From Sipunculus nudus (taxonomy: Eukaryota > Annelida > Sipuncula > Golfingiida > Sipunculidae): 64,000 bases of DNA. The notes beneath the pieces are model-generated. The model saw nothing but the letters and a program-made list of their open reading frames with translations. It had not been told where the DNA came from and ran no database searches. Positions 1-64,000 of the stretch are shown here, piece by piece. Numbering within the stretch: the first letter of the stretch is position 1; the number at the start of each line of letters is the position of its first letter. The translations under genes and the position numbers were made by a program. The stretch is taken from the NCBI GenBank assembly GCA_026874595.1, contig CM049317.1, positions 72,251,618 to 72,315,617 on the forward strand. Reading direction: 5' to 3'.

Positions 1-1603
1 TGCATTTGTTTCCATGCCACCAGAGTGGTATACTTGTGACATTTTTATGTATATTAAGGCACATGCGCTATAAAGAGCTTCAACATGGCAAACAGCTCTG
101 TCAAATTGGAGAGCTCTTAGAGGACTTAAGGATGGTACATACAAAAAAAAATTATTATCAAAATGAATAAATTCAGAGGTTATTAATATATTATTTATTT
201 GAGGGCTTATAATGCAATACATTGAATCTTCTATTGCATTATTACACCCCTAAAAGTAACCCTTGATAAGCCTTGGATTCAAGACTAATGACATGTTGAT
301 CTTACACAAAATGATGGTAAGGCTAGGGCTGTAATAGTGCATCCTTTGTGCATGGATTCATAAATAGTCAATGCTTAATTTGTTTAAGAATTAAATAATG
401 GATGCATTTAAGACATTTTAATAGCATTTAGATCTCTCATTCACATGTAAAAACAGATTACAGTAGTGAGCACTGTTAAAACATAGTCTACTTACATCAT
501 ACATAATTAACATTAGATGGTACTGTAGGAATGGCCCAGAAGATTAAATATTACTTGGTCTACATAAATGGTTTAGGTTCATTTATAATGTTGATCTGAG
601 GCTTCTTAACAATAAGGAAGGAGTAGGGGTTTACAGGCCTAGTGTGGCACATTTTGTATTATAATTGACCTGGCAGTTTAACTGGCCTTTCAGGTGGCTT
701 TTGTTGACTGTGATTTCTCGTACTACCCACACAATTTTATGTGAGATTAGTAAGTAGACATATTGTTTGTAGATCTGTAACAGGATATTCACTGCTGTTA
801 TGTTATTTTTTCTGTTGTGTTTATGTTCTATGATCCTCAGGTCGTCTAGAGTTCTAATGTTGTTAATATTCATAGTGTTATAAATGATAATATGATGTAT
901 AACTAATAAGTTATAATATGGGATTGTCTTCAAACATTCAGAGGTAAAAAACCTGTATTACTGTCTGCCATTACCATTTGTAGTTCGTAAACATCTCAAA
1001 CACCTTACCAAAACCCCCATAATACAAAATGGTGCAATGGAGTCAGTGCTGTCAGACATCCTGTTGCTTGTCAAACACCAAACAAGTTCAGGATGAGACT
1101 AACAGCACCTTCAGTGATTGGAAAGATTGGACCCCCTTGGGCATTTTGAGATTAATCAGACTTCTTTTCATAAAAGTTTTAAAAATAGGATACAAAATTG
1201 ACATACAAGCTCATTGAGGGTGCAATTGTGCCATATCAGATGTATCAATTATAGCCAACAATACCACACCTTGAAAATTGCTGTATTGTTCATTTTGCTT
1301 CATATATGATATAACCACCACACTTACATATTAAAGACGGTAAGAAAACATGACAGCAGAACCCTTGGGTAACTCACAATCACCCCTCCACCTCTTCTCT
1401 GAATGGATGTTTTAAATGCCCTGCTAAGTGCTATTTAACATAAATATGTCAAATACATTGTCTGTTGCATCACTGAGTCATGACAATGGCATTATGTCTA
1501 AGCATTCAGAAATCCTGTAGACTGGTCTGCCATATTGATTTCTCATTGATGCTAAGAAAACATAGAACAATGAATATTGAACCCTTATCCTTTATCTCTC
1601 CAG
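1..1603. other. Intronic or upstream sequence of KANSL1, no feature seen
   Basis: AT-rich sequence without a convincing exon. Short open frames at 631-933 and 1029-1217 lack splice context or recognisable domains. It is most simply the intron before the exon at 1604. Confidence 0.5.
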
Positions 1604-1703
1604 ATGCTGGTTTGCCGCTGCAGTTCGAAGCCTTACTAAGAAGCGGAGAATGGCAGAGTAAACCTCAGCAAAAGGTGCCGCGACTCCTGCACACCGACAG
1701 AAA
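1604..1703 (+). CDS. KANSL1: KANSL1 coding exon A (internal)
   Basis: Acceptor tctctccag ends at 1603 and donor GTGAGT starts at 1704. The exon enters with two bases of a split codon and encodes [17 protein letters not shown].. to ..HTDR, leaving two bases (aa) that join the next exon to make Lys. The preceding intron and all upstream exons are outside or unrecognised in bases 1-1603. Confidence 0.8.
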
Positions 1704-4700
1704 GTGAGTAACCTCTGTCTTCATTCATGTATTGCTCAGGATTATTAGCACACAAAGACACCAGTGTTATGTACTTATTAGTGCACCTTATTGATTCAAG
1801 TCATGCTATGGTGAGATTGGGAGAACTGTTAATTTGTGGCATTTCACTTGCATTTAAGTGTTGATGTTCATATTCTTCTAAATATCATTACTTAAAAATC
1901 AGAATCAGTGGTTTTGGTTAAACTGTGTGATAAATGTTAATCATGTAATCAGATTAATCAGCTTACTTTGGTGGTTTTGAAATAATCAGGATTTGGTACC
2001 TGACATAGTACACAAATCATAGGGACCTATATTTAAATTCTTGTTGCCCAAACCTGATGAAAAAGGAGCATGGTCAAGATAGTTAACTATCCCAGTCAGG
2101 AGGGGGTTGGCTTTATCATCTGGGGGTTTAGGTACATAAAGACTATGGAATGCACTCGGATGCAGAAAAGTGCTCCTCCCTAAACCATACCCCTTTCCAA
2201 TCTTAGGGGAAACAATTCCCTAATCAAATGATCAGTATTTGGGGACCCAGAAAAATTGTTATAATCAACATGCTATGTTGAGCAAATGAGGAAAGACGTG
2301 GAGTATGCTTCAGAGATGATCATGAACAGTCAATTTATTGTACACAGTATCATGATAAAAATGTACTGCTGCAAAGGTTTAGAATCAGAAACAGTTTATA
2401 TACTTTTGCATTGCCTGGTATGGATCAAGTGCAGTGAAATCAGGTTGTGTGTACATATAGGTTTACAGATGAATCATGTGTGATCTACTTGATGGGTCCA
2501 GGAAATAGGTTACACAGCTGTTGAGGAACTAAAGAGTCTTGTGATGAAGAGGCTTGACTGGGAAATTTTATTTCATGTTTTGCTGTAGCTGAGTAAATGC
2601 TTTCGATCGGTTGTTTGCTTAACTAACTCATGCAGAGCCTTGTAATGGGCCTTTTTCCATGGGGTGATGTATGGTTTTCATTTAGCAGCCCTGGCACAGT
2701 TCTTACTGGATATCAAGACTTGTCCTTGTAAAATATCTTTGGGGGAAACAGAAATTGTGTCACAGTGAGCTATGGGGGGAAAATATGACTTTTAACATGA
2801 TTTTAACATTTTAAGCTGCTGTATCGGAGACCACAGTTTACAACTTTGCACAAATGTAACCTAGGGCCAAATGATGCAAGCTCCGGCATGTTGGCATCAT
2901 TTACCTTGTCTGTATCTAGATGATCTTGATTAGCAGGCAGGTTTTTGTAAAATCTCATATCTCTGCCATGAGCTATACGGCAAAAAAAAAAAATGACTTT
3001 GAACATGATAAATTAAAATATTTAAGGCTGTGGGAGAAAAAAGTATCACAGAACCACAATTAATAATGAAAAATGTGCAGAAATGTGACTTAAGGCCAAA
3101 TGATGCAAGTTAATGCAGGTTTGCATCATTTACCTTGTCTGTAACTAGATAAATCTGTCATACTTAATCTTCCGTCAGCTGGCATTGAAATTCTATTTTA
3201 CATTTTAAAGTGAGTCTGTTGTAGGACACTGGGGGCACTTTAATGCAAACAAAACTGGAACCACTTTCTAAGTTAATTAGGGCCCGGCTTGACAAGCGGT
3301 GCCCTATAGTGATTACTGTGTCAGTCCGTCCTTCCATCAATCCATCCTTCCTTCCGACAGTGACACTTTCTTTCACGCGCGATAACTCAACAACAACATA
3401 CTGCAGCTTTCCCAAATTAACAGGGATGATTGGTACCTATGAGGGCTCCAGATTTATCAAATTACAGACATGCTGGAATTCCAGTATGGCCGCCAAAGCC
3501 CAATATCTGATTTTCTTTCGCACGCAATAACTCAACAACAACACACTGCAGCTTTCCCAAATTGACAGGGATGATTGATACCTATGAGGGCTCAAGACCT
3601 ATTGAATTACAGACCTGTTGGAATTCCAGACTTGCTCAAAATCAAATATGGCTAACAGACTACATTCAGTGATTCTCTATTGCACACATGACATTATTTC
3701 AGACATCTTCTTTAATATCATTTGACCCAGTAGGATTTTTCCCCTCATGCATATGGATAAAAACCTGTTTCTCTTTGTCATATTTTTCGAATTTAACTTA
3801 ATTTTTCACCCATATGTAAACTAGTACAGTACTAGCAGAAATGCGGGGCCTACCGAGGACAATTGTCCGACCACATCTAGGCTTTCATGTAACATGGTCC
3901 TCATAGTTAACTACTATTTCAAAGTCAATGGTTAGTTCTCTCATATGCCTGGTAGGGTGAAGATCTATATTTGTATGATTGCATTGAATCAGACAATGTG
4001 CGACATGCTCTTACATTTTAAGTGTTGTTGTTTTTACCTTCAACCTCTTATTGTCACAGATAAATGTATTCATTTTGTATTTTAACATGCTGACTGGTTC
4101 TTTATCGATTTGTATTTCCACATGCTGACTGGTTCTCTATCGATTTGTATTTCCACATGCTGACTGGTTCTTTATCGATTTGTATTTCCACAAGCTGACT
4201 TGTTCTTTTTCAATTTGTACTTTCACCTGCTGACTGGTTCTTGTTGCTGTTTCAGACATGTGTCTGGCCTGGGAGCAGAAAAGAAAAGGAAGTACACAAG
4301 GAGAGTAAACAAGAGTGCATCAGCCGCAGTCCTGTCCTCCACAAGTAAGTTGACATTCTATCTTAATAGGAAATCACCTGACAGCCCTCATCAGCTGTAG
4401 GGAAATTGAATGACCTAGTTTAGTTTAGTTGATATTTGGTTCTTCATATAACATATGGGAAAGTACACCAGACAATAACAACAGAACTATTTCAATGTTA
4501 TCTGACATACAGAAGTGCTCAAGTGTTGTTTTACAAATGACTGTCAGATGGCAGCACTGGATTTGGAGGAGGTGATTCATGCACAGGATCTTTAAACAGA
4601 AAAGATATTATTGATCTTGGCCTAACAACTCATTCTTGTAGTGAGAGGGAGAGAGAATTTTTTGGTTTAAAATCATTATGAATAATGATGCAGTCCCTCC

Positions 4701-7700
4701 TTTGTTGATATTCATGTTTAACCTGGCCCATTTATTGTTGTTGCAGAGATTAAGAACAAATATGAGCAGAAACAACTTGGTCGCTCCCTGGTGCTACCAG
4801 GAACGCCAAAACGTGGCTCCGGGGACAATAGTCGACTGCGCCATGCTGACATTAAGCTTAAGAAAAGGAAAGCAACAGCACATGCTGTCTGTAAGTAAAT
4901 GAAGAGATATTGTTGCTACATCTGAACAAATAAACAGGATTTGAGTGTGACATTGGTTAGATTAGCCATATATCTTTCTTTACACCATCCCACTAAATAA
5001 TACAATACACGTTACAGACTGTCTCTATGCTGAGTGATTCCATTTTATCCACCGGATCCTCATTTACATATTAGTTTTCTCAGTATCTGTAGGGAAAAGG
5101 TATTTTTACCAGCAGTTAACTCTTGATTCTTGTTATTTCTTTGTATGGAGATATAAATCAGCAATGTGTTTGTATCAGCAGTTCACTTTTTTTAACTGAA
5201 CTCTTCAGTTATTTCATTGAACAGTGATGAGACATTGTGTGATGGTATAGGTTGGATTTAAGTTTTTAGTTGCAGAACATTTGAAGCGCATAACACTGTA
5301 AGCTGTCGTGTTGTGGATGGAGCTGTATATTTGAGATTGTTCCTTGGCATACTTATAAATGTAACTTCCTTGTTCGTGTTTTCTTTGTTGTCTTTGGAAC
5401 ATCTGCAAGACACTTAATATGACGTTCATGAAACAAGGAAATTTGAAATCTATCATTCGACAACATACCGCATGGCTTCTTCCTATTTTAACTCTTTAAC
5501 ATCTGACAGTGCACTCTAAGCCCCGTCACGTGACATCCCCTCATCTGTTCATAACACACCACAACGCCCTCAGGTGTGAAACTCCCAGTTTTAGCTCGGT
5601 CTTGGAGGTAAACTAACGTTGGACACGATTAATTTCGGTTCTATACGGTCCCAGGACACCCCTACCGTAAAGTTGATAATTATTTATTCATTCACCTAGG
5701 AAATCCTCATAAATATTCATATAATTCTAATTTAGACTCTGTTGGAAAGCTGATTGATTGAATGGCGTCGGCAATTGACACCCGGGATGTCAACAAACGC
5801 GACGTTTCAGCTGACTGTGCCACATTGTTATGACAATAAACCATACCAAACTTCCACAAAAGATTGGTATCTATCTAAATTATTATCATTTTGGACTTAT
5901 AATGTGAATATTTCTCATTCCTTAAGACATTTTCTATGTTTATGTTGCCTGTTATGAAGGACGAGCAATGTCATCAATTTTCAAGATGGCGGCCGTCGGA
6001 CTTGCCGCTCGATAGACATCGTGCTTTGACAACTTTCAGTACATGTTTTGAACAAAATAAATATAAAATAATGTTCAATAAACATTAGTTACTCAAATTC
6101 GAGAATATTTGCCTATGTCTTAAGATAAAAAAGACGTCTGACAGCGTTTTGACACTGGCTAACCATAATGCAATTGCTTGGTATCTCTGTAAAATGTGTT
6201 GAAAATTTCATAAGGATACACGAAAAACTGGTAAAGTTATCAGTCATAACATTAATGTACATTGTGTCAAAATTCAAAGTGTGAGAAACCTAAAATTAAT
6301 CTGAACAGTAAGGGGGGTGTTTTGTGACAACCAAATACAAACAGTAAAGGGTTAAAACTGGAGTAACTTGTAATTTCTTGATAGATGATCAGTAAAATTG
6401 GATGACCTTTATCAAGTTGTAATAAAAAATTTTCAGTTGTTCAGCAGTATGAAATTGAACTGTACACAGTCTCAGTTATTATAAAGGCCAAAATATTGGC
6501 TGATTTTATAATCTTATAATTCTATGGCCTAGATGTGTATTTAGTAAACTTAGGTATGAACTTATGAATTAACACAAGTTTTTTCTGGAGTTTACTCACA
6601 TAGTTATATGGAAGTGTTCAGTTACTTGTCACAGAGCCTGAGTTATGTGCAGAACTTTTTAATTGATTTTGGCACTGCAAGATTAATCATTAGATTCTTT
6701 TCCATCAGCTTACTGATCACTGATTATATATTTGATCACGGGCCCATCACAAGGAGTAACCATCTTTGGTCATTTTCAGTATCTTAACACATTCTGTCAA
6801 TTGGTTTGACCTTGTTTCCATGAAATAATTACTCAAGAATCTTAATAAATCAGATGGCATAAGTTTATGCCGCATTTCTTTATCCTTATTTAGACATGGA
6901 CAGTCATACTACCTGGATGTTCCTAATAAAATATACTTGTATTTTTCAGCCAATCTCAAGAAACGCGAGAGATCCGCTTCAATGTCTGGACGGCTAAACG
7001 GTCCTTCTACACCGACATGTAAAGACGGTGGATCACCTTCCCTGTCGAGCAGCCAGTCGCGAACATTCCAGGACATGAAGGAGCATCTGAAGAAGAGACG
7101 CGGAGAGAGTGCCTTTGATATTAACAACATTGTGATTCCCTACTGTATTGCTGCATCCACGAGAGTAGAGAAACTGCAGTACAAAGAGATCATCACTCCA
7201 AGGTGAGAAAACTATCAATTCTAAATGAATGGTGCAATTTTGAAAAATTTTAACAAACTTTATTAAGTCGATGACTCTCTGACAAAAATTAGTAGTGTGG
7301 AATTGCCTAGCTGTCACAAGAGAAGCCTCCCCATTCCAGCTCTACTGCCTACAGCTCCATCAAATTTAGGCATGCTTTAAACTTCTGGAGACTATAATCT
7401 TTACCTTTGATTCTGAGTGGTTACATGGTATTATGAGATGTAAAAATTAACAAAAATCTAAGGGTGGTAGCTGACTCGCTGTCCATATAGGCAATCTGTT
7501 AAAAGGAAAAGTTCTGGGATAATGAAATAATCATAAAGTTCTGCGATAATGAAATAATCATAAAAAAGGCTAAGTAGTTCACAACCTAAAAATTTAGGTC
7601 AAGATTGAAAATAAAGACATGATGAGAGATATTTCAACTGTTCCATGATCTCAGACCAATTGAACTTGGCTTTGCATGTTCACTATTCCTTTAGGTGGCG

Positions 7701-9185
7701 TAGAATTGGCTCAGAACTGAAAATGGAAGAAGTGGGTGCAGGGGATGCACCACAGGCCCCAACACCCAAGGAGAATGGACTACCGGAGAAGACACTGCCT
7801 GAAGTGGCACCACCAGAGCCCCCTAGTGAAGTAGAGGTGAAACAACCATTTTTGCTCTTCAAATTATTCATATAAGTGAAAATTATTCAGTCTGAAAAAT
7901 CAGGTATAGATCATTCTTATGGAATCTGGCTTTTAAGGTTATATTAAATCACTACATATTGTAAGCATAGATTCCCACATTTATCAGGGAGGTTATAAAT
8001 GTACATATTGTACTTTATACTTTATAGAGGTTGCAGAATAATGTGAACAACATTTCACTGCTAAAATAGGTCGAAAGTACATGAATAAATAACACAATTT
8101 GCCAAATGTTGATGGACTGGGACAGTTCTGTTATGATCCGTCCATTCAGGCTGACATGTTTTAAAAAGTACAAATTAAAGAGATACTTTACTGTCTCCAT
8201 ACAGTGAACTGCCAACTGATTATTATGGGCAAATGCTAGATCATTGGGTAAAAGGTACCCAAAGAAACAGACATCACTAGCTTTTTGAAATGATGATTGT
8301 GAGTAATGATAGCGACCGTATAAGGTGAGCATTGAAATTAATATTGTATTTTTCACCATATTTAAATGAGCGTCCTTTTATTTACAGCCTGACATAGAGG
8401 ATCTGTCTGATGAGCTGTTCATCGATCGCCATCGCCGTTGTGAAGCAGAAGAAAAGAAGAGATTCTTGACATTTGTGCAAATTGAAAAGCGAGGAGGTGC
8501 ACGGGGAGGCCGCTTGGACAGTACCAACAGCCAGGGTCCAAGCACTGTTCCAGAGACACACGTCCCTACAGCGGAGAACACCGTCAACCAGATAATGATG
8601 AAGTCTGAATCCAGCCTCTCTCTGAAAGACATGGCCGATGAACAGCAGGGGAAGGTTGAAAAGGACCTCAAGGTGCAGAAGGAAGTGAAACAGGAAAAGG
8701 AAGTGAAATTTGAGAAAGATGATTCAGAGACTGAAGATAGCTTGTCCACAGAGGAACTGGAGCAGGCGGAACAAAACGAAACTAAATTTAGGAGCAGGGT
8801 CTCAAACATGCAAATCCATAATCTGTCTGATCTGGATGACCAGCACGAGGATAATGTAGTGAACCCTTGGCCTAAGAGATTGTTTCCATTGAGTGAAGAG
8901 GAGTTCCATACGATGTTGAAGGGAGATATTCCAACCCCAGTCACAGTACAGCCTGCTCGTAGCACCAGGCGCAGCTTGGAATGTGACGCCCAAGTCCCCA
9001 GGAAGAACCTGTTGAATGCAGCGAGCAGCACAGCCAACATGTCAGGGACTGCCTCTCCTATGCTTACCAGTTCTGATGATGAGGCCGCCATTGAAGACCC
9101 GAATGATCCTGAATGGACAGTGGTGACCCCTGGTGGGAGGCCACAAAAAACCAGTGGCCTGGTACTCAAGTTATCCAAGAGGTAA
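1604..9185 (+). CDS. KANSL1: KANSL1 (NSL complex subunit 1), C-terminal six coding exons, 5'-partial
   Basis: KANSL1 is the nuclear scaffold of the NSL complex and binds the acetyltransferase MOF/KAT8 through its C-terminal PEHE domain, directing histone H4 acetylation at promoters. Six exons (1604-1703, 4256-4344, 4747-4890, 6950-7202, 7695-7836, 8388-9185) join in one frame with AG/GT borders, giving about 507 residues. The N-terminal part has basic stretches ([17 protein letters not shown]). The PEHE region starts at FDINNIVIP, continues [17 protein letters not shown] and reaches [15 protein letters not shown]; it matches vertebrate KANSL1 segments as I remember them ([17 protein letters not shown]). 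The tail is acidic and Ser/Thr-rich and ends [10 protein letters not shown] before TAA. The start codon and N-terminal exons lie left of the window. MSL1 also has a PEHE domain, but the IEDLSDE..RH block favours KANSL1. Identity is by remembered similarity, not a search. Confidence 0.88.
2814..3160. repeat. Diverged direct repeat pair (229-bp offset) in KANSL1 intron
   Basis: The segment GGCCAAATGATGCAAG occurs at 2865-2880 and again at 3094-3109. Both are followed by GCATCATTTACCTTGTCTGT and preceded by similar text, so two diverged copies lie in tandem. Confidence 0.55.
3371..3640. repeat. Direct repeat pair (146-bp offset) in KANSL1 intron
   Basis: The block ATAACTCAACAACAACA.. at 3382 recurs at 3528. 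Both are followed by ACTGCAGCTTTCCCAAATT, a GGGATGATTG segment and CCTATGAGGGCTC. These are two units of a tandem or interspersed repeat; the short plus-strand frame at 3243-3530 is part of it and is not a gene. Confidence 0.65.
4070..4242 (+). repeat. Five-copy 35-bp tandem repeat abutting the exon B 3' splice site
   Basis: Units of ATTTGTATTTCCACATGC + TGACTGGTTCTTTATCG recur with 35-bp spacing (CATGCTGACTGG-like cores at 4086, 4121, 4156, 4191 and 4226). The fifth unit runs into the polypyrimidine tract and the acceptor AG ending at 4255. Each unit carries CTGAC, a good match to the metazoan branch-point consensus; the last candidate branch A (about 4233) is 22 nt from the AG. Confidence 0.85.
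4256..4344 (+). CDS. KANSL1: KANSL1 coding exon B
   Basis: Acceptor ttgctgtttcag ends at 4255; donor GTAAGT starts at 4345. It encodes [16 protein letters not shown] and then a Ser/Ala-rich stretch. The basic KKRKYTRR segment could act as a nuclear localisation signal (inference). Directly upstream lies a five-copy 35-bp repeat carrying CTGAC branch-point-like sites. Confidence 0.82.
4747..4890 (+). CDS. KANSL1: KANSL1 coding exon C
   Basis: Acceptor ttgttgttgcag ends at 4746; donor GTAAGT starts at 4891. The frame carried over from exon B gives [19 protein letters not shown], then a basic run [14 protein letters not shown]. Length 144 nt, open throughout in the joined frame. The other forward frame is also open here but does not fit the exon phases. 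Confidence 0.82.
5492..6351. mobile_element. piggyBac-like MITE candidate in KANSL1 intron
   Basis: The segment is bounded by TTAA at 5488-5491 and 6352-6355. The left end reads CTCTTTAACATCTG; the right end read inward is CCCTTTACTGTTTG, so the terminal nine bases are an imperfect inverted repeat. TTAA target duplications with CCYTT-type ends are typical of piggyBac elements. No transposase frame is present. The interior contains CACGTG and an ATCAAGATGGCGGCC segment. Confidence 0.55.
6950..7202 (+). CDS. KANSL1: KANSL1 coding exon D, start of PEHE domain
   Basis: Acceptor tatttttcag ends at 6949; donor GTGAGA starts at 7203. It encodes a Ser-rich linker ([15 protein letters not shown]), a basic helix-like stretch ([12 protein letters not shown]) and the opening of the PEHE domain: FDINNIVIP, then [15 protein letters not shown], the most conserved block of KANSL1. 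It ends two bases into the Arg codon that is completed in exon E. Confidence 0.9.
7506..7563. repeat. Two-copy 30-bp repeat in KANSL1 intron
   Basis: AAGTTCTGGGATAATGAAAT followed by AATCATA is repeated immediately as AAGTTCTGCGATAATGAAAT plus AATCATA. Confidence 0.6.
7695..7836 (+). CDS. KANSL1: KANSL1 coding exon E, PEHE domain with acidic/Pro-rich insert
   Basis: Acceptor attcctttag ends at 7694; donor GTGAAA starts at 7837. It encodes [16 protein letters not shown] and then a Pro/Glu-rich stretch ([20 protein letters not shown]). In vertebrates the equivalent of WRR is followed more closely by the EIEDLSDE block, so the proline-rich stretch looks like a lineage-specific insertion inside the PEHE region (inference from memory of the human protein). 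Confidence 0.82.
8388..9185 (+). CDS. KANSL1: KANSL1 terminal coding exon
   Basis: Acceptor tttatttacag ends at 8387; stop TAA at 9183-9185. It opens with [19 protein letters not shown], the conserved end of the PEHE domain, then a Lys/Glu-rich stretch ([18 protein letters not shown]) and a conserved-looking block [19 protein letters not shown], where vertebrate KANSL1 also has a Pro-Leu-(T/S)-E-x-E segment. The C terminus has an acidic patch ([19 protein letters not shown]) and ends LVLKLSKR. The antisense frame 8378-9178 is open but is a shadow of this exon. Confidence 0.9.
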   Translation, partial: PDIEDLSDELFIDRHRRCEAEEKKRFLTFVQIEKRGGARGGRLDSTNSQGPSTVPETHVPTAENTVNQIMMKSESSLSLKDMADEQQGKVEKDLKVQKEVKQEKEVKFEKDDSETEDSLSTEELEQAEQNETKFRSRVSNMQIHNLSDLDDQHEDNVVNPWPKRLFPLSEEEFHTMLKGDIPTPVTVQPARSTRRSLECDAQVPRKNLLNAASSTANMSGTASPMLTSSDDEAAIEDPNDPEWTVVTPGGRPQKTSGLVLKLSKR

Positions 9186-10015
9186 ATGGGCCAGGTGCTT
9201 CTGTGGTTGGAGATGATATGCCAGTGGCTCCACCTAAGCAGTCCACTGACTTCATAACCAGAGGCCTGATACCAGAAGATATCAGACTGGTTGTCTACGA
9301 ATTGGTCACTGTTCCTCCCACCTAATGATCGTGCCTGGTCTCTGGGTTCTCTCGCAGACCAGCACAGGCCAAGTGATTGGTGTGTGGCTTCTGTTCAATA
9401 CAGTATGTGCACCTGTACTGCTGTGCACAAGGGAGTGACTGTTTGCTGAATAAAGATAACAGCAATCAACATAGCTCATCATATATGTACCAACACGAAA
9501 ACACATAAATTGTATCACCTTTGCATTATCTAGGATTAGAGTTTGATGTCAGATCTGTTATGAAAGTTACTGAATGTGGCAGAAAAGTATGGAATGATAA
9601 ACTGAAATGTTTATTTGCACAGATTTTGCAATTTATTTGCTGATACCAAGGTGTTTATTGCATATACAAAAGCAGTATATTTTGTTGATTCGATAAATAT
9701 ATACTAGCTTGATATTCTCGACTACTTAAGCCTTTGGCTAGTGTGACTGCCAGCGTGAACATGATACAAGTAAGGGGGAGCCTTTTGTGTAGAAAACAGC
9801 CTCTTCTTTTCAGATCTGTTTTAAAAGGCACCCACTGTGGAATGAAGGCAACAGCCTTCACTTTCGTTAATGGTTTGAAAACCAGATAGCCAAGTTGGGT
9901 TGCCATGTGGAACTGGTTTGCTTATGTGTACAGATGCCTGGTCAGGTTGTCACTGATTTTAAGATGCATTAAAAAAAAACTTGCTGCAACAGATACAATA
10001 AAGTGAAACCTGAGT
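9186..10015 (+). other. KANSL1: KANSL1 3'UTR with two candidate poly(A) signals
   Basis: Non-coding, AT-rich sequence follows the stop codon. AATAAA occurs at 9449-9454 and again at 9997-10002, so short and long 3' ends are possible. The true cleavage site cannot be told from sequence. Confidence 0.5.
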
Positions 10016-10809
10016 GTCAAAATCCAATGTAATTTTCATTACTACATAAAGGTCTGATTACACTTGCTTTGCAATATACATATATTACATACCAGAGAAA
10101 TTCACTGATTTCAGATATATATTCTGTTACTGTACATGCTTTGGGTTCACTAGCAGTTCAGTGTTTCCCTTAGTGCACATTATTCAATACACAATGACAG
10201 AGAAACATCAGGTATCAGGTTGAATGCAGGTTATAATTATTCTTACCTGTAACATGTATATGTTGTGACACTTGGGCACAGTTTCTTTTTGTTACAGTTA
10301 ATTTTAAGAAAACATTTTTGTTGATTATGTGTAAGAGACTAGACTTAGGTTTCAAAATCATATAAAAGGGTTTAGCTCTGTTACTGTAATTTATATTTTT
10401 GTTTTCTTATAGACTTTGAATTAGAATTTATCCTTTGTAGGTATTGTAATTCTGAAATCTGATTTGAACATGTATTCTAAAGATTGAAAATATTCAATTA
10501 CTGTGATATTACCAAAAAATACACTCTACAGTAATACTTCTTTTCTGGTAAACAATAATTATACATACTGACTTCAAATCTTTTCCTAGTCATTAGTCCA
10601 CAAACTGCACTACACATTTGGATGAGTTTGGATGAAAATCATGGAAGTGACTGAAGATTCTTTTTTTCTTCTGTACACAGCTGACAGAGAGAGAAAGTGA
10701 GAAAAGCAAGGTTGGGGAGTCAAAGATTATGCAATTTGTTGTGATTCGGGAATGGCAAATAAAAATTTGTTTTCCAGACAAGAATCGCTGTATATGGTCT
10801 GTATCAGAT

Positions 10810-10972
10810 TGGAGGGGGGGGGGGGGAATGTAGCAGCATTCACTGATAATGTAGCTTAAGATGATCTCTTCAGCTGGAACAAATATATATAGATATATAT
10901 CTCATGAAAAAGAAACACACAAGTTGCTGGACTACATTTTTTGCCAAGGGGGGGGGGGGGGGGGGGGGAGGG
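10810..10972. repeat. Poly(G) runs
   Basis: Near-pure G runs lie at about 10813-10827 and 10949-10974. The open frames that cross here encode only Gly/Pro or Tyr-Ile repeats and are not genes. Confidence 0.9.
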
Positions 10973-11008
10973 GGTTCACAACTTAAGTTGGACTTATTTG
11001 GGTGTTGC

Positions 11009-11009
11009 A

Positions 11010-11083
<74 letters not shown>

Positions 11084-11091
11084 TATATATG
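11009..11091. repeat. (TA)n microsatellite
   Basis: About 80 bp of uninterrupted TA/AT with a single phase slip. Confidence 0.95.
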
Positions 11092-12890
11092 TGTTGTACA
11101 TAGCTGTAAACTATTCAATATATGTGTATATATGTACAGATAATGGATTCGTTGTCTTAATCCACCACGTTTGTTGTGGCTGGCGGGAACCGGAAGAACG
11201 CAGTGGGCATCTCTGGTAAAGACAACACAGTGCTTGCTTGAACGATGTTTATTTACGTGTGCGATGTTGCCATAAAGTTCTACAGATTTGTTCTGTCGGA
11301 ACTGACACAGATTTACTTCTCATGATTCTTTGACATAATGGTCTTACTGGCCATTTAACTTGGCATTTCAATCCAATCAATTGTCTTTTTACTTTGATAT
11401 AATGGTTGATATGAGAATTATTTGGAATTTTAATGCAGCAGTTAGGTCGTCACTTCTGAAAGAAGTAATGAAAAAAGTTCCCCAGTTTCTTCACAGTTGC
11501 TACAGTAGCTTCTTCTAATTTGAGACATGTTCAGCTTCGGGTACTAGTCTATCAATAAAAGTTTAAATTTATTTTATATGATATTTTATATGATAAGTAC
11601 ATGTCGAACATTAATTTGAAAAGCAGACGGGCTTGTTAATCCTTTTAAAAATATATGTTAACTACTGTAACTCATCGATAGGGCTGGTGCAAAATTTTAA
11701 GGTAGGTTGATTTAGAAGATAAAATTGTGCCATAATGAAGTGCAGAGGTATACAAGAAAGGTACTTCTTTAAAGTTCTGGAACCAGCGTCGGCCCACCAG
11801 TCTAGATATTTAATTAATTTTGTCATTATACATGCATACATAGTTCATAATTTGTTTCACGGAGTAGAAAGTGCCTGCACCATAAGTGTCCACCGAGGTT
11901 TAGTTCATTTATATGAAACTACAGTATCCGTGATTCTCCTCTTGCATTCAGGAAATAATATAATTTGCATTTAGAGAAATCTGCTTTCTTTCACCAGCAT
12001 TATCATTGAAGACCTTGGAAATTTCAACCCCCAACAAATTTAAGGGCTTGGATATTGCGGCAAGCATACTTGCAGAATTTGATATATTGCTGTTATTATT
12101 TGATGTGTTATGCGTAATGTAATGCACAAGGGAAACCAGATTAGTTTTGAATTTTACATCTCCCAAAGATCCACAAGTAATGATTACTGTTGTTAAGCAA
12201 TACATGTTTTCATATACTAGTATCTCGCCATAGGGTTTTGTAGCCACCTGCGCTATATGATGCTAGAGGTCCAATTATTTTGTTGCAATCTAGATCTAAT
12301 TTCTGTTTTGACGGCTGTCAAGTGTTGTTGTCCGGTTGTCTTGAGAAGCACAAAGCGCCCCCTGTGGCTGTGTGATATGTAGTGTACTGGGTCGCACGGA
12401 CGACCAACCCTCCTTTAAAACATTAAAATCATGCTATCCAGACACACATTACTTTTCTTTTCTTGTTCTTTATCATGGTGTTATGAATGAGTGTTTATGG
12501 TGAGATTGGACGTTATTATTCATTTGATGTTATGTGTTAAATAAAAACTGATCCCATGCACCTATAGAAATGACGATGTCCGGTAGTTTAAGCGCCGGTT
12601 CTAATCACTAAAAGCTTGCCGGACAGAAATGAAATGTAACTCGAGGCCAGGTATAATGGTACATGTTTGGGTCTCGTATTCAGACCAGAATCAAGGGACC
12701 ATATTCATACCAGGTCTGATAGTCCCGCCTTGTCCAGATACCGTTCAGAGAGCCTGTCAGAATCACTTCTTCATGACACAGAATAGCCCCGAGCCTCGCC
12801 CCATGTAAGCCACAAGCAACATGGACTCCTTCCAAAACTGTCTGTCCAAACACCCTGGGTCTGACATTTTGACCAATTCCGCCCTGATCC
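11092..12890. other. Intergenic sequence, nothing recognised
   Basis: AT-rich non-coding sequence. Open frames at 11735-11974 and 11948-12247 show no domain, codon bias or splice context. A short block near 12300-12420 is more GC-rich but has no identifiable feature. Confidence 0.5.
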
Positions 12891-13600
12891 AAATCAGTGG
12901 GTTCAAAAATGACCAACCTTTCAGTGGGTTCAAAAATGACCAACCTTGCCCTGATTTAAACCGAACTCCGCCGTTAACCAAATCTCCTGGTTCTAATACT
13001 GGTTCTTACACCGACCAACGCCGCCCTGGTTCTAACACCGAACAATCCATTTGATCGAAATATCCTGGTTTCTACACCGACCAACGCCGCCCTGGTTCTA
13101 ACACCGAAAAATCCAGTTGATCCAAATATCCTGGTTCTAACACTCGTTTTTACACCGACCAAAGCCGCCCGGGTTCTAACATCGAAAAATCTCGTTGATC
13201 CAAATATCCTGGCTCTTACGCCGAACAAGGCCCGCACTGGTCCAGATCTCCTGTTTCTAATCTCTCACCGACCAATTCCCCGTTGAACCAAATCTTCTGT
13301 TTCTAACACCGACCAATCTTGCCGTGATCCAAATTTCTCGGTTCCAGCACCGACCAACCCATCTCTGATCCAAACTCTTAGTTCTAACAGCGACCATTCG
13401 TAGACCTGAACCCGACCAACAGCGCCACGAATCAAATATCCTGGTTCTAACACAGTCCATGTCTTTTTCCTATAACTTAAATTGTTCTTACACAAAAACA
13501 CTAAATATTTCCCGAATCAAATATCCTGGTTCTAACACAATCCATGTCTTTTTCCTATAACTTAAATTTTTCTAACAAAAACACTAAATATTTACTAATG
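12891..13600. repeat. Degenerate tandem repeats of CCTGGTTCTAACACCGA-type units
   Basis: The phrases CCTGGTTCTAACACCGA, CCAACGCCGCC and GATCCAAATATCC alternate many times with variable spacing. The block ends in an 85-bp-offset duplicate (GAATCAAATATCCTGG at 13429 and 13514, followed by CCATGTCTTTTTCCTATAAC). The open frames on the minus strand here are repeat artefacts. Confidence 0.8.
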
Positions 13601-14195
13601 CCCACACAGTCCCCATGAGTGTTAATAAAGACCAATGTAACTCGTCTCGCTTCATGAAAGAATATTGTATGAAGACCAACAATTTGCATATACACTTTTT
13701 TCATACAATATGTTTGTTCAAAGGACCTAATGATCAGGGACATTGACTACCAACAAGAAGGTTATACACACCTTGCCACCAGTAAATATACATTCTTATT
13801 AGGGAGGTTTATCTGCTGCTTTCAATGTAGTGGATCACCATCTGAGCTATAGAGATATTTTTTTGTCCGTCGGTCTTACTGTCTGTCCGTCCGTTTACAG
13901 AGCACAAATCGTAAGCGCAGGGGCCTGTAAACTCCTAACTGAAAACCCTTGGAGGTCCATAAAAAATCTCCTTGGAAACCTGAAATTGGGTCATTGTGAC
14001 CCATATCCTCCGAGCTATTGAACTCATGATTACCCCCTAGAATATTTTTGAAAAATATACAAAAGCTCCAGTATCTGAATAACTAATGCATTGATTGCCA
14101 TGACTCTCTCATTGCATATTGGTCAAGGAGTGTTTCATCAGTTTCTGAAGACTGGTGGCGCCACCTGTATTTTTTAAAATAATTTTTACTATTTT

Positions 14196-14690
14196 TAGCT
14201 CAGCTGACTATAAGTCATCTGAGCTATAGTCGTGGACCATTTTCCGTCCGTCCGTCTGTCTGTCCGTAAGACAGGCACGTTTCTACACCGTTGGACCTAT
14301 GGAATCCAAAATTTTCCATACTGTTAGATGTACACCTTATCTCCTACAAAACCAAAAAACTGGGTCACTGCGACTTCGTTCCTTCGAAAACTTAAGGAAA
14401 AACCCAAAATTTTCATTAAAAACCTATTATTACATTTCAGGATTGCCTAATATCAAAACCAATTATATGTTTTCTTATTATTTATCAGAAGTGTTCTCCT
14501 ATATATTTCCTATATACATGTCAGAAATCAAGCTTGTAAGCCTGTAAAGTGTAATGTCTTTAGGTAATGGGCCCTAACATAATGGACTTTGTAAAAAATC
14601 AGAAACAAGGCCTACAGGCCTAATGCGGACCTGTGCAAAGTTTGGGAGTATGAATGGAGGTTTATTTTTAAAATTAAATATTGATCCTCT
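14196..14690 (+). mobile_element. TAGCTCAG-hairpin repeat element, copy 1
   Basis: It begins with an imperfect 31-bp palindrome (14196-14226, TAGCTCAG...CTGAGCTA), then a CCGTCCGTCCGT-type run, then text shared with the copies at 15358, 23336, 34973, 48491 and 51652 (GTTGGACCTA.. and a GACTTCGTTCCTTCGA-like block). No transposase is visible. The class is uncertain; it behaves as a non-autonomous element. Confidence 0.6.
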
Positions 14691-14777
14691 TACGTCATGC
14701 ATATCTACCTTAGTCATTATGATTTCAGCAAAATGGGCGTTTTGGACCTGCAAGTTTCAGACTAGGACATTTTAAAA

Positions 14778-15357
14778 CTAGAATACGGGTAGTCGACAAG
14801 CGACTACATGAATCCGCCGAAATCAGAATTGGACGGGCGAAGTGAGGCATGGATTAAGTGGCAAGGGGAATAGAGTGAGGTGTGTTGCATAATAGCACGG
14901 ATGTCTGCAGCGTAAACGTGAATGTAGGTGGCACCACCTGTCATCAATCGAGAAAGCTGTCCAGGTTGTATAAACCCGCAAAATTTCAGGTGCATAAGTC
15001 AAACCACTGCTGAGATATGAGTGATTTTAATCCAAGGCAGATGAACAGATGGACACTGTGCATAAATGGTTGCAGGTGGCGCTGCAAGTTTTGCCTATGA
15101 TGAAGAGCTATGTGAGATCTATACACACGCAAAATTTTGGCCCAATCGGTCAAAAGGTTCCCGAAATATGAGCTTGGATGTCTGCAGAGTAAACGTGAAT
15201 GTAGGTGGCGCCACCTGTCATAAAATCGAGAAAGCTGTCCAGGATAAACCTGCAAAATTCCAGCTGGATAAGTCAAACCAATGCTGGGATATGAGTGATA
15301 TTATCCAAAGGCAGATGAAGGCTGTGCAAAAATGGTTGCAGGTGGCGCCACCATTTT
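14778..15357 (-). mobile_element. HINE-like (Helentron-derived) element, copy A, truncated
   Basis: On the minus strand it would end in CTAG, preceded by a perfect 7-bp hairpin (GTAGTCG-acaag-CGACTAC on the plus strand) and then ATCCGCCGAAATCAG. Inside lie repeats with GGTGGCGCCACC. The other terminus is missing because a TAGCTCAG element begins at 15358. Compare copies at 20498, 22133 and 24852. Confidence 0.6.
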
Positions 15358-17238
15358 TAGCTCAGCTGACTATAAGTCATCTGAGCTATAATCGTGGTCC
15401 TTTGTCCTTTGTCCGTCCGTCCGTCCGTTAATAGGGCACGTTTTAAAACCGTTGGACCTACGATTCCAAAATTTTGCATAATATTAGATATCCCCAAAAT
15501 CTCCTACCATACCGAAAATTGGGTCATTAGGACTTCGTTCCTTCGAGATATTAAGGAAAAACCTCCGTTTTCCATGAAAAAGCCATTGTTACACTTCAAG
15601 GCTGCCTAATATCAAAACCACTGATCTGTTTTTGATCATATTTAGTTTTCATATTCTTCCATACATTTTCTATGAACATACAAAAAATTAGGTCAGTGTT
15701 GGGTCTTATTTTGAAGTTATGGGCCAAAATATAATGCAATTTTTTAAAAATCAAGAAATATATTTACTCACCTAACATGAGAATTGCTGAAGCTAGAGAC
15801 TTTTTTCAGGAATATAACTTTATTTAATCAAGATTCAATTGTTTACCCAAAATTAGATCTGAATTTTGCAAATTTTTCAAGTTATTAGCATAAGTAAGAA
15901 ATCAATACCTTAAATTTTGTCCAACTTTGGCAATGGCACGTTTTTTCCCTGTAAGCACTGTTGATTTAATTTTCACAGCATATATATATAAGGATTTAAT
16001 CTTTTAAAACCTGAAATGTCAAAGGAAATCACTGAAAAGGGTAGCTTTTATTCAAGTTTTGTTTACATCTAGCCCACCTAGTAGTACAGCCTTCACTTGC
16101 ATTATGTAACCCACCCCAGGCTGCTTGCCTTGGCTAAGCTTGGCCACTACCAGCAGGCTTCCCCTCTGCCCTGCACTCCCCCCCCCCCCCCAACCAGGTG
16201 GTGCATAAACAAGATGATTATTGTTAATATGTAATTATTTTCTGTATTTGATTCATTCTTATTCTAGGCTATGCTACATTTTAAATTTTGTATTGTACCA
16301 CCAGGGCTACAATGATTCAAGTGCACATTTAATTGTGTCAACAAAGTGGTGTATTGCTTTGAAAGTGTGGATTTTCATCAGATAAGTAATTACTTACTTC
16401 AGAAGAGTAAAAACTTTACCCAGTGTGAAACTGACTATTAATTCCAGTAATAAATTAAAGCTGAGATAGTAATTTGCACAATGATATTGTTTGTCCCTCA
16501 TTCAACCAACAGTGTGTATACTTAATTTGAAAAGATGTTTTATTTTATCAAATTTACTGAATCTTTTATTTTATTTAAGTGAATAAAATTAAGCATGTAC
16601 TGAAAACTCCAATGTGCAAAACTTATTAATAGTGATTCAAGGAATAATCTTGTAGATACCTTGTTGTGGCATTATTTTCTTTTAAATTCTATTTAAACAT
16701 TTGTGTTTTAAAAATAATAAAATATATGTGTATGCATAATATGACCCAATATGAGCTACACCCTGGATATATAATGATCGCAGAAATTCTAATATTTTAA
16801 CTTATATTTCAGTTTTTTTACTCTTAATATATAATGATTGCAACTTTTACAACAATTCTAATATTTTAATTTGTATTTTCAGTTTTTTTATTAAAAATCT
16901 ATAAAACTTGTAAATAAAAAAATGATTCAGATAAGAACTTTAAACGGGAAAAGTGGATATGCTAAAAATAGGCTTATATATAAACTAATATGGATTATTC
17001 CCATGAAAGTGAAATAAAGGTATTATCCATTCTGTCCACTTGCCTGTCCATCTGTAAATTTTCATATGCATCACAGTATCTCAAAACTTTTACTCTTTTT
17101 CTTCATGACAGTCTTTTCAGAGTATTAGTTTGCAATCATATATTTAGAACTTTACTATAACCAAGTAGGAGGGCCCCATTCCTCTTAGCTTCTCATATTC
17201 TTATATAAATGAAAAACATTACAATAGAATATTTTGCA
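15358..17238 (+). mobile_element. TAGCTCAG-hairpin element, long copy 2 (1.9 kb)
   Basis: It starts with the hairpin at 15358-15388 and the CCGTCCGTCCGT run. Its interior matches, in inverse orientation, most of 49874-51684: the segments around 16090-16200 (CACTTGCATTATGTAACCCA, then a poly(C) run) and around 16480-16620 have clear reverse-complement partners at about 50820-50940 and 50400-50550. No protein-coding frame is preserved. Confidence 0.65.
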
Positions 17239-17264
17239 TTTGCAAAAATTTCAAACTTCAGCTG

Positions 17265-17800
17265 AGCGCCGTGACCCATGGGTTATAAAGCGATCAAAGG
17301 GCTACATTTGTGCAAAATGTTTAGCCTGATCGGTCAAACGGTTCCCGAGATATGTGGGTTTATGTGTGGAAACAGACGCACAAATGGACGCTTGGCATCG
17401 AGGAAAGGTCAGAGGTCAACCAAAAATGGGGGCGCAGCAGTTCACATGTGACCTGATGATAAACCCGATTCGCTTAATATGCAAACCAAGTTGAAACCAA
17501 ACGGTTGAAAGATATAGTTCCAATAATCAGGGAATTCTGCATCTAGACAATTTGTGTCTAGACGTCTAGACTCTGTGTCTAGACACCAAAAAATGGGGGC
17601 GCAGCAGTTCACATGTGACCTGATGATAAACCCGATTCGCTTAATATGCAAACCAAGTTGAAACCAAACGGTTGAAAGATATAGTTCCAATAATCTGGGA
17701 ATTCTGCATCTAGACAATTTGTGTCTCGACGTCTAGACGCTGTGTCTAGACGTCTAGACACATTGTCTAGACGTCTAGACACATTGTCTAGACACCAGAC
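17265..17800. repeat. 167-bp duplication with GTCTAGAC palindrome cluster
   Basis: A block starting AAAAATGGGGGCGCAGCAG at about 17422 is repeated at about 17589 with few differences. Each copy ends in multiple GTCTAGAC palindromes, which become dense at 17720-17800. The flanking text (GGTCAGAGGTCAACC, GCAGTTCACATGTGACC) matches the terminal part of the HINE-like copies at 22870 and 25860. Confidence 0.75.
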
Positions 17801-17939
17801 AGAGCCAGGTTAGTTACCATGGTGATGTCTGGACCCCACCTGGTTGTACTGCGGGACCTCTTGACTTGGCTGCTGAAACTCAGCATGTTGTCAAATCTGT
17901 TTTCATACACAGAAAGCCTTTTTCAATTGGCTACAATGC

Positions 17940-18440
17940 TTTTTTAAAGCTGCATTTACCCAATCTATTCTTATAAAACTGACAGAACCCTACCATAGAA
18001 TAATCCTGTAAAGTTTAAACCAATTACCTTAACAGTTTCATCATAAACAGTGCATTAGCTAGAAGCATCTAAAATTAAATTTTCGCTTGTAAATGACAGA
18101 TTAATGTAGGTGGCGCAACCAATACCTAAATTTCACATTGACAGATGTAACAAAAATTGGTACAAAATTTGGTGATGATAGCTCTAGTCGTTTCTGAGAT
18201 TTTAATTTTAGTGTGCTTTTTTGGACAGATGACTAAATTCAACCTCCTGTAACTCGGCCAAAAATCTCCGAACTGGAACCATTCGAACAAACTTTAAGTG
18301 TATGTTATAAAGATTTTTCCATGGATCATTTCCGTTAAATATTGGACAATTTGGCTGGACAGTTTTGGAGAAGAAGATTTTTAAAGATTTTTTTAGCTTT
18401 ATCCCTATAAAATTCAGAAAATGCAGTTAGAAAAAATATA
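17940..18440 (+). repeat. Interspersed repeat shared with 44.2-46.6 kb
   Basis: Phrases such as TTTGGTGATGATAGCTC, TTTTTGGACAGATGACT, TGTAACTCGGCC and GGACAATTTGGCTGGACAG recur in the same order and orientation at 44340-46640. It is non-coding. The text from 18441 to 19150 contains two further related units about 300 bp apart (AATCCAAGATGGCG at 18723 and 19024). Confidence 0.65.
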
Positions 18441-19150
18441 TGCATGATGTGGTGTTCTATGACTGTTAGATGTCCAAAAAATCTCTTATCAAACCGAAAA
18501 CTTGGTCATTGCGGCTTCGTTCTTTCTAGAAATGAAAGAAAACCCTCAATTTTCCACTAAAAACCTATTTTCACACTTCAGGAATAGTCCAGGGGTTAAA
18601 CTCCCATATTTGGAGGAATTGTGCAAAAAATGAAAGAAATGAAAGTTGGCAGAAGTATTGGATGGAGCTTATTGATGAATTTCAAATATAGGGCCAAGCT
18701 GAAAATAAATTATCTTGGCCAAAATCCAAGATGGCGAAAAAGATGGCCACCAGATTAGAACATGTCAATAACTTGAGTTATAATGCTCCGAGAAAGCATT
18801 GCAAATACTATGTTTTTTTTTTTTTTGACCGAGCAATTCAATTTTTAAGGTTCCAAACCTCTCCAGGTACTCATTAGCTGTTTTTTTGTCGAATTTGGTT
18901 ATATTCCCATTAGAAGAATTGTGCAAAAGATGAGAGAAGAATGAAACTTGGCATAATAATTTTCCAGACAATACGCTATATGTTTAGATAAGGGGCCGAG
19001 CGGAATTCATCATATCTTGGTAAAAATCCAAGATGGCGGCCAAGATGGCCACTAAAATATAAAATTCCAATACAGCCGGTTATATATGTCCTAGAATGCA
19101 TTGCAAGTGCACTGTGTCTATGTTATTGGGTTCGAGAAATTCATTTATAA

Positions 19151-20497
19151 GGGTTTCAGGTCTGTATCATTGAATGTGTGAATGAAGTCTGGTTTTGCTG
19201 GTTTTTAATTTGTGCTAAAATAACCCTTTTTACCAGCACATCTAACGGTAAAACGTATTTGTTGATTACCGTGCTGAAATTTAATATATTTGTTAATTTT
19301 GAGTATTTGAACTCTAGGTTTCTTTCATGTAATGAAAAGGACAGTTGATTGGTAAAACGTTCGGCTCTCTTCACCGGCGACCAAGTTTCTGCCCCGATGT
19401 TGCTATGAGCGTGTGTTGTAGTGGTCCGTACAGAGTCGGTTGTTTTCTTCGTGTCCTCTGATTCCATTCACCACTTTGTCATCCAACCCATGGAAAGTGC
19501 CTTGTAATATTTATCATAAACAGTTGTACAAATTTAATGGCTGTTTTCGCCTTGAGGTGATGGTGCAGCTTCCAGACTCTTTGCTTGCATGAAGACAGTA
19601 TCAGTTCATATTAAGAGGCTCACAACATTATACTGAATGCTACGTTTTCTTTTAAAATATAAGATTTAGGCCTGTTGGTACCACATTCTATTGAATGAGA
19701 ATGAGATAATAAAAATTAAGATCTAATTGAAACTTCAATTATTTTACTGCCTCAGCAGAATGGGAGATAAAGTGATCAGCTATTCATTTTTAGATATTTA
19801 GTTATTGTGGATGAACTTTTCTTTATCCTGGAAGAGCTCTTGAATTAGGCTATTATCCTGCATGTATATACGGATATGTTGTAACTCCCATCATTGCACA
19901 CCCCCACCCCCAAATGGCCTAAAGCGTTTACCTGAATGTCCAAAGAAATTATAAAGAGACAAGGAAAACTCATCTGGTACCTAATATTCAATCAAAGAAT
20001 AAAAGACAAAAGCGAAACTGTCATAGGTTCCTGCAATCTTAAGTTAAATGAATAAAAATACAGAATTTTCGACAGTTTTAAGGGATTGAGGTAAATAATA
20101 GTATCAGCCACTGATGGTAAATGCATAAAACTGCCACATTGGACACACAACCAGAAAGCCCTTTTCTTAGCCATCAATTGAGACAAAATTTGTAATAATA
20201 TCTTTTGTAATCATGAAGTTATTAACTAAATACTGTGGAAAAGTCGAAGCAGCTTAAAGTTTAAATTTTCATTCATGGTTACTATACTTAATAGCGGAAA
20301 TCTATGACTAAGCTACCACTTTGGATCAGTTATCATACCAAAATATCATCCACAGACATAGACCTTCAAGTAAACCCTATTAAAGTTTTGCCACCCTTGG
20401 TGGTACTATTATGTGGAAAATTGGCTCTTGGCCCATGGACTTTTAACATAATAATTAACATTAATTTTGAAAATGGAATTATTAAGTAGGTATTTAA
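19151..20497. other. Intergenic sequence, nothing recognised
   Basis: No domain, splice-consistent exon or RNA gene was seen; the short open frames (19156-19467, 19992-20186, 20304-20489) have no support. Confidence 0.5.
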
Positions 20498-21252
20498 CTA
20501 GAATACGGGTAGTCAACAAGCTACTACGAGTATCCGCCGAAACTAGAGTGGGACAGGTGAAATTAGGCATGGATTGAGTAGCAAGGGGAAATAGAGAGAG
20601 GTGTGTTGCATATTAGCATGGATGTCCACAGCCAAAATGGTTGTAGGTGGCGCCACCTGCCACAAAATCCAGATAGTCATCCAAGTTGTTTACAATTGTA
20701 AAATTTTCGGCAGATAAGTCAAACCAGTCCCGAGTTATAAGCCTGGATAACTGCAGCCTGAACGTGAATGTAGGTGGCGCCACCTGCCACAAAATCGAGA
20801 AAGCTATCCAAGTTGTACACATATGCAAGATTTTAGGCAGAAAAGTCAAACCACTGCCGAGACACCACTTTTGCATATGATAAAGAGATATGTGAGATCT
20901 ATACATATGCAAAATTTCGGGAGGACACGTCACACCAGTCCTGAGATATAAGCATGGATGTCTGCAGCCTGAACGTGAATGTAGGTGGCGCCACCTGTCA
21001 TAAAATCAAGAAAGCTATCCAGGATGAATACACATGCAAAATTTCAGATGGATAAGTCCATTCACTGCAGAGATATGAGTGATTTTATCCAAAGGCAGAT
21101 GAACAGATGGCCACCATTTTCTATGTATGTTATAAAGCTATCCAAGGGCTACATTTTTGCAAATTTTTTTTCCTGATTGGTCAAACGAGTCCGAAGATAT
21201 GTGGGTTTATGTGTGGAAACAGACGCACAAAACTCAGTTTTGGCGGATACAA
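20498..21252 (-). mobile_element. HINE-like element, copy B
   Basis: The plus-strand left end is CTAGAATACGGGTAGTC with a degenerate hairpin, then GTATCCGCCGAAACTAGAGT; the right end is AACTCAGTTTTGGCGGATAC. The GTATCCGCC/GGCGGATAC ends are inverted repeats, but the left end has about 35 extra bases with the hairpin, an asymmetric arrangement described for Helentrons. The interior has several GGTGGCGCCACC-bearing monomers. Confidence 0.68.
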
Positions 21253-21774
21253 TAATTACTTGCGGGTTTGGTGATATTTATTAAAGTTTACAGTTATATT
21301 GTACCACAGTTTACATAAATACAGAAGCTTCACAAAATCCCTCACGAAACCTGTTTTAAACAAGAGCACCGCAAACGTGCATAATACGTCCGTCGTGTAT
21401 CTGGTGACCTCTGATCTCATTAAATATGCATGAATTTTGATTCGAATATTAATCAGGTGAGAAACTCTATTGGTAAATATGTATAAAGAGTATCATGAAA
21501 AAAAATAGGATTGTAAGTCACCAAGGTGCCTCCAAAGTGCGATGACCTCTGACCTCATTAAATATGCATGGATTTCGATTGAAATCGAACTTAGGCAAAA
21601 TGATTTATTCATTAATATTTCTGACGAGGTTTGAAAAAAATCATATTCTTCGAACTGTACACCTGTCACAGCAGGGGATCTCCCCAAGTGACTGTAACAA
21701 ATACCCCTGGCAAAGCTGTCTTCCAGTGACCAGGAGTGGCCTACCTGCATCTGGACAAAGCAAGTGACTACAAT

Positions 21775-23367
21775 AAAGCCTCAAGGAAAAAATCAATAAC
21801 TAGCCTAATTTTCAACCTTTTATTTTCAAATTTCAGATTTAAACAAATTAAATACTTATGTTGACATGCTGTGAAAATTAAATTTACAGTATTCACAGGG
21901 AAAAAAAACATACCATGGTCAAAGTTTAGCAAAATTTAAGGTACTAATTTTATTTTTTTGTGCTAATAACTTAAAAATTTTACAAAATTCAGATCTAATT
22001 TTAGGTATACAATTGAATCTTAATTAAACAAAGTTATACACGCGAATAAAATTCTCTAGCATAAAAAAATTTAATATTTTTTCAGATTTTTTACAAAGTC
22101 CATTATGTTTGGGCCCATAACTTTTTAAGAAATTAGAATACGGGTAGTCGACAGGCGACTACGTGTATCCGCCGAAATCAGAGTGGGACGGGTGGTGAGA
22201 CACAAAATCTAGAAAGCTATCCAAGTTGTACACATATGCAAAATTTTAGGCAGATAAGTCAAACCACTGCTTGTATATGAGTATTTTATCCCACAGCACA
22301 CAAACAGATAGACGCTGTGCAAAAATGGTTGCAGGTGGCGCCACAAATTTTGTGTATGATTAAGAGCTATGTGTGATCTATACACATGCCAAATTTCAGG
22401 GGGATATGTCAAATTAGTCCTGAGATATAAGCATGGATGTCTGCAGCGTAAACATAAATGTAGGTGACGCCACCTGCCACAAAATCGAGAAAGCTATCCA
22501 AGATATATATTCATGCAAAATTTTAGGCAGATAAGTCAATCCACTGCCGAGATATGAGTGATTTCATACCACAAACAGACGGACGCTGTGCAAAAATGGT
22601 TGCAGATGGCGCCATCATTTTTGCGTATGATAAAGAGCTATGTGCGATCTATACACATGCAAAGTTTCAGGGGTACGTCAAACCAGACTTGAGATGTCTG
22701 CAGCCTGAACGTGAATGTATGTGGCGCCACCATTATTTTGTGCATGTTATAAAGCTATTTAAGGGCTACATTTGTGCAAAACTTTTAGCCTGATTGGTCA
22801 AACGAGTCCGCAGATATGTGGGTTTATGTGTGGAAACAGACGCCCAAATGGACGCTGGGCGGAGAGGAAAGGTCAGAGGTCAACCAAAAATGAGGGCGCA
22901 GCAGTTTACATGTGACCCGATCATAATTCCGAATTTTTTTAAAATTCTGCGCAGTTGTTACGGAGTTCTTCGGAAACCTATGCGGCGGCCATGAGCAACT
23001 GATAGCATAGTATCCGCAAAACTCTGTTTTGGCGGATACAATTAATTTTTACAGGCTTCATTTCTGGCATGTATATAGGAAATATATAGGAGAATACTCC
23101 TGATAAATATTAAGAAAATCAGATAATTGGTTTTAATATTAGGCAGTCCAGAAGGTTTTTAATGAAAATTTGAGTTTTTTCCTTAATTTTTGGAAGGAAC
23201 GAAGTCTCAGTGACCCAGTTTTTGGTTTGGTAGGATTAGTTTTTGGATTCGTAGGTCCAACGGTGTCAAAACGAGCCTGTCTTACGGACGAATGGCAGGA
23301 CGGACAGACGGACGGACGGACAATGGACACGACTATAGCTCAGATGACTTATAGTCAGCTAAGCTAA
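21775..23367 (-). mobile_element. TAGCTCAG-hairpin element, copy 3, interrupted by HINE-like copy C
   Basis: The left part (21775-22132) and right part (23043-23366) are contiguous in sister copies (around 34630 and 48150), where GGGCC(T/C)ATAACTT is followed within about 30 bp by TTTCTGGCATGTA. Here the two halves are split by the element at 22133-23042. It ends with the hairpin at 23336-23366. Confidence 0.68.
22133..23042 (-). mobile_element. HINE-like element, copy C, nested insertion
   Basis: The left end is TTAGAATACGGGTAGTCG with an imperfect copy of the hairpin (GTAGTCG-acagg-CGACTAC), then GTATCCGCCGAAATCAGAGT. The right end is ACTCTGTTTTGGCGGATACA. Both ends and the insertion site within another repeat are visible, so the boundaries are defined to a few bases. 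The interior is rich in (N)GTGGCGCCACC units. Confidence 0.75.
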
Positions 23368-23569
23368 AAAAATGCCGGGAGGGGTCCGGTACCTGGATGA
23401 CACTTTCCGGACCCCTGAGAAAACTACCTGCCATTTCCGGGGACCAGGCGTTGATTTTGCACCCTTTATAATATATAACCAATCAGTGTTAAATATTGAA
23501 AGTCGGACTGAAAACATCTTTCAAATGTCAATTACAATGCGTAATATTTTAGGAAATTAGATCAGATCA

Positions 23570-23832
23570 CTATTTTAATTTGGCTAGGCAGATTTTAAAA
23601 TCGCCTTAGTGACATCAGGAGGATTTTAAATTCGCCTGGATGATACCAGACGGATTTTAAACTCGCCTGGGCGAGATTAAAATCCTGGCCTGCTCAATGA
23701 TGGATTTTAACCTTGCCTAGGCGAGATTGCGATTATGATCTTGTCCAGTCGAATTTAAATTCCATCCAGGCGAGATCATAATCGCAATCTTGTCAAGGCG
23801 AATTTAAAATCTGCCTTGATTTAAATCTCGTC
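23570..23832. repeat. Large fold-back (imperfect inverted repeat) built of GGATTTTAA/GGCGA blocks
   Basis: GGCGAGATTGCGATTATGAT at about 23720 pairs with ATCATAATCGCAATCTTGTC at about 23789. The flanks (GATTTTAACCTTGCCT and AGGCGAATTTAAAATC) also pair, giving a stem of roughly 45 bp with mismatches around a short loop. Further inverted GATTTTAAA..CGCC blocks extend it leftward to about 23580. Confidence 0.7.
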
Positions 23833-24851
23833 TCTGACATTTACATGAACAAGTTACTGCAGAGCTGATGTGGCCACCTTGGGCTGTTTTTTTTTTTTTT
23901 TAATTTGACTGGGGGAGAAGACCCACTAAAGCAGCATGCTTGGCAGCCAGTCCACACACTTCCCTCCTTCCTCTCTCTCTCTCCATCCCCTACTAAAATT
24001 GAGCTTTGGAATGAACTTCCACATTCACAGTTTCACCATCATTAGCTTCTTTTAAAAGAAATCTTAGAACTTACTTTTTTATATTAGCTTTTGGTAGTGC
24101 TTGGAAAATAGGATTTGGAAGGACTTCCTAATACCGTCATTATGCTATAGTAATTGTGTCCGTGGTAATGATTTAACCCTAGTCTGTTCTAAGTTCCTAC
24201 AGAGTAAACTTTTGTTAACCGTGTTTTACAGTTTAATTAGCTCTATATAAATGAAAATTATTAATAGTCCCAAGCCGAAAGGAGGGATGAGCACTAAAAT
24301 GGTCCGCGTTTTCCGTCCGTCCGTCCGTCCCGCCCCATCACGGACGCCACACTCTCCTAGTTAAACATACGGCGGGGGACTATTTGTGCCTATCGGCCCT
24401 TGTAATTATTATTTATTGACAATAAAAGCAGATATATTAAAGCCAAATGCTGAAAAGTAAAAGTAAACAGTATAGTAATGAACCCCAAATACTGATACAT
24501 ACTGAAGAAGTCGGAAATATCAGTCATTCTCGTCCAAATTGCGAACGGGAATTGTCGTATACTCGGTGCTCAACTATCAGTGACCCCTCTAAAGCCCCCC
24601 CCCCCCCCCCCCGGCGGTAAATCGAGATGGACCTGTCATACAGCTGTCTCTTTATATGGATATGTGAACAGATCTTTCCCAGGAAGTAAATGGAGATATA
24701 ATCTCCAAGTAAAAAACAGTAACCCAACAATACTGGTACGATCACATCAGACTCATACAATGATTAAAATCAACTCTGTAAAGTACGAGATTATATAATA
24801 TAGTCCGTCCCAATAAGGGACATTATCATAACAGACGGGTGCTAATAATAA
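23833..24851. other. Intergenic sequence with poly(T), CT-rich, CCGTCC and poly(C) tracts
   Basis: It contains T tracts at 23888-23902, a CT-rich run near 23960-23985, a CCGTCCGTCCGTCC run at 24316-24330 and a C tract at 24596-24612. No gene is supported. Confidence 0.6.
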
Positions 24852-26034
24852 CTAGAATACGGGTAGTCGACAAGCGACTATGTGTATCCGCCAAAATCAG
24901 AGTAGGACGGGTGAAGTGAGGCATGGATTGAGTGGCAAGGGGAAATAGTTACATGTGTTACATATTAGAATGGATGTCTGCCACGTAAACATGATTGTAG
25001 GTGGCGCCACCTGTTATTTGAACGAGAAACTATCCTTATGTATACACATGCAAAATTTCAGGTGGACAAGTCAAACCACTGCAGAGATATGTGATTTTAT
25101 CCCACAGCAGACAAACATATGGACGCTGTGCCAAAAAAAAAAAAAAAGACTGCAGGTGACGCCACCATTTTTGTGTATGTTATAAAGCTATCCAAGGGCT
25201 ACATTTGTGTAAACATTGTTTTCCTGATTGGTCAAACGGTTCCCGAGATATAAGCTTGGATGTCTGCAGCGTGAACGTAAATGTAGGTGGCGCCACCTGT
25301 CATAAAATCAAGAGAGCTATCTAGGATGTATACGCATGCCGAATTTCAGGTAATTTGGTCAAACCACTGCAGAGATAAGAGTGATTTTAACCCAAGGCAG
25401 ACAAACAGAAGGACGCTGTGCAAAAATGGCTGCAGGTGGCGCCACCATTTTTGTGTATGTTATAAAGCTATCCAAGGGCTACATTTGTGTAAAAAATTTT
25501 CCTGATTGGCCGAACGAGTCCGGAGGTTTAAGCATGGATATCTACAGCGTGAACGTGAATGTAGGTGGCACCACCTGTCATAAAATTAAGAAAGCTATCT
25601 AGGATGTATACGCATGCCGAATTTCAGGTGAATTAGTCAAACAACTGCTGAGATATGAGTGATTTTAACCCAAGGCCGATGAACAGATGGACACTGCAAA
25701 CATGGTTGCAGGTGGCGCCACCATTTTTGTGTATGTTATAAAGCTATCCAAGGGCTACATTTGTACAACTTTTATTCCTGATCGGTCAAACGGTTCCCGA
25801 GATAAAGTTTATGTGTGGAAACAGACGCACAAATGGACGCTGGGTAGAGAGGAAAGGTCAGAGGTCAAGGCCAAATTGGTTAGGCACCAGTTCACATGTG
25901 ACCCGATAATTGGTGTAAGTTTCGGAAAAATCCGTCCGGTAGTCTCACAGGAGTACTCCGGAAACGAACGCGGCTGTGGCGGAACCCGGTCAAAAACATA
26001 GTTTCCGCAAAACTTCGTATTGGCGGATACAATA
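24852..26034 (-). mobile_element. HINE-like element, copy D (longest, 1.2 kb)
   Basis: The left end is CTAGAATACGGGTAGTCG with the hairpin, then GTATCCGCCAAAATCAGAGT; the right end is CGTATTGGCGGATACAATAA. The interior is a roughly 280-bp dimeric tandem: GTAGGTGGCGCCACCTG-type sites at about 24999, 25283 and 25562 alternate with GCAGGTGGCGCCACCATTT-type sites at about 25153, 25434 and 25709. No open frame encodes a helicase or Rep domain, so it is non-autonomous. Confidence 0.7.
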
Positions 26035-26039
26035 ACTAG

Positions 26040-27000
26040 GGAACATTGGGTCTCAACGCTCAGCTAAATTTGTCTACAAGGATAGGTTTACGAGCTTTTT
26101 CAAAATATGGTTACTGAGATCAGCTTGAAGCCAATCTGTCTTCCCAAACTTGAGTTATAATCCATAAACTAATTTGTGAATGGACGGGCCCTGTGACCTT
26201 GACCCAAAAATCAAAAGGAACCTTGGCAGGTGCGCCACATGGAAGACGGAAAGTTTATGATAAAAGTTTGGCTTAAAATGCATCCACAGGCTTTTTTAAA
26301 CAGTGGGTCCTGTGACCTTGACCTTTTACCTCATGACCCAAAAATAAAAAGGGTTCTTACTTTATTGGTGGGTCTTATGGAAGTCGGGTTTGAAACCATT
26401 ATGTCAATCTAAACTGGAGCTATCATCTGGAAACAAATATGCGGACAGATCCCTGTGACCTTAAACCTTGTGACCTCAAAATCAATCAGAATCTTCCCGT
26501 ATTGGCTGGTCAGCTATATGTGCAAGATCGAAGGGTTGAGATGAAAAGTTTGGCTTAAAATGCATCCATGATCTTTCTAAATATGTGGGTCCTGTGACCT
26601 TGACCTTATCGGGTGGGCCATATACAAGTAAAGTTTGAAAACCATATGTCAATCGAAATTGGAAATATAATCAGGAAACAAATTTGATGGACATAGAGAA
26701 TGACGAACAGACGGACGGACAGGGTGTTTAATATAGGGCATCCGCTTATTCAGGCAACCGATGAAATTAATAGTATCAATATAATTTGGCAGTCTCAAAA
26801 TATAAAAATACAGGTGGCGCCACCTCAGGAGCTGACGACACCGATCATAATCAATAAATACATCGGGTTCCAGGACACTGGATGAAACCACAGATGAGAA
26901 ACGGACATAATTGCGGTCATTTGATGGTCTCAAAAACAAAAAAAATCGTAAAATTTGAAATAGATACAGGTGGCGCCACCAGTTTTCGGGAACTGACAAA
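26040..27000. repeat. Diverged interspersed repeat with recurrent CCTGTGACCTTGACC
   Basis: It opens with GGGTCTCAACGCTCAGCT, resembling GGGTCTCGACACTCAGCTG at 32101. CCTGTGACCTTGACC or close variants recur at intervals of about 130 bp; 32100-32570 has the same organisation. It ends with two GGTGGCGCCACC sites (about 26814 and 26970). Confidence 0.6.
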
Positions 27001-28020
27001 ACTACTCATGGACAATATTCAAGGTAAGATTCATTGCAATCCATGCATTAATTATCAAGATACGGTCCAGGTGGTTTTGTATCCAATGTTAAATTATTTT
27101 GAAGGGTATTCCGGGGCCCAATGGCTCAAAGGACTGGCCCCTCAAATAAGTTTTAAGCCTCCAGTGACTTTGGAAATTTCTGTTATTATTATTTAAATAA
27201 TTATTGATTTTTTCAAATACCACAGATTTGAATTGAAAAGGCAAGATGTCCCTACAAAGCACAGATAAATGGATGCCATTAAGAAAAGTCACGTGCAAAT
27301 GAACCTGCTGGACTTACAACTGCAAAAAAAAAATCGTGCATTAATTAATGTAGCTTTTGCGAAGTTATCACAAAATACTAATTTATATTAACTGTGAGCC
27401 AAAATGAACGAACCACTAACCCCCTACCAAATGACAGATCGGCGCATTTTATAATACTAATGGTCCTTGGGTCACTAAGTACTGTTTTTAATGTGAGACC
27501 TCTGGTGGCGAAAAACAAAATAAGTCATGAAAAGGCAAATCAACGTTTTTTTTTTTTATTATTGAATATTCCTGTCCTTCATTAATCACTTGGTGCCGCC
27601 CTTAAACACATAATCCTGTAAACCAACTGAACAATAAATTATACACGTGCTCATATTATGATTATTCTGGAAATATTCTTTGTCAAACAAAATGTAAATG
27701 AGCTTATCCAGAAATAATATAATTACTTGTGAACGGCTAACTAGTGTCTTTCCTTACTACAAGGTAACACTAATGTCTTACGACTTTTTTTCCCAATAAT
27801 GTAAGATGACATGTATTTAAATATCTTGCCATATATCACACTCATCTGAAATTATCGATTCTACTCATTATGGGGGTTAAAGTAGACAAACTGGTATACA
27901 TAGAAAGCATCCAACACTTAAAGGTGGACAAAGTGGTTACCAAAAAATACTCATTCTTAAATAACATGTTTTTATTAATGGAATTCTGAAACTGACGAAT
28001 GGTTATTCTACCATGAGCAG
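27001..28020. other. Intergenic sequence, nothing recognised
   Basis: AT-rich; no splice-consistent exon, RNA gene or clear repeat was seen. Confidence 0.5.
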
Positions 28021-28039
28021 TGCAGGCTGGAGTGCATAT

Positions 28040-28042
28040 TTT

Positions 28043-28112
<70 letters not shown>
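28040..28112. repeat. (TA)n/(TG)n microsatellite
   Basis: An imperfect TA array with a central TGTGTGTG interruption. Confidence 0.95.
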
Positions 28113-28115
<3 letters not shown>

Positions 28116-28242
28116 CAAAATACACAAAGTAAACCCAAACTTACCGTGGCTGAATAGTTTAAAGAACAATTACTCTTATAATTACATCAGTACTCTACAG
28201 CTTATCAATTGGGAAAAATAAAGGCAACAGAATAAGTATAAT

Positions 28243-28506
28243 GAAATCTGGCAAACCATCTCAAACAATTTTGTGTCACAGGTGTTGAAATCTGGCAAAC
28301 CTTCTCAAACAATTTTGTGTCACAGGTGTTGAAATCTGGCAAACCTTCTCAAACAATTTTGTGTCACAGGTGTTGAAATCTGGCAAACCTTCTCAAACAA
28401 TTTTGTGTCACAGGTGTTGAAATCTGGCAAACCTTCTCAAACAATTTTGTGTCACAGGTGTTGAAATCTGGCAAACCTTCTCAAACAATTTTGTGTCACA
28501 GGTGTT
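28243..28506. repeat. 44-bp minisatellite, six units
   Basis: The unit GAAATCTGGCAAACCTTCTC + AAACAATTTTGTGTCACAGG + TGTT is repeated six times head to tail. Five units are essentially identical; the first has CCATCTC. There are no spacers, so this is not a CRISPR array. Confidence 0.97.
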
Positions 28507-30789
28507 CAAACAATATTTGTTATACAATGACCTTTCTCTACTACTGTTCTATCCAGAGACACTTTTTTTTTGCACAATTTGTACATGTCATAAATACAGC
28601 CCAGATCCAAACTTAAGTTCAAACTGCTACACCTGCATGAAGATTTAACACCTGGAATGGTAAACATTTATAGCCATGCATGTGTTCAATCACAGAGGCA
28701 CCATTTTTATACTGGTGCCGAGAAACCAGTTATATTGATTATATTTACTGGTTTAATAAATTAGCACACAATTACTCAAAATGCTGACTTTTAGCTCAAG
28801 TCATGTGTAAAAATTACTCAAGATACTGGATTTTTAAGTTCTTAATTTTACATAAGTCATCACTGTTGATTGAAAAACAAATCAACCTATAATTTACAAA
28901 TCTCTGAAATTCAGTTAATTTTGATCATAAATCATTCTGCAACAAGTCCAGGTTTGATGTACAGACTTTTGAGGGACAACCTGCTTCATGTTTCCATAGG
29001 TCTTTTAAATCTTTTTTGCTGACAACGATCTAATCTTGCATCAGTAGTTATCTAAATCCTTGTCACTGACAAGACTCTATTGTATATATTTGTCATTCGT
29101 ATAATTTTCTATAGGATATATACAAAAGAATTCCCCTGTAAGAATAAAGCAAAACCTTAAATTAGGACCACCATCAGAACCTCAATAAAGTGGGTCACAT
29201 TTTCAACTTTATATTACAGAATGAAACAAGCAAATTCATAGAATTTATGTCCCCCACTTCCACCTGGTTATTTTAACTTCCTGTGATCTTCATGCTTGCC
29301 TTCTGAATGTTTTAGTTTTTAGTTTCCCCTGAAGATGTCTCCACAGGTCAATTTTTTTTGTTTGGAAGTCGGAATAAAAGGGAAAGTTTTTGTTTTGGAG
29401 CTGGTGATAATAAATTTTCAGACAGACTCTCCCAAAACTAATCCCAACAAGGGTATGCTTGAGAGCAATCACTGATCCAAATTTGAATGTAATCAGATAA
29501 TATTTAGGAAAATTATCACACAGAAATGAGAACCTATTAAACAGACAGACAGAGGAACAGGCAGACAGACAAACCCAAATCAATGTCCCCTGTTCTGCGG
29601 AAGCGGGGCACAAAAAAAGAATCACGTCATGAGAAAGTGGTTCTTATTTGAGGTGGTCGCTACACTCAGGTGGCTGTCAGGGGAGGTTTTACTGGATTTC
29701 ACTGTGTCTTACAAAATGGACACCAGAGTGTGTTGATGAACAATTGAGGTATAACTGTGAATCATGAATAATCCCAAACAAAATACAAGTAAAATGTTTC
29801 AACAAAGGAAAACCAAAAGAAAAGTAAAAAAGTGAACATTTTATGTTCTGATTATTTAAATAATCATATTAAAACGTGGCTAAATGCAAAACAAGTGATG
29901 GCCATGTGGGGTTCTCTTTTAATACATAATTAATTTGTATTTCAAAGTCAAATATGTTAATCACTGTTTGTCTGATCTGAGCAGGTTAGGGCTCATCCAC
30001 AATGAGTGACATTTTTCAAAGCATACAGAAGGGGGGGGGGGGGGAGGGGTGAAAAGAAACTGTATGCTTGTCAGAAAAACTACATATTCCTGGCCCCATC
30101 TGTGATCTTCTGAAGCATAATTTATCGACTTCTACTTTTGAAGTTTATTATCATGTGTGCTTACATACATCTAGGTGTAGACTGCTCACTGGTTGTGACT
30201 TGCCAACATTTGAAGGATTTGGGTGTTTCTTTCCCATTTTATTCAGCAATGTTTGGCATATTCTAATTAGCAGGTCACAAGGTCAACTTTTTCTTTTAAT
30301 ACTCTGGGGAGGAGGGGGTGGGGTTGAAAATTTATGCACTCTTTGTGCTATTTGGAAAATGTTCATAATTGTGAATGACCCCTTAGTACAACAATGGCGA
30401 TTAGTCCATTTTTGATGTACAGTATGTAGCTTAGCAGATTTTCTCTGACCTCCAGAAACTTACCTTTACACTAGTAAGGGAACTAAGGGTTATTGTATCA
30501 GCATTATGTTCAAGTGATTCAAACAACAAACCAAGACATTATAAACAGAGGCAGAATGGTCTTCAAAACTGCTGTGGTAAATCATTAACAAATAAAATAA
30601 ATGCAAGAACATTGGTGTATGACTTTGCATGAGATATATTCCCAAAAGAGGAAAACACTGCATCTCAGGACAGCGATGAGTCGATGGCAAGATGTGTCCA
30701 AGTAATGGTTTCAGTTTGGATGCAGCTGTGTCACAACATGATGATATGAGCCTTCTCAGTGACGGAAGAAAATGTCCACAGAATCACGA
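28507..30789. other. Intergenic/HAT1 3' flank including probable 3'UTR
   Basis: Sequence downstream of the HAT1 stop on the minus strand. AATAAA on the minus strand occurs near 30236 and 30143 (TTTATT on the plus strand) and could end the transcript. 29236-29615 is an interspersed repeat also present at 40872-41280 (shared GACAGACAAACCCAAATCAA and a GTCCCC..GAAGCGGGG end). A poly(G) run lies at about 30031-30049. Confidence 0.5.
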
Positions 30790-30957
30790 TCATGACATGG
30801 ACATCCGGTCCGTTATTCGTCTATATTCCTCAACTGTTTCCTCAAATGCTTTCTGTAGGTATAACAGTCTTTGTTCTGCTGTCCAGTTGTTCATGGTTGC
30901 AGCCAGCTCTGTTGGGTTGAGGGAGCGACGAAGCTTTTCAAAATCGCGGCCATTTTT
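30790..30957 (-). CDS. HAT1: HAT1 exon 12, stop codon
   Basis: Acceptor ggtgtttcag. It encodes KNGRDFEKLRRSLNPTELAA, then QKAFEETVEEYRRITDRMSM and S, with TGA at 30792-30790; compare human LRPEEL and ELVEDYRRVIERL. Confidence 0.96.
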   Translation of the reverse strand, partial: KNGRDFEKLRRSLNPTELAATMNNWTAEQRLLYLQKAFEETVEEYRRITDRMSMS

Positions 30958-33900
30958 CTGAAACACCAATGCATCAAAACTGAAAAGATGATAACGATGA
31001 TAAGATGATAAAGATTTGAACCAGTGATGATAAAGAACCCAATGATCAATGATACTGAACTTGTTTAATCAGTGCTGTTTTAAGCACATATCATAGAAAA
31101 AGCTGGCATTAGAATGCAGTTCTAAGCAACCATAGGGCATTCAAGAAATCATCCGAGTTGATAAATGGTGAAATAGTGGAGAAACCCAGGCAAGAATCTA
31201 TCTGCACAGTCTGGTGGCAATAAATTGTAAAAGCGGAACACTTTTTACCACACCCCTAATCTTCAAATTAAGGTAGGATAAGCCTCATCTGGACACACAC
31301 CAGTGTTCATAGCTAATGATTAGGCTGGTTCCCTGCCCTCTTTCTCTCCCAATGGTCACCTCCTCATCTTCATATTACGACCATCAGTGGGGCCCTCATG
31401 TTCCAGGATTCACCGGGAGATTTTGACACCCGTAGTCCTATATAATCTGGTTTGCATGTTAATATTAAACATAAAAGAACTAAAAATGTCAAATATTAGG
31501 AGGATTTCCTTCAAACTTGTATGGATTGTTTATTTTCTTATATTTTAACCAATGGTTGTCATATCTGTGCTAGTGCATGAAAAATAACAATATTAAATAC
31601 TATTTCCATGGTAAAAAAATAAAAATAAACAGCCGCCGGCCCACATCGTTTTCCCTGTAAAAGCCTGAGAAACATATAATTAAATTTTTTTGCCTAATGC
31701 CAGAAATACTGAAGTTCTCCTACACCAGAATGGTTTAAACCTAGTTTTCTGTTCCTATATATATGCAGCAGGAACTCTGAAAATTTCGTGAATGATGCAC
31801 AGAAAAAATTTCAATAGAAGTTAATGTAGTCATAGCATAGAAACCTCTGCCAGAATCTCCAACTCACACTTTATGTTTTTTACACACTATCATGCTTCAG
31901 TTACAAGGATTCAACTGGTGACTGACAGTAACACCTATGAATGGGCAGCTTCTTCGCAGGGACAAAGAAATCCCACTGTGTAACATGGATATTTAATCCT
32001 TTGAGTTAAAAATATATTATGGTTATCTTGATCAACTCCACAATGTAGCATATTGTACTTTTGGTATTATCCTAACCCTCAACAAAATTTCTTTTAAACT
32101 TGGGTCTCGACACTCAGCTGAATTTGTCTTTAAGGATATTTTTAAAGAAATTTTTCAGAATGACAGTCCTGTGACCTTGTGATGAAAAAATCTTAGAACT
32201 TATTATCCTTGAACTTACAGCATTTCGATTATTATAACAATCTTTTAAAAAGTGACCTTGACATCTGACCATGTAACCTCAAAATCAACAAATTCCCTCA
32301 CTTTAGGCAAATAAGCCACATGTGAAAGATGGAAAGTTTGGGATGAAGAATTTGATTTACAGTGCATACACAATCTTTATAAAGATGTGTATCCTGTGAG
32401 CTTCAACTTTGATCTCTGATCAAAATAAATTTACTTAAGTGGTGGGTCATTATTAAATCAAGTTGGAAGCCAATCTGTCTATCCAAAGCAGAATTATCAT
32501 CTATAGACTTATTTGTGAATGGATTGACCCTGTGACCTTGACCTCGGACCCTATGACCCCATTTATTTTATTAACAAATGGAGTACTATTGTCACACAGA
32601 TTTTGACTTGGCCATATAACTTATAAGCAGAACATATAATATAAGAGTTAACTATTTATTAAAAAAAATTACAAATATTGTCCCAAATATAATTTTTATA
32701 AAAAATAATAAGAGAATCATATGATTTTTTTAAATGAAATATAACTGATATGATTATTAAAATAATATTAAAGAATATATTCATGAATGCATTCATGAAT
32801 ACATTTTGAAAGTATTTGCACGAGTATTCATATACTTTCATTTTTACCTGAATTCCTATTGTATATGCAAGAAATTTTAGAATGGAGTACATAATCATAT
32901 TCGTATTTAAATACAATTACAAAGTATTCGCACCATGTCTGGTATTTATTCAGTTTCACCAACCAATGATGTTGAGAATCCAGAATATACAAAATTCACA
33001 CATTTAAATAATGATCATAAGTACCTGGTTTTATGGCTTTTATTTATATTAAAAAATAACTGTAAAAAATTCATTTTGGACTAATTTCACATCAATGTAC
33101 ACACTAGACACAGTAGGAATCTAGATTAATATTATCAACTGCATCTTTGTCTATCATTAATTTCCTTCATATGATCCCTAATGATTAGTAATGAATAATA
33201 TGATTTACTTCTTTATCATTAAAATTGAACTGAAAAATGCCATAGGTGACTGCATGGTGTTATTTGGAATATGTGACATTCTACCCATCGATACAAGATT
33301 CTTATATCATCAGTAACTGCAAGTTAATTTCCTGTTATTATAAACTAACAAATTCCTTTTCTATTTTTCTTTAATTTGTTATTAAAAACCAATAAAAATT
33401 TATTAATTTATTGTTTATTGTTATGTTGTTGGTTAAAACTACTAGATGAGTTGGGTTGGACACCTGGATCAACTGTGGCTGGCCATAAGCTGCCTGGATT
33501 CCTGTATGCCTCGCCTCAAGCGTGCATAATTTGATGAAACGTCAACAAGGTCAACATACAGGTGACTCAAGAGGGGCTGGAGAGAGCCAAAGTCTGACAG
33601 GGTCTCATAAAAAACATTAATAAAAGCTACAATTTTTTGGCCAATTTCTTTCAGCTTTCTAAACTAAAAAGCTGAAATCCTAATGTGTGCATGATATGAA
33701 AATTATATCAACAGAGCTCACAGGACACAAACGTGCCATGGTCACAGTTGGGCAAAATTTAAGGTACTAATTTTATATTTATACTAATAACTTATAAAAT
33801 TTGAAAAATTCAGAACTAATTTTGGGTATTCAATTGAATCTTGATTAAATAATGTTACATCCCTGACAAAAAAATCTCTAGCTTCAGCAATGTCCTTGTT

Positions 33901-36900
33901 AAGGGAGTAAATATATTTCTTGATTTTTTACAAAGTGCATTATGTTTGGGCCCATAACTTAAAACAAATACGCAATACTGACATCATTCTGGCATGTGCA
34001 TAGAGAATGAAAAATATGTATATTATTTATGATTAAAGTCAGATCAGTGGTTTTGATATTAGGCAGTCTTGAAGTGTAACAATGGGTTTTTAATGGAAAA
34101 ATGAAGTTTTTCATTAATATCTCAAAGGTATTAAGTCCTAGTGACCAAATTCTTGGCATGGTAGGGGATTTTGGAGACATCTAACTGTATGCCGAATTTA
34201 AGGAACTAATAGCTGAAGCTGGGGAGCTGAGCTCTTGCAAACTGCATAACACTAGCTTGATGTAAACAATACGTTACATGGTGCTTGAAAACTTATTAAA
34301 ATCTACAGTTTTTGATCAACTGGTTTCAAATTTTTGGTGTTAACAGTTGAAATGCTAACAAAAACATGCTGTGAAAATTAAATCCACAGTACTTACAGGA
34401 AAAAAACGTGCCATGGTCAAAGTTGGGCAAAATTTAAGGTACCAATTTTTTATTTTTATTAATATTTTAGAAAATTTAAAAGATTTTCATCTAATTTTGG
34501 GTATACAATTTAATTTTGATTAATTAAAGTTATATTACTGGAAAAAAGGTCGATAGCTTTAACATTTTTTGTGTTAAGTGATCAAATATCTTTCCTGATT
34601 TTTTACAAAATTCATTATGTTTGGGCCTATAACTTTTTTAAATTAAATAATACAGACATAATTTCTGGCATGTACATAGGAACTATATAGAGGAATATTC
34701 ATGGTAAATATGAGGAAAAACAGATGAGTGGTTTTGATATTAGGCAGTCCTGAAGTGTGAAAATAGGTTTTTATTAAAAAATTGAGGTTTTTCCTTAATT
34801 TCTCAAAGGAACGAAGTTGCAAAGACCCAGTTTTCGGCTTGGTAGGAGATCTTGGGGACATCTAACATTATGCCGAATTTTGGATTCCTAGGTCTTGCGG
34901 TTTCAAAACGTGCCACATCTACGGACGGACGGACAGACGGACGGACAGACGACAGACAATGGACCACGACTATAGCTCAGATGACTTATAGTCAGCTGAG
35001 CTAAAAAATAGAAAAATATTGTTAAAATAACAAAAAATACAGGTGGTAACACCACTGAGCTAAAAATCATTACTGTTCACATTACTTTACTCACTGACAA
35101 ACCAACCAGAAAAGCAAGGGGATTACATGATAGTATTAATACCTTTGAGTACCAGCAGAGGTTTAAATGTGATAATATTCAATATTGAACATGCAAAGCC
35201 GTCTAATGGCTATGGGCTTCACTAATTATACAATTAATAGATTACTGACCTGGAAAGGCATGTTGAGTCTTCGTTTGACGTCCAGTCTGTATGCTTTATA
35301 CTGCTCTTTATCGCTGGTGTCTGTAGCCTTCAGTCGCAAAATCTCATACACTCGACGTGCCTGTTTCTGGGAAACACACCATCAACAATTTATGTGTTAA
35401 TGTTGGTAGAAAAATTCTAGTCAGTTTCTGGCGAGACTTGCATATCTGACATGTTATGAATATTATGAGAGATACAGTTTCTAAAAATATAGATGTAAAT
35501 GGAACCAAACATATTCCAGTGCATACATCCTGGGTTTAAACCAAATACAACTGGTATAAATTTCTCAAGGAAAAAAAGAATCAACATTGTTCCAACATGT
35601 ATGAAACATATATATGTTACAGCAAATACCTTTAATTATGTAATTTATTATAAAATAACCTGTTAGGAGCTTTCAGAAATTAAGTGAGAGGAGTGGCTCT
35701 ATATTTATTTATATAATGCACTTTTTTAAAACAATTCTACACTGAAGAGAAACAGGAAGAGCTTAAAAGTACGAAATATATCAGTTATGAAGAAATGGAA
35801 CTCTCCTGTCCTAAAGTTCTGAAAACATGTGAGAGCATTCCAAAACAAGAATGCTCAATGCAGACCATAAGTGGTGGGGGATTATAACACCTTATCTGGC
35901 ACAGGGCTAATAATCAGACCAATGAGAGCGGATGTCCTGGTGTAATCAGACCAACAGGTGTTGCACTTTAAAAATTTGGAGCTGGATGCACAATGTGATA
36001 ACACACTCTCACTGGTCTGATTACAATCCTTTGCCTTGTGCGCACCCTGGTGTTTGAGCCCAGAAAATATTGCTATACAAAGCAGTGGTTTTGAGAGAAA
36101 AAATGATATTTTGGGACAACTGCAGTGTATAACCCTTGTATTAGGTAGATGTGAAGTAATAAACTACATGATGTATTCATTTCAGGGTTGACATTTTTTA
36201 AGAAAGTTCAATTAAGCAGTTCGCTTATTCAAATACTGTCACAGCATCTATGATTTATCATCTTGGCATCGTTGACCATGTCCTCACTAGCATCTGTACT
36301 TACTTTGTCAATTTTGAGCTTCATCTTGGCCTCGTTGACCGTGTCCTCACTAGTATCTGTACTTATTCTGTTAATTTTGAGCTTCATCTTGGCCTCACTG
36401 ACCATGTCCTCACTAGTATCTGTACTTACTTTGTCAATTTTGAGCTTCATCTTGGCCTCGTTGACCATGTCCTCACTAGTATCTGTACTTATTCTGTTAA
36501 TTTTGAGCTTCATCTTGGCCTGACTGACCATGTCCTCACTAGTATCTGTACTTACTCTGTTAATTTTGAGCTTCATCTTGGCCTAGTTGACCATGTCCTC
36601 ACTAGTATCTGTACTTGATTTGTTAATTTTGAGCTTCATCTTGGCCTCATTGACCATGTCCTCACTAGTATCCGTACATACTCTGTTAATTTTGAGCTTC
36701 ATCTTGGCCTCATTGACCATGTCCTCACTACTATCTGTACTTACTCTGTTAATTTTGAGCTTCATCTTGGCCTCATTGACCATGTCCTCACTATTATCTG
36801 TACTTACTCTGTTAATTTTGAGCTTCATCTTGGCCTCATTGACCATGTCCTCACTAGTATCTGTACTTACTCTGTTAATTTTGAGCTTCATCTTGGCCTT

Positions 36901-39900
36901 GCTGACCATGTCCTCACTACTATCTGTACTTACTCTGTTAATTTTGAGCTTCATCTTGGCCTCATTGACCATGTCCTCACTAGTATCTGTACTTACTCTG
37001 TTAATTTTGAGCTTCATCTTGGCCTTGCTGACCATGTCCTCACTACTATCTGTACTTACTCTGTTAATTTTGAGCTTCATCTTGGCCTCATTGACCATGT
37101 CCTCACTATTATCTGTACTTACTCTGTTAATTTTGAGCTTCATCTTGGCCTCATTGACCATGTCCTCACTAGTATCTGTACATACTCTGTTAATTTTGAG
37201 CTTCATCTTGGCCTTGCTGACCATGTCCTCACTAGTACCTGTACTTATTCTGTTAATTTTGAGCTTCATCTTGGCCTCATTGACCATGTCCTCACTAGTA
37301 TCTGTACTTACTCTGTTAATTTTGAGCTTCATCTTGGCCTTGCTGACCATGTCCTCACTACTATCTGTACTTACTCTGTTAATTTTGAGCTTCATCTTGG
37401 CCTCATTGACCATGTCCTCACTAGTATCTGTACTTACTCTGTTAATTTTGAGCTTCATCTTGGCCTCATTGACTATGTCCTCACTAGTATCTGTACTTAC
37501 TCTGTTAATTTTGAGCTTCATCTTGGCCTTGCTGACCATGTCCTCACTACTATCTGTACTTACTCTGTTAATTTTGAGCTTCATCTTGGCCTCATTGACC
37601 ATGTCCTCGCTATTATCTGTACTTACTCTGTTAATTTTGAGCTTCATCTTGGCCTCATTGACCATGTCCTCACTAGTATCTGTACTTACTCTGTTAATTT
37701 TGAGCTTCATCTTGGCCTTGCTGACCATGTCCTCACTACTATCTGTACTTACTCTGTTAATTTTGAGCTTCATCTTGGCCTCATTGACCATGTCCTCACT
37801 AGTATCTGTACTTACTCTGTTAATTTTGAGCTTCATCTTGGCCTCATTGACCATGTCCTCACTAGTATCTGTACTTATTCTGTTAATTTTGAGCTTCATC
37901 TTGGCCTCGTTGACCATGTCCTCACTAGTATCTGTACTTATTCTGTTAATTTTGAGCTTCATCATGGCCTGACTGACCATGTCCTCACTAGTATCTGTAC
38001 TTACTCTGTTAATTTTGAGTTTCATCTTGGCCTAGTTGACCATGTCCTCACTAGTATCTGTACTTAATTTGTTAATTTTGAGATTCATCTTGGCCTCATT
38101 GACCATGTCCTCACTAGTATCTGTACATACTCTGTTAATTTTGAGCTTCATCTTGGCCTCATTGACCATGTCCTCACTAGTACCTGTACTTATTCTGTTA
38201 ATTTTGAGCTTCATCTTGGCCTCATTGACCATGTCCTCACTAGTATCTGTACTTATTCTGTTAATTTTGAGCTTCATCTTGGACTCGTTGACCATGTCCT
38301 CACTAGTATCTGTACTTATTCTGTTAATTTTGAGCTTCATCTTGGCCTCATTGACCATGTCCTCACTAGTATCTGTACATACTCTGTTAATTTTGAGCTT
38401 CATCTTGGCCTTGCTGACCATGTCCTCACTAGTACCTGTACTTATTCTGTTAATTTTGAGCTTCATCTTGGCCTCATTGACCATGTCCTCACTAGTATCT
38501 GTACTTACTCTGTTAATTTTAAGCTTCATCTTGGCCTTGCTGACCATGTCCTCACTAGTACCTGTACTTATTCTGTTATTTTTGAGCTTCATCTTGGCCT
38601 CATTGACCATGTCCTCACTAGTATCTGTACTTACTCTGTTAATTTTGAGCTTCATCTTGGCCTCATTGACCATGTCCTCACTAGTATCTGTACATACTCT
38701 GTTAATTTTGAGCTTCATCTTGGCCTTGCTGACCATGTCCTCACTAGTACCTGTACTTATTCTGTTAATTTTGAGCTTCATCTTGGCCTCATTGACCATG
38801 TCCTCACTAGTATCTGTACTTACTCTGTTAATTTTGAGCTTCATCTTGGCCTCGTTGACCATGTCCTCACTAGTATCTGTACTTACTCTGTTAATTTTGA
38901 GCTTCATCTTGGCCTTGCTGACCATGTCCTCACTAGTACCCGTTCTAATTCTGTTAATTTTGAGCTTCATCTTGGCCTCATTGACCATGTCCTCACTAGT
39001 ATCTGTACTTACTCTGTTAATTTTGAGCTTCATCTTGGCCTTGCTGACCATGTCCTCACTAGTACCCGTTCTAATTCTGTTAATTTTGAGCTTCATCTTG
39101 GCCTCATTGACCATGTCCTCACTAGTATCTGTACTTACTTTGTCAATTTTGAGCTTCATCTTGGCCTCGTTGACCATGTCCTCACTAGTATCTGTACTTA
39201 CTCTGTTAATTTTGAGCTTCATCTTGGCCTTGCTGACCATGTCCTCACTAGTACCCATTCTAATTCTGTTAATTTTGAGCTTCATCTTGGCCTCATTGAC
39301 CATGTCCTCACTAGTATCTGTACTTACTCTGTTAATTTTGAGCTTCATCTTGGCCTTGCTGACCATGTCCTCACTAGTACCCGTTCTAATTCTGTTAATT
39401 TTGAGCTTCATCATGGCCGCATTGACCATGTCCTCACTAGTATCTGTACTTACTCTGTTAATTTTGAGCTTCATCTTGGCCTCATTGACCATGTCCTCAC
39501 TAGTATCTGTACTTACACTGTTAATTTTGAGCTTCATCTTGGCCTTGCTGACCATGTCCTCACTAGTACCCGTTCTAATTCTGTTAATTTTGAGCTTCAT
39601 CATGGCCTCATTGACCATGTCCTCACTAGTATCTGTACTTACTCTGTTAATTTTGAGCTTCATCTTGGCCTTGCTGACCATGTCCTCACTAGTACCCGTT
39701 CTAATTCTGTTAATTTTGAGCTTCATCTTGGCCTCACTGACCATGTCCTCACTAGTATCTGTACTTACTTTGTCAATTTTGAGCTTCATCTTGGCCTCGT
39801 TGACCATGTCCTCACTAGCATCTGTACTTACTTTGTCAATTTTGAGCTTCATCTTGGCCTCATTGACCATGTCCTCACTAGTATCTGTACTTACTCTGTT

Positions 39901-42900
39901 AATTTTGAGCTTCATCTTGGCCTTGCTGACCATGTCCTCACTAGTACCCGTTCTAATTCTGTTAATTTTGAGCTTCATCTTGGCCTCATTGACCATGTCC
40001 TCACTAGTATCTGTACTTACTCTGTTAATTTTGAGCTTCATCTTGGCCTCGTTGACCATGTCCTCGCTGAACCCTTCCATCAGCTTGTCCTTTTGAAAGC
40101 TGATCAGTTTCTGACAGTTGCAGGCATCAACATAATCCCTTACTCTTTGGAAATTCTCTGAAGGATCTTCAACTGCAAAATAAACATTTGCTACAATGAC
40201 CAAGGTTATAAAGGGACTGCATATCCACCATGATATGTATTTTATATAAATGTTATTAGTTATTACTGAATGTAATGTTTCTTTTCAATATGCAATTTGT
40301 TCACAACAGGGCTTAAGCCCACTGTGTGTTATAACTGTAGACAACTGCTAGTCATTTATTTCTCAAATAAAAATACAGAAAACCCTTGCAAGCTAAAAGC
40401 TAACTTCAATATATTAAAATCTGAAGTAATATCAGCAATAAAGAAATGAAAAAGCCACATTAACCAGTGAAACTGATGTCTTTCTGACACCACTTGGTAC
40501 AAATATAAAACACAGGAAAGCAGTCAGGTGAGTTTACTTGAGAGGTGTTACCAACCTGTGATATCTAGGATGTCAGAGCGGTGAGTGATGTCTTTGTAGA
40601 AGGTGTTAATGAGAGTGGCACAGTGTCCCATGCGCTGGAAAGGTGGCAGCACTAGTACTTGGCTGAAATAAGAAAAATTTGTTACAGGTTTATTCCATAG
40701 CCATGGATTAAAACACAAATGCTATATCAAAAAATGCTATATTTACAATAAATGCTCACATCAGTTCTTTAATAATTTTTTATAATGAAGGTACATTACT
40801 TGAGTCATATCATATGTAAACACTTCAATACCCACCACCTTAGCAAAGTATAAACAAGCAAATTTGTGGAATTTATGTCCCCCAATTTTGCCTCTTGTTG
40901 TCATTCATGCTTACTTTATCAATGTTTTAGTTTTTATTCTTGCCTGAAGATGTCTCATCATTTCATAGTGGCTGTTTTTAGTTTTCATGGTCCCCTGGAG
41001 ATGTGTCCACATTGCGTAACTTTGGTTGTGGAACACAAACAAAATTTCATTTGTTTGTTTTGGAGCTGGTTTTTCAGACAGGCATAATTTTCAGACAGAC
41101 ACTCCAAAACCAATCCCAACCAAGGTACACATGAAAGCAATCAATGACCCAAATTTAAATGAAATCAGATAATATTTAGGAAAGTTATCGCCTGGAAACA
41201 AAATGTGACAGACGAACAAGCAGGTGGACAGACAGACAAACCCAAATCAATGTCCCCTATTCAGAGGAAGCGGGGACAATAAAAAGAAACACCACTGTTA
41301 ATATACTGAATTTGTGTTTGAGTCAGCTCCATTCAAAAGAAGCCAGAACAGTAAGATCTGAAAGACATATTGAAACTTCTTGCTACAGATGTGTCAGGTT
41401 TGCTTCCTGAACTACTTTTTCAGCAATACTTTAACAATCCTCAGAGGCATTGTAACTGTCAATTTCTTTCACCGGGGAGCCACATGACATAATTTCAGTA
41501 CCTTCATTCATGTGGAACCATGCTTTTATCTTTGTAGAACAAAAATATTAACAAACACACCAAAGTGAAACTCTTATCACTACAGTTGCTTGTTCAACAA
41601 AAGGTTCGACCATTTCTTAAATAACAATAATTTTCCTTCATCAAACTTCTTCCATATATTACTGTTAATGGTGGAGCAGGTAATACTGGTCTATTAGACT
41701 CTGTGTCATGCTGACTTACCTGATTCTGGGCCGTGTTTTCGCTGGGTATCCGTAATAATTGTACACAGTCATATAACCAACTACAGCATACATAGGACTA
41801 CCACTGTTCATGTACTTCTCAAACCTGAAATAACAATATCACCTTATTAGGTTGCTAAATTTTCTCATTGGAGATCACTATATACACAATGAAACTGATA
41901 GTTTTTAGTATTTTCATTTATGTATTTTTTCCATTAAGTTCTAGATGCACTCTTTTGACTTTTACCAAACATCTACAGCCACTTATACCCACTGCAAGAT
42001 ACAACAATTTTGTGTAATGTGTCACAGTTTTTTCAATATGTGTAGTCTCCTGTGATTTCATAAGCTTCAATCTGTGATCATGTACTATTTTTTATGACAC
42101 TGTGAAAAATTATATGAATTCACAAAAGAGTATGGTCTGCTAAATGAATAACAACCACAAGTCTGTAAATCACCTTGACAATAACAAACCTGGCACTACT
42201 TACACCAGGTAGTATGTCCACTTTTCATCGTCCACGTCGATGTAAGACGCAGCATCCACATAAAACAGCAGAAAGGTTTGCAATCGCTCGTGGTACTCTC
42301 GGAATCCGGGGGCTTCAATGTCGGTTTTGTATATCTCAAACTGGCGCTCTGTTCCAGCTTAAAATAGGAATTAAAAGTTCATATTTTCATAAAAGAGATC
42401 CCAAATGATTTTGTTGTGTCTGTCAACAGACACAAATGAATGAAGTCACTACTGAAAATCTGAGAAAAACTTTGAAAAAAAAAATCAAGATTTGGTATAA
42501 ATAAATATCATTTTTATTACCTAGGGAGGGGTACCTTTGTGAATATATCCACTCCTGGAGAGTACTGAACACCGCAGTCGGAGCCATCCAGAGTTATTAT
42601 AACTATCTGTACATTTCATTAAGTTTAATATAAAGTCAGAGAAGCTTAATTGATTTTTTGCTCAATAATTCAAATCTTAATTCACTGGACTGACAAAACT
42701 CCTGATAGTCTTGCAGAAAATAAATAATTTAAACAAGGCCTACAGGCCTAATGCGAACCTGTGCATTGGGAAATACATTAGGTATAATGCTTCAATACTG
42801 GCCCATTACTTTTCATGTGTATGAACAATGCAAGTACTAAACATTTTGAATAAGAAACAATTACACAAAAATCACTGCTGAAATTCTGGCATGGGTGCAC

Positions 42901-45900
42901 ACAACACAAAAATGATTGTAGTTGGCACCACCAGTCTTGTATACAACAAAGCTATCAGAGATATATACATATGCCCAATTTCAGACTGATATATCAAACC
43001 CCTCCTGAGAAATAAGCAGGGACACACGTGCAAAAATTATTGTTGGTGGCACCACCAGTCTTGTATATGACAAAGCTATTCGATATGGTATAACTATGCC
43101 CAATTTCAGGTTGATTATATCAAATTCCTCTGTAGCAATAAGGAGGCACATAAACTGTGCAAAAGTCATTGTAGGTGGCGACACCTGTCTTGTGAACGAG
43201 AAAGCCATCAAAGACACATAGACAGGCCAAAATATCAGGCCACTACATCAAACTTACCTTGAGTCTGATGCATGGGGCTGACCAGGCTTAGGTGAGAAAG
43301 GCAGTTGCCCCAAGTGAACTGTGACAAATTGCCAGCTCAGGCTACTGCACTGAGTGAACTCATAACCTGCACCTGGCTAGACTGGGTGAACTTTTGACCT
43401 GTACCTGGCTGCACTGAGTGAACTCTTGACCTATTGCATAATCTGACACAGTGGGCAGTCTGCCAATGCTATAAATTGAACACAGCTACTGCATTGAGTG
43501 AACTCCTGACCTATACCCGGCTGCACTGAGTGAACTCTTGACCAGTTACCTAATCTGATACAGTTGGCAGTCTGCCAAAGCTATAAATAGATCCAGACTG
43601 ACCTTTGGCCTGTTGCCAAATCTGAAATAGTAGCCACATCATTGCATAAGCTCACAGATTGGCTCCACATGCAGCCCTCAGGGGCATGACACCCATGAGG
43701 TGATCACATGATACTCATGAGATGATCACATGCTACCCATGAGGTGATCACATGCTGCCCATGAGGTGTTCCCATGACACCCATGCGGTGATCACATGCC
43801 ATGTGCTTGGCTGCACTGATTGAACTCTTGACCTATATCTGGCTGCACTGAATGAACTCTTGATCTGTTGCAAAATCTGAAACAGTTGGCAGTTTTTCAA
43901 CCTATTTAATGATACAGACACAATCTTTGCCTGTTGGTAAATCTGTTTACACATACTGAAAGACTAAAATGCTTTTTTTTTCAAGCTGACATATTCATAA
44001 ACTTTTTTACCAAAAATATCTATAATAATAAAAGATGCAGTCCTTTCATTGTTAAAGGTCCAATAATTCTGCCTAAAATCATTCAAGTAAACTTGAACAA
44101 AGGCCACCTAAACAATTTTGTAGAAGAACACTATTGCAGTCCTCAGCTTGAAATAAACATAATAATGGCCATAAGACCAACTTAAGCTTTTTACGACTCA
44201 ACCAAAAATCAACAAACTCAATCTATTCTTATATGATTGAATGAACCATGTCCTAGAATAATTCTTTTGAAAAATTGAACAATTCAACTTGACAGTTTCA
44301 TCTTAAACATTATAAGCTGAAAGAGGCTAAAGTTAAACGTTTTTGCCCATAAAAAACAGGTCAATGTAGGTGGCACCACAAAATCTGCAACTTCAAATAT
44401 GAGTCATGTGACCAACATTTGCACAATTCTTGGTAATGCTAGGTTCTGTCATTTCTGAGATTACTATGTCAGTATGCTTACTTGGCCAAATGACTAAGTT
44501 CAAATTTGTGTAACTCCGCTAATATTCATCAAATGCAAACCATTTGAACAAACATGAGAAAGCTTGCCTCTGGGATCATTTATGTAAAATATTGAACAAT
44601 TTGGCTGGACTGTTTACAAGAAGAAGACTTTTAGAGGTTTTTCAGCCTTTTCCCTATAAAATTCAAGTTAATGCAGATAACAAAAAAATATATATAATAT
44701 ATACATATATACATATAATATGTGACAAATTATTGCATAAAATCTGGTGATGGTAGCTCCTGCTATTCCTGAGAAATTATGGGTTAATATACAGATGACC
44801 AATGACCCCAGTACAAAAAAGGTGAATGCAAGTGGCGCCACCAATACCTGAATTTCATATATGACTCATGTGACCAACACTGGCATAAAATTTGGTGATG
44901 ATAGCTCAGGCTGTTTCTGAAATGGTCAATTTAGTATGCCTTTTTGGACAGATGACTTAGTTCAACTTCCTGTAACTCGGCCAAAATTCACCCAAATTTA
45001 ACCAAAATGAATGAACCATGTCCTAGAATAATTCTTTTGAAAAATTGAACAATTCAACTTGACAGTTTCATCTTAAACATTATAAGCTGAAAGAGGCTAA
45101 AGTTAAACGTTTTTGCCCATAAAAAACAGGTCAATGTAGGTGGCACCACAAAATCTGCAACTTCAAATATGAGTCATGTGACCAACATTTGCACAATTCT
45201 TGGTAATGCTAGGTTCTGTCATTTCTGAGATTACTATGTCAGTATGCTTACTTGGCCAAATGACTAAGTTCAAATTTGTGTAACTCCGCTAATATTCATC
45301 AAATGCAAACCATTTGAACAAACATGAGAAAGCTTGCCTCTGGGATCATTTGTGTAAAATATTGAACAATTTGGCTGGACTGTTTACAAGAAGAAGACTT
45401 TTAGAGGTTTTTCAGCCTTTTCCCTATAAAATTCAAGTTAATGCAGATAACAAAAAAATATATATAATATATACATATATACATATAATATGTGACAAAT
45501 TATTGCATAAAATCTGGTGATGGTAGCTCCTGCTATTCCTGAGAAATTATGGGTTAATATACAGATGACCAATGACCCCAGTACAAAAAAGGTGAATGCA
45601 AGTGGCGCCACCAATACCTGAATTTCATATATGACTCATGTGACCAACACTGGCATAAAATTTGGTGATGATAGCTCAGGCTGTTTCTGAAATGGTCATT
45701 TTAGTATGCCTTTTTGGACAGATGACTTAGTTCAACTTCCTGTAACTCGGCCAAAATTCACCCAAATTTAACCATTTGAATAAACTTGAGAGAGATGGAT
45801 AAATGCAGAGTTTCTCAGATGGCTAATTTTTTGCATTTAATTTCATGATGCTAGCTCCAGTCTTTGTAAAATATTAAACAAATTAGCCTCAGTTGTGTCA

Positions 45901-48900
45901 GTCAAAAATGTTTTGCAGGTTTATAACTCATATAGGAAAATACAGAAAAATGGCTAAGTTAAGCTTCCCATAACTCGGCCAAAAATCACTGAACCAAAAC
46001 CATTTGAACAAACTTGAATTATCAACATCTAGGATAATTAACGTGTGAGATTTAAGAATTCTGCCTGGTGGATTTTGAGAAGAAGATCTTTGTAGCCACT
46101 GAGCTAAACTGGGCTGTCATGGCATATGACTAAATTCAGCTTCCCATAACTCAGCCAAAAGTCACCTAACTGAGATCATTTGAAGAAAATTCAGAAAGCA
46201 GTACCCTAAGATCATTTCTGTACGATATTAAACAATTTAGCCATATGGTTTCAGAGAAGAAATTTTTTTGTAGCCCTCAGTATGATACGGGACTGATGAC
46301 CCCCATACAAAAAAGGCTGATGCAGGTGGCGCCACCAATACCTCAATTTCAGATATGACTCATGTGACAAACATTCACATAAAATTTGGTGATGATAGCT
46401 CCAGCCATTTCTGAGACTGTAATTTAAGCATGCTTTTTTGGACAGATGACTAAGTTTAACTTCTTGTAACTCTGCCAAAAATTACCGAACTTAAACCATT
46501 CGAACAAACTTGAGAGAGATTGTTCCAGGGATCATTTCTGTAAAATATTGGACAATTTGGCTGAACAGTTTCAGAGAAGAAGATTTTTAAAGGTTTTTAA
46601 GCTTTTCCCTATAAAATCTAAGAAAATGCAGTTAGCCAAAAAATAAGCAAAATCCGATAGAGTTTTTTAGATGACTAATTTTTTGCATAAAATTTTGTAA
46701 TGCTAACTCATGTCGTTTTCAAGATAGTATGGGTTAACGTACAGACGACGGACGATGGCTGACGGACGCCGCCACACCATCGCATAAGCTCACAGGTTCG
46801 CTTAAAAACATAAATGAATTAACAAAACTATCACTTCAGTGATGAGGCATATACACAGGGTCAGATAAAAAACAAGGGACCCATGGGTCACATCGCTCAG
46901 CTGAATTTTGGAAAATATAAGTAACTGCAAAATATTTTTTTTTCTTTTGGTTTTTCATGTATATTATCATTAGAAAAGCTATGAGAAAATGGCACTGCTA
47001 AATTGAAACTTTGTAAATTATAGAATGGTGGACATGAGCTAAACCATTTAGTGATGCACCAAGGGAACAAATAGGCCTACGGTAAGTGTTATATTAAAGT
47101 AACATTTCATAAACAAATAATGTGTGAAGGTAATTAAGTTTTCAAAAGTTAAATATATGGCCATATGAGTTAAAATTTAATCCCACAAAGTTTGACCAAT
47201 ATTCCTAATTTTAATACGAAGTTAACAGTGTTATTCACACCTAGGCCCCACCAACTTTAAGAGATATGAATGAAAAGCTACAAAGTATTTATATCTTCTC
47301 AAATCTTGTCAGTTAGCTCTTACATTAGATCCTAATATTTTATCACATTTGAATATAAGTATTCCTGAAATTTTTTTCTTTAAAAAAATCAATATTGTCC
47401 AAGTCTCATCAAAAAGAATTTATTTAACATTATAAGATTCATCTTGTTTATTAGTCCTGTGTATTGAAGGGGTGGGTGGGGGGAGGGTTCTCCCTTGTTA
47501 CTGCTCGTTGCTGAAAAAAATGTTAATTTTAAGATTCATCTAGTTCATAGTGCAGGTCTGTCAACAAAATGGGGTGGGAGGGGGGTGGGGGGGGGGGGAG
47601 AGAAAAAGGCTTCCTGTGGTATGGTATTAACTGCAGACAGCCTGATCAAGCTCAACTCATTGGAGAGAGGGCTTGCCTTAGTGATGGGATTGCATAACAT
47701 TATGCCAACAGCCTGGGGAGCATACAGAGCTGCACTGAATGACCTACAGTGACCAAAGTGGACTGCTTGACAATGTAAGGGAATACAACAAGCGCCTCCA
47801 AAAAAATTCAATGCCTAGCCTAATTTTGCAGCTTTTATTTTCAAATTTCAGATTTTAACAGAATAATTCCTTATGTGTACATGCTGTGAAAATTAAATCA
47901 ACGGTACTTACAGGAAAAAAAAATGCCGTGGCCAAAGTTGGGCAAAATTTAAGGTACTAATTTTTTATTTTTGCTAATATTTAAAATTTTTTTTAAAGAT
48001 TTTGATTAAATTTTGGGTATACAATTTAACTTTGATTAATTTAAGTTATATTACTGGAATAAAAAGTCCTTAGTTTTAACATGTTTTGTGTTAAGTGATC
48101 AAATATCTTTCCTGATTTTATACAAAATGCATTATGTTTGAGCCCATAACTTATTAAAATTATATAATACAGACCTAATTTCTGGCATGTACATAGGTAC
48201 TATATAGAGGAATATTCATGGCAAATATGAGGAAAAACAGATGAGTGGTTTTGATATTAGGCGGTCCTGAAGTGTGAAAATAGGTTTTTAATAAAAAATT
48301 GAGGTTTTTCCTTAATTTCTCAAAGGAATGAAGTCACAAAGACCCAGTTTTAGGCTTGGTAGGAGATCTTGGGGACATCTAACATTATGCCGAATTTGGG
48401 ACTCCTAGGTCTTAGGGTTTCAAAATGTGCCACATCCACGGACAGATGGATGGAAGGATGGACAGAGGGACGGACGACGGACCATGACTATAGCTCAGAT
48501 GACTTATAGTCAGCTGAGCGATAATCCCAAATGCTCATGACGTATTACCTTTTTCCACTTTATATGAATGAACCTTTTCTCCAAAAGGCTTGAAATTTGC
48601 ATCCCCTGGTAAGGAAGCCAAGAACTTATCTTGGCTGGTGGTAACACAGTTTTGAGGCAGTTCCATCTTATTTATTAGCGTACTTATGACATCATCAGCC
48701 TACACAACAAAAAAAAAAGAATTAATAAATAAACAGTACAAGAAATTTGAATCTGAATATGTATGTGATCAACTTTAATGTGATTCATAATCCATGATTG
48801 TAATTTTTAACTGATATGTGTAAAATATAGTGATGTGCACTGATACTAAATCCTATTACAGCATTCTGGCTGGGTTCATTTATTCTGAGAAAAACCTCTT

Positions 48901-51900
48901 GGTTCTTTCGTTTGAACATGTCAACAGAGCTCCTATTTGGGTAACTTCAGCTGTTACCAATCCTACAGATGTTTGAGTTCATGGCTATAATTGGCTATCG
49001 TGTAAGTCATATTATAGCCTAACATGTAAGTCACAAGGTTAACGGCTGTTAGATACATCACAGTGTGCTGATACTTTGGAAATGACATAAACTCTATGAA
49101 AATATGATGTATCACCTAACAAGTCAACAGATCGTCTGTACCAAGTTCCTTGAAGAATTCAGTGGTGCAAAAGCATTTCTTGACTGTAAAATTCCCTGAT
49201 GTTTCCCACTTCAATAAAAAACAAGGGACCCATGGGTCACGGCGCTCAGCAGACTGTGATTGGACTATAAATGTTTCTCCACTGTGATACTATATCGAGT
49301 CAAGAATGCTTATGAATATGATGGACATGTTGGGCTATCATAAAGGAATGTAATGTAATATGTGAGTAAATGATAAATGAAATTACCTGACTGATGGATT
49401 AATAGAGTAAAATATAGTGGTTTATTTTTTATTTATTTAGGAGGGGTTGAAAATTGTGATATATTTGAGCAAATATGAATGCAATGACACAGTAATAAGC
49501 AGTAGTAGAATGATGATAAGGCTATTTGTAAAGGATCTAAAGTGTATGGTAGTCTGCAAGCTTTCAATTTGACAGATATGATGTTATGATTAAATATTCT
49601 GATGAAGTGATTTATGAATTTGTGACTGTATGACACAATATCTCTTTAGTCTTGACAAGGTACATTATTGTGATGCCCACTATGTCTACATATTATAAAA
49701 TATTGACAATTTCTGGCATGTACATATGCACGAATACTTATACTACTGGACGAATAGTTATACAAAATATTAAAGTATGAATATATCTGATTCATCTTGT
49801 TCTTGCTTACTGAGGCTGACTTTGGGATGGGGTTCGGAGAAGGTAACAGTGAGGGTAGCACAAAGGTGGATGTAGAAATATTCTATTGTAATGTTTTTCA
49901 CTTATATAAGAATATGAAAAGCTAAGAGGAAAGGGGCCCTCCTACTTGGTTATAGTAAAGTTCTAAATATATGATTGCAAACTAATACTCTGACAAGACT
50001 GTCATGAAGAAAAACAGTAAAAGTTTTGAGATACTGTGATGCACATGAAAATTTACAGATGGACAGGCAAGTGGACAGAATGGACTAATACCTTTATTTC
50101 ACTTTCAAGGGAATAATGCATTTAAGTTTATATATAAGCCTATTTTTTTAGCATATCCACTTTTTCCATCAAAAGTTGCAATCATTATAAATCATACAGA
50201 GTAAAAAAAACTGAAACTATAAGTTAAAATATAAGAATTGTTGCAAAAGTTGCAATCATTATATATCTAGAGTGTAGCTCATATTGGGTCATATTATGCA
50301 TACACATATATTTTATTATTTTTAAATCATAAATGTTTAAACTGAATTTAAAAGAAAATAATGCCACTACATGGCATCTACAAGAATATTCCTTGAATCA
50401 CTATTAAAAAGTTTTGCACATTGGAGTTTTCAGTACATGCTTAATTTTATTCACCAAAATAAAATAAAAGATTCAGTAAATTTGATAAAATAAAACATCT
50501 TTTCAAATAAAGTATACACACTGTTGGTTGAATGAGGGACAAACAATATCATTTTGCTCATTACTATCCCAGTTTTAATTTATTACAGGAATTAATAGTC
50601 AATTTCACACCTGGTGAAGTTTTTACTCTTCTGAAGTAAGGAATTACTTATCTGATGAACATCCACACTTTCATAGCAATACACCACTTTGTGGACACAA
50701 TTAAATGTACACTTTAATCATTGTAACCCTAGTGGTACAATACAAAATCTAAAATGTAGCAAAGCCTAGAATAAGAATGATTCAAATACAGAAAATAATA
50801 ACATTCATCTAGTTTATGCACCATCTGGGGGGGGGGGGGGAAGGAGTGCAGGGCAGAGGGGAAGCCTGCTGGTAGTGGCCAAGCTGAGCCAAGGCAAGCT
50901 GCCTGGGATGGGTTACATAATGCAAGTGAATGCTGTACTACTAGGTGGGCTAGATGTAAACAACACTTGACACAGTGTATGAAAACATGAATAAAAGCTA
51001 TTCTTTCCAATCAATTTCTTTGAAATTTCAGATTTTAACAGATTAAATCCTTATGTATATATGCTGTGAAAATTAAATCAACAGTGCTTACAGGGAAAAA
51101 ACGTGCCATTGCCAAAGTTGGTCAAAATTTAAGGTATTGATTTTTTATTTATGCTAATAACTTGAAAAATTTGCAAAATTCAGATCTAATTTTGGGAAAA
51201 CAATTAAATCTTGATTAAATAAGGTTATATTCCTGAAAAAAGTCTCTAGGTTCAGCAATTCTCATTTAGGTAAATATATTTTCTGATTTTTTAAAAATTG
51301 CATTATATTTTGGCCCATACCTTCAAAATAATACCCAATACTGACCTAATTTTTTGTTTGTTCATAGAAAATGTATAAAAGAATGTGAATAATAAATATG
51401 ATCAAAAACAGATCAGTGGTTTTGATATTAGGCAGCCCTGAAGTGTAACAATGGCTTTTTTTTATGGAAAACGGAGGTTTTTCCTTAATATCTCGAAGGA
51501 ACGAAGTCCTAATGACCCAATTTTCGGCATGGTAGGAGATTTTGGGGACATCTAACTGTATGCCGAATTTCAGATTTGTAGGTCCAATGGTGTTGAAACG
51601 TGCCAGTCTTACGGACGGACAGACAGACCGATGGACAACGGACCATGACTATAGCTCAGATGACTTATAGTCAGCTGAGCTAAAATTCCCTAAAAACTAC
51701 AGCATACACATTAATTATTTTGACCTATTTTCTTGAATTCAGTAAGAAAAAGGCCACTACGGCAAACATGGACTGTTTGGACATGACACATAATTTAAAA
51801 GGATGACCACTTTCTCTTTTGAGCCAATTAAATTTCTGGGCTTTCCCCAGATTTGAGGAATTTTTCTGAAATCACAAACACAAACTCTTTTTTCAGGTTT

Positions 51901-54900
51901 TCCCTGATTTCTAATATCACTGGGAAACCTGCTTTTATTTGCAATAATAAAGTAAGTGCAACAAAACTCAATGAATGATGAATTTGTGAAGTACTTACCT
52001 CCACGCCGTCACATTGTGCTGCTGATATTTTATCAGCGTACTTCAGGTTCAGGTATATATTCAGTGATGATGCTGTATAATTCATCTGTACCTTGAGATC
52101 CTTGTAGCCAAATATACTCTCACTGAAAAAAGCAAGAGGGCCATCTCAAAGTCACCAGGCTAATTCATAGGGGGTAACAATGCCTCCAGGGCTCGAAATA
52201 ACTCCTTTCCACTGGTCTCAGACAGGGAAACATGTATTTTTCATTTTGTACCAATCCGTTGGAAAGGTGAATGTTTTCCACATTAGTACCAGATATGTAA
52301 TAACAAATATGACACAAAACCAAAATAGTTTACATGTGGCCCTGTATTTTTCTATATAAATGGTCTATAATTTCTTATATGTTGGATATTCGAACATTTC
52401 AAAGTATTTTGAGCCCTGGAATTGTTTATTCATTTAACTGCAACCCTTCCATTAAACTGTAATCAACTATTTATCTCTGAATCGATTTATATATTTTGCC
52501 CAAAGTCCTGTAAGAGCTGTCAAATCTGATTTGCCCAAAGTCCTGTGTGAGCTGTCAAATTTGATGAAGCACTTAACAAGGTTATTAACTATTCATCATG
52601 TGTGTGCCTTATATCTAGTTTACACATTTACCGGTGAACTACTCCACTCACATTAAAACTAAATCGCTGGCTTCAAATGGTGGAAGAGCTACAGTTTCCT
52701 TTACCTGTGAAAATTAACCTATGTTCATCTTGATAAAGTATATACTTTTAAATAAATTTTAGAATTTACAACTGAATTGAGAACTGAATCAACTCTAAAG
52801 GCCTGCAAAATTCACAGAAATACTAACTTTGGTGCCCTAAAGCTGCTCTATATTCTCATCAGCTAATATCACAACTATACTATCACACTGAGGAAAATTA
52901 GTCACAACATGTATTAACCATAAGATAGATACAGATACAGAAATTTTTATTCAGTGAATTTAATACAAATCTTTGCTGTCAGATAAATGATTATAATATC
53001 TAGATTCAATATGCATTGAATGTAGATCCTGGTACGGGTTAAAATCAATATTGACTGAATACGTGAGATTCAATATGTGGAATGCATACACAACTAATGA
53101 TAAATCTTACTATTCAGAAAACGAGCCCTTTAAATTACTGTTTTTAGTGTTTTATCTAGATACTGTTTAGCATATCTTCAAAACCAAAAGCTACTCCATT
53201 GTCTTAAAAGATAATTATATACACCTTGAAAATAGACTTTTTTACCTGTCCCCAAATACCTGATGAGTCATGTCTGGGCGGAACACTTTACTCTCATCAA
53301 AGAAGTCCGACTCCTCTCTCACTGGATCAAGAAAAAAGGAACGTGTGAATCAAGATGTTCACATGTATTGACAATATAAGACATAGATAGTATATCCTGT
53401 ATCATAATTACACAAACCTTCAATGATCACACAGTAATGTAAGAATACTAAAGAGACAACCATTCATAACTAGTTAAACAACTTTAGCATAAAAGATGGT
53501 ATAAATTATTAAATTTCTTTTGCATTGTCACTTAAAGAATGCCATAAATAGAAAAATATTTAATGACAGTGTATGAACAATAAATAAATGTTCTGTCTAA
53601 AATATGACAAAGAATTGAAACAATTTAAGATAAAAGATAATGAAATCGCCATAAATGTTTTCTAATCAATTAAGTTTTAACAAATAAAAAGGCTTTTGTT
53701 TTTTATTGAATTTTTGTATTTGTGTTAGTTGCATATTCCAGTCCTGTAAGGAACTTATTCTTACCCAGCTTGAGGGAGATGACCTCATTAGCACTACATT
53801 TGTAGTCCTCATATTTGTTTCTGGCAATGGTAGTCTCTACAAAACACATAACTTTTATTATGCATTACAGGCCATATAACAATGATAAAGCCAAAAAAAT
53901 AAAAGGTATGGTTCTCAGGCACTGCCCGCATCAATTTTGAACCCCCCCATCAAAAATTTTTATTTTGATTTTCATTAGAAACTTACCAATTTTTAGCTGC
54001 AGCCGCTCGGACATTTCTTTCAAGAAGATAAAATCATACAATTTCCTTTTTTTATGTAGAGCCTTTACTTGTTTAGCAAAATAAATCTGTTATTATTATG
54101 CTTTTCCCTTATTATAAGACATTTTTATTGAAACATACCAAAAAATTAAACATAAAAAAAAACACCCGCCAGCATTGATTTCTGAAAAAAAGTGCCTGAG
54201 AACCATACTTTTTTTTATTTTGGCCTAATATAATGGTTTTATTAATAAGTATGCAAACATGAAAACATTTATCATGATAAATGATGGCTGACTTGTATTT
54301 TTATACATAGAGAAATAAATTGATGCCCCAAAATTATATTATAAGATAGAGTAGCCCCATTTAATCAGACTCAATATTATTTATTATATATCTATCAGAC
54401 TCCGATAGCCATACAGTGAGTTTCTACAATATAAGCCATGGTATGTGCAACCGATCCATTGCATCTTCTTTGAGTGCCTGTTAACTGCAAAACAACAAGA
54501 CACAGGATTCCACCTTTTTATATACCGATAAGAATGTGTTTCATGGTTTCAATAGCAACTAAAATTTAACTTGGATCATTTTAAAACATTTACTGACCTT
54601 TATACCAGAAGCATTTCAGCGAGTTGAGTAGGGACAGTGAGGTACAGCCGTATGGGCACTTGAATACCTCGCTTGGAACTTCACTGTCTCAAGGGACTGA
54701 GAGCTAGAAATTTGTAACATATTGTTTAAGCAGACCCACTTTGAAAAGTGACACGCTGGCACAGGGTAAAAGTAACACCTATGGCATTCGTTACAAGGGC
54801 ATTGGGTGGTGTGTAGTCTGAGGGTTACTATGGTTGTCTTCTTATTTGCGGTGGTTTCAAATTCGCGATATTCGCGGTTGCTCCCTGACCAAAAAAAATT

Positions 54901-57731
54901 GAAACCACACAGTTCTGAATGCATATATACCAGACCATGATCATTAATTTCAGAAGCTGCCGATAGTTTGCAACAGTTGAGATTGCTCTTCAGCTACGTA
55001 GTGATGTCCCTCGAGCCTGGTGCATATCCGTTAAATGATTCAGGGAGAATGACAGGGCCCATTTAAAATAATATTGGTTGGCTTAGATGCAAAAACCGGG
55101 ACCCTTTGCAGGTGCATGCTAATGCCGGCGGACGCGCCCAGCAGTTTTTCCTGTCCCCCGGCACATGACTGGAAAGTGTCAATGCACGCTGGGCAGTAAT
55201 ATTTAAAAATTATGTGTATGTGTGTCAAGTTAGATGACATCCAGTGCTTCTTAAAACGAATATCGAGTAGAAGGTATTCTTTCACATTGAGCCGTATTTA
55301 ATCATGTTAATGAATAAAATTTGCCACTAAAGTAGTGAACACAGCCCCTAGGGTTACGCCACCTTGTAACTTTATTAAGGACTGATTCTGTGAAATCATG
55401 ACGCGCCAAAAAATGTATGATTGGCTTGTGGTGACGTGAATTTTGAATATATTTGAAAGGTCACAGTTCATTTTGGGGCCAAAGTGCCGAAAAACAGTGG
55501 AATATTATGTTTTGCTTCAGATTTTAACTGTAAGAAACTGAATACATTTCCTTCTTCCACCTATATGGAAGTAATTAGAAACATAAACGGCACTCAAATT
55601 ATTCTGGGCACTCCCTGCCTTTGATACTGAAACAAGGGGGTTACCTACAGGCGTCCCTTGTTGGTTGAGCAGGTGATTACGACTCGACTTTTAATTAACA
55701 GGAGTAAGATACCCTTATCAAGACAGTTTCCCTAAACAAACTTTATATACGGTTTTGTAGTAACAGGTTGGTTTTTCGACACACCTTAATAACATTTGAG
55801 TTGTTTTTAATGAAACTCGGTCCTGAACTAATTACAGTCAGGGGGCTAATGCTTCCTGCAGGCGTCCGCTCAGCCGCCTGTGAATGTTCGAACATGCGAT
55901 ATCCGGACAGAGAAAAAGTAGACCTAGATAATAGTGAAATCGCCAGTTAATGAAATTATTTTTGATAATAAAATATACTACTAGACCAATGATAGAGCGC
56001 GAAAAAGGAACCCTGTGAAACTTTTAAAAATATAAAAACCGCGAAAATTCTGCCCCGCTGATATAAAGGCAACCACAGTATATTATAGAAACTCTTACTG
56101 TATGGCTATCTGACTCAATATATGGCTGGGCCTCATAACTTTGAGTCCAATTACAGTGAAACTCCTACTTGCGGACAACTCAGTAAGGCAAACAACTCAC
56201 TAATGCAGACACTAAATCTCAGTCTCTTCAAATTTGCCACTCTATTATGTTTAATGTAAACTCAGTCAAGCGGACAACTCACTATCCCAGACAACGGACA
56301 AACTTTCCTGTCCCATCTGCGTATCCAGAACATATTATGACCCTCTAAAGCAGACAGACATTGATTTCTATATTTGTTCATATATCTGCCAGGAGGTGGC
56401 GCTCCGTGGTCATGACAAGGCTTGGGGTGAGGTACCTGTACCTGGGTACACATTTCAGAGTACCTGTACCTGCCAGTCATGAGTAGGAAGTACCTTGTAC
56501 CTGTAGCTGGAACTGAAGTACCTGTACCTGGTACAAGGTACTCTAGGTACATTTTCATAATTTCAGTTTTTTTTTTCTCTTTAGTATTATCTGTAGTGTA
56601 AAATAATCAGCAAGCCATCAGTGTGATAAACTGCTTATGAATTGAATTGTTATTACACCTCCAGAATGGTCACATGTGAAATCAGCTGTAACCACTTATT
56701 GAACAAATCATTCGATTATGCTGTACTTGGTGCACTTAATGAACATTAAGTACACAAATATGATGTTTGTGAAGTATGGTGCCATACAGTTAATAAGCTC
56801 TCCTACTGTACTTGGTGTACTTAATGGACTTTCCGGTGATTTGAATTTCATGTTTGTAAATGTATGGTGTCATACTCTACTTGGTGCACTTAACGGACTT
56901 TTATTAAACTTGCATATCATGTTTGTGAACATATGGTGCCATACAGTTAATAAGTTCAATTAAAATATACTTTTGCAAAAAGGAAAAAAGGCATGTTAAC
57001 TTGCATAAACGTGAATTTATGCCGTAAAAACGTCTTCAAAGTGATCCTCATAAAAATGTACTTGTACCTGTACCTAGGTACTCTGTGAAAATCAAGTACC
57101 TGTACCTGTACCTGGCCAATTCACAAGTACCTGTACCTGTACCTAGGTACTTTCACTTGTACCTGGCCCCAACCCTGGTCATGACCTCCTATGACCTGTT
57201 TTGGTCAGGACAAGCGTAATTTTTGAACCATCGTGATGTTACATGTGAATATACTGTCCAAATTGTTGTTTATTTTAGAAATCTCGCAATTGTGTGAAGA
57301 CTTCACAATTATTATTTAATTAGGATTGGCCAGTCAACCAAACAAAAATAACTGTGGGTTCTCATACCACTTTTAATTCAACAAGACAACCACCAAAGAC
57401 TATCATTTGTATTTGTGATCAGCGTCATGCAATGTAAGCATTAATTAGAAAGAAACAGTTTGCACTTTGTTGCTATGAATGCATGATTCATTAATTAACT
57501 CACAACGTTGTTTGTATTGTAGTTTTTCAACTTTAAGGCTGTTGATTTTCTCAGTTTTAACTTCCTATAGCATTTGCTAAAGGACATTGTCAACACATAC
57601 CACACTTATAAGGAAAGTTCATTTGTATATGGAGCCTACATATAAAGTGAACTATCAGAGAGTCATTCATTCTATGCTTCATGATCACAACGACCAGAGC
57701 TCAAGATTCCTATTCACATTCTTTTATGTAT

Positions 57732-57794
<63 letters not shown>

Positions 57795-58618
57795 TATATT
57801 ACTTTTTTATATATTTAATTTTATATGAATACACCTTAAATATAATTTATAAATTCAAATTAAATGTACAATTAAGTATAATACCAGTATTAATACATGA
57901 CGAAATAACACAACTCCTCTAATCAGGACAACTAACTTATCAGGACAAAATTCTCCAGTCCCTTTGAGTGTTCCCCTTAGAGGAGTTTCACAGTAAAACG
58001 GGCTTAGACAGTTGCGTCTCTTCTCCACACTGGTGTTCCTATTTCTGCTCGGATATTACGCCCAGAATTTGACGTGTATTATTTTCTATTCTGATTGAGT
58101 GATTCTTCCTTCCAATGCTGTACATGCATGGAGCTGAACCCACTAGTTATTCATAAACTCATAAAAGTTAATATTAATAGTAAAAGAAAGGACAAGATAG
58201 TGTCATAGTCATGCATGCATCTGTCAAAATTCACCTGAATTTGTATGAACACACATGCACATACATCTATGCGACTTCAATTCAGAGCATGGACAGGGTC
58301 AGGAGGTATTTCTCAACTGTAGCCAACCTTGCATTAACTTTAAAGAAGTTTAGACACGATAAGGGTCCATTTATTCATCTAAAAGTTGTCATTCATTCAT
58401 TGGTGTGAAGAGCGGAACTGCGCAAGCAGCTGGGGAGAGCGTACGTCAAGTTGAAATGAGGGCAATGGGGGCCATTGACAGTGTGCAATAATGAACGAGA
58501 TCATGGCAAAACCTTAAATACGTTAAAAGCAACATATTTATATCTATATTCTTTAATAAGGAGGACAAACGTGACATGTGTCACAATGTGGAAACGTCAA
58601 CTCACCTGTACCCGCCAT
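30790..58618 (-). CDS. HAT1: HAT1, histone acetyltransferase type B catalytic subunit, complete 12-exon gene
   Basis: HAT1 acetylates newly made histone H4 (Lys5, Lys12) with RBBP4/7 in cytosol and nucleus before chromatin assembly. Twelve exons join without frame breaks to 422 aa (human 419). The N-terminal domain shows KYEDYKC, THQVFG and FGYKDL. The GNAT core shows FREYHERLQTFLLF, SYIDVDDEKW, GYMTVYNYYGYP, KTRPRIS and acetyl-CoA motif A at about residues 251-256 (QRMGHC; human QGQGHG). LDITVEDPS (Glu279-Asp280) aligns with the human catalytic-acid segment ITAEDPS. The C-terminal part has ARRVYEILRL, YRLDVKRRLN and EEYRRI. Every exon has a clear human counterpart in order. Odd points: a Cys at the last motif A position, a 13-nt first coding exon, a 30-nt second exon, and a 3.8-kb array of duplicated exon 10/donor sequence in the intron after exon 10. 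Identification is from remembered family sequence. Confidence 0.96.
30958..35249. other. HAT1 intron 11 with repeats
   Basis: Intronic. 32100-32570 is a copy of the GGGTCTC..CTCAGCT/TGTGACCTTGACC repeat. About 33600-35003 holds two joined minus-strand TAGCTCAG-type copies (shared TTAGGCAGTC(T/C)TGAAGTGT and CAAAATTTAAGGTAC text at 33750-34190 and 34420-34880), ending with the hairpin at 34973-35003. No second gene was seen. Confidence 0.65.
35250..35366 (-). CDS. HAT1: HAT1 exon 11
   Basis: Acceptor gtgtttcccag, donor GTCAGT. It encodes KQARRVYEILRLKATDTSDK, then EQYKAYRLDVKRRLNMPFQ; compare human ARRVYEILRLLVTDMSDAEQ and YRLDIKRRL. Confidence 0.97.
35900..36045. repeat. Small inverted repeat beside the HAT1 array
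   Basis: TAATCAGACCAATGAGAG at about 35911 is the near-perfect reverse complement of CTCTCACTGGTCTGATTA at about 36006. It may be a MITE remnant. Confidence 0.6.
36258..40053 (-). repeat. HAT1 exon/5'-splice-site array: 63-bp unit, 60 periods
   Basis: On the minus strand each unit reads GAGGACATGGTCAATGAGGC + CAAGATGAAGCTCAAAATTA + ACAGAGTAAGTACAGATACT + AGT, i.e. the last 15-16 codons of exon 10 (EDMVNEAKMKLKINR) plus the first 18-20 bases of its intron. The anchor GACCATGTCCTC (plus strand) runs from 36274 to 40054, exactly 60 x 63 bp. Read in frame it is a 21-aa repeat. Scoring residue pairs at the junction, GTAAGT or GTATGT survives in 40 of 60 copies (V-S or V-C); the rest have ATAAGT, ATTAGA, TTAAGT or TCAAGT. 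In-frame TAG occurs at 38029-38031 and 36580-36582. Both strands are open over long distances only because of the period-3 repeat. Confidence 0.97.
40021..40172 (-). CDS. HAT1: HAT1 exon 10, parent of the 63-bp repeat
   Basis: Acceptor tattttgcag. It encodes EDPSENFQRVRDYVDACNCQ, then KLMEGFSEDMVNEAKMKLKI and NR up to the first donor GTAAGT at 40020-40015. With this donor the phase is 0 and KINR joins KQARRVYEILRL of exon 11, matching human KINKQHARRVYEILRL in length. The frame stays open past the donor through 32 repeat units to a TAG at 38031-38029, so longer in-frame versions of this exon are possible. Confidence 0.93.
40556..40662 (-). CDS. HAT1: HAT1 exon 9, acetyl-CoA motif A
   Basis: Acceptor cttatttcag, donor GTTGGT (weak). 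It encodes QVLVLPPFQRMGHCATLINT, then FYKDITHRSDILDIT. QRMGHC occupies the GNAT Q/R-x-x-G-x-G/A position but with Cys where Gly or Ala is usual. Confidence 0.96.
40872..41280 (+). repeat. Interspersed repeat shared with 29236-29615
   Basis: Both copies carry TTATGTCCCCCA, GAAGATGTCTC, TTTTGGAGCTGGT, AATCAGATAATATTTAGGAA and a terminal CCCAAATCAATGTCCCCT..GAAGCGGGG in the same order and orientation. Confidence 0.75.
41720..41824 (-). CDS. HAT1: HAT1 exon 8
   Basis: Acceptor gttatttcag, donor GTAAGT. It encodes FEKYMNSGSPMYAVVGYMTV, then YNYYGYPAKTRPRI; GYMTVYNYY and KTRPR are hallmark HAT1 strings. Confidence 0.97.
42204..42357 (-). CDS. HAT1: HAT1 exon 7
   Basis: Acceptor cctattttaag (an AAG acceptor with a weak pyrimidine tract), donor GTAAGT. 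It encodes FEIYKTDIEAPGFREYHERL, then QTFLLFYVDAASYIDVDDEK and WTYYLV, closely following human FREYHERLQTFL and FIDVDDERWHYFLV. Confidence 0.96.
42720..43215. repeat. HINE-type monomers in HAT1 intron 6
   Basis: It starts with AAGGCCTACAGGCCTAATGC, which also occurs at 14605, and continues with three diverged GT(A/T)GGTGGCACCACC monomers near 42915, 43042 and 43171. Confidence 0.6.
43290..43900. repeat. Degenerate repeats of CTGCACTGAGTGAACTCTTGACC
   Basis: CACTGAGTGAACTC and close variants recur at least seven times, with an ATCTGA(C/T)ACAG..GGCAGTCTGCCAA unit in between. Non-coding. Confidence 0.75.
43691..43800. repeat. 22-bp minisatellite, five units
   Basis: The unit ACCCATGAGGTGATCACATG + CT is repeated five times with a few substitutions. 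Most units contain TGATCA and CATG palindromes. Confidence 0.9.
44238..45777 (+). repeat. 770-bp near-identical tandem duplication in HAT1 intron 6
   Basis: 44238-45007 and 45008-45777 match at an offset of exactly 770 bp, with very few visible differences (e.g. A/G at 44578/45348 and A/T near 44927/45697). The identical 68-aa frames at 44544 and 45314 are copies of this repeat, not genes. Confidence 0.95.
45778..46800 (+). repeat. Further diverged copies of the 17.9-18.4/44 kb repeat
   Basis: TAACTCGGCC, TTTGAACAAACTTGA, TTAAACAATTT and GAGAAGAAGATTTTT recur with divergence. The block ends with a GACGACGGACGATGG..GACGG run near 46745, comparable to the CCGTCC runs of the TAGCTCAG elements. 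Confidence 0.65.
46860..47796. other. HAT1 intron sequence with poly(G), otherwise unrecognised
   Basis: An ACAAGGGACCCATGGGTCAC sequence (about 46870) also occurs at 49220. G-rich runs lie at 47470-47487 and 47568-47600. The open frames crossing them are artefacts. Confidence 0.55.
47797..48521 (-). mobile_element. TAGCTCAG-hairpin element in HAT1 intron 6
   Basis: Minus-strand copy ending in the hairpin at 48491-48521 (last bases mutated to GAGCGATA). It shares GGGCAAAATTTAAGGTAC, TTTCTGGCATGTACATAGG and TTTTGATATTAGGC with the other copies. It abuts exon 6 closely (28 bp). Confidence 0.7.
48549..48699 (-). CDS. HAT1: HAT1 exon 6
   Basis: Acceptor gttgtgtag, donor GTAATA. It encodes ADDVISTLINKMELPQ, then DKFLASLPGDANFKPFG and VHSYKVEK; compare human ADDVEGKIRQIIPPG and DFKPFGTLLHTY. 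Confidence 0.95.
49874..51684 (-). mobile_element. TAGCTCAG-hairpin element, long copy (1.8 kb) in HAT1 intron 5
   Basis: Inverted relative to 15358-17238 and matching it along nearly its whole length, including the poly(G) run at 50827-50839 and the AGCTGCCTGG..GGTTACATAATGC block. It ends with the hairpin at 51652-51682 after an ACGGACGGACAGACAGACCG run. Confidence 0.7.
51999..52122 (-). CDS. HAT1: HAT1 exon 5
   Basis: Acceptor cttttttcag, donor GTAAGT. It encodes ESIFGYKDLKVQMNYTASSL, then NIYLNLKYADKIS and CDGVE; compare human AFGYKGLKILLYYIAGSLS and DCVE. Confidence 0.95.
52184..52420. repeat. Interspersed repeat shared with about 59950-60170
   Basis: CCAATCCGTTGGAAAGG, TTTTCCA(C/T)ATTAGTA and a GGTCTATAATTTCTT block occur in the same order at both places. 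Confidence 0.65.
52495..52567. repeat. Two-copy 37-bp tandem repeat
   Basis: TTTGCCCAAAGTCCTGT..GAGCTGTCAAAT is immediately repeated in HAT1 intron 4. Confidence 0.75.
53246..53321 (-). CDS. HAT1: HAT1 exon 4
   Basis: Acceptor gatccag, donor GTAAAA. It encodes REESDFFDESKVFRPDMTHQ then VFGD; human has FFPEYTHQLFGD at the same place. Confidence 0.94.
53765..53836 (-). CDS. HAT1: HAT1 exon 3
   Basis: Acceptor ttttgtag, donor GTAAGA. It encodes TTIARNKYEDYKCSANEVIS then LKL, matching the human AEYKCNTNTAIELKL segment. Confidence 0.92.
53987..54016 (-). CDS. HAT1: HAT1 exon 2 (30-nt microexon)
   Basis: It encodes (E)MSERLQLKI(E), between an AAG acceptor preceded by TTTTATCTTCTTG and a GTAAGT donor. 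The phase joins both exon 1 and exon 3. It contains its own ATG, so it could also serve as an alternative start. It aligns with human MEKFLVEYK. Confidence 0.68.
54826..56084. mobile_element. MITE-like element with GGTTGYC ends in HAT1 intron 1
   Basis: The left end is TTACTATGGTTGTCTTC followed by a GCGGTGGTTTCAAATTCGCG block; the right end is GCAACCACAGTATA, preceded by AAAACCGCGAAAATT. The terminal dozen bases are inverted repeats. A related inverted block lies at about 62400-62490 (TTCGCGAATTTGAAGCCACC, GACAACCACAAT). No transposase was seen; open frames inside are not supported. Confidence 0.55.
56420..57170. repeat. GTACCTGTACCT clusters and three-unit GGTGCACTTAA repeat
   Basis: GTACCTGTACCT-type hexamer repeats lie at 56425-56552 and 57058-57165. 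Between them, at 56719-56955, a unit of roughly 80-95 bp (CTTGGTGCACTTAAtgGAC.., ATGTTTGTGAA, TATGGTGCCATAC) recurs three times. Confidence 0.8.
57737..57790. repeat. (TA)n microsatellite
   Basis: About 54 bp of TA repeats inside the pogo-like element. Confidence 0.95.
58606..58618 (-). CDS. HAT1: HAT1 exon 1 (coding part, start codon)
   Basis: ATG GCG GGT ACA G, then a perfect donor GTGAGT (58605-58600). It encodes MAGT plus one base; human HAT1 also begins MAG. I prefer this start to an ATG in exon 2 because the phase fits and the joined N terminus has nearly the human length to the YKC motif. The upstream sequence is CpG-containing and promoter-like. Confidence 0.72.
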
Positions 58619-58745
58619 TTTTTTATTTTCCGCGCGGCTGTCACACTCCACACAGACGACCTTATCTAGTCAGACAGAAAGGCGAATTTTACGTATGCGT
58701 GGAGACTATAGCGACGATCATTTCCGCTTTTCCGGGTGCAACAAG
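58619..58745 (-). promoter_or_regulatory. HAT1: Probable HAT1 promoter/5'UTR
   Basis: Directly upstream of the MAGT start the sequence is relatively CpG-rich (CCGCGCGG, CGTCGC). On the minus strand it carries two ETS-like cores in CCCGGAAAAGCGGAAAT (58721-58736). No TATA box is obvious. The transcription start is not determined. Confidence 0.5.
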
Positions 58746-61700
58746 AACACTTTATCAGTGTTTATGTTAATAATTCCCAATATTTTCGACACATACTATA
58801 TAAGTATATTGATATGTTTATAATCTGAAAATAATTTAATTATATATTTATAAATGCATGAATATCTCTTCGATTATAACATCTATTATTTAATGAGCGT
58901 TTCAGTGCACATTTTTTTTTCAAATGTGTTGAAGGGACGTCTCTGGTTTCTGTTATTGGCCTACTAGCTGAGCACTTTTTTCTTCTAATGACTAAATATT
59001 ATTAGGATTCATATTTGTGTGTATGTGTGTACTAATTTAGTCGCATATGACGTAAATGCTACGAAAGTGAAATAAAACATATGATATGGGTGAAAATATT
59101 TTAAAAAGAAATTTCACTTTCTATAGGAACAAAGTACAAGAGAACATTATCATAATTAATATATACTTAATTGTACTGTTAAAAAGGAATTCCTTAATGG
59201 AATTGAAACGATATTATACTTTACAATTTAAAGTGTCTATGGCTGAAAGAAAAGTAATACAAAAAAAAAGTACAATTCTCTGGCAGTGGGGTCATTTTTT
59301 TTTGTATATTCCAAAAATACATATTTAGAGTATTCTTATGTTTATGTGTTTTACACATCAACAAGGATTATTTATTTTGGTGGTGTTGCATAGGAGCTCT
59401 GTTTCATTTTTTAAAATCTTATATCAGAACTCTCAAACAAAAGTACCAACATAGGCCTATACCTTTTTGGGGAGTCGCAGTTATTTCGACAACTAACTTG
59501 CCGTTAGATATCAGCACTTACCAAACAATTGGCGACAGTAGTTTATGTTATTGTCACTAGATGGCACTACTACTTCAGATAAGTCGTCTGAACACGTAAA
59601 TGCACACTTGAATTCCATACCGTTACGGTAGTGAATCGTTACAACCCTAGCTTGTATCCCAGTCAAAGGTCTCATTTTTCAAAAAGTTTTAATTTGGCAT
59701 GCACATGTTCCTTGTCCCCCGTTCTTAACTGACCTTACTCTAAGAAAGGACGTGCGGTTGGAGGAAAATTTGCTCCGGCCGCAGAACTCATTCAGGCGTT
59801 TGGACCGAGCAACAAAGTTGAATTGTGCATAATACCCATCTCCTGCGATAATTTAGTTAATTACCGGCCTGGTTATATTCCACTATCCAAAGAATGAAAT
59901 ACCTCTTAATGCAACCTCTGGGATGACAATATTAGCAGATGACAGACAGGTGTCGAAATAACACCTATCAGCTAGCTGTCTCAGACCGGCAAACACGTGC
60001 ACGGAAAGGCGGTTTCATTTGTTCCAATCCGTTGGAAAGGCGATCACCTTGACGTTTTCCATATTAGTATATGATAATTAGGTACAAACATGATAAAAAC
60101 GAAATATTTTATAGCTAGTTTTCCATCGACTCCCTATTTATATATGGTCTATAATTTCTTTTTCTCTCCGGCATTTAGGTCCTCATGAGCATCTCCTATA
60201 CTTTGCTACACAATCGTGTTTCTGATATAACAGTGTTTCTATTGAAAACAATTAGTTCTTTATTTTGTGCATGCAAGTGTGATTGTATAGTATGACATGT
60301 ACGATGGCAGAAAAGGGTTTTCACTGAGCGAAGTATGATTTGAAAGTTTGATATGATGTTAGGATGAATCTTTAGCGGAAAAGCAATTTTTCTGTGAAAA
60401 ATAAACCTGAATGAATGGCTTTTCGTCAGAGAGGTGAAAATTTCAAAGTAGTACGACCCCTGACAGAGTTTTGACAATCACTTGCTTAATATAGCGGAGA
60501 TAAACCTTGAGTAAACCTGCTGCGAGATGTCCTTGAATGTGTTTGATTATTTCAGCGGGGCCATACATGTGGTAAACAAGTGAATATAAATAAAATGAAC
60601 CAAACTTGTATGTTTCTGACCTATTTTTCTTTTAGATTAAAGGTTCAAGTGGTTAGTTGATATACGTCAGTTATCGGAATATGCCCCTTTATGTATCAGT
60701 CTGTTATTACTTGATTTAGTAGAAATAGCAGAAGTATCTAAGCCTTCTAAGGTCAAAGGTCAAGTTTTCCCTGCTCATGTTGAATATCATGTACCCTCCG
60801 TTAGGTTTTTCTCAATATTCCTCAAGGACAGGTTGTCAGATTTCTCCTTTTTTGTCTCGTGCTTAGATGGCGCCACCTACATTCAACATGTTTAGATAAC
60901 TATTTGTCTCCATACTCCCATGTATATCACATTTTTATTAATGCATGTTCTTCAACAATTCAAGCGGCAGCTGTGTACATTTCCATAACATTTCGCACGT
61001 GCATCGATATGGGCAACAAAACCTGCAGCATTGACCTTGACATTGTTCAATGAAAATCTGCAGGTGATGCATGGCAATAATTATTGGTTTTTATTGACCT
61101 TGACTATATATCGGTTGATTCAAGTACAGTTTTTGCTATAGTTATAAGATTTCTCAGAACTGGTTCGTTGCATTTACACAAAACTTATGTCACATGTTAC
61201 CTACAACTCATTTAGGCCTACATTGAATTCCTATTTAATTAGATTCCCCAATATAAGGGATTAACGGATTTTTCTAAAATCCAACTTTCTCATGCATATA
61301 TTTGTTGGGTTTTTTTAGACTTGTATATAGCGCTTTTTCCTGGAGTTTTTTATGAAGTTTTGTACATTCAGAGTTCCCATGAACCACATGTTGGCATGTC
61401 AATGGCCATTGGATGCATTTGTTCATTGCTCAATATACGTACTTGTAGCGAAACCTACCATTTGCTTTCAAAGAATACTAGGCTATCGTATTCGGGTTCT
61501 TGCGGTAATGGCTTCTTGCATGCATAGGTCTCAATAACTTAGAACAGTTTTACCTTTTGAACAAGATGTGGTGCCATCTACATGTAGGTATAATCTTGAT
61601 TTCATCGTATATTGCTTAACCTCTGACCTGACACACAATTATACATAACAAATTCAAAACGGTCCTTTGGCATGTATGTCGTCATGAAAAACGTGCACGT

Positions 61701-62587
61701 GCTATGACGTAAAATTATGCCGTGGCGTCACGCGCCAGTTACATGCGGTCCATTTAAAGACGTCTTACAATAACAGGCGGGATTTTTTTTCCAACCGTGC
61801 TTTCAGTGAAAGGTTACACTGCCCTTCCTTATCAGGTGGAATTCATTGTATTTGTCTACAGATATAGGTGTCGCTGCAGGTATATACGTGATAACTGTCT
61901 GCAGACCGGCGGGATGACAGACACCGGGAAGGTTAGTGTTTTAACCGTGGATGGATTAGGTTGTACAGCTGATATACCGTAGTTGTTACCATATACAGCC
62001 TCGATCATGTGCTAGAAGCATTAAATACAGTGGTTACCATAATTGGTTACGCAGAGGATACAAAAATGTGAGCTCGACCCCCTGCACAATTGGCCATGTA
62101 CTGTGCAAGGCTGGTTTCTTGTTCGCGACGGTTTCCAATTCGCGATTTATTCGCAAGTCAGGTCGAAAGGAAAAGAAATTGATGTTATAAATAATAATAA
62201 TTCATGTATGTTACTCGTAAATCCTGTATGATGCTCGTAACTCTAAGAGTGTTATTATAAAGGATGCCGGATCCTATATCTGGCAAAAATCCAAAACAGC
62301 TAGTGAAAAATATTGTCCACTCGTTCGACGCCAACACTTACAACTATCGCCGCCTATTGGTAATTTCTGAAATTATCGCTGATACAATGTTGATAAGCAT
62401 TCATGACCGCGTGGTTTCAATTTCGCGATCTTTCGGCGACCGCTAATTTCGCGAATTTGAAGCCACCGCAAATAGGAGGACAACCACAATATCTTTCACT
62501 ATTATATGATATATACTAGTATATGTTTTAGTCCTACACTCCATATATTGTTTATATATACCCCGTGGTCTTTTACTGAAATAATAC

Positions 62588-62590
<3 letters not shown>
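58746..62590. other. Intergenic sequence between HAT1 and the right-hand promoter
   Basis: No supportable gene. It holds the interspersed repeat at about 59950-60170 and the TTCGCGA/GACAACCACA element around 62100-62490. Short open frames have no splice context or domains. Confidence 0.5.
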
Positions 62591-62628
<38 letters not shown>

Positions 62629-62810
62629 GGGTTATTCTAGGTATTATAACTTGGGGCCTTTACTTACTGATTGGGGATTTTTTTAACGTAATTTAATAGG
62701 TAAGGGGGACCTTTTGTTGTTGGAGAGGGGAATTTTGTACAAATAACAAAAATTTTGCAAGGGGGAAGGGGCAGAAATTCGGCCCTAAAAAGGGCCTAGA
62801 ATAATCCCTG

Positions 62811-62887
<77 letters not shown>

Positions 62888-62903
62888 TTTTATATATATA
62901 TAT
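62590..62903. repeat. Two (TA)n tracts flanking a small inverted repeat
   Basis: TA tracts lie at 62590-62624 and 62811-62903. Between them, CAGGGGTTATTCTAGG (about 62626) and CCTAGAATAATCCCTG (about 62796) are inverted repeats, marking a short MITE-like unit of about 190 bp inserted in a TA tract. Confidence 0.75.
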
Positions 62904-63019
62904 ACATACATAAATGTATAATGTTCTATAGTATTTATATTACATATTAGTATACTAATATATGTAACCATGGATCGTAATCTGAATGAAGTACGTTTAC
63001 GTCCGGCTGAATACGGCCC

Positions 63020-63200
63020 CGTTCAACAGCGAACATTTTCACATGGCCAAGGTAACAGTCAGCCAATCAGCGCCCCGCGTTCACGTGCAATCATTAATGG
63101 TCCAACATGGCAGCCTCCAGTGGAAGCGTACGTTCGGTTCAGAGAGACTTTTACCACACAATTTCCTCGTTTTAACCAGAATAAGCTCCAGGTCTCACAC
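63020..63200 (+). promoter_or_regulatory. Probable promoter/first exon of an unidentified plus-strand gene
   Basis: AGCCAATCAG (CCAAT box, 63061-63070), TTCACGTGCA (E-box, 63081-63090) and AACATGGCAGCC (YY1-like, with an ATG at 63107) lie close together in a locally CpG-rich stretch. Candidate donors are AAG|GTAACA at 63051/63052 and AGC|GTACGT at 63127/63128. The start codon and product are not determined. Confidence 0.4.
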
Positions 63201-63245
63201 GGTTCTGTTAAAACATGATATTTAAATATTTGTTTCATTTTCCAG

Positions 63246-63320
63246 GAATATCGGGCGGGAATATTATCCGGATTATGGCCACTTCCATATCCAAGAAGAG
63301 CACTTTGCGAACCGCCGAAG
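63246..63320 (+). CDS. Candidate 75-nt exon of an unidentified gene
   Basis: Flanked by a good acceptor (TTTCATTTTCCAG, ending 63245) and a donor GTACGT (63321). All three forward frames are open. Joined in phase 0 to either candidate first exon it would read EYRAGILSGLWPLPYPRRAL plus CEPPK. The protein is not recognised, and a non-coding or 5'UTR role is possible. Confidence 0.35.
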
Positions 63321-64000
63321 GTACGTGTTAAGTAATGAAATATTGATGCCACAAGGGTGATTAATGAGCTATAAATTCCTCATTAATAAATACATTTCAC
63401 CAAGGTCTAGATTAAATAATATCTCTGCTGATGACAGGCTGACATGGGAGGCTGAACGCATCTGGCAGACTGATGATACGGCGACCTTGACCGTGACCTT
63501 GCTGGGACCGGGGTATTTGATTCAATGACTTGGCTGAGGGTCACCTGTCATTCTGTTGTACCCTAAAACATATTTGTCTCTGCTGACGCTGACAGTATTG
63601 ATAAAGTGGTGGCACTGGGTTTAAAGCAATTAATTATCATTGACTATTGAGCAGAACACTTACTGTCTATACTGGTATTTACATGTACACTAGTACTTGT
63701 ACAGATGGTAACAAACTTGAACATTACATATGTGTACCAGTGTTGTAATATTGACAGTATTGTCAGTAATGTCACAATCAGTGTTGACTATTGTGAACTG
63801 TGTCACCATATGATTAAAAAATTGCAAAAGAGTATTTATGAAAGGATTTGCTGTTTTAATTATATCATGATTTTAATCTAGGGTCATCCTGTTTTAGTCC
63901 TACACATTTAGTGAATTTGGAAATTTTATTTATTTGCACAATATCAACATTCTTATAATATCAACAGTATTATAAGTTTTAACTATTGTTAAATGTGTGA
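63321..64000. other. Probable intron, nothing recognised
   Basis: AT-rich sequence to the window end. A short CGACCTTGACCGTGACCTTG stretch lies near 63481. Confidence 0.4.

Follow-up and report, generated by a model that had tools for sequence, protein, structure and literature searches.

The HAT1 gene in this DNA has an intron that begins with sixty tandem units, each carrying the end of the preceding exon together with its own 5' splice site. We suggest that this array is probably a very large example of a repeat type that has already been described. It is likely a minisatellite of the mirage type, in a gene that would be spliced mainly through the first donor; the array would then be removed along with the intron and be nearly neutral. 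The features are given below with their sources in brackets; positions refer to the window, i.e., the whole stretch of 64,000 nucleotides that was analyzed.

40021..40172, minus strand: HAT1 exon with the parent copy, 152 nt (EDPSENF...EDMVNEAKMKLKINR), its start set by the AG at 40173-40174 (sequence, PDB phmmer, tblastn)
40003..40065, minus strand: parent unit (copy 1), the last 45 nt of the exon and the first 18 nt of the intron (TRF, unit cutting)
40021-40065, minus strand: exon part of copy 1 (read from the sequence)
40015..40020, minus strand: native 5' splice site GTAAGT of unit 1 (sequence; exon end placed through homology with human HAT1)
36286..40002, minus strand: copies 2-60, exactly 63 nt each, GT at the donor kept in 39 of 59
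38806..38868, minus strand: copy 20, the same as the parent unit in 63 of 63 nt (unit cutting)
38032..38034, minus strand: first in-frame stop (TAG), in copy 33 (unit cutting, frame reading)
36583..36585, minus strand: second in-frame TAG, in copy 56 (unit cutting, frame reading)
36258..36285, minus strand: incomplete last copy, 28 nt, exon-derived part only (sequence, TRF, unit cutting)
35878..36145, minus strand: dispersed repeat in the same intron, separate from the array (genome search matches)
35250..35366, minus strand: next HAT1 exon (KQARRVYEILRL...), acceptor AG at 35367-35368 (sequence, phmmer, tblastn)

TRF reports one array at this place, at 36258-40065 on the minus strand, with a period of 63, 60.4 copies, 91% matches and 0% indels. 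When cut by 63, it falls into 60 complete units of 63 nt and a remnant of 28 nt without any indel, and 32 distinct sequences are found among the 60 complete units. All 60 consist of the last 45 nt of the HAT1 exon and the first 18 nt of its intron and, as in mirages, cross from exon to intron in a protein-coding gene. Read along the minus strand, the exon end ...EDMVNEAKMKLKINR leads into GTAAGTACAGATACTAGT, after which GAGGACATGGTC... repeats the exon end. The upstream border lies at a GAG of the exon (40065), and the downstream border cuts one unit at 28 nt. The array had been claimed in a first-pass annotation, and both TRF and the unit-by-unit cutting show that it is real; the exon part of the parent copy is also present in the sequence at 40021-40065, where it had been placed. 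In the description of a "60-period" array, 60 is correct as the copy number, while the period is 63 bp (TRF), and the array extends to 40065 (TRF) instead of ending at 40053.

The assignment to HAT1 comes from both flanking exons. When a peptide of 89 residues read across both exons is compared with the PDB by phmmer, it matches 2p0w and 9mjg, two chains of HAT1 (the catalytic subunit of histone acetyltransferase type B), with an E value of 6.3e-17, and the alignment covers residues 1-66 with no gap over the exon junction. With a human HAT1 sequence as the query, tblastn gives nine collinear minus-strand blocks outside the array, between 53816 and 30799, and 14 further matches within the array. 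Of the nine, the two furthest 5' have poor E values (0.71 and 0.046), and residues 1-20, 63-90 and 149-153 of human HAT1 are without tblastn coverage. The array-bearing intron (35367-40020) is 4654 nt long, and 3763 nt of it are made up by the array. The exon with the parent copy would be exon 10 by the numbering of the first-pass annotation. Among the matches listed besides the locus itself, with 40 of 2937 candidates scored, all 83 fall in the dispersed repeat at 35878..36145.

The unit is of local origin. A query of 171 nt, the 152-nt exon plus the donor, was searched against 1.43 Gb of genome in 153 contigs, and every one of the 61 matches lies at the HAT1 array locus, which leaves a single allele in this assembly. 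Since the exon end is matched only at this locus, the unit is the local HAT1 exon end with its donor. The earlier proposal that it joins the exon end, the exon's own donor and the first intron bases thus agrees with the sequence, the unit cutting, phmmer and the 61 matches. The first GTAAGT had been taken as the ancestral splice site, and the sequence, the unit cutting and the gap-free phmmer alignment over the junction bear this out. A derivation of the unit from elsewhere was considered and rejected, as a second locus is absent in the genome search with the exon end, in which very common words were skipped.

The order of the units retains signs of how the array grew. Adjacent pairs recur exactly in four sets: 2-3, 16-17 and 18-19; 21-22, 26-27 and 45-46; 37-38, 40-41, 43-44, 48-49 and 50-51; and 47-48 and 52-53. 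In addition, copies 31-36 and 54-59 form a duplicated block with differences of 1-3 nt per unit. Recurring pairs and a block of this kind would be the usual mark of block duplication through unequal exchange or slippage. We suggest that the array grew via tandem duplication of the 63-nt segment across the HAT1 exon end and 5' splice site, and that unequal exchange or slippage would later have amplified two-unit and longer blocks. In 264 kb, i.e., the window and 20 stretches of 10 kb, no other array with repeated GTRAGT was found: two of 25 TRF rows (period 20-250, at least 3 copies) carry it, and both are the HAT1 array, while the row L032 has one single GTRAGT. A genome-wide habit of forming such arrays is unsupported by these rows, from a sample that is far too small to exclude others.

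Many but not all of the repeats carry splice signals, which is also a property of mirages. GT is kept at +1/+2 in 40 of 60 units, with GTAAGT in 35 and GTATGT in 5, so that the earlier estimate of about 40 copies is confirmed by counting; the other 20 donors read ATAAGT (11), ATTAGA (7), TTAAGT (1) and TCAAGT (1). Per ten units, in order, there are 7, 6, 4, 7, 9 and 7 intact donors, with no trend away from the exon. Copies 1-32 have 18 GT donors and copies 33-60 have 22; among the first 32 units, 14 have lost GT. The donor of copy 2 is dead (ATTAGA), and donors 3, 4 and 5 would extend the exon by 126, 189 and 252 nt. Because every unit is exactly 63 nt long, all donors are in phase 0, equally phased as had been claimed. 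The nine letters at the native donor, AGAGTAAGT, are present in 29 of 60 units including the parent. In a duplex model with the U1 5' end, 30 of the 35 GTAAGT units score -10.2 kcal/mol and 5 score -7.0, and the 5 GTATGT units score -6.4. The five weaker GTAAGT units read AAA/GTAAGT, with the slash at the exon end, and are ranked by this model below the native AGA/GTAAGT (-7.0 against -10.2 kcal/mol). At -2, AAA/GTAAGT is nearer to the U1 consensus than AGA/GTAAGT.

From the exon context, donor 1 is most likely the site that is used, with the copies as passengers, since this donor, counted from the acceptor, gives the exon its normal length of 152 nt. The splicing machinery would recognize the stretch between the acceptor and donor 1 as the exon. 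The array would be removed together with the intron, close to neutral; it is probably harmless. U1 pairing cannot separate the donors that share AGAGTAAGT, given that 29 of 60 units have it and unit 20 equals the parent. Because units 1 and 20 are the same over 63 nt, a faithful choice of donor 1 would have to rest on position or wider exon context rather than on the donor sequence. RNA structure that conceals the copies was rejected, as local folding of the first four units does not exceed that of shuffled sequences (z 0.04). In lancelet mirages, RT-PCR of globins and Adh3 data suggest undisturbed splicing (PMC3087553), and the same is said of troponin C (PMC3902484). In any case, the array is a natural experiment on the choice between identical splice sites, with units 1 and 20 differing only in position and wider context. 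A faithful choice of donor 1 out of dozens of nearly identical donors in the same phase would have to depend on position and on the length of the exon, a dependence that RNA reads of this single gene could directly reveal.

Selection on the copies was assessed from distinct variants, each counted once. In the exon-derived 45 nt there are 3 synonymous variants, 13 replacements and 1 stop, where 3.31, 13.16 and 0.53 are expected without selection; copies 2-32 alone have 2 synonymous and 10 non-synonymous variants. With the 16 non-stop variants, the test speaks against a dN/dS of at most 0.3 (P 0.025) but not against 0.5 (P 0.16). Strong codon constraint is excluded and moderate constraint is not. 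Of the 30 distinct variants, 6 fall in the donor hexamer, where 2.9 would be expected; the naive P for an excess is 0.045, with positions treated as independent, and selection preserving the donors was rejected on this count. Stops are found in frame in 2 of 60 units, and copies 1-32 are open. A coding tandem repeat (exonic VNTR) stays in frame without stops; here copies 33 and 56 each contain one. The long open frames of 138-697 aa that cover the array on the reverse strand merely follow from repeating a stop-free unit of 63 nt.

The absence of indels in 60 units was compared with control arrays. The 25 TRF rows were reduced by dropping rows that score below 130 and rows that overlap within one array, which left the HAT1 array and 13 controls, with L032, the longest control, cut to 3800 bases. 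The HAT1 array has 31 distinct substitutions with the remnant and 30 in the 60 full units, and 30 were used. The controls hold 39 distinct indels and 260 distinct substitutions, from which about 4.5 indels are expected in the HAT1 array and 0 are observed (pooled P 0.011). With the 7 controls of period at least 30, 3.1 are expected (P 0.045), and when the six controls with at least 15 substitutions are weighed singly, the mean P is 0.21. The controls vary: 6 of 13 are likewise indel-free, and one has 6 indels against 7 substitutions. The absence of indels is taken as a weak sign of frame conservation; it is a poor fit to a plain neutral array.

Several points count against the copies being passengers. 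The lack of indels is mildly unexpected, the silent/replacement test has little power, and the five AAA/GTAAGT donors are nearer to the U1 consensus at -2 than the native donor. A measurable use of the array donors is possible, though unlikely; it would yield HAT1 isoforms extended by 21-aa repeats, e.g., by 42, 63 and 84 aa via donors 3, 4 and 5. The phase-0 unit of 63 nt with no in-frame stop before copy 33, the 18 GT donors within copies 1-32 and the zero indels all agree with such use. In human duplicated genes, tandem repeats at exon-intron boundaries that alter splicing are reported (PMC2812944); inspection left 27 intron modifications, and for 66% of them there is also a transcript in which the repeat is retained. 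This retention weighs against passenger copies and for the isoforms; on these human data, the isoforms are slightly less unlikely, and splicing through donor 1 with a nearly neutral array is slightly less probable but still likely. The silent/replacement split looks neutral, also in copies 2-32 alone, which speaks against the isoforms while leaving room for moderate constraint; 14 of the first 32 units have no GT, and a stop-free unit of a length divisible by three would arise by chance about one time in four. Translated exon extension was set aside as the main reading on the neutral split and the two stops; low test power and the absence of indels count against setting it aside. It is rather improbable that the array acts as a splice-site ladder, in which some of the 18 pre-stop donors are used, one HAT1 allele gives a family of proteins that grow by 21 aa at a time, and individuals whose arrays differ in length would also differ in their range of isoforms.

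Two further explanations appear very unlikely. The copy number or the whole array could be an assembly artefact, as tandem arrays are prone to wrong length and a draft genome contained an aberrant assembly of one lancelet mirage (PMC3087553). Plain assembly duplication would yield exact copies, whereas the array has 32 distinct units; these are arranged in blocks in which variants are linked, and related blocks differ by 1-3 nt in each unit. The contigs are also chromosome-sized (C12, 78.6 Mb). Slightly more remote is the idea that the repeated donors are U1 snRNP sites that slow splicing, hold U1 or guard the transcript from early intronic polyadenylation. For it there are the 40 GT donors, the 30 of 35 GTAAGT units at -10.2 kcal/mol, and three A(A/T)TAAA motifs in the 891 nt that follow the array, against zero inside it. 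Against it, the donor hexamer is unconserved among the copies, the first four units have no RNA structure beyond chance, and a single transcript cannot plausibly exhaust the U1 pool. Tuning of splicing efficiency and sequestration of U1 snRNP had been proposed as roles of the array; they find no backing in donors that are unconserved among copies and exon-derived codons without strong selection. Repeat-length isoforms had been proposed as well; they are unlikely here, though such isoforms are common in the human set. We favor the reading with splicing mainly through donor 1 and a nearly neutral array.

The first-pass annotation knew of no described gene with such an array, and this claim is wrong, since lancelet mirages (PMC3087553, PMC3902484) and boundary repeats of human duplicated genes (PMC2812944) have been described. 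Mirages are tandem duplications of exon-intron boundaries in lancelet genes (Adh3, globins, PGBD5 and troponin C). Their units measure 10-72 bp in Adh3 and up to 150-160 bp in the globins; splice signals are present in many of the units, though not in all, and haplotypes differ in length (PMC3087553, PMC3902484). PGBD5 has 60- and 108-bp repeats at 5' splice sites (PMC3902484). The human repeats are likewise minisatellites at exon-intron boundaries, which may be spliced out or kept; they lie in recently duplicated genes within segmental duplications and average a 30-bp unit x 4 (PMC2812944). The HAT1 array has 63 bp x 60, with the exon end at a single locus. In the AGGT model (PMC4974935), a segment over an intron-exon boundary is also duplicated and carries splice signals along, but a new intron arose there, whereas the HAT1 unit has a donor and no copied acceptor and the old intron persists. 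Stwintrons (spliceosomal twin introns) share with the HAT1 array an unusual donor arrangement inside one intron; the HAT1 intron is without a nested intron and has a plain row of competing donors.

The closest likeness is with the lancelet mirages (Adh3, BflGb6, BflGb9, PGBD5 and troponin C), whose repeats also cross the exon-intron boundary. BflGb6, an acceptor-side repeat, has 3 and 6 units in two haplotypes, and PGBD5 has 2 to 7 units depending on the assembly, against 60 in the HAT1 array. By copy number, the HAT1 array is far larger than the boundary repeats whose copy numbers are given here (BflGb6, PGBD5 and the human set). It stands apart in that a single donor-side array contains 60 units. 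The genome of 1.43 Gb is about three times the size of lancelet assemblies, which makes a lancelet host improbable; a COX1 search listed ten near-full-length matches on contigs that look bacterial and one 51-codon fragment with a TGA on C5, and no clear mitochondrial gene. With a host outside the lancelets, boundary-spanning minisatellites of the mirage type would reach sixty units in another animal too.

The HAT1 intron that carries the donor array also holds a dispersed element, which was recovered by a search of the source genome:

window 35878-36145, minus strand, dispersed repeat

Copies of this element are found on many contigs among the matches listed (40 of 2937 candidates were scored). 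Several pairs of neighbouring copies in this list lie in opposite orientation. On contig C8 of the source genome (6446862-6447839), again among the matches listed, a 45-nt piece of the element reappears every ~32 nt. This locus looks as if a piece of the element had turned into a tandem array.

Other tandem arrays were detected by TRF, three of them in the window and one in a sampled 10-kb stretch of contig C3 that starts at 70,000,000 (L032):

window 24962-25804, 278 bp x 3 copies
window 28242-28510, 44 bp x 6.1 copies, 99% alike
window 42907-43214, 124 bp x 2.4 copies
L032 1-6781, 32 bp x 212 copies

None of the three arrays in the window overlaps the HAT1 blocks found by tblastn.

A COX1 search of the source genome returned ten near-full-length matches without stops, with frames of 489-578 aa:

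contigs C60, C61, C62, C66, C72, C74, C75 and C123, one match each; C89, two matches

These matches look bacterial rather than mitochondrial, with symbionts or contamination as their putative source.
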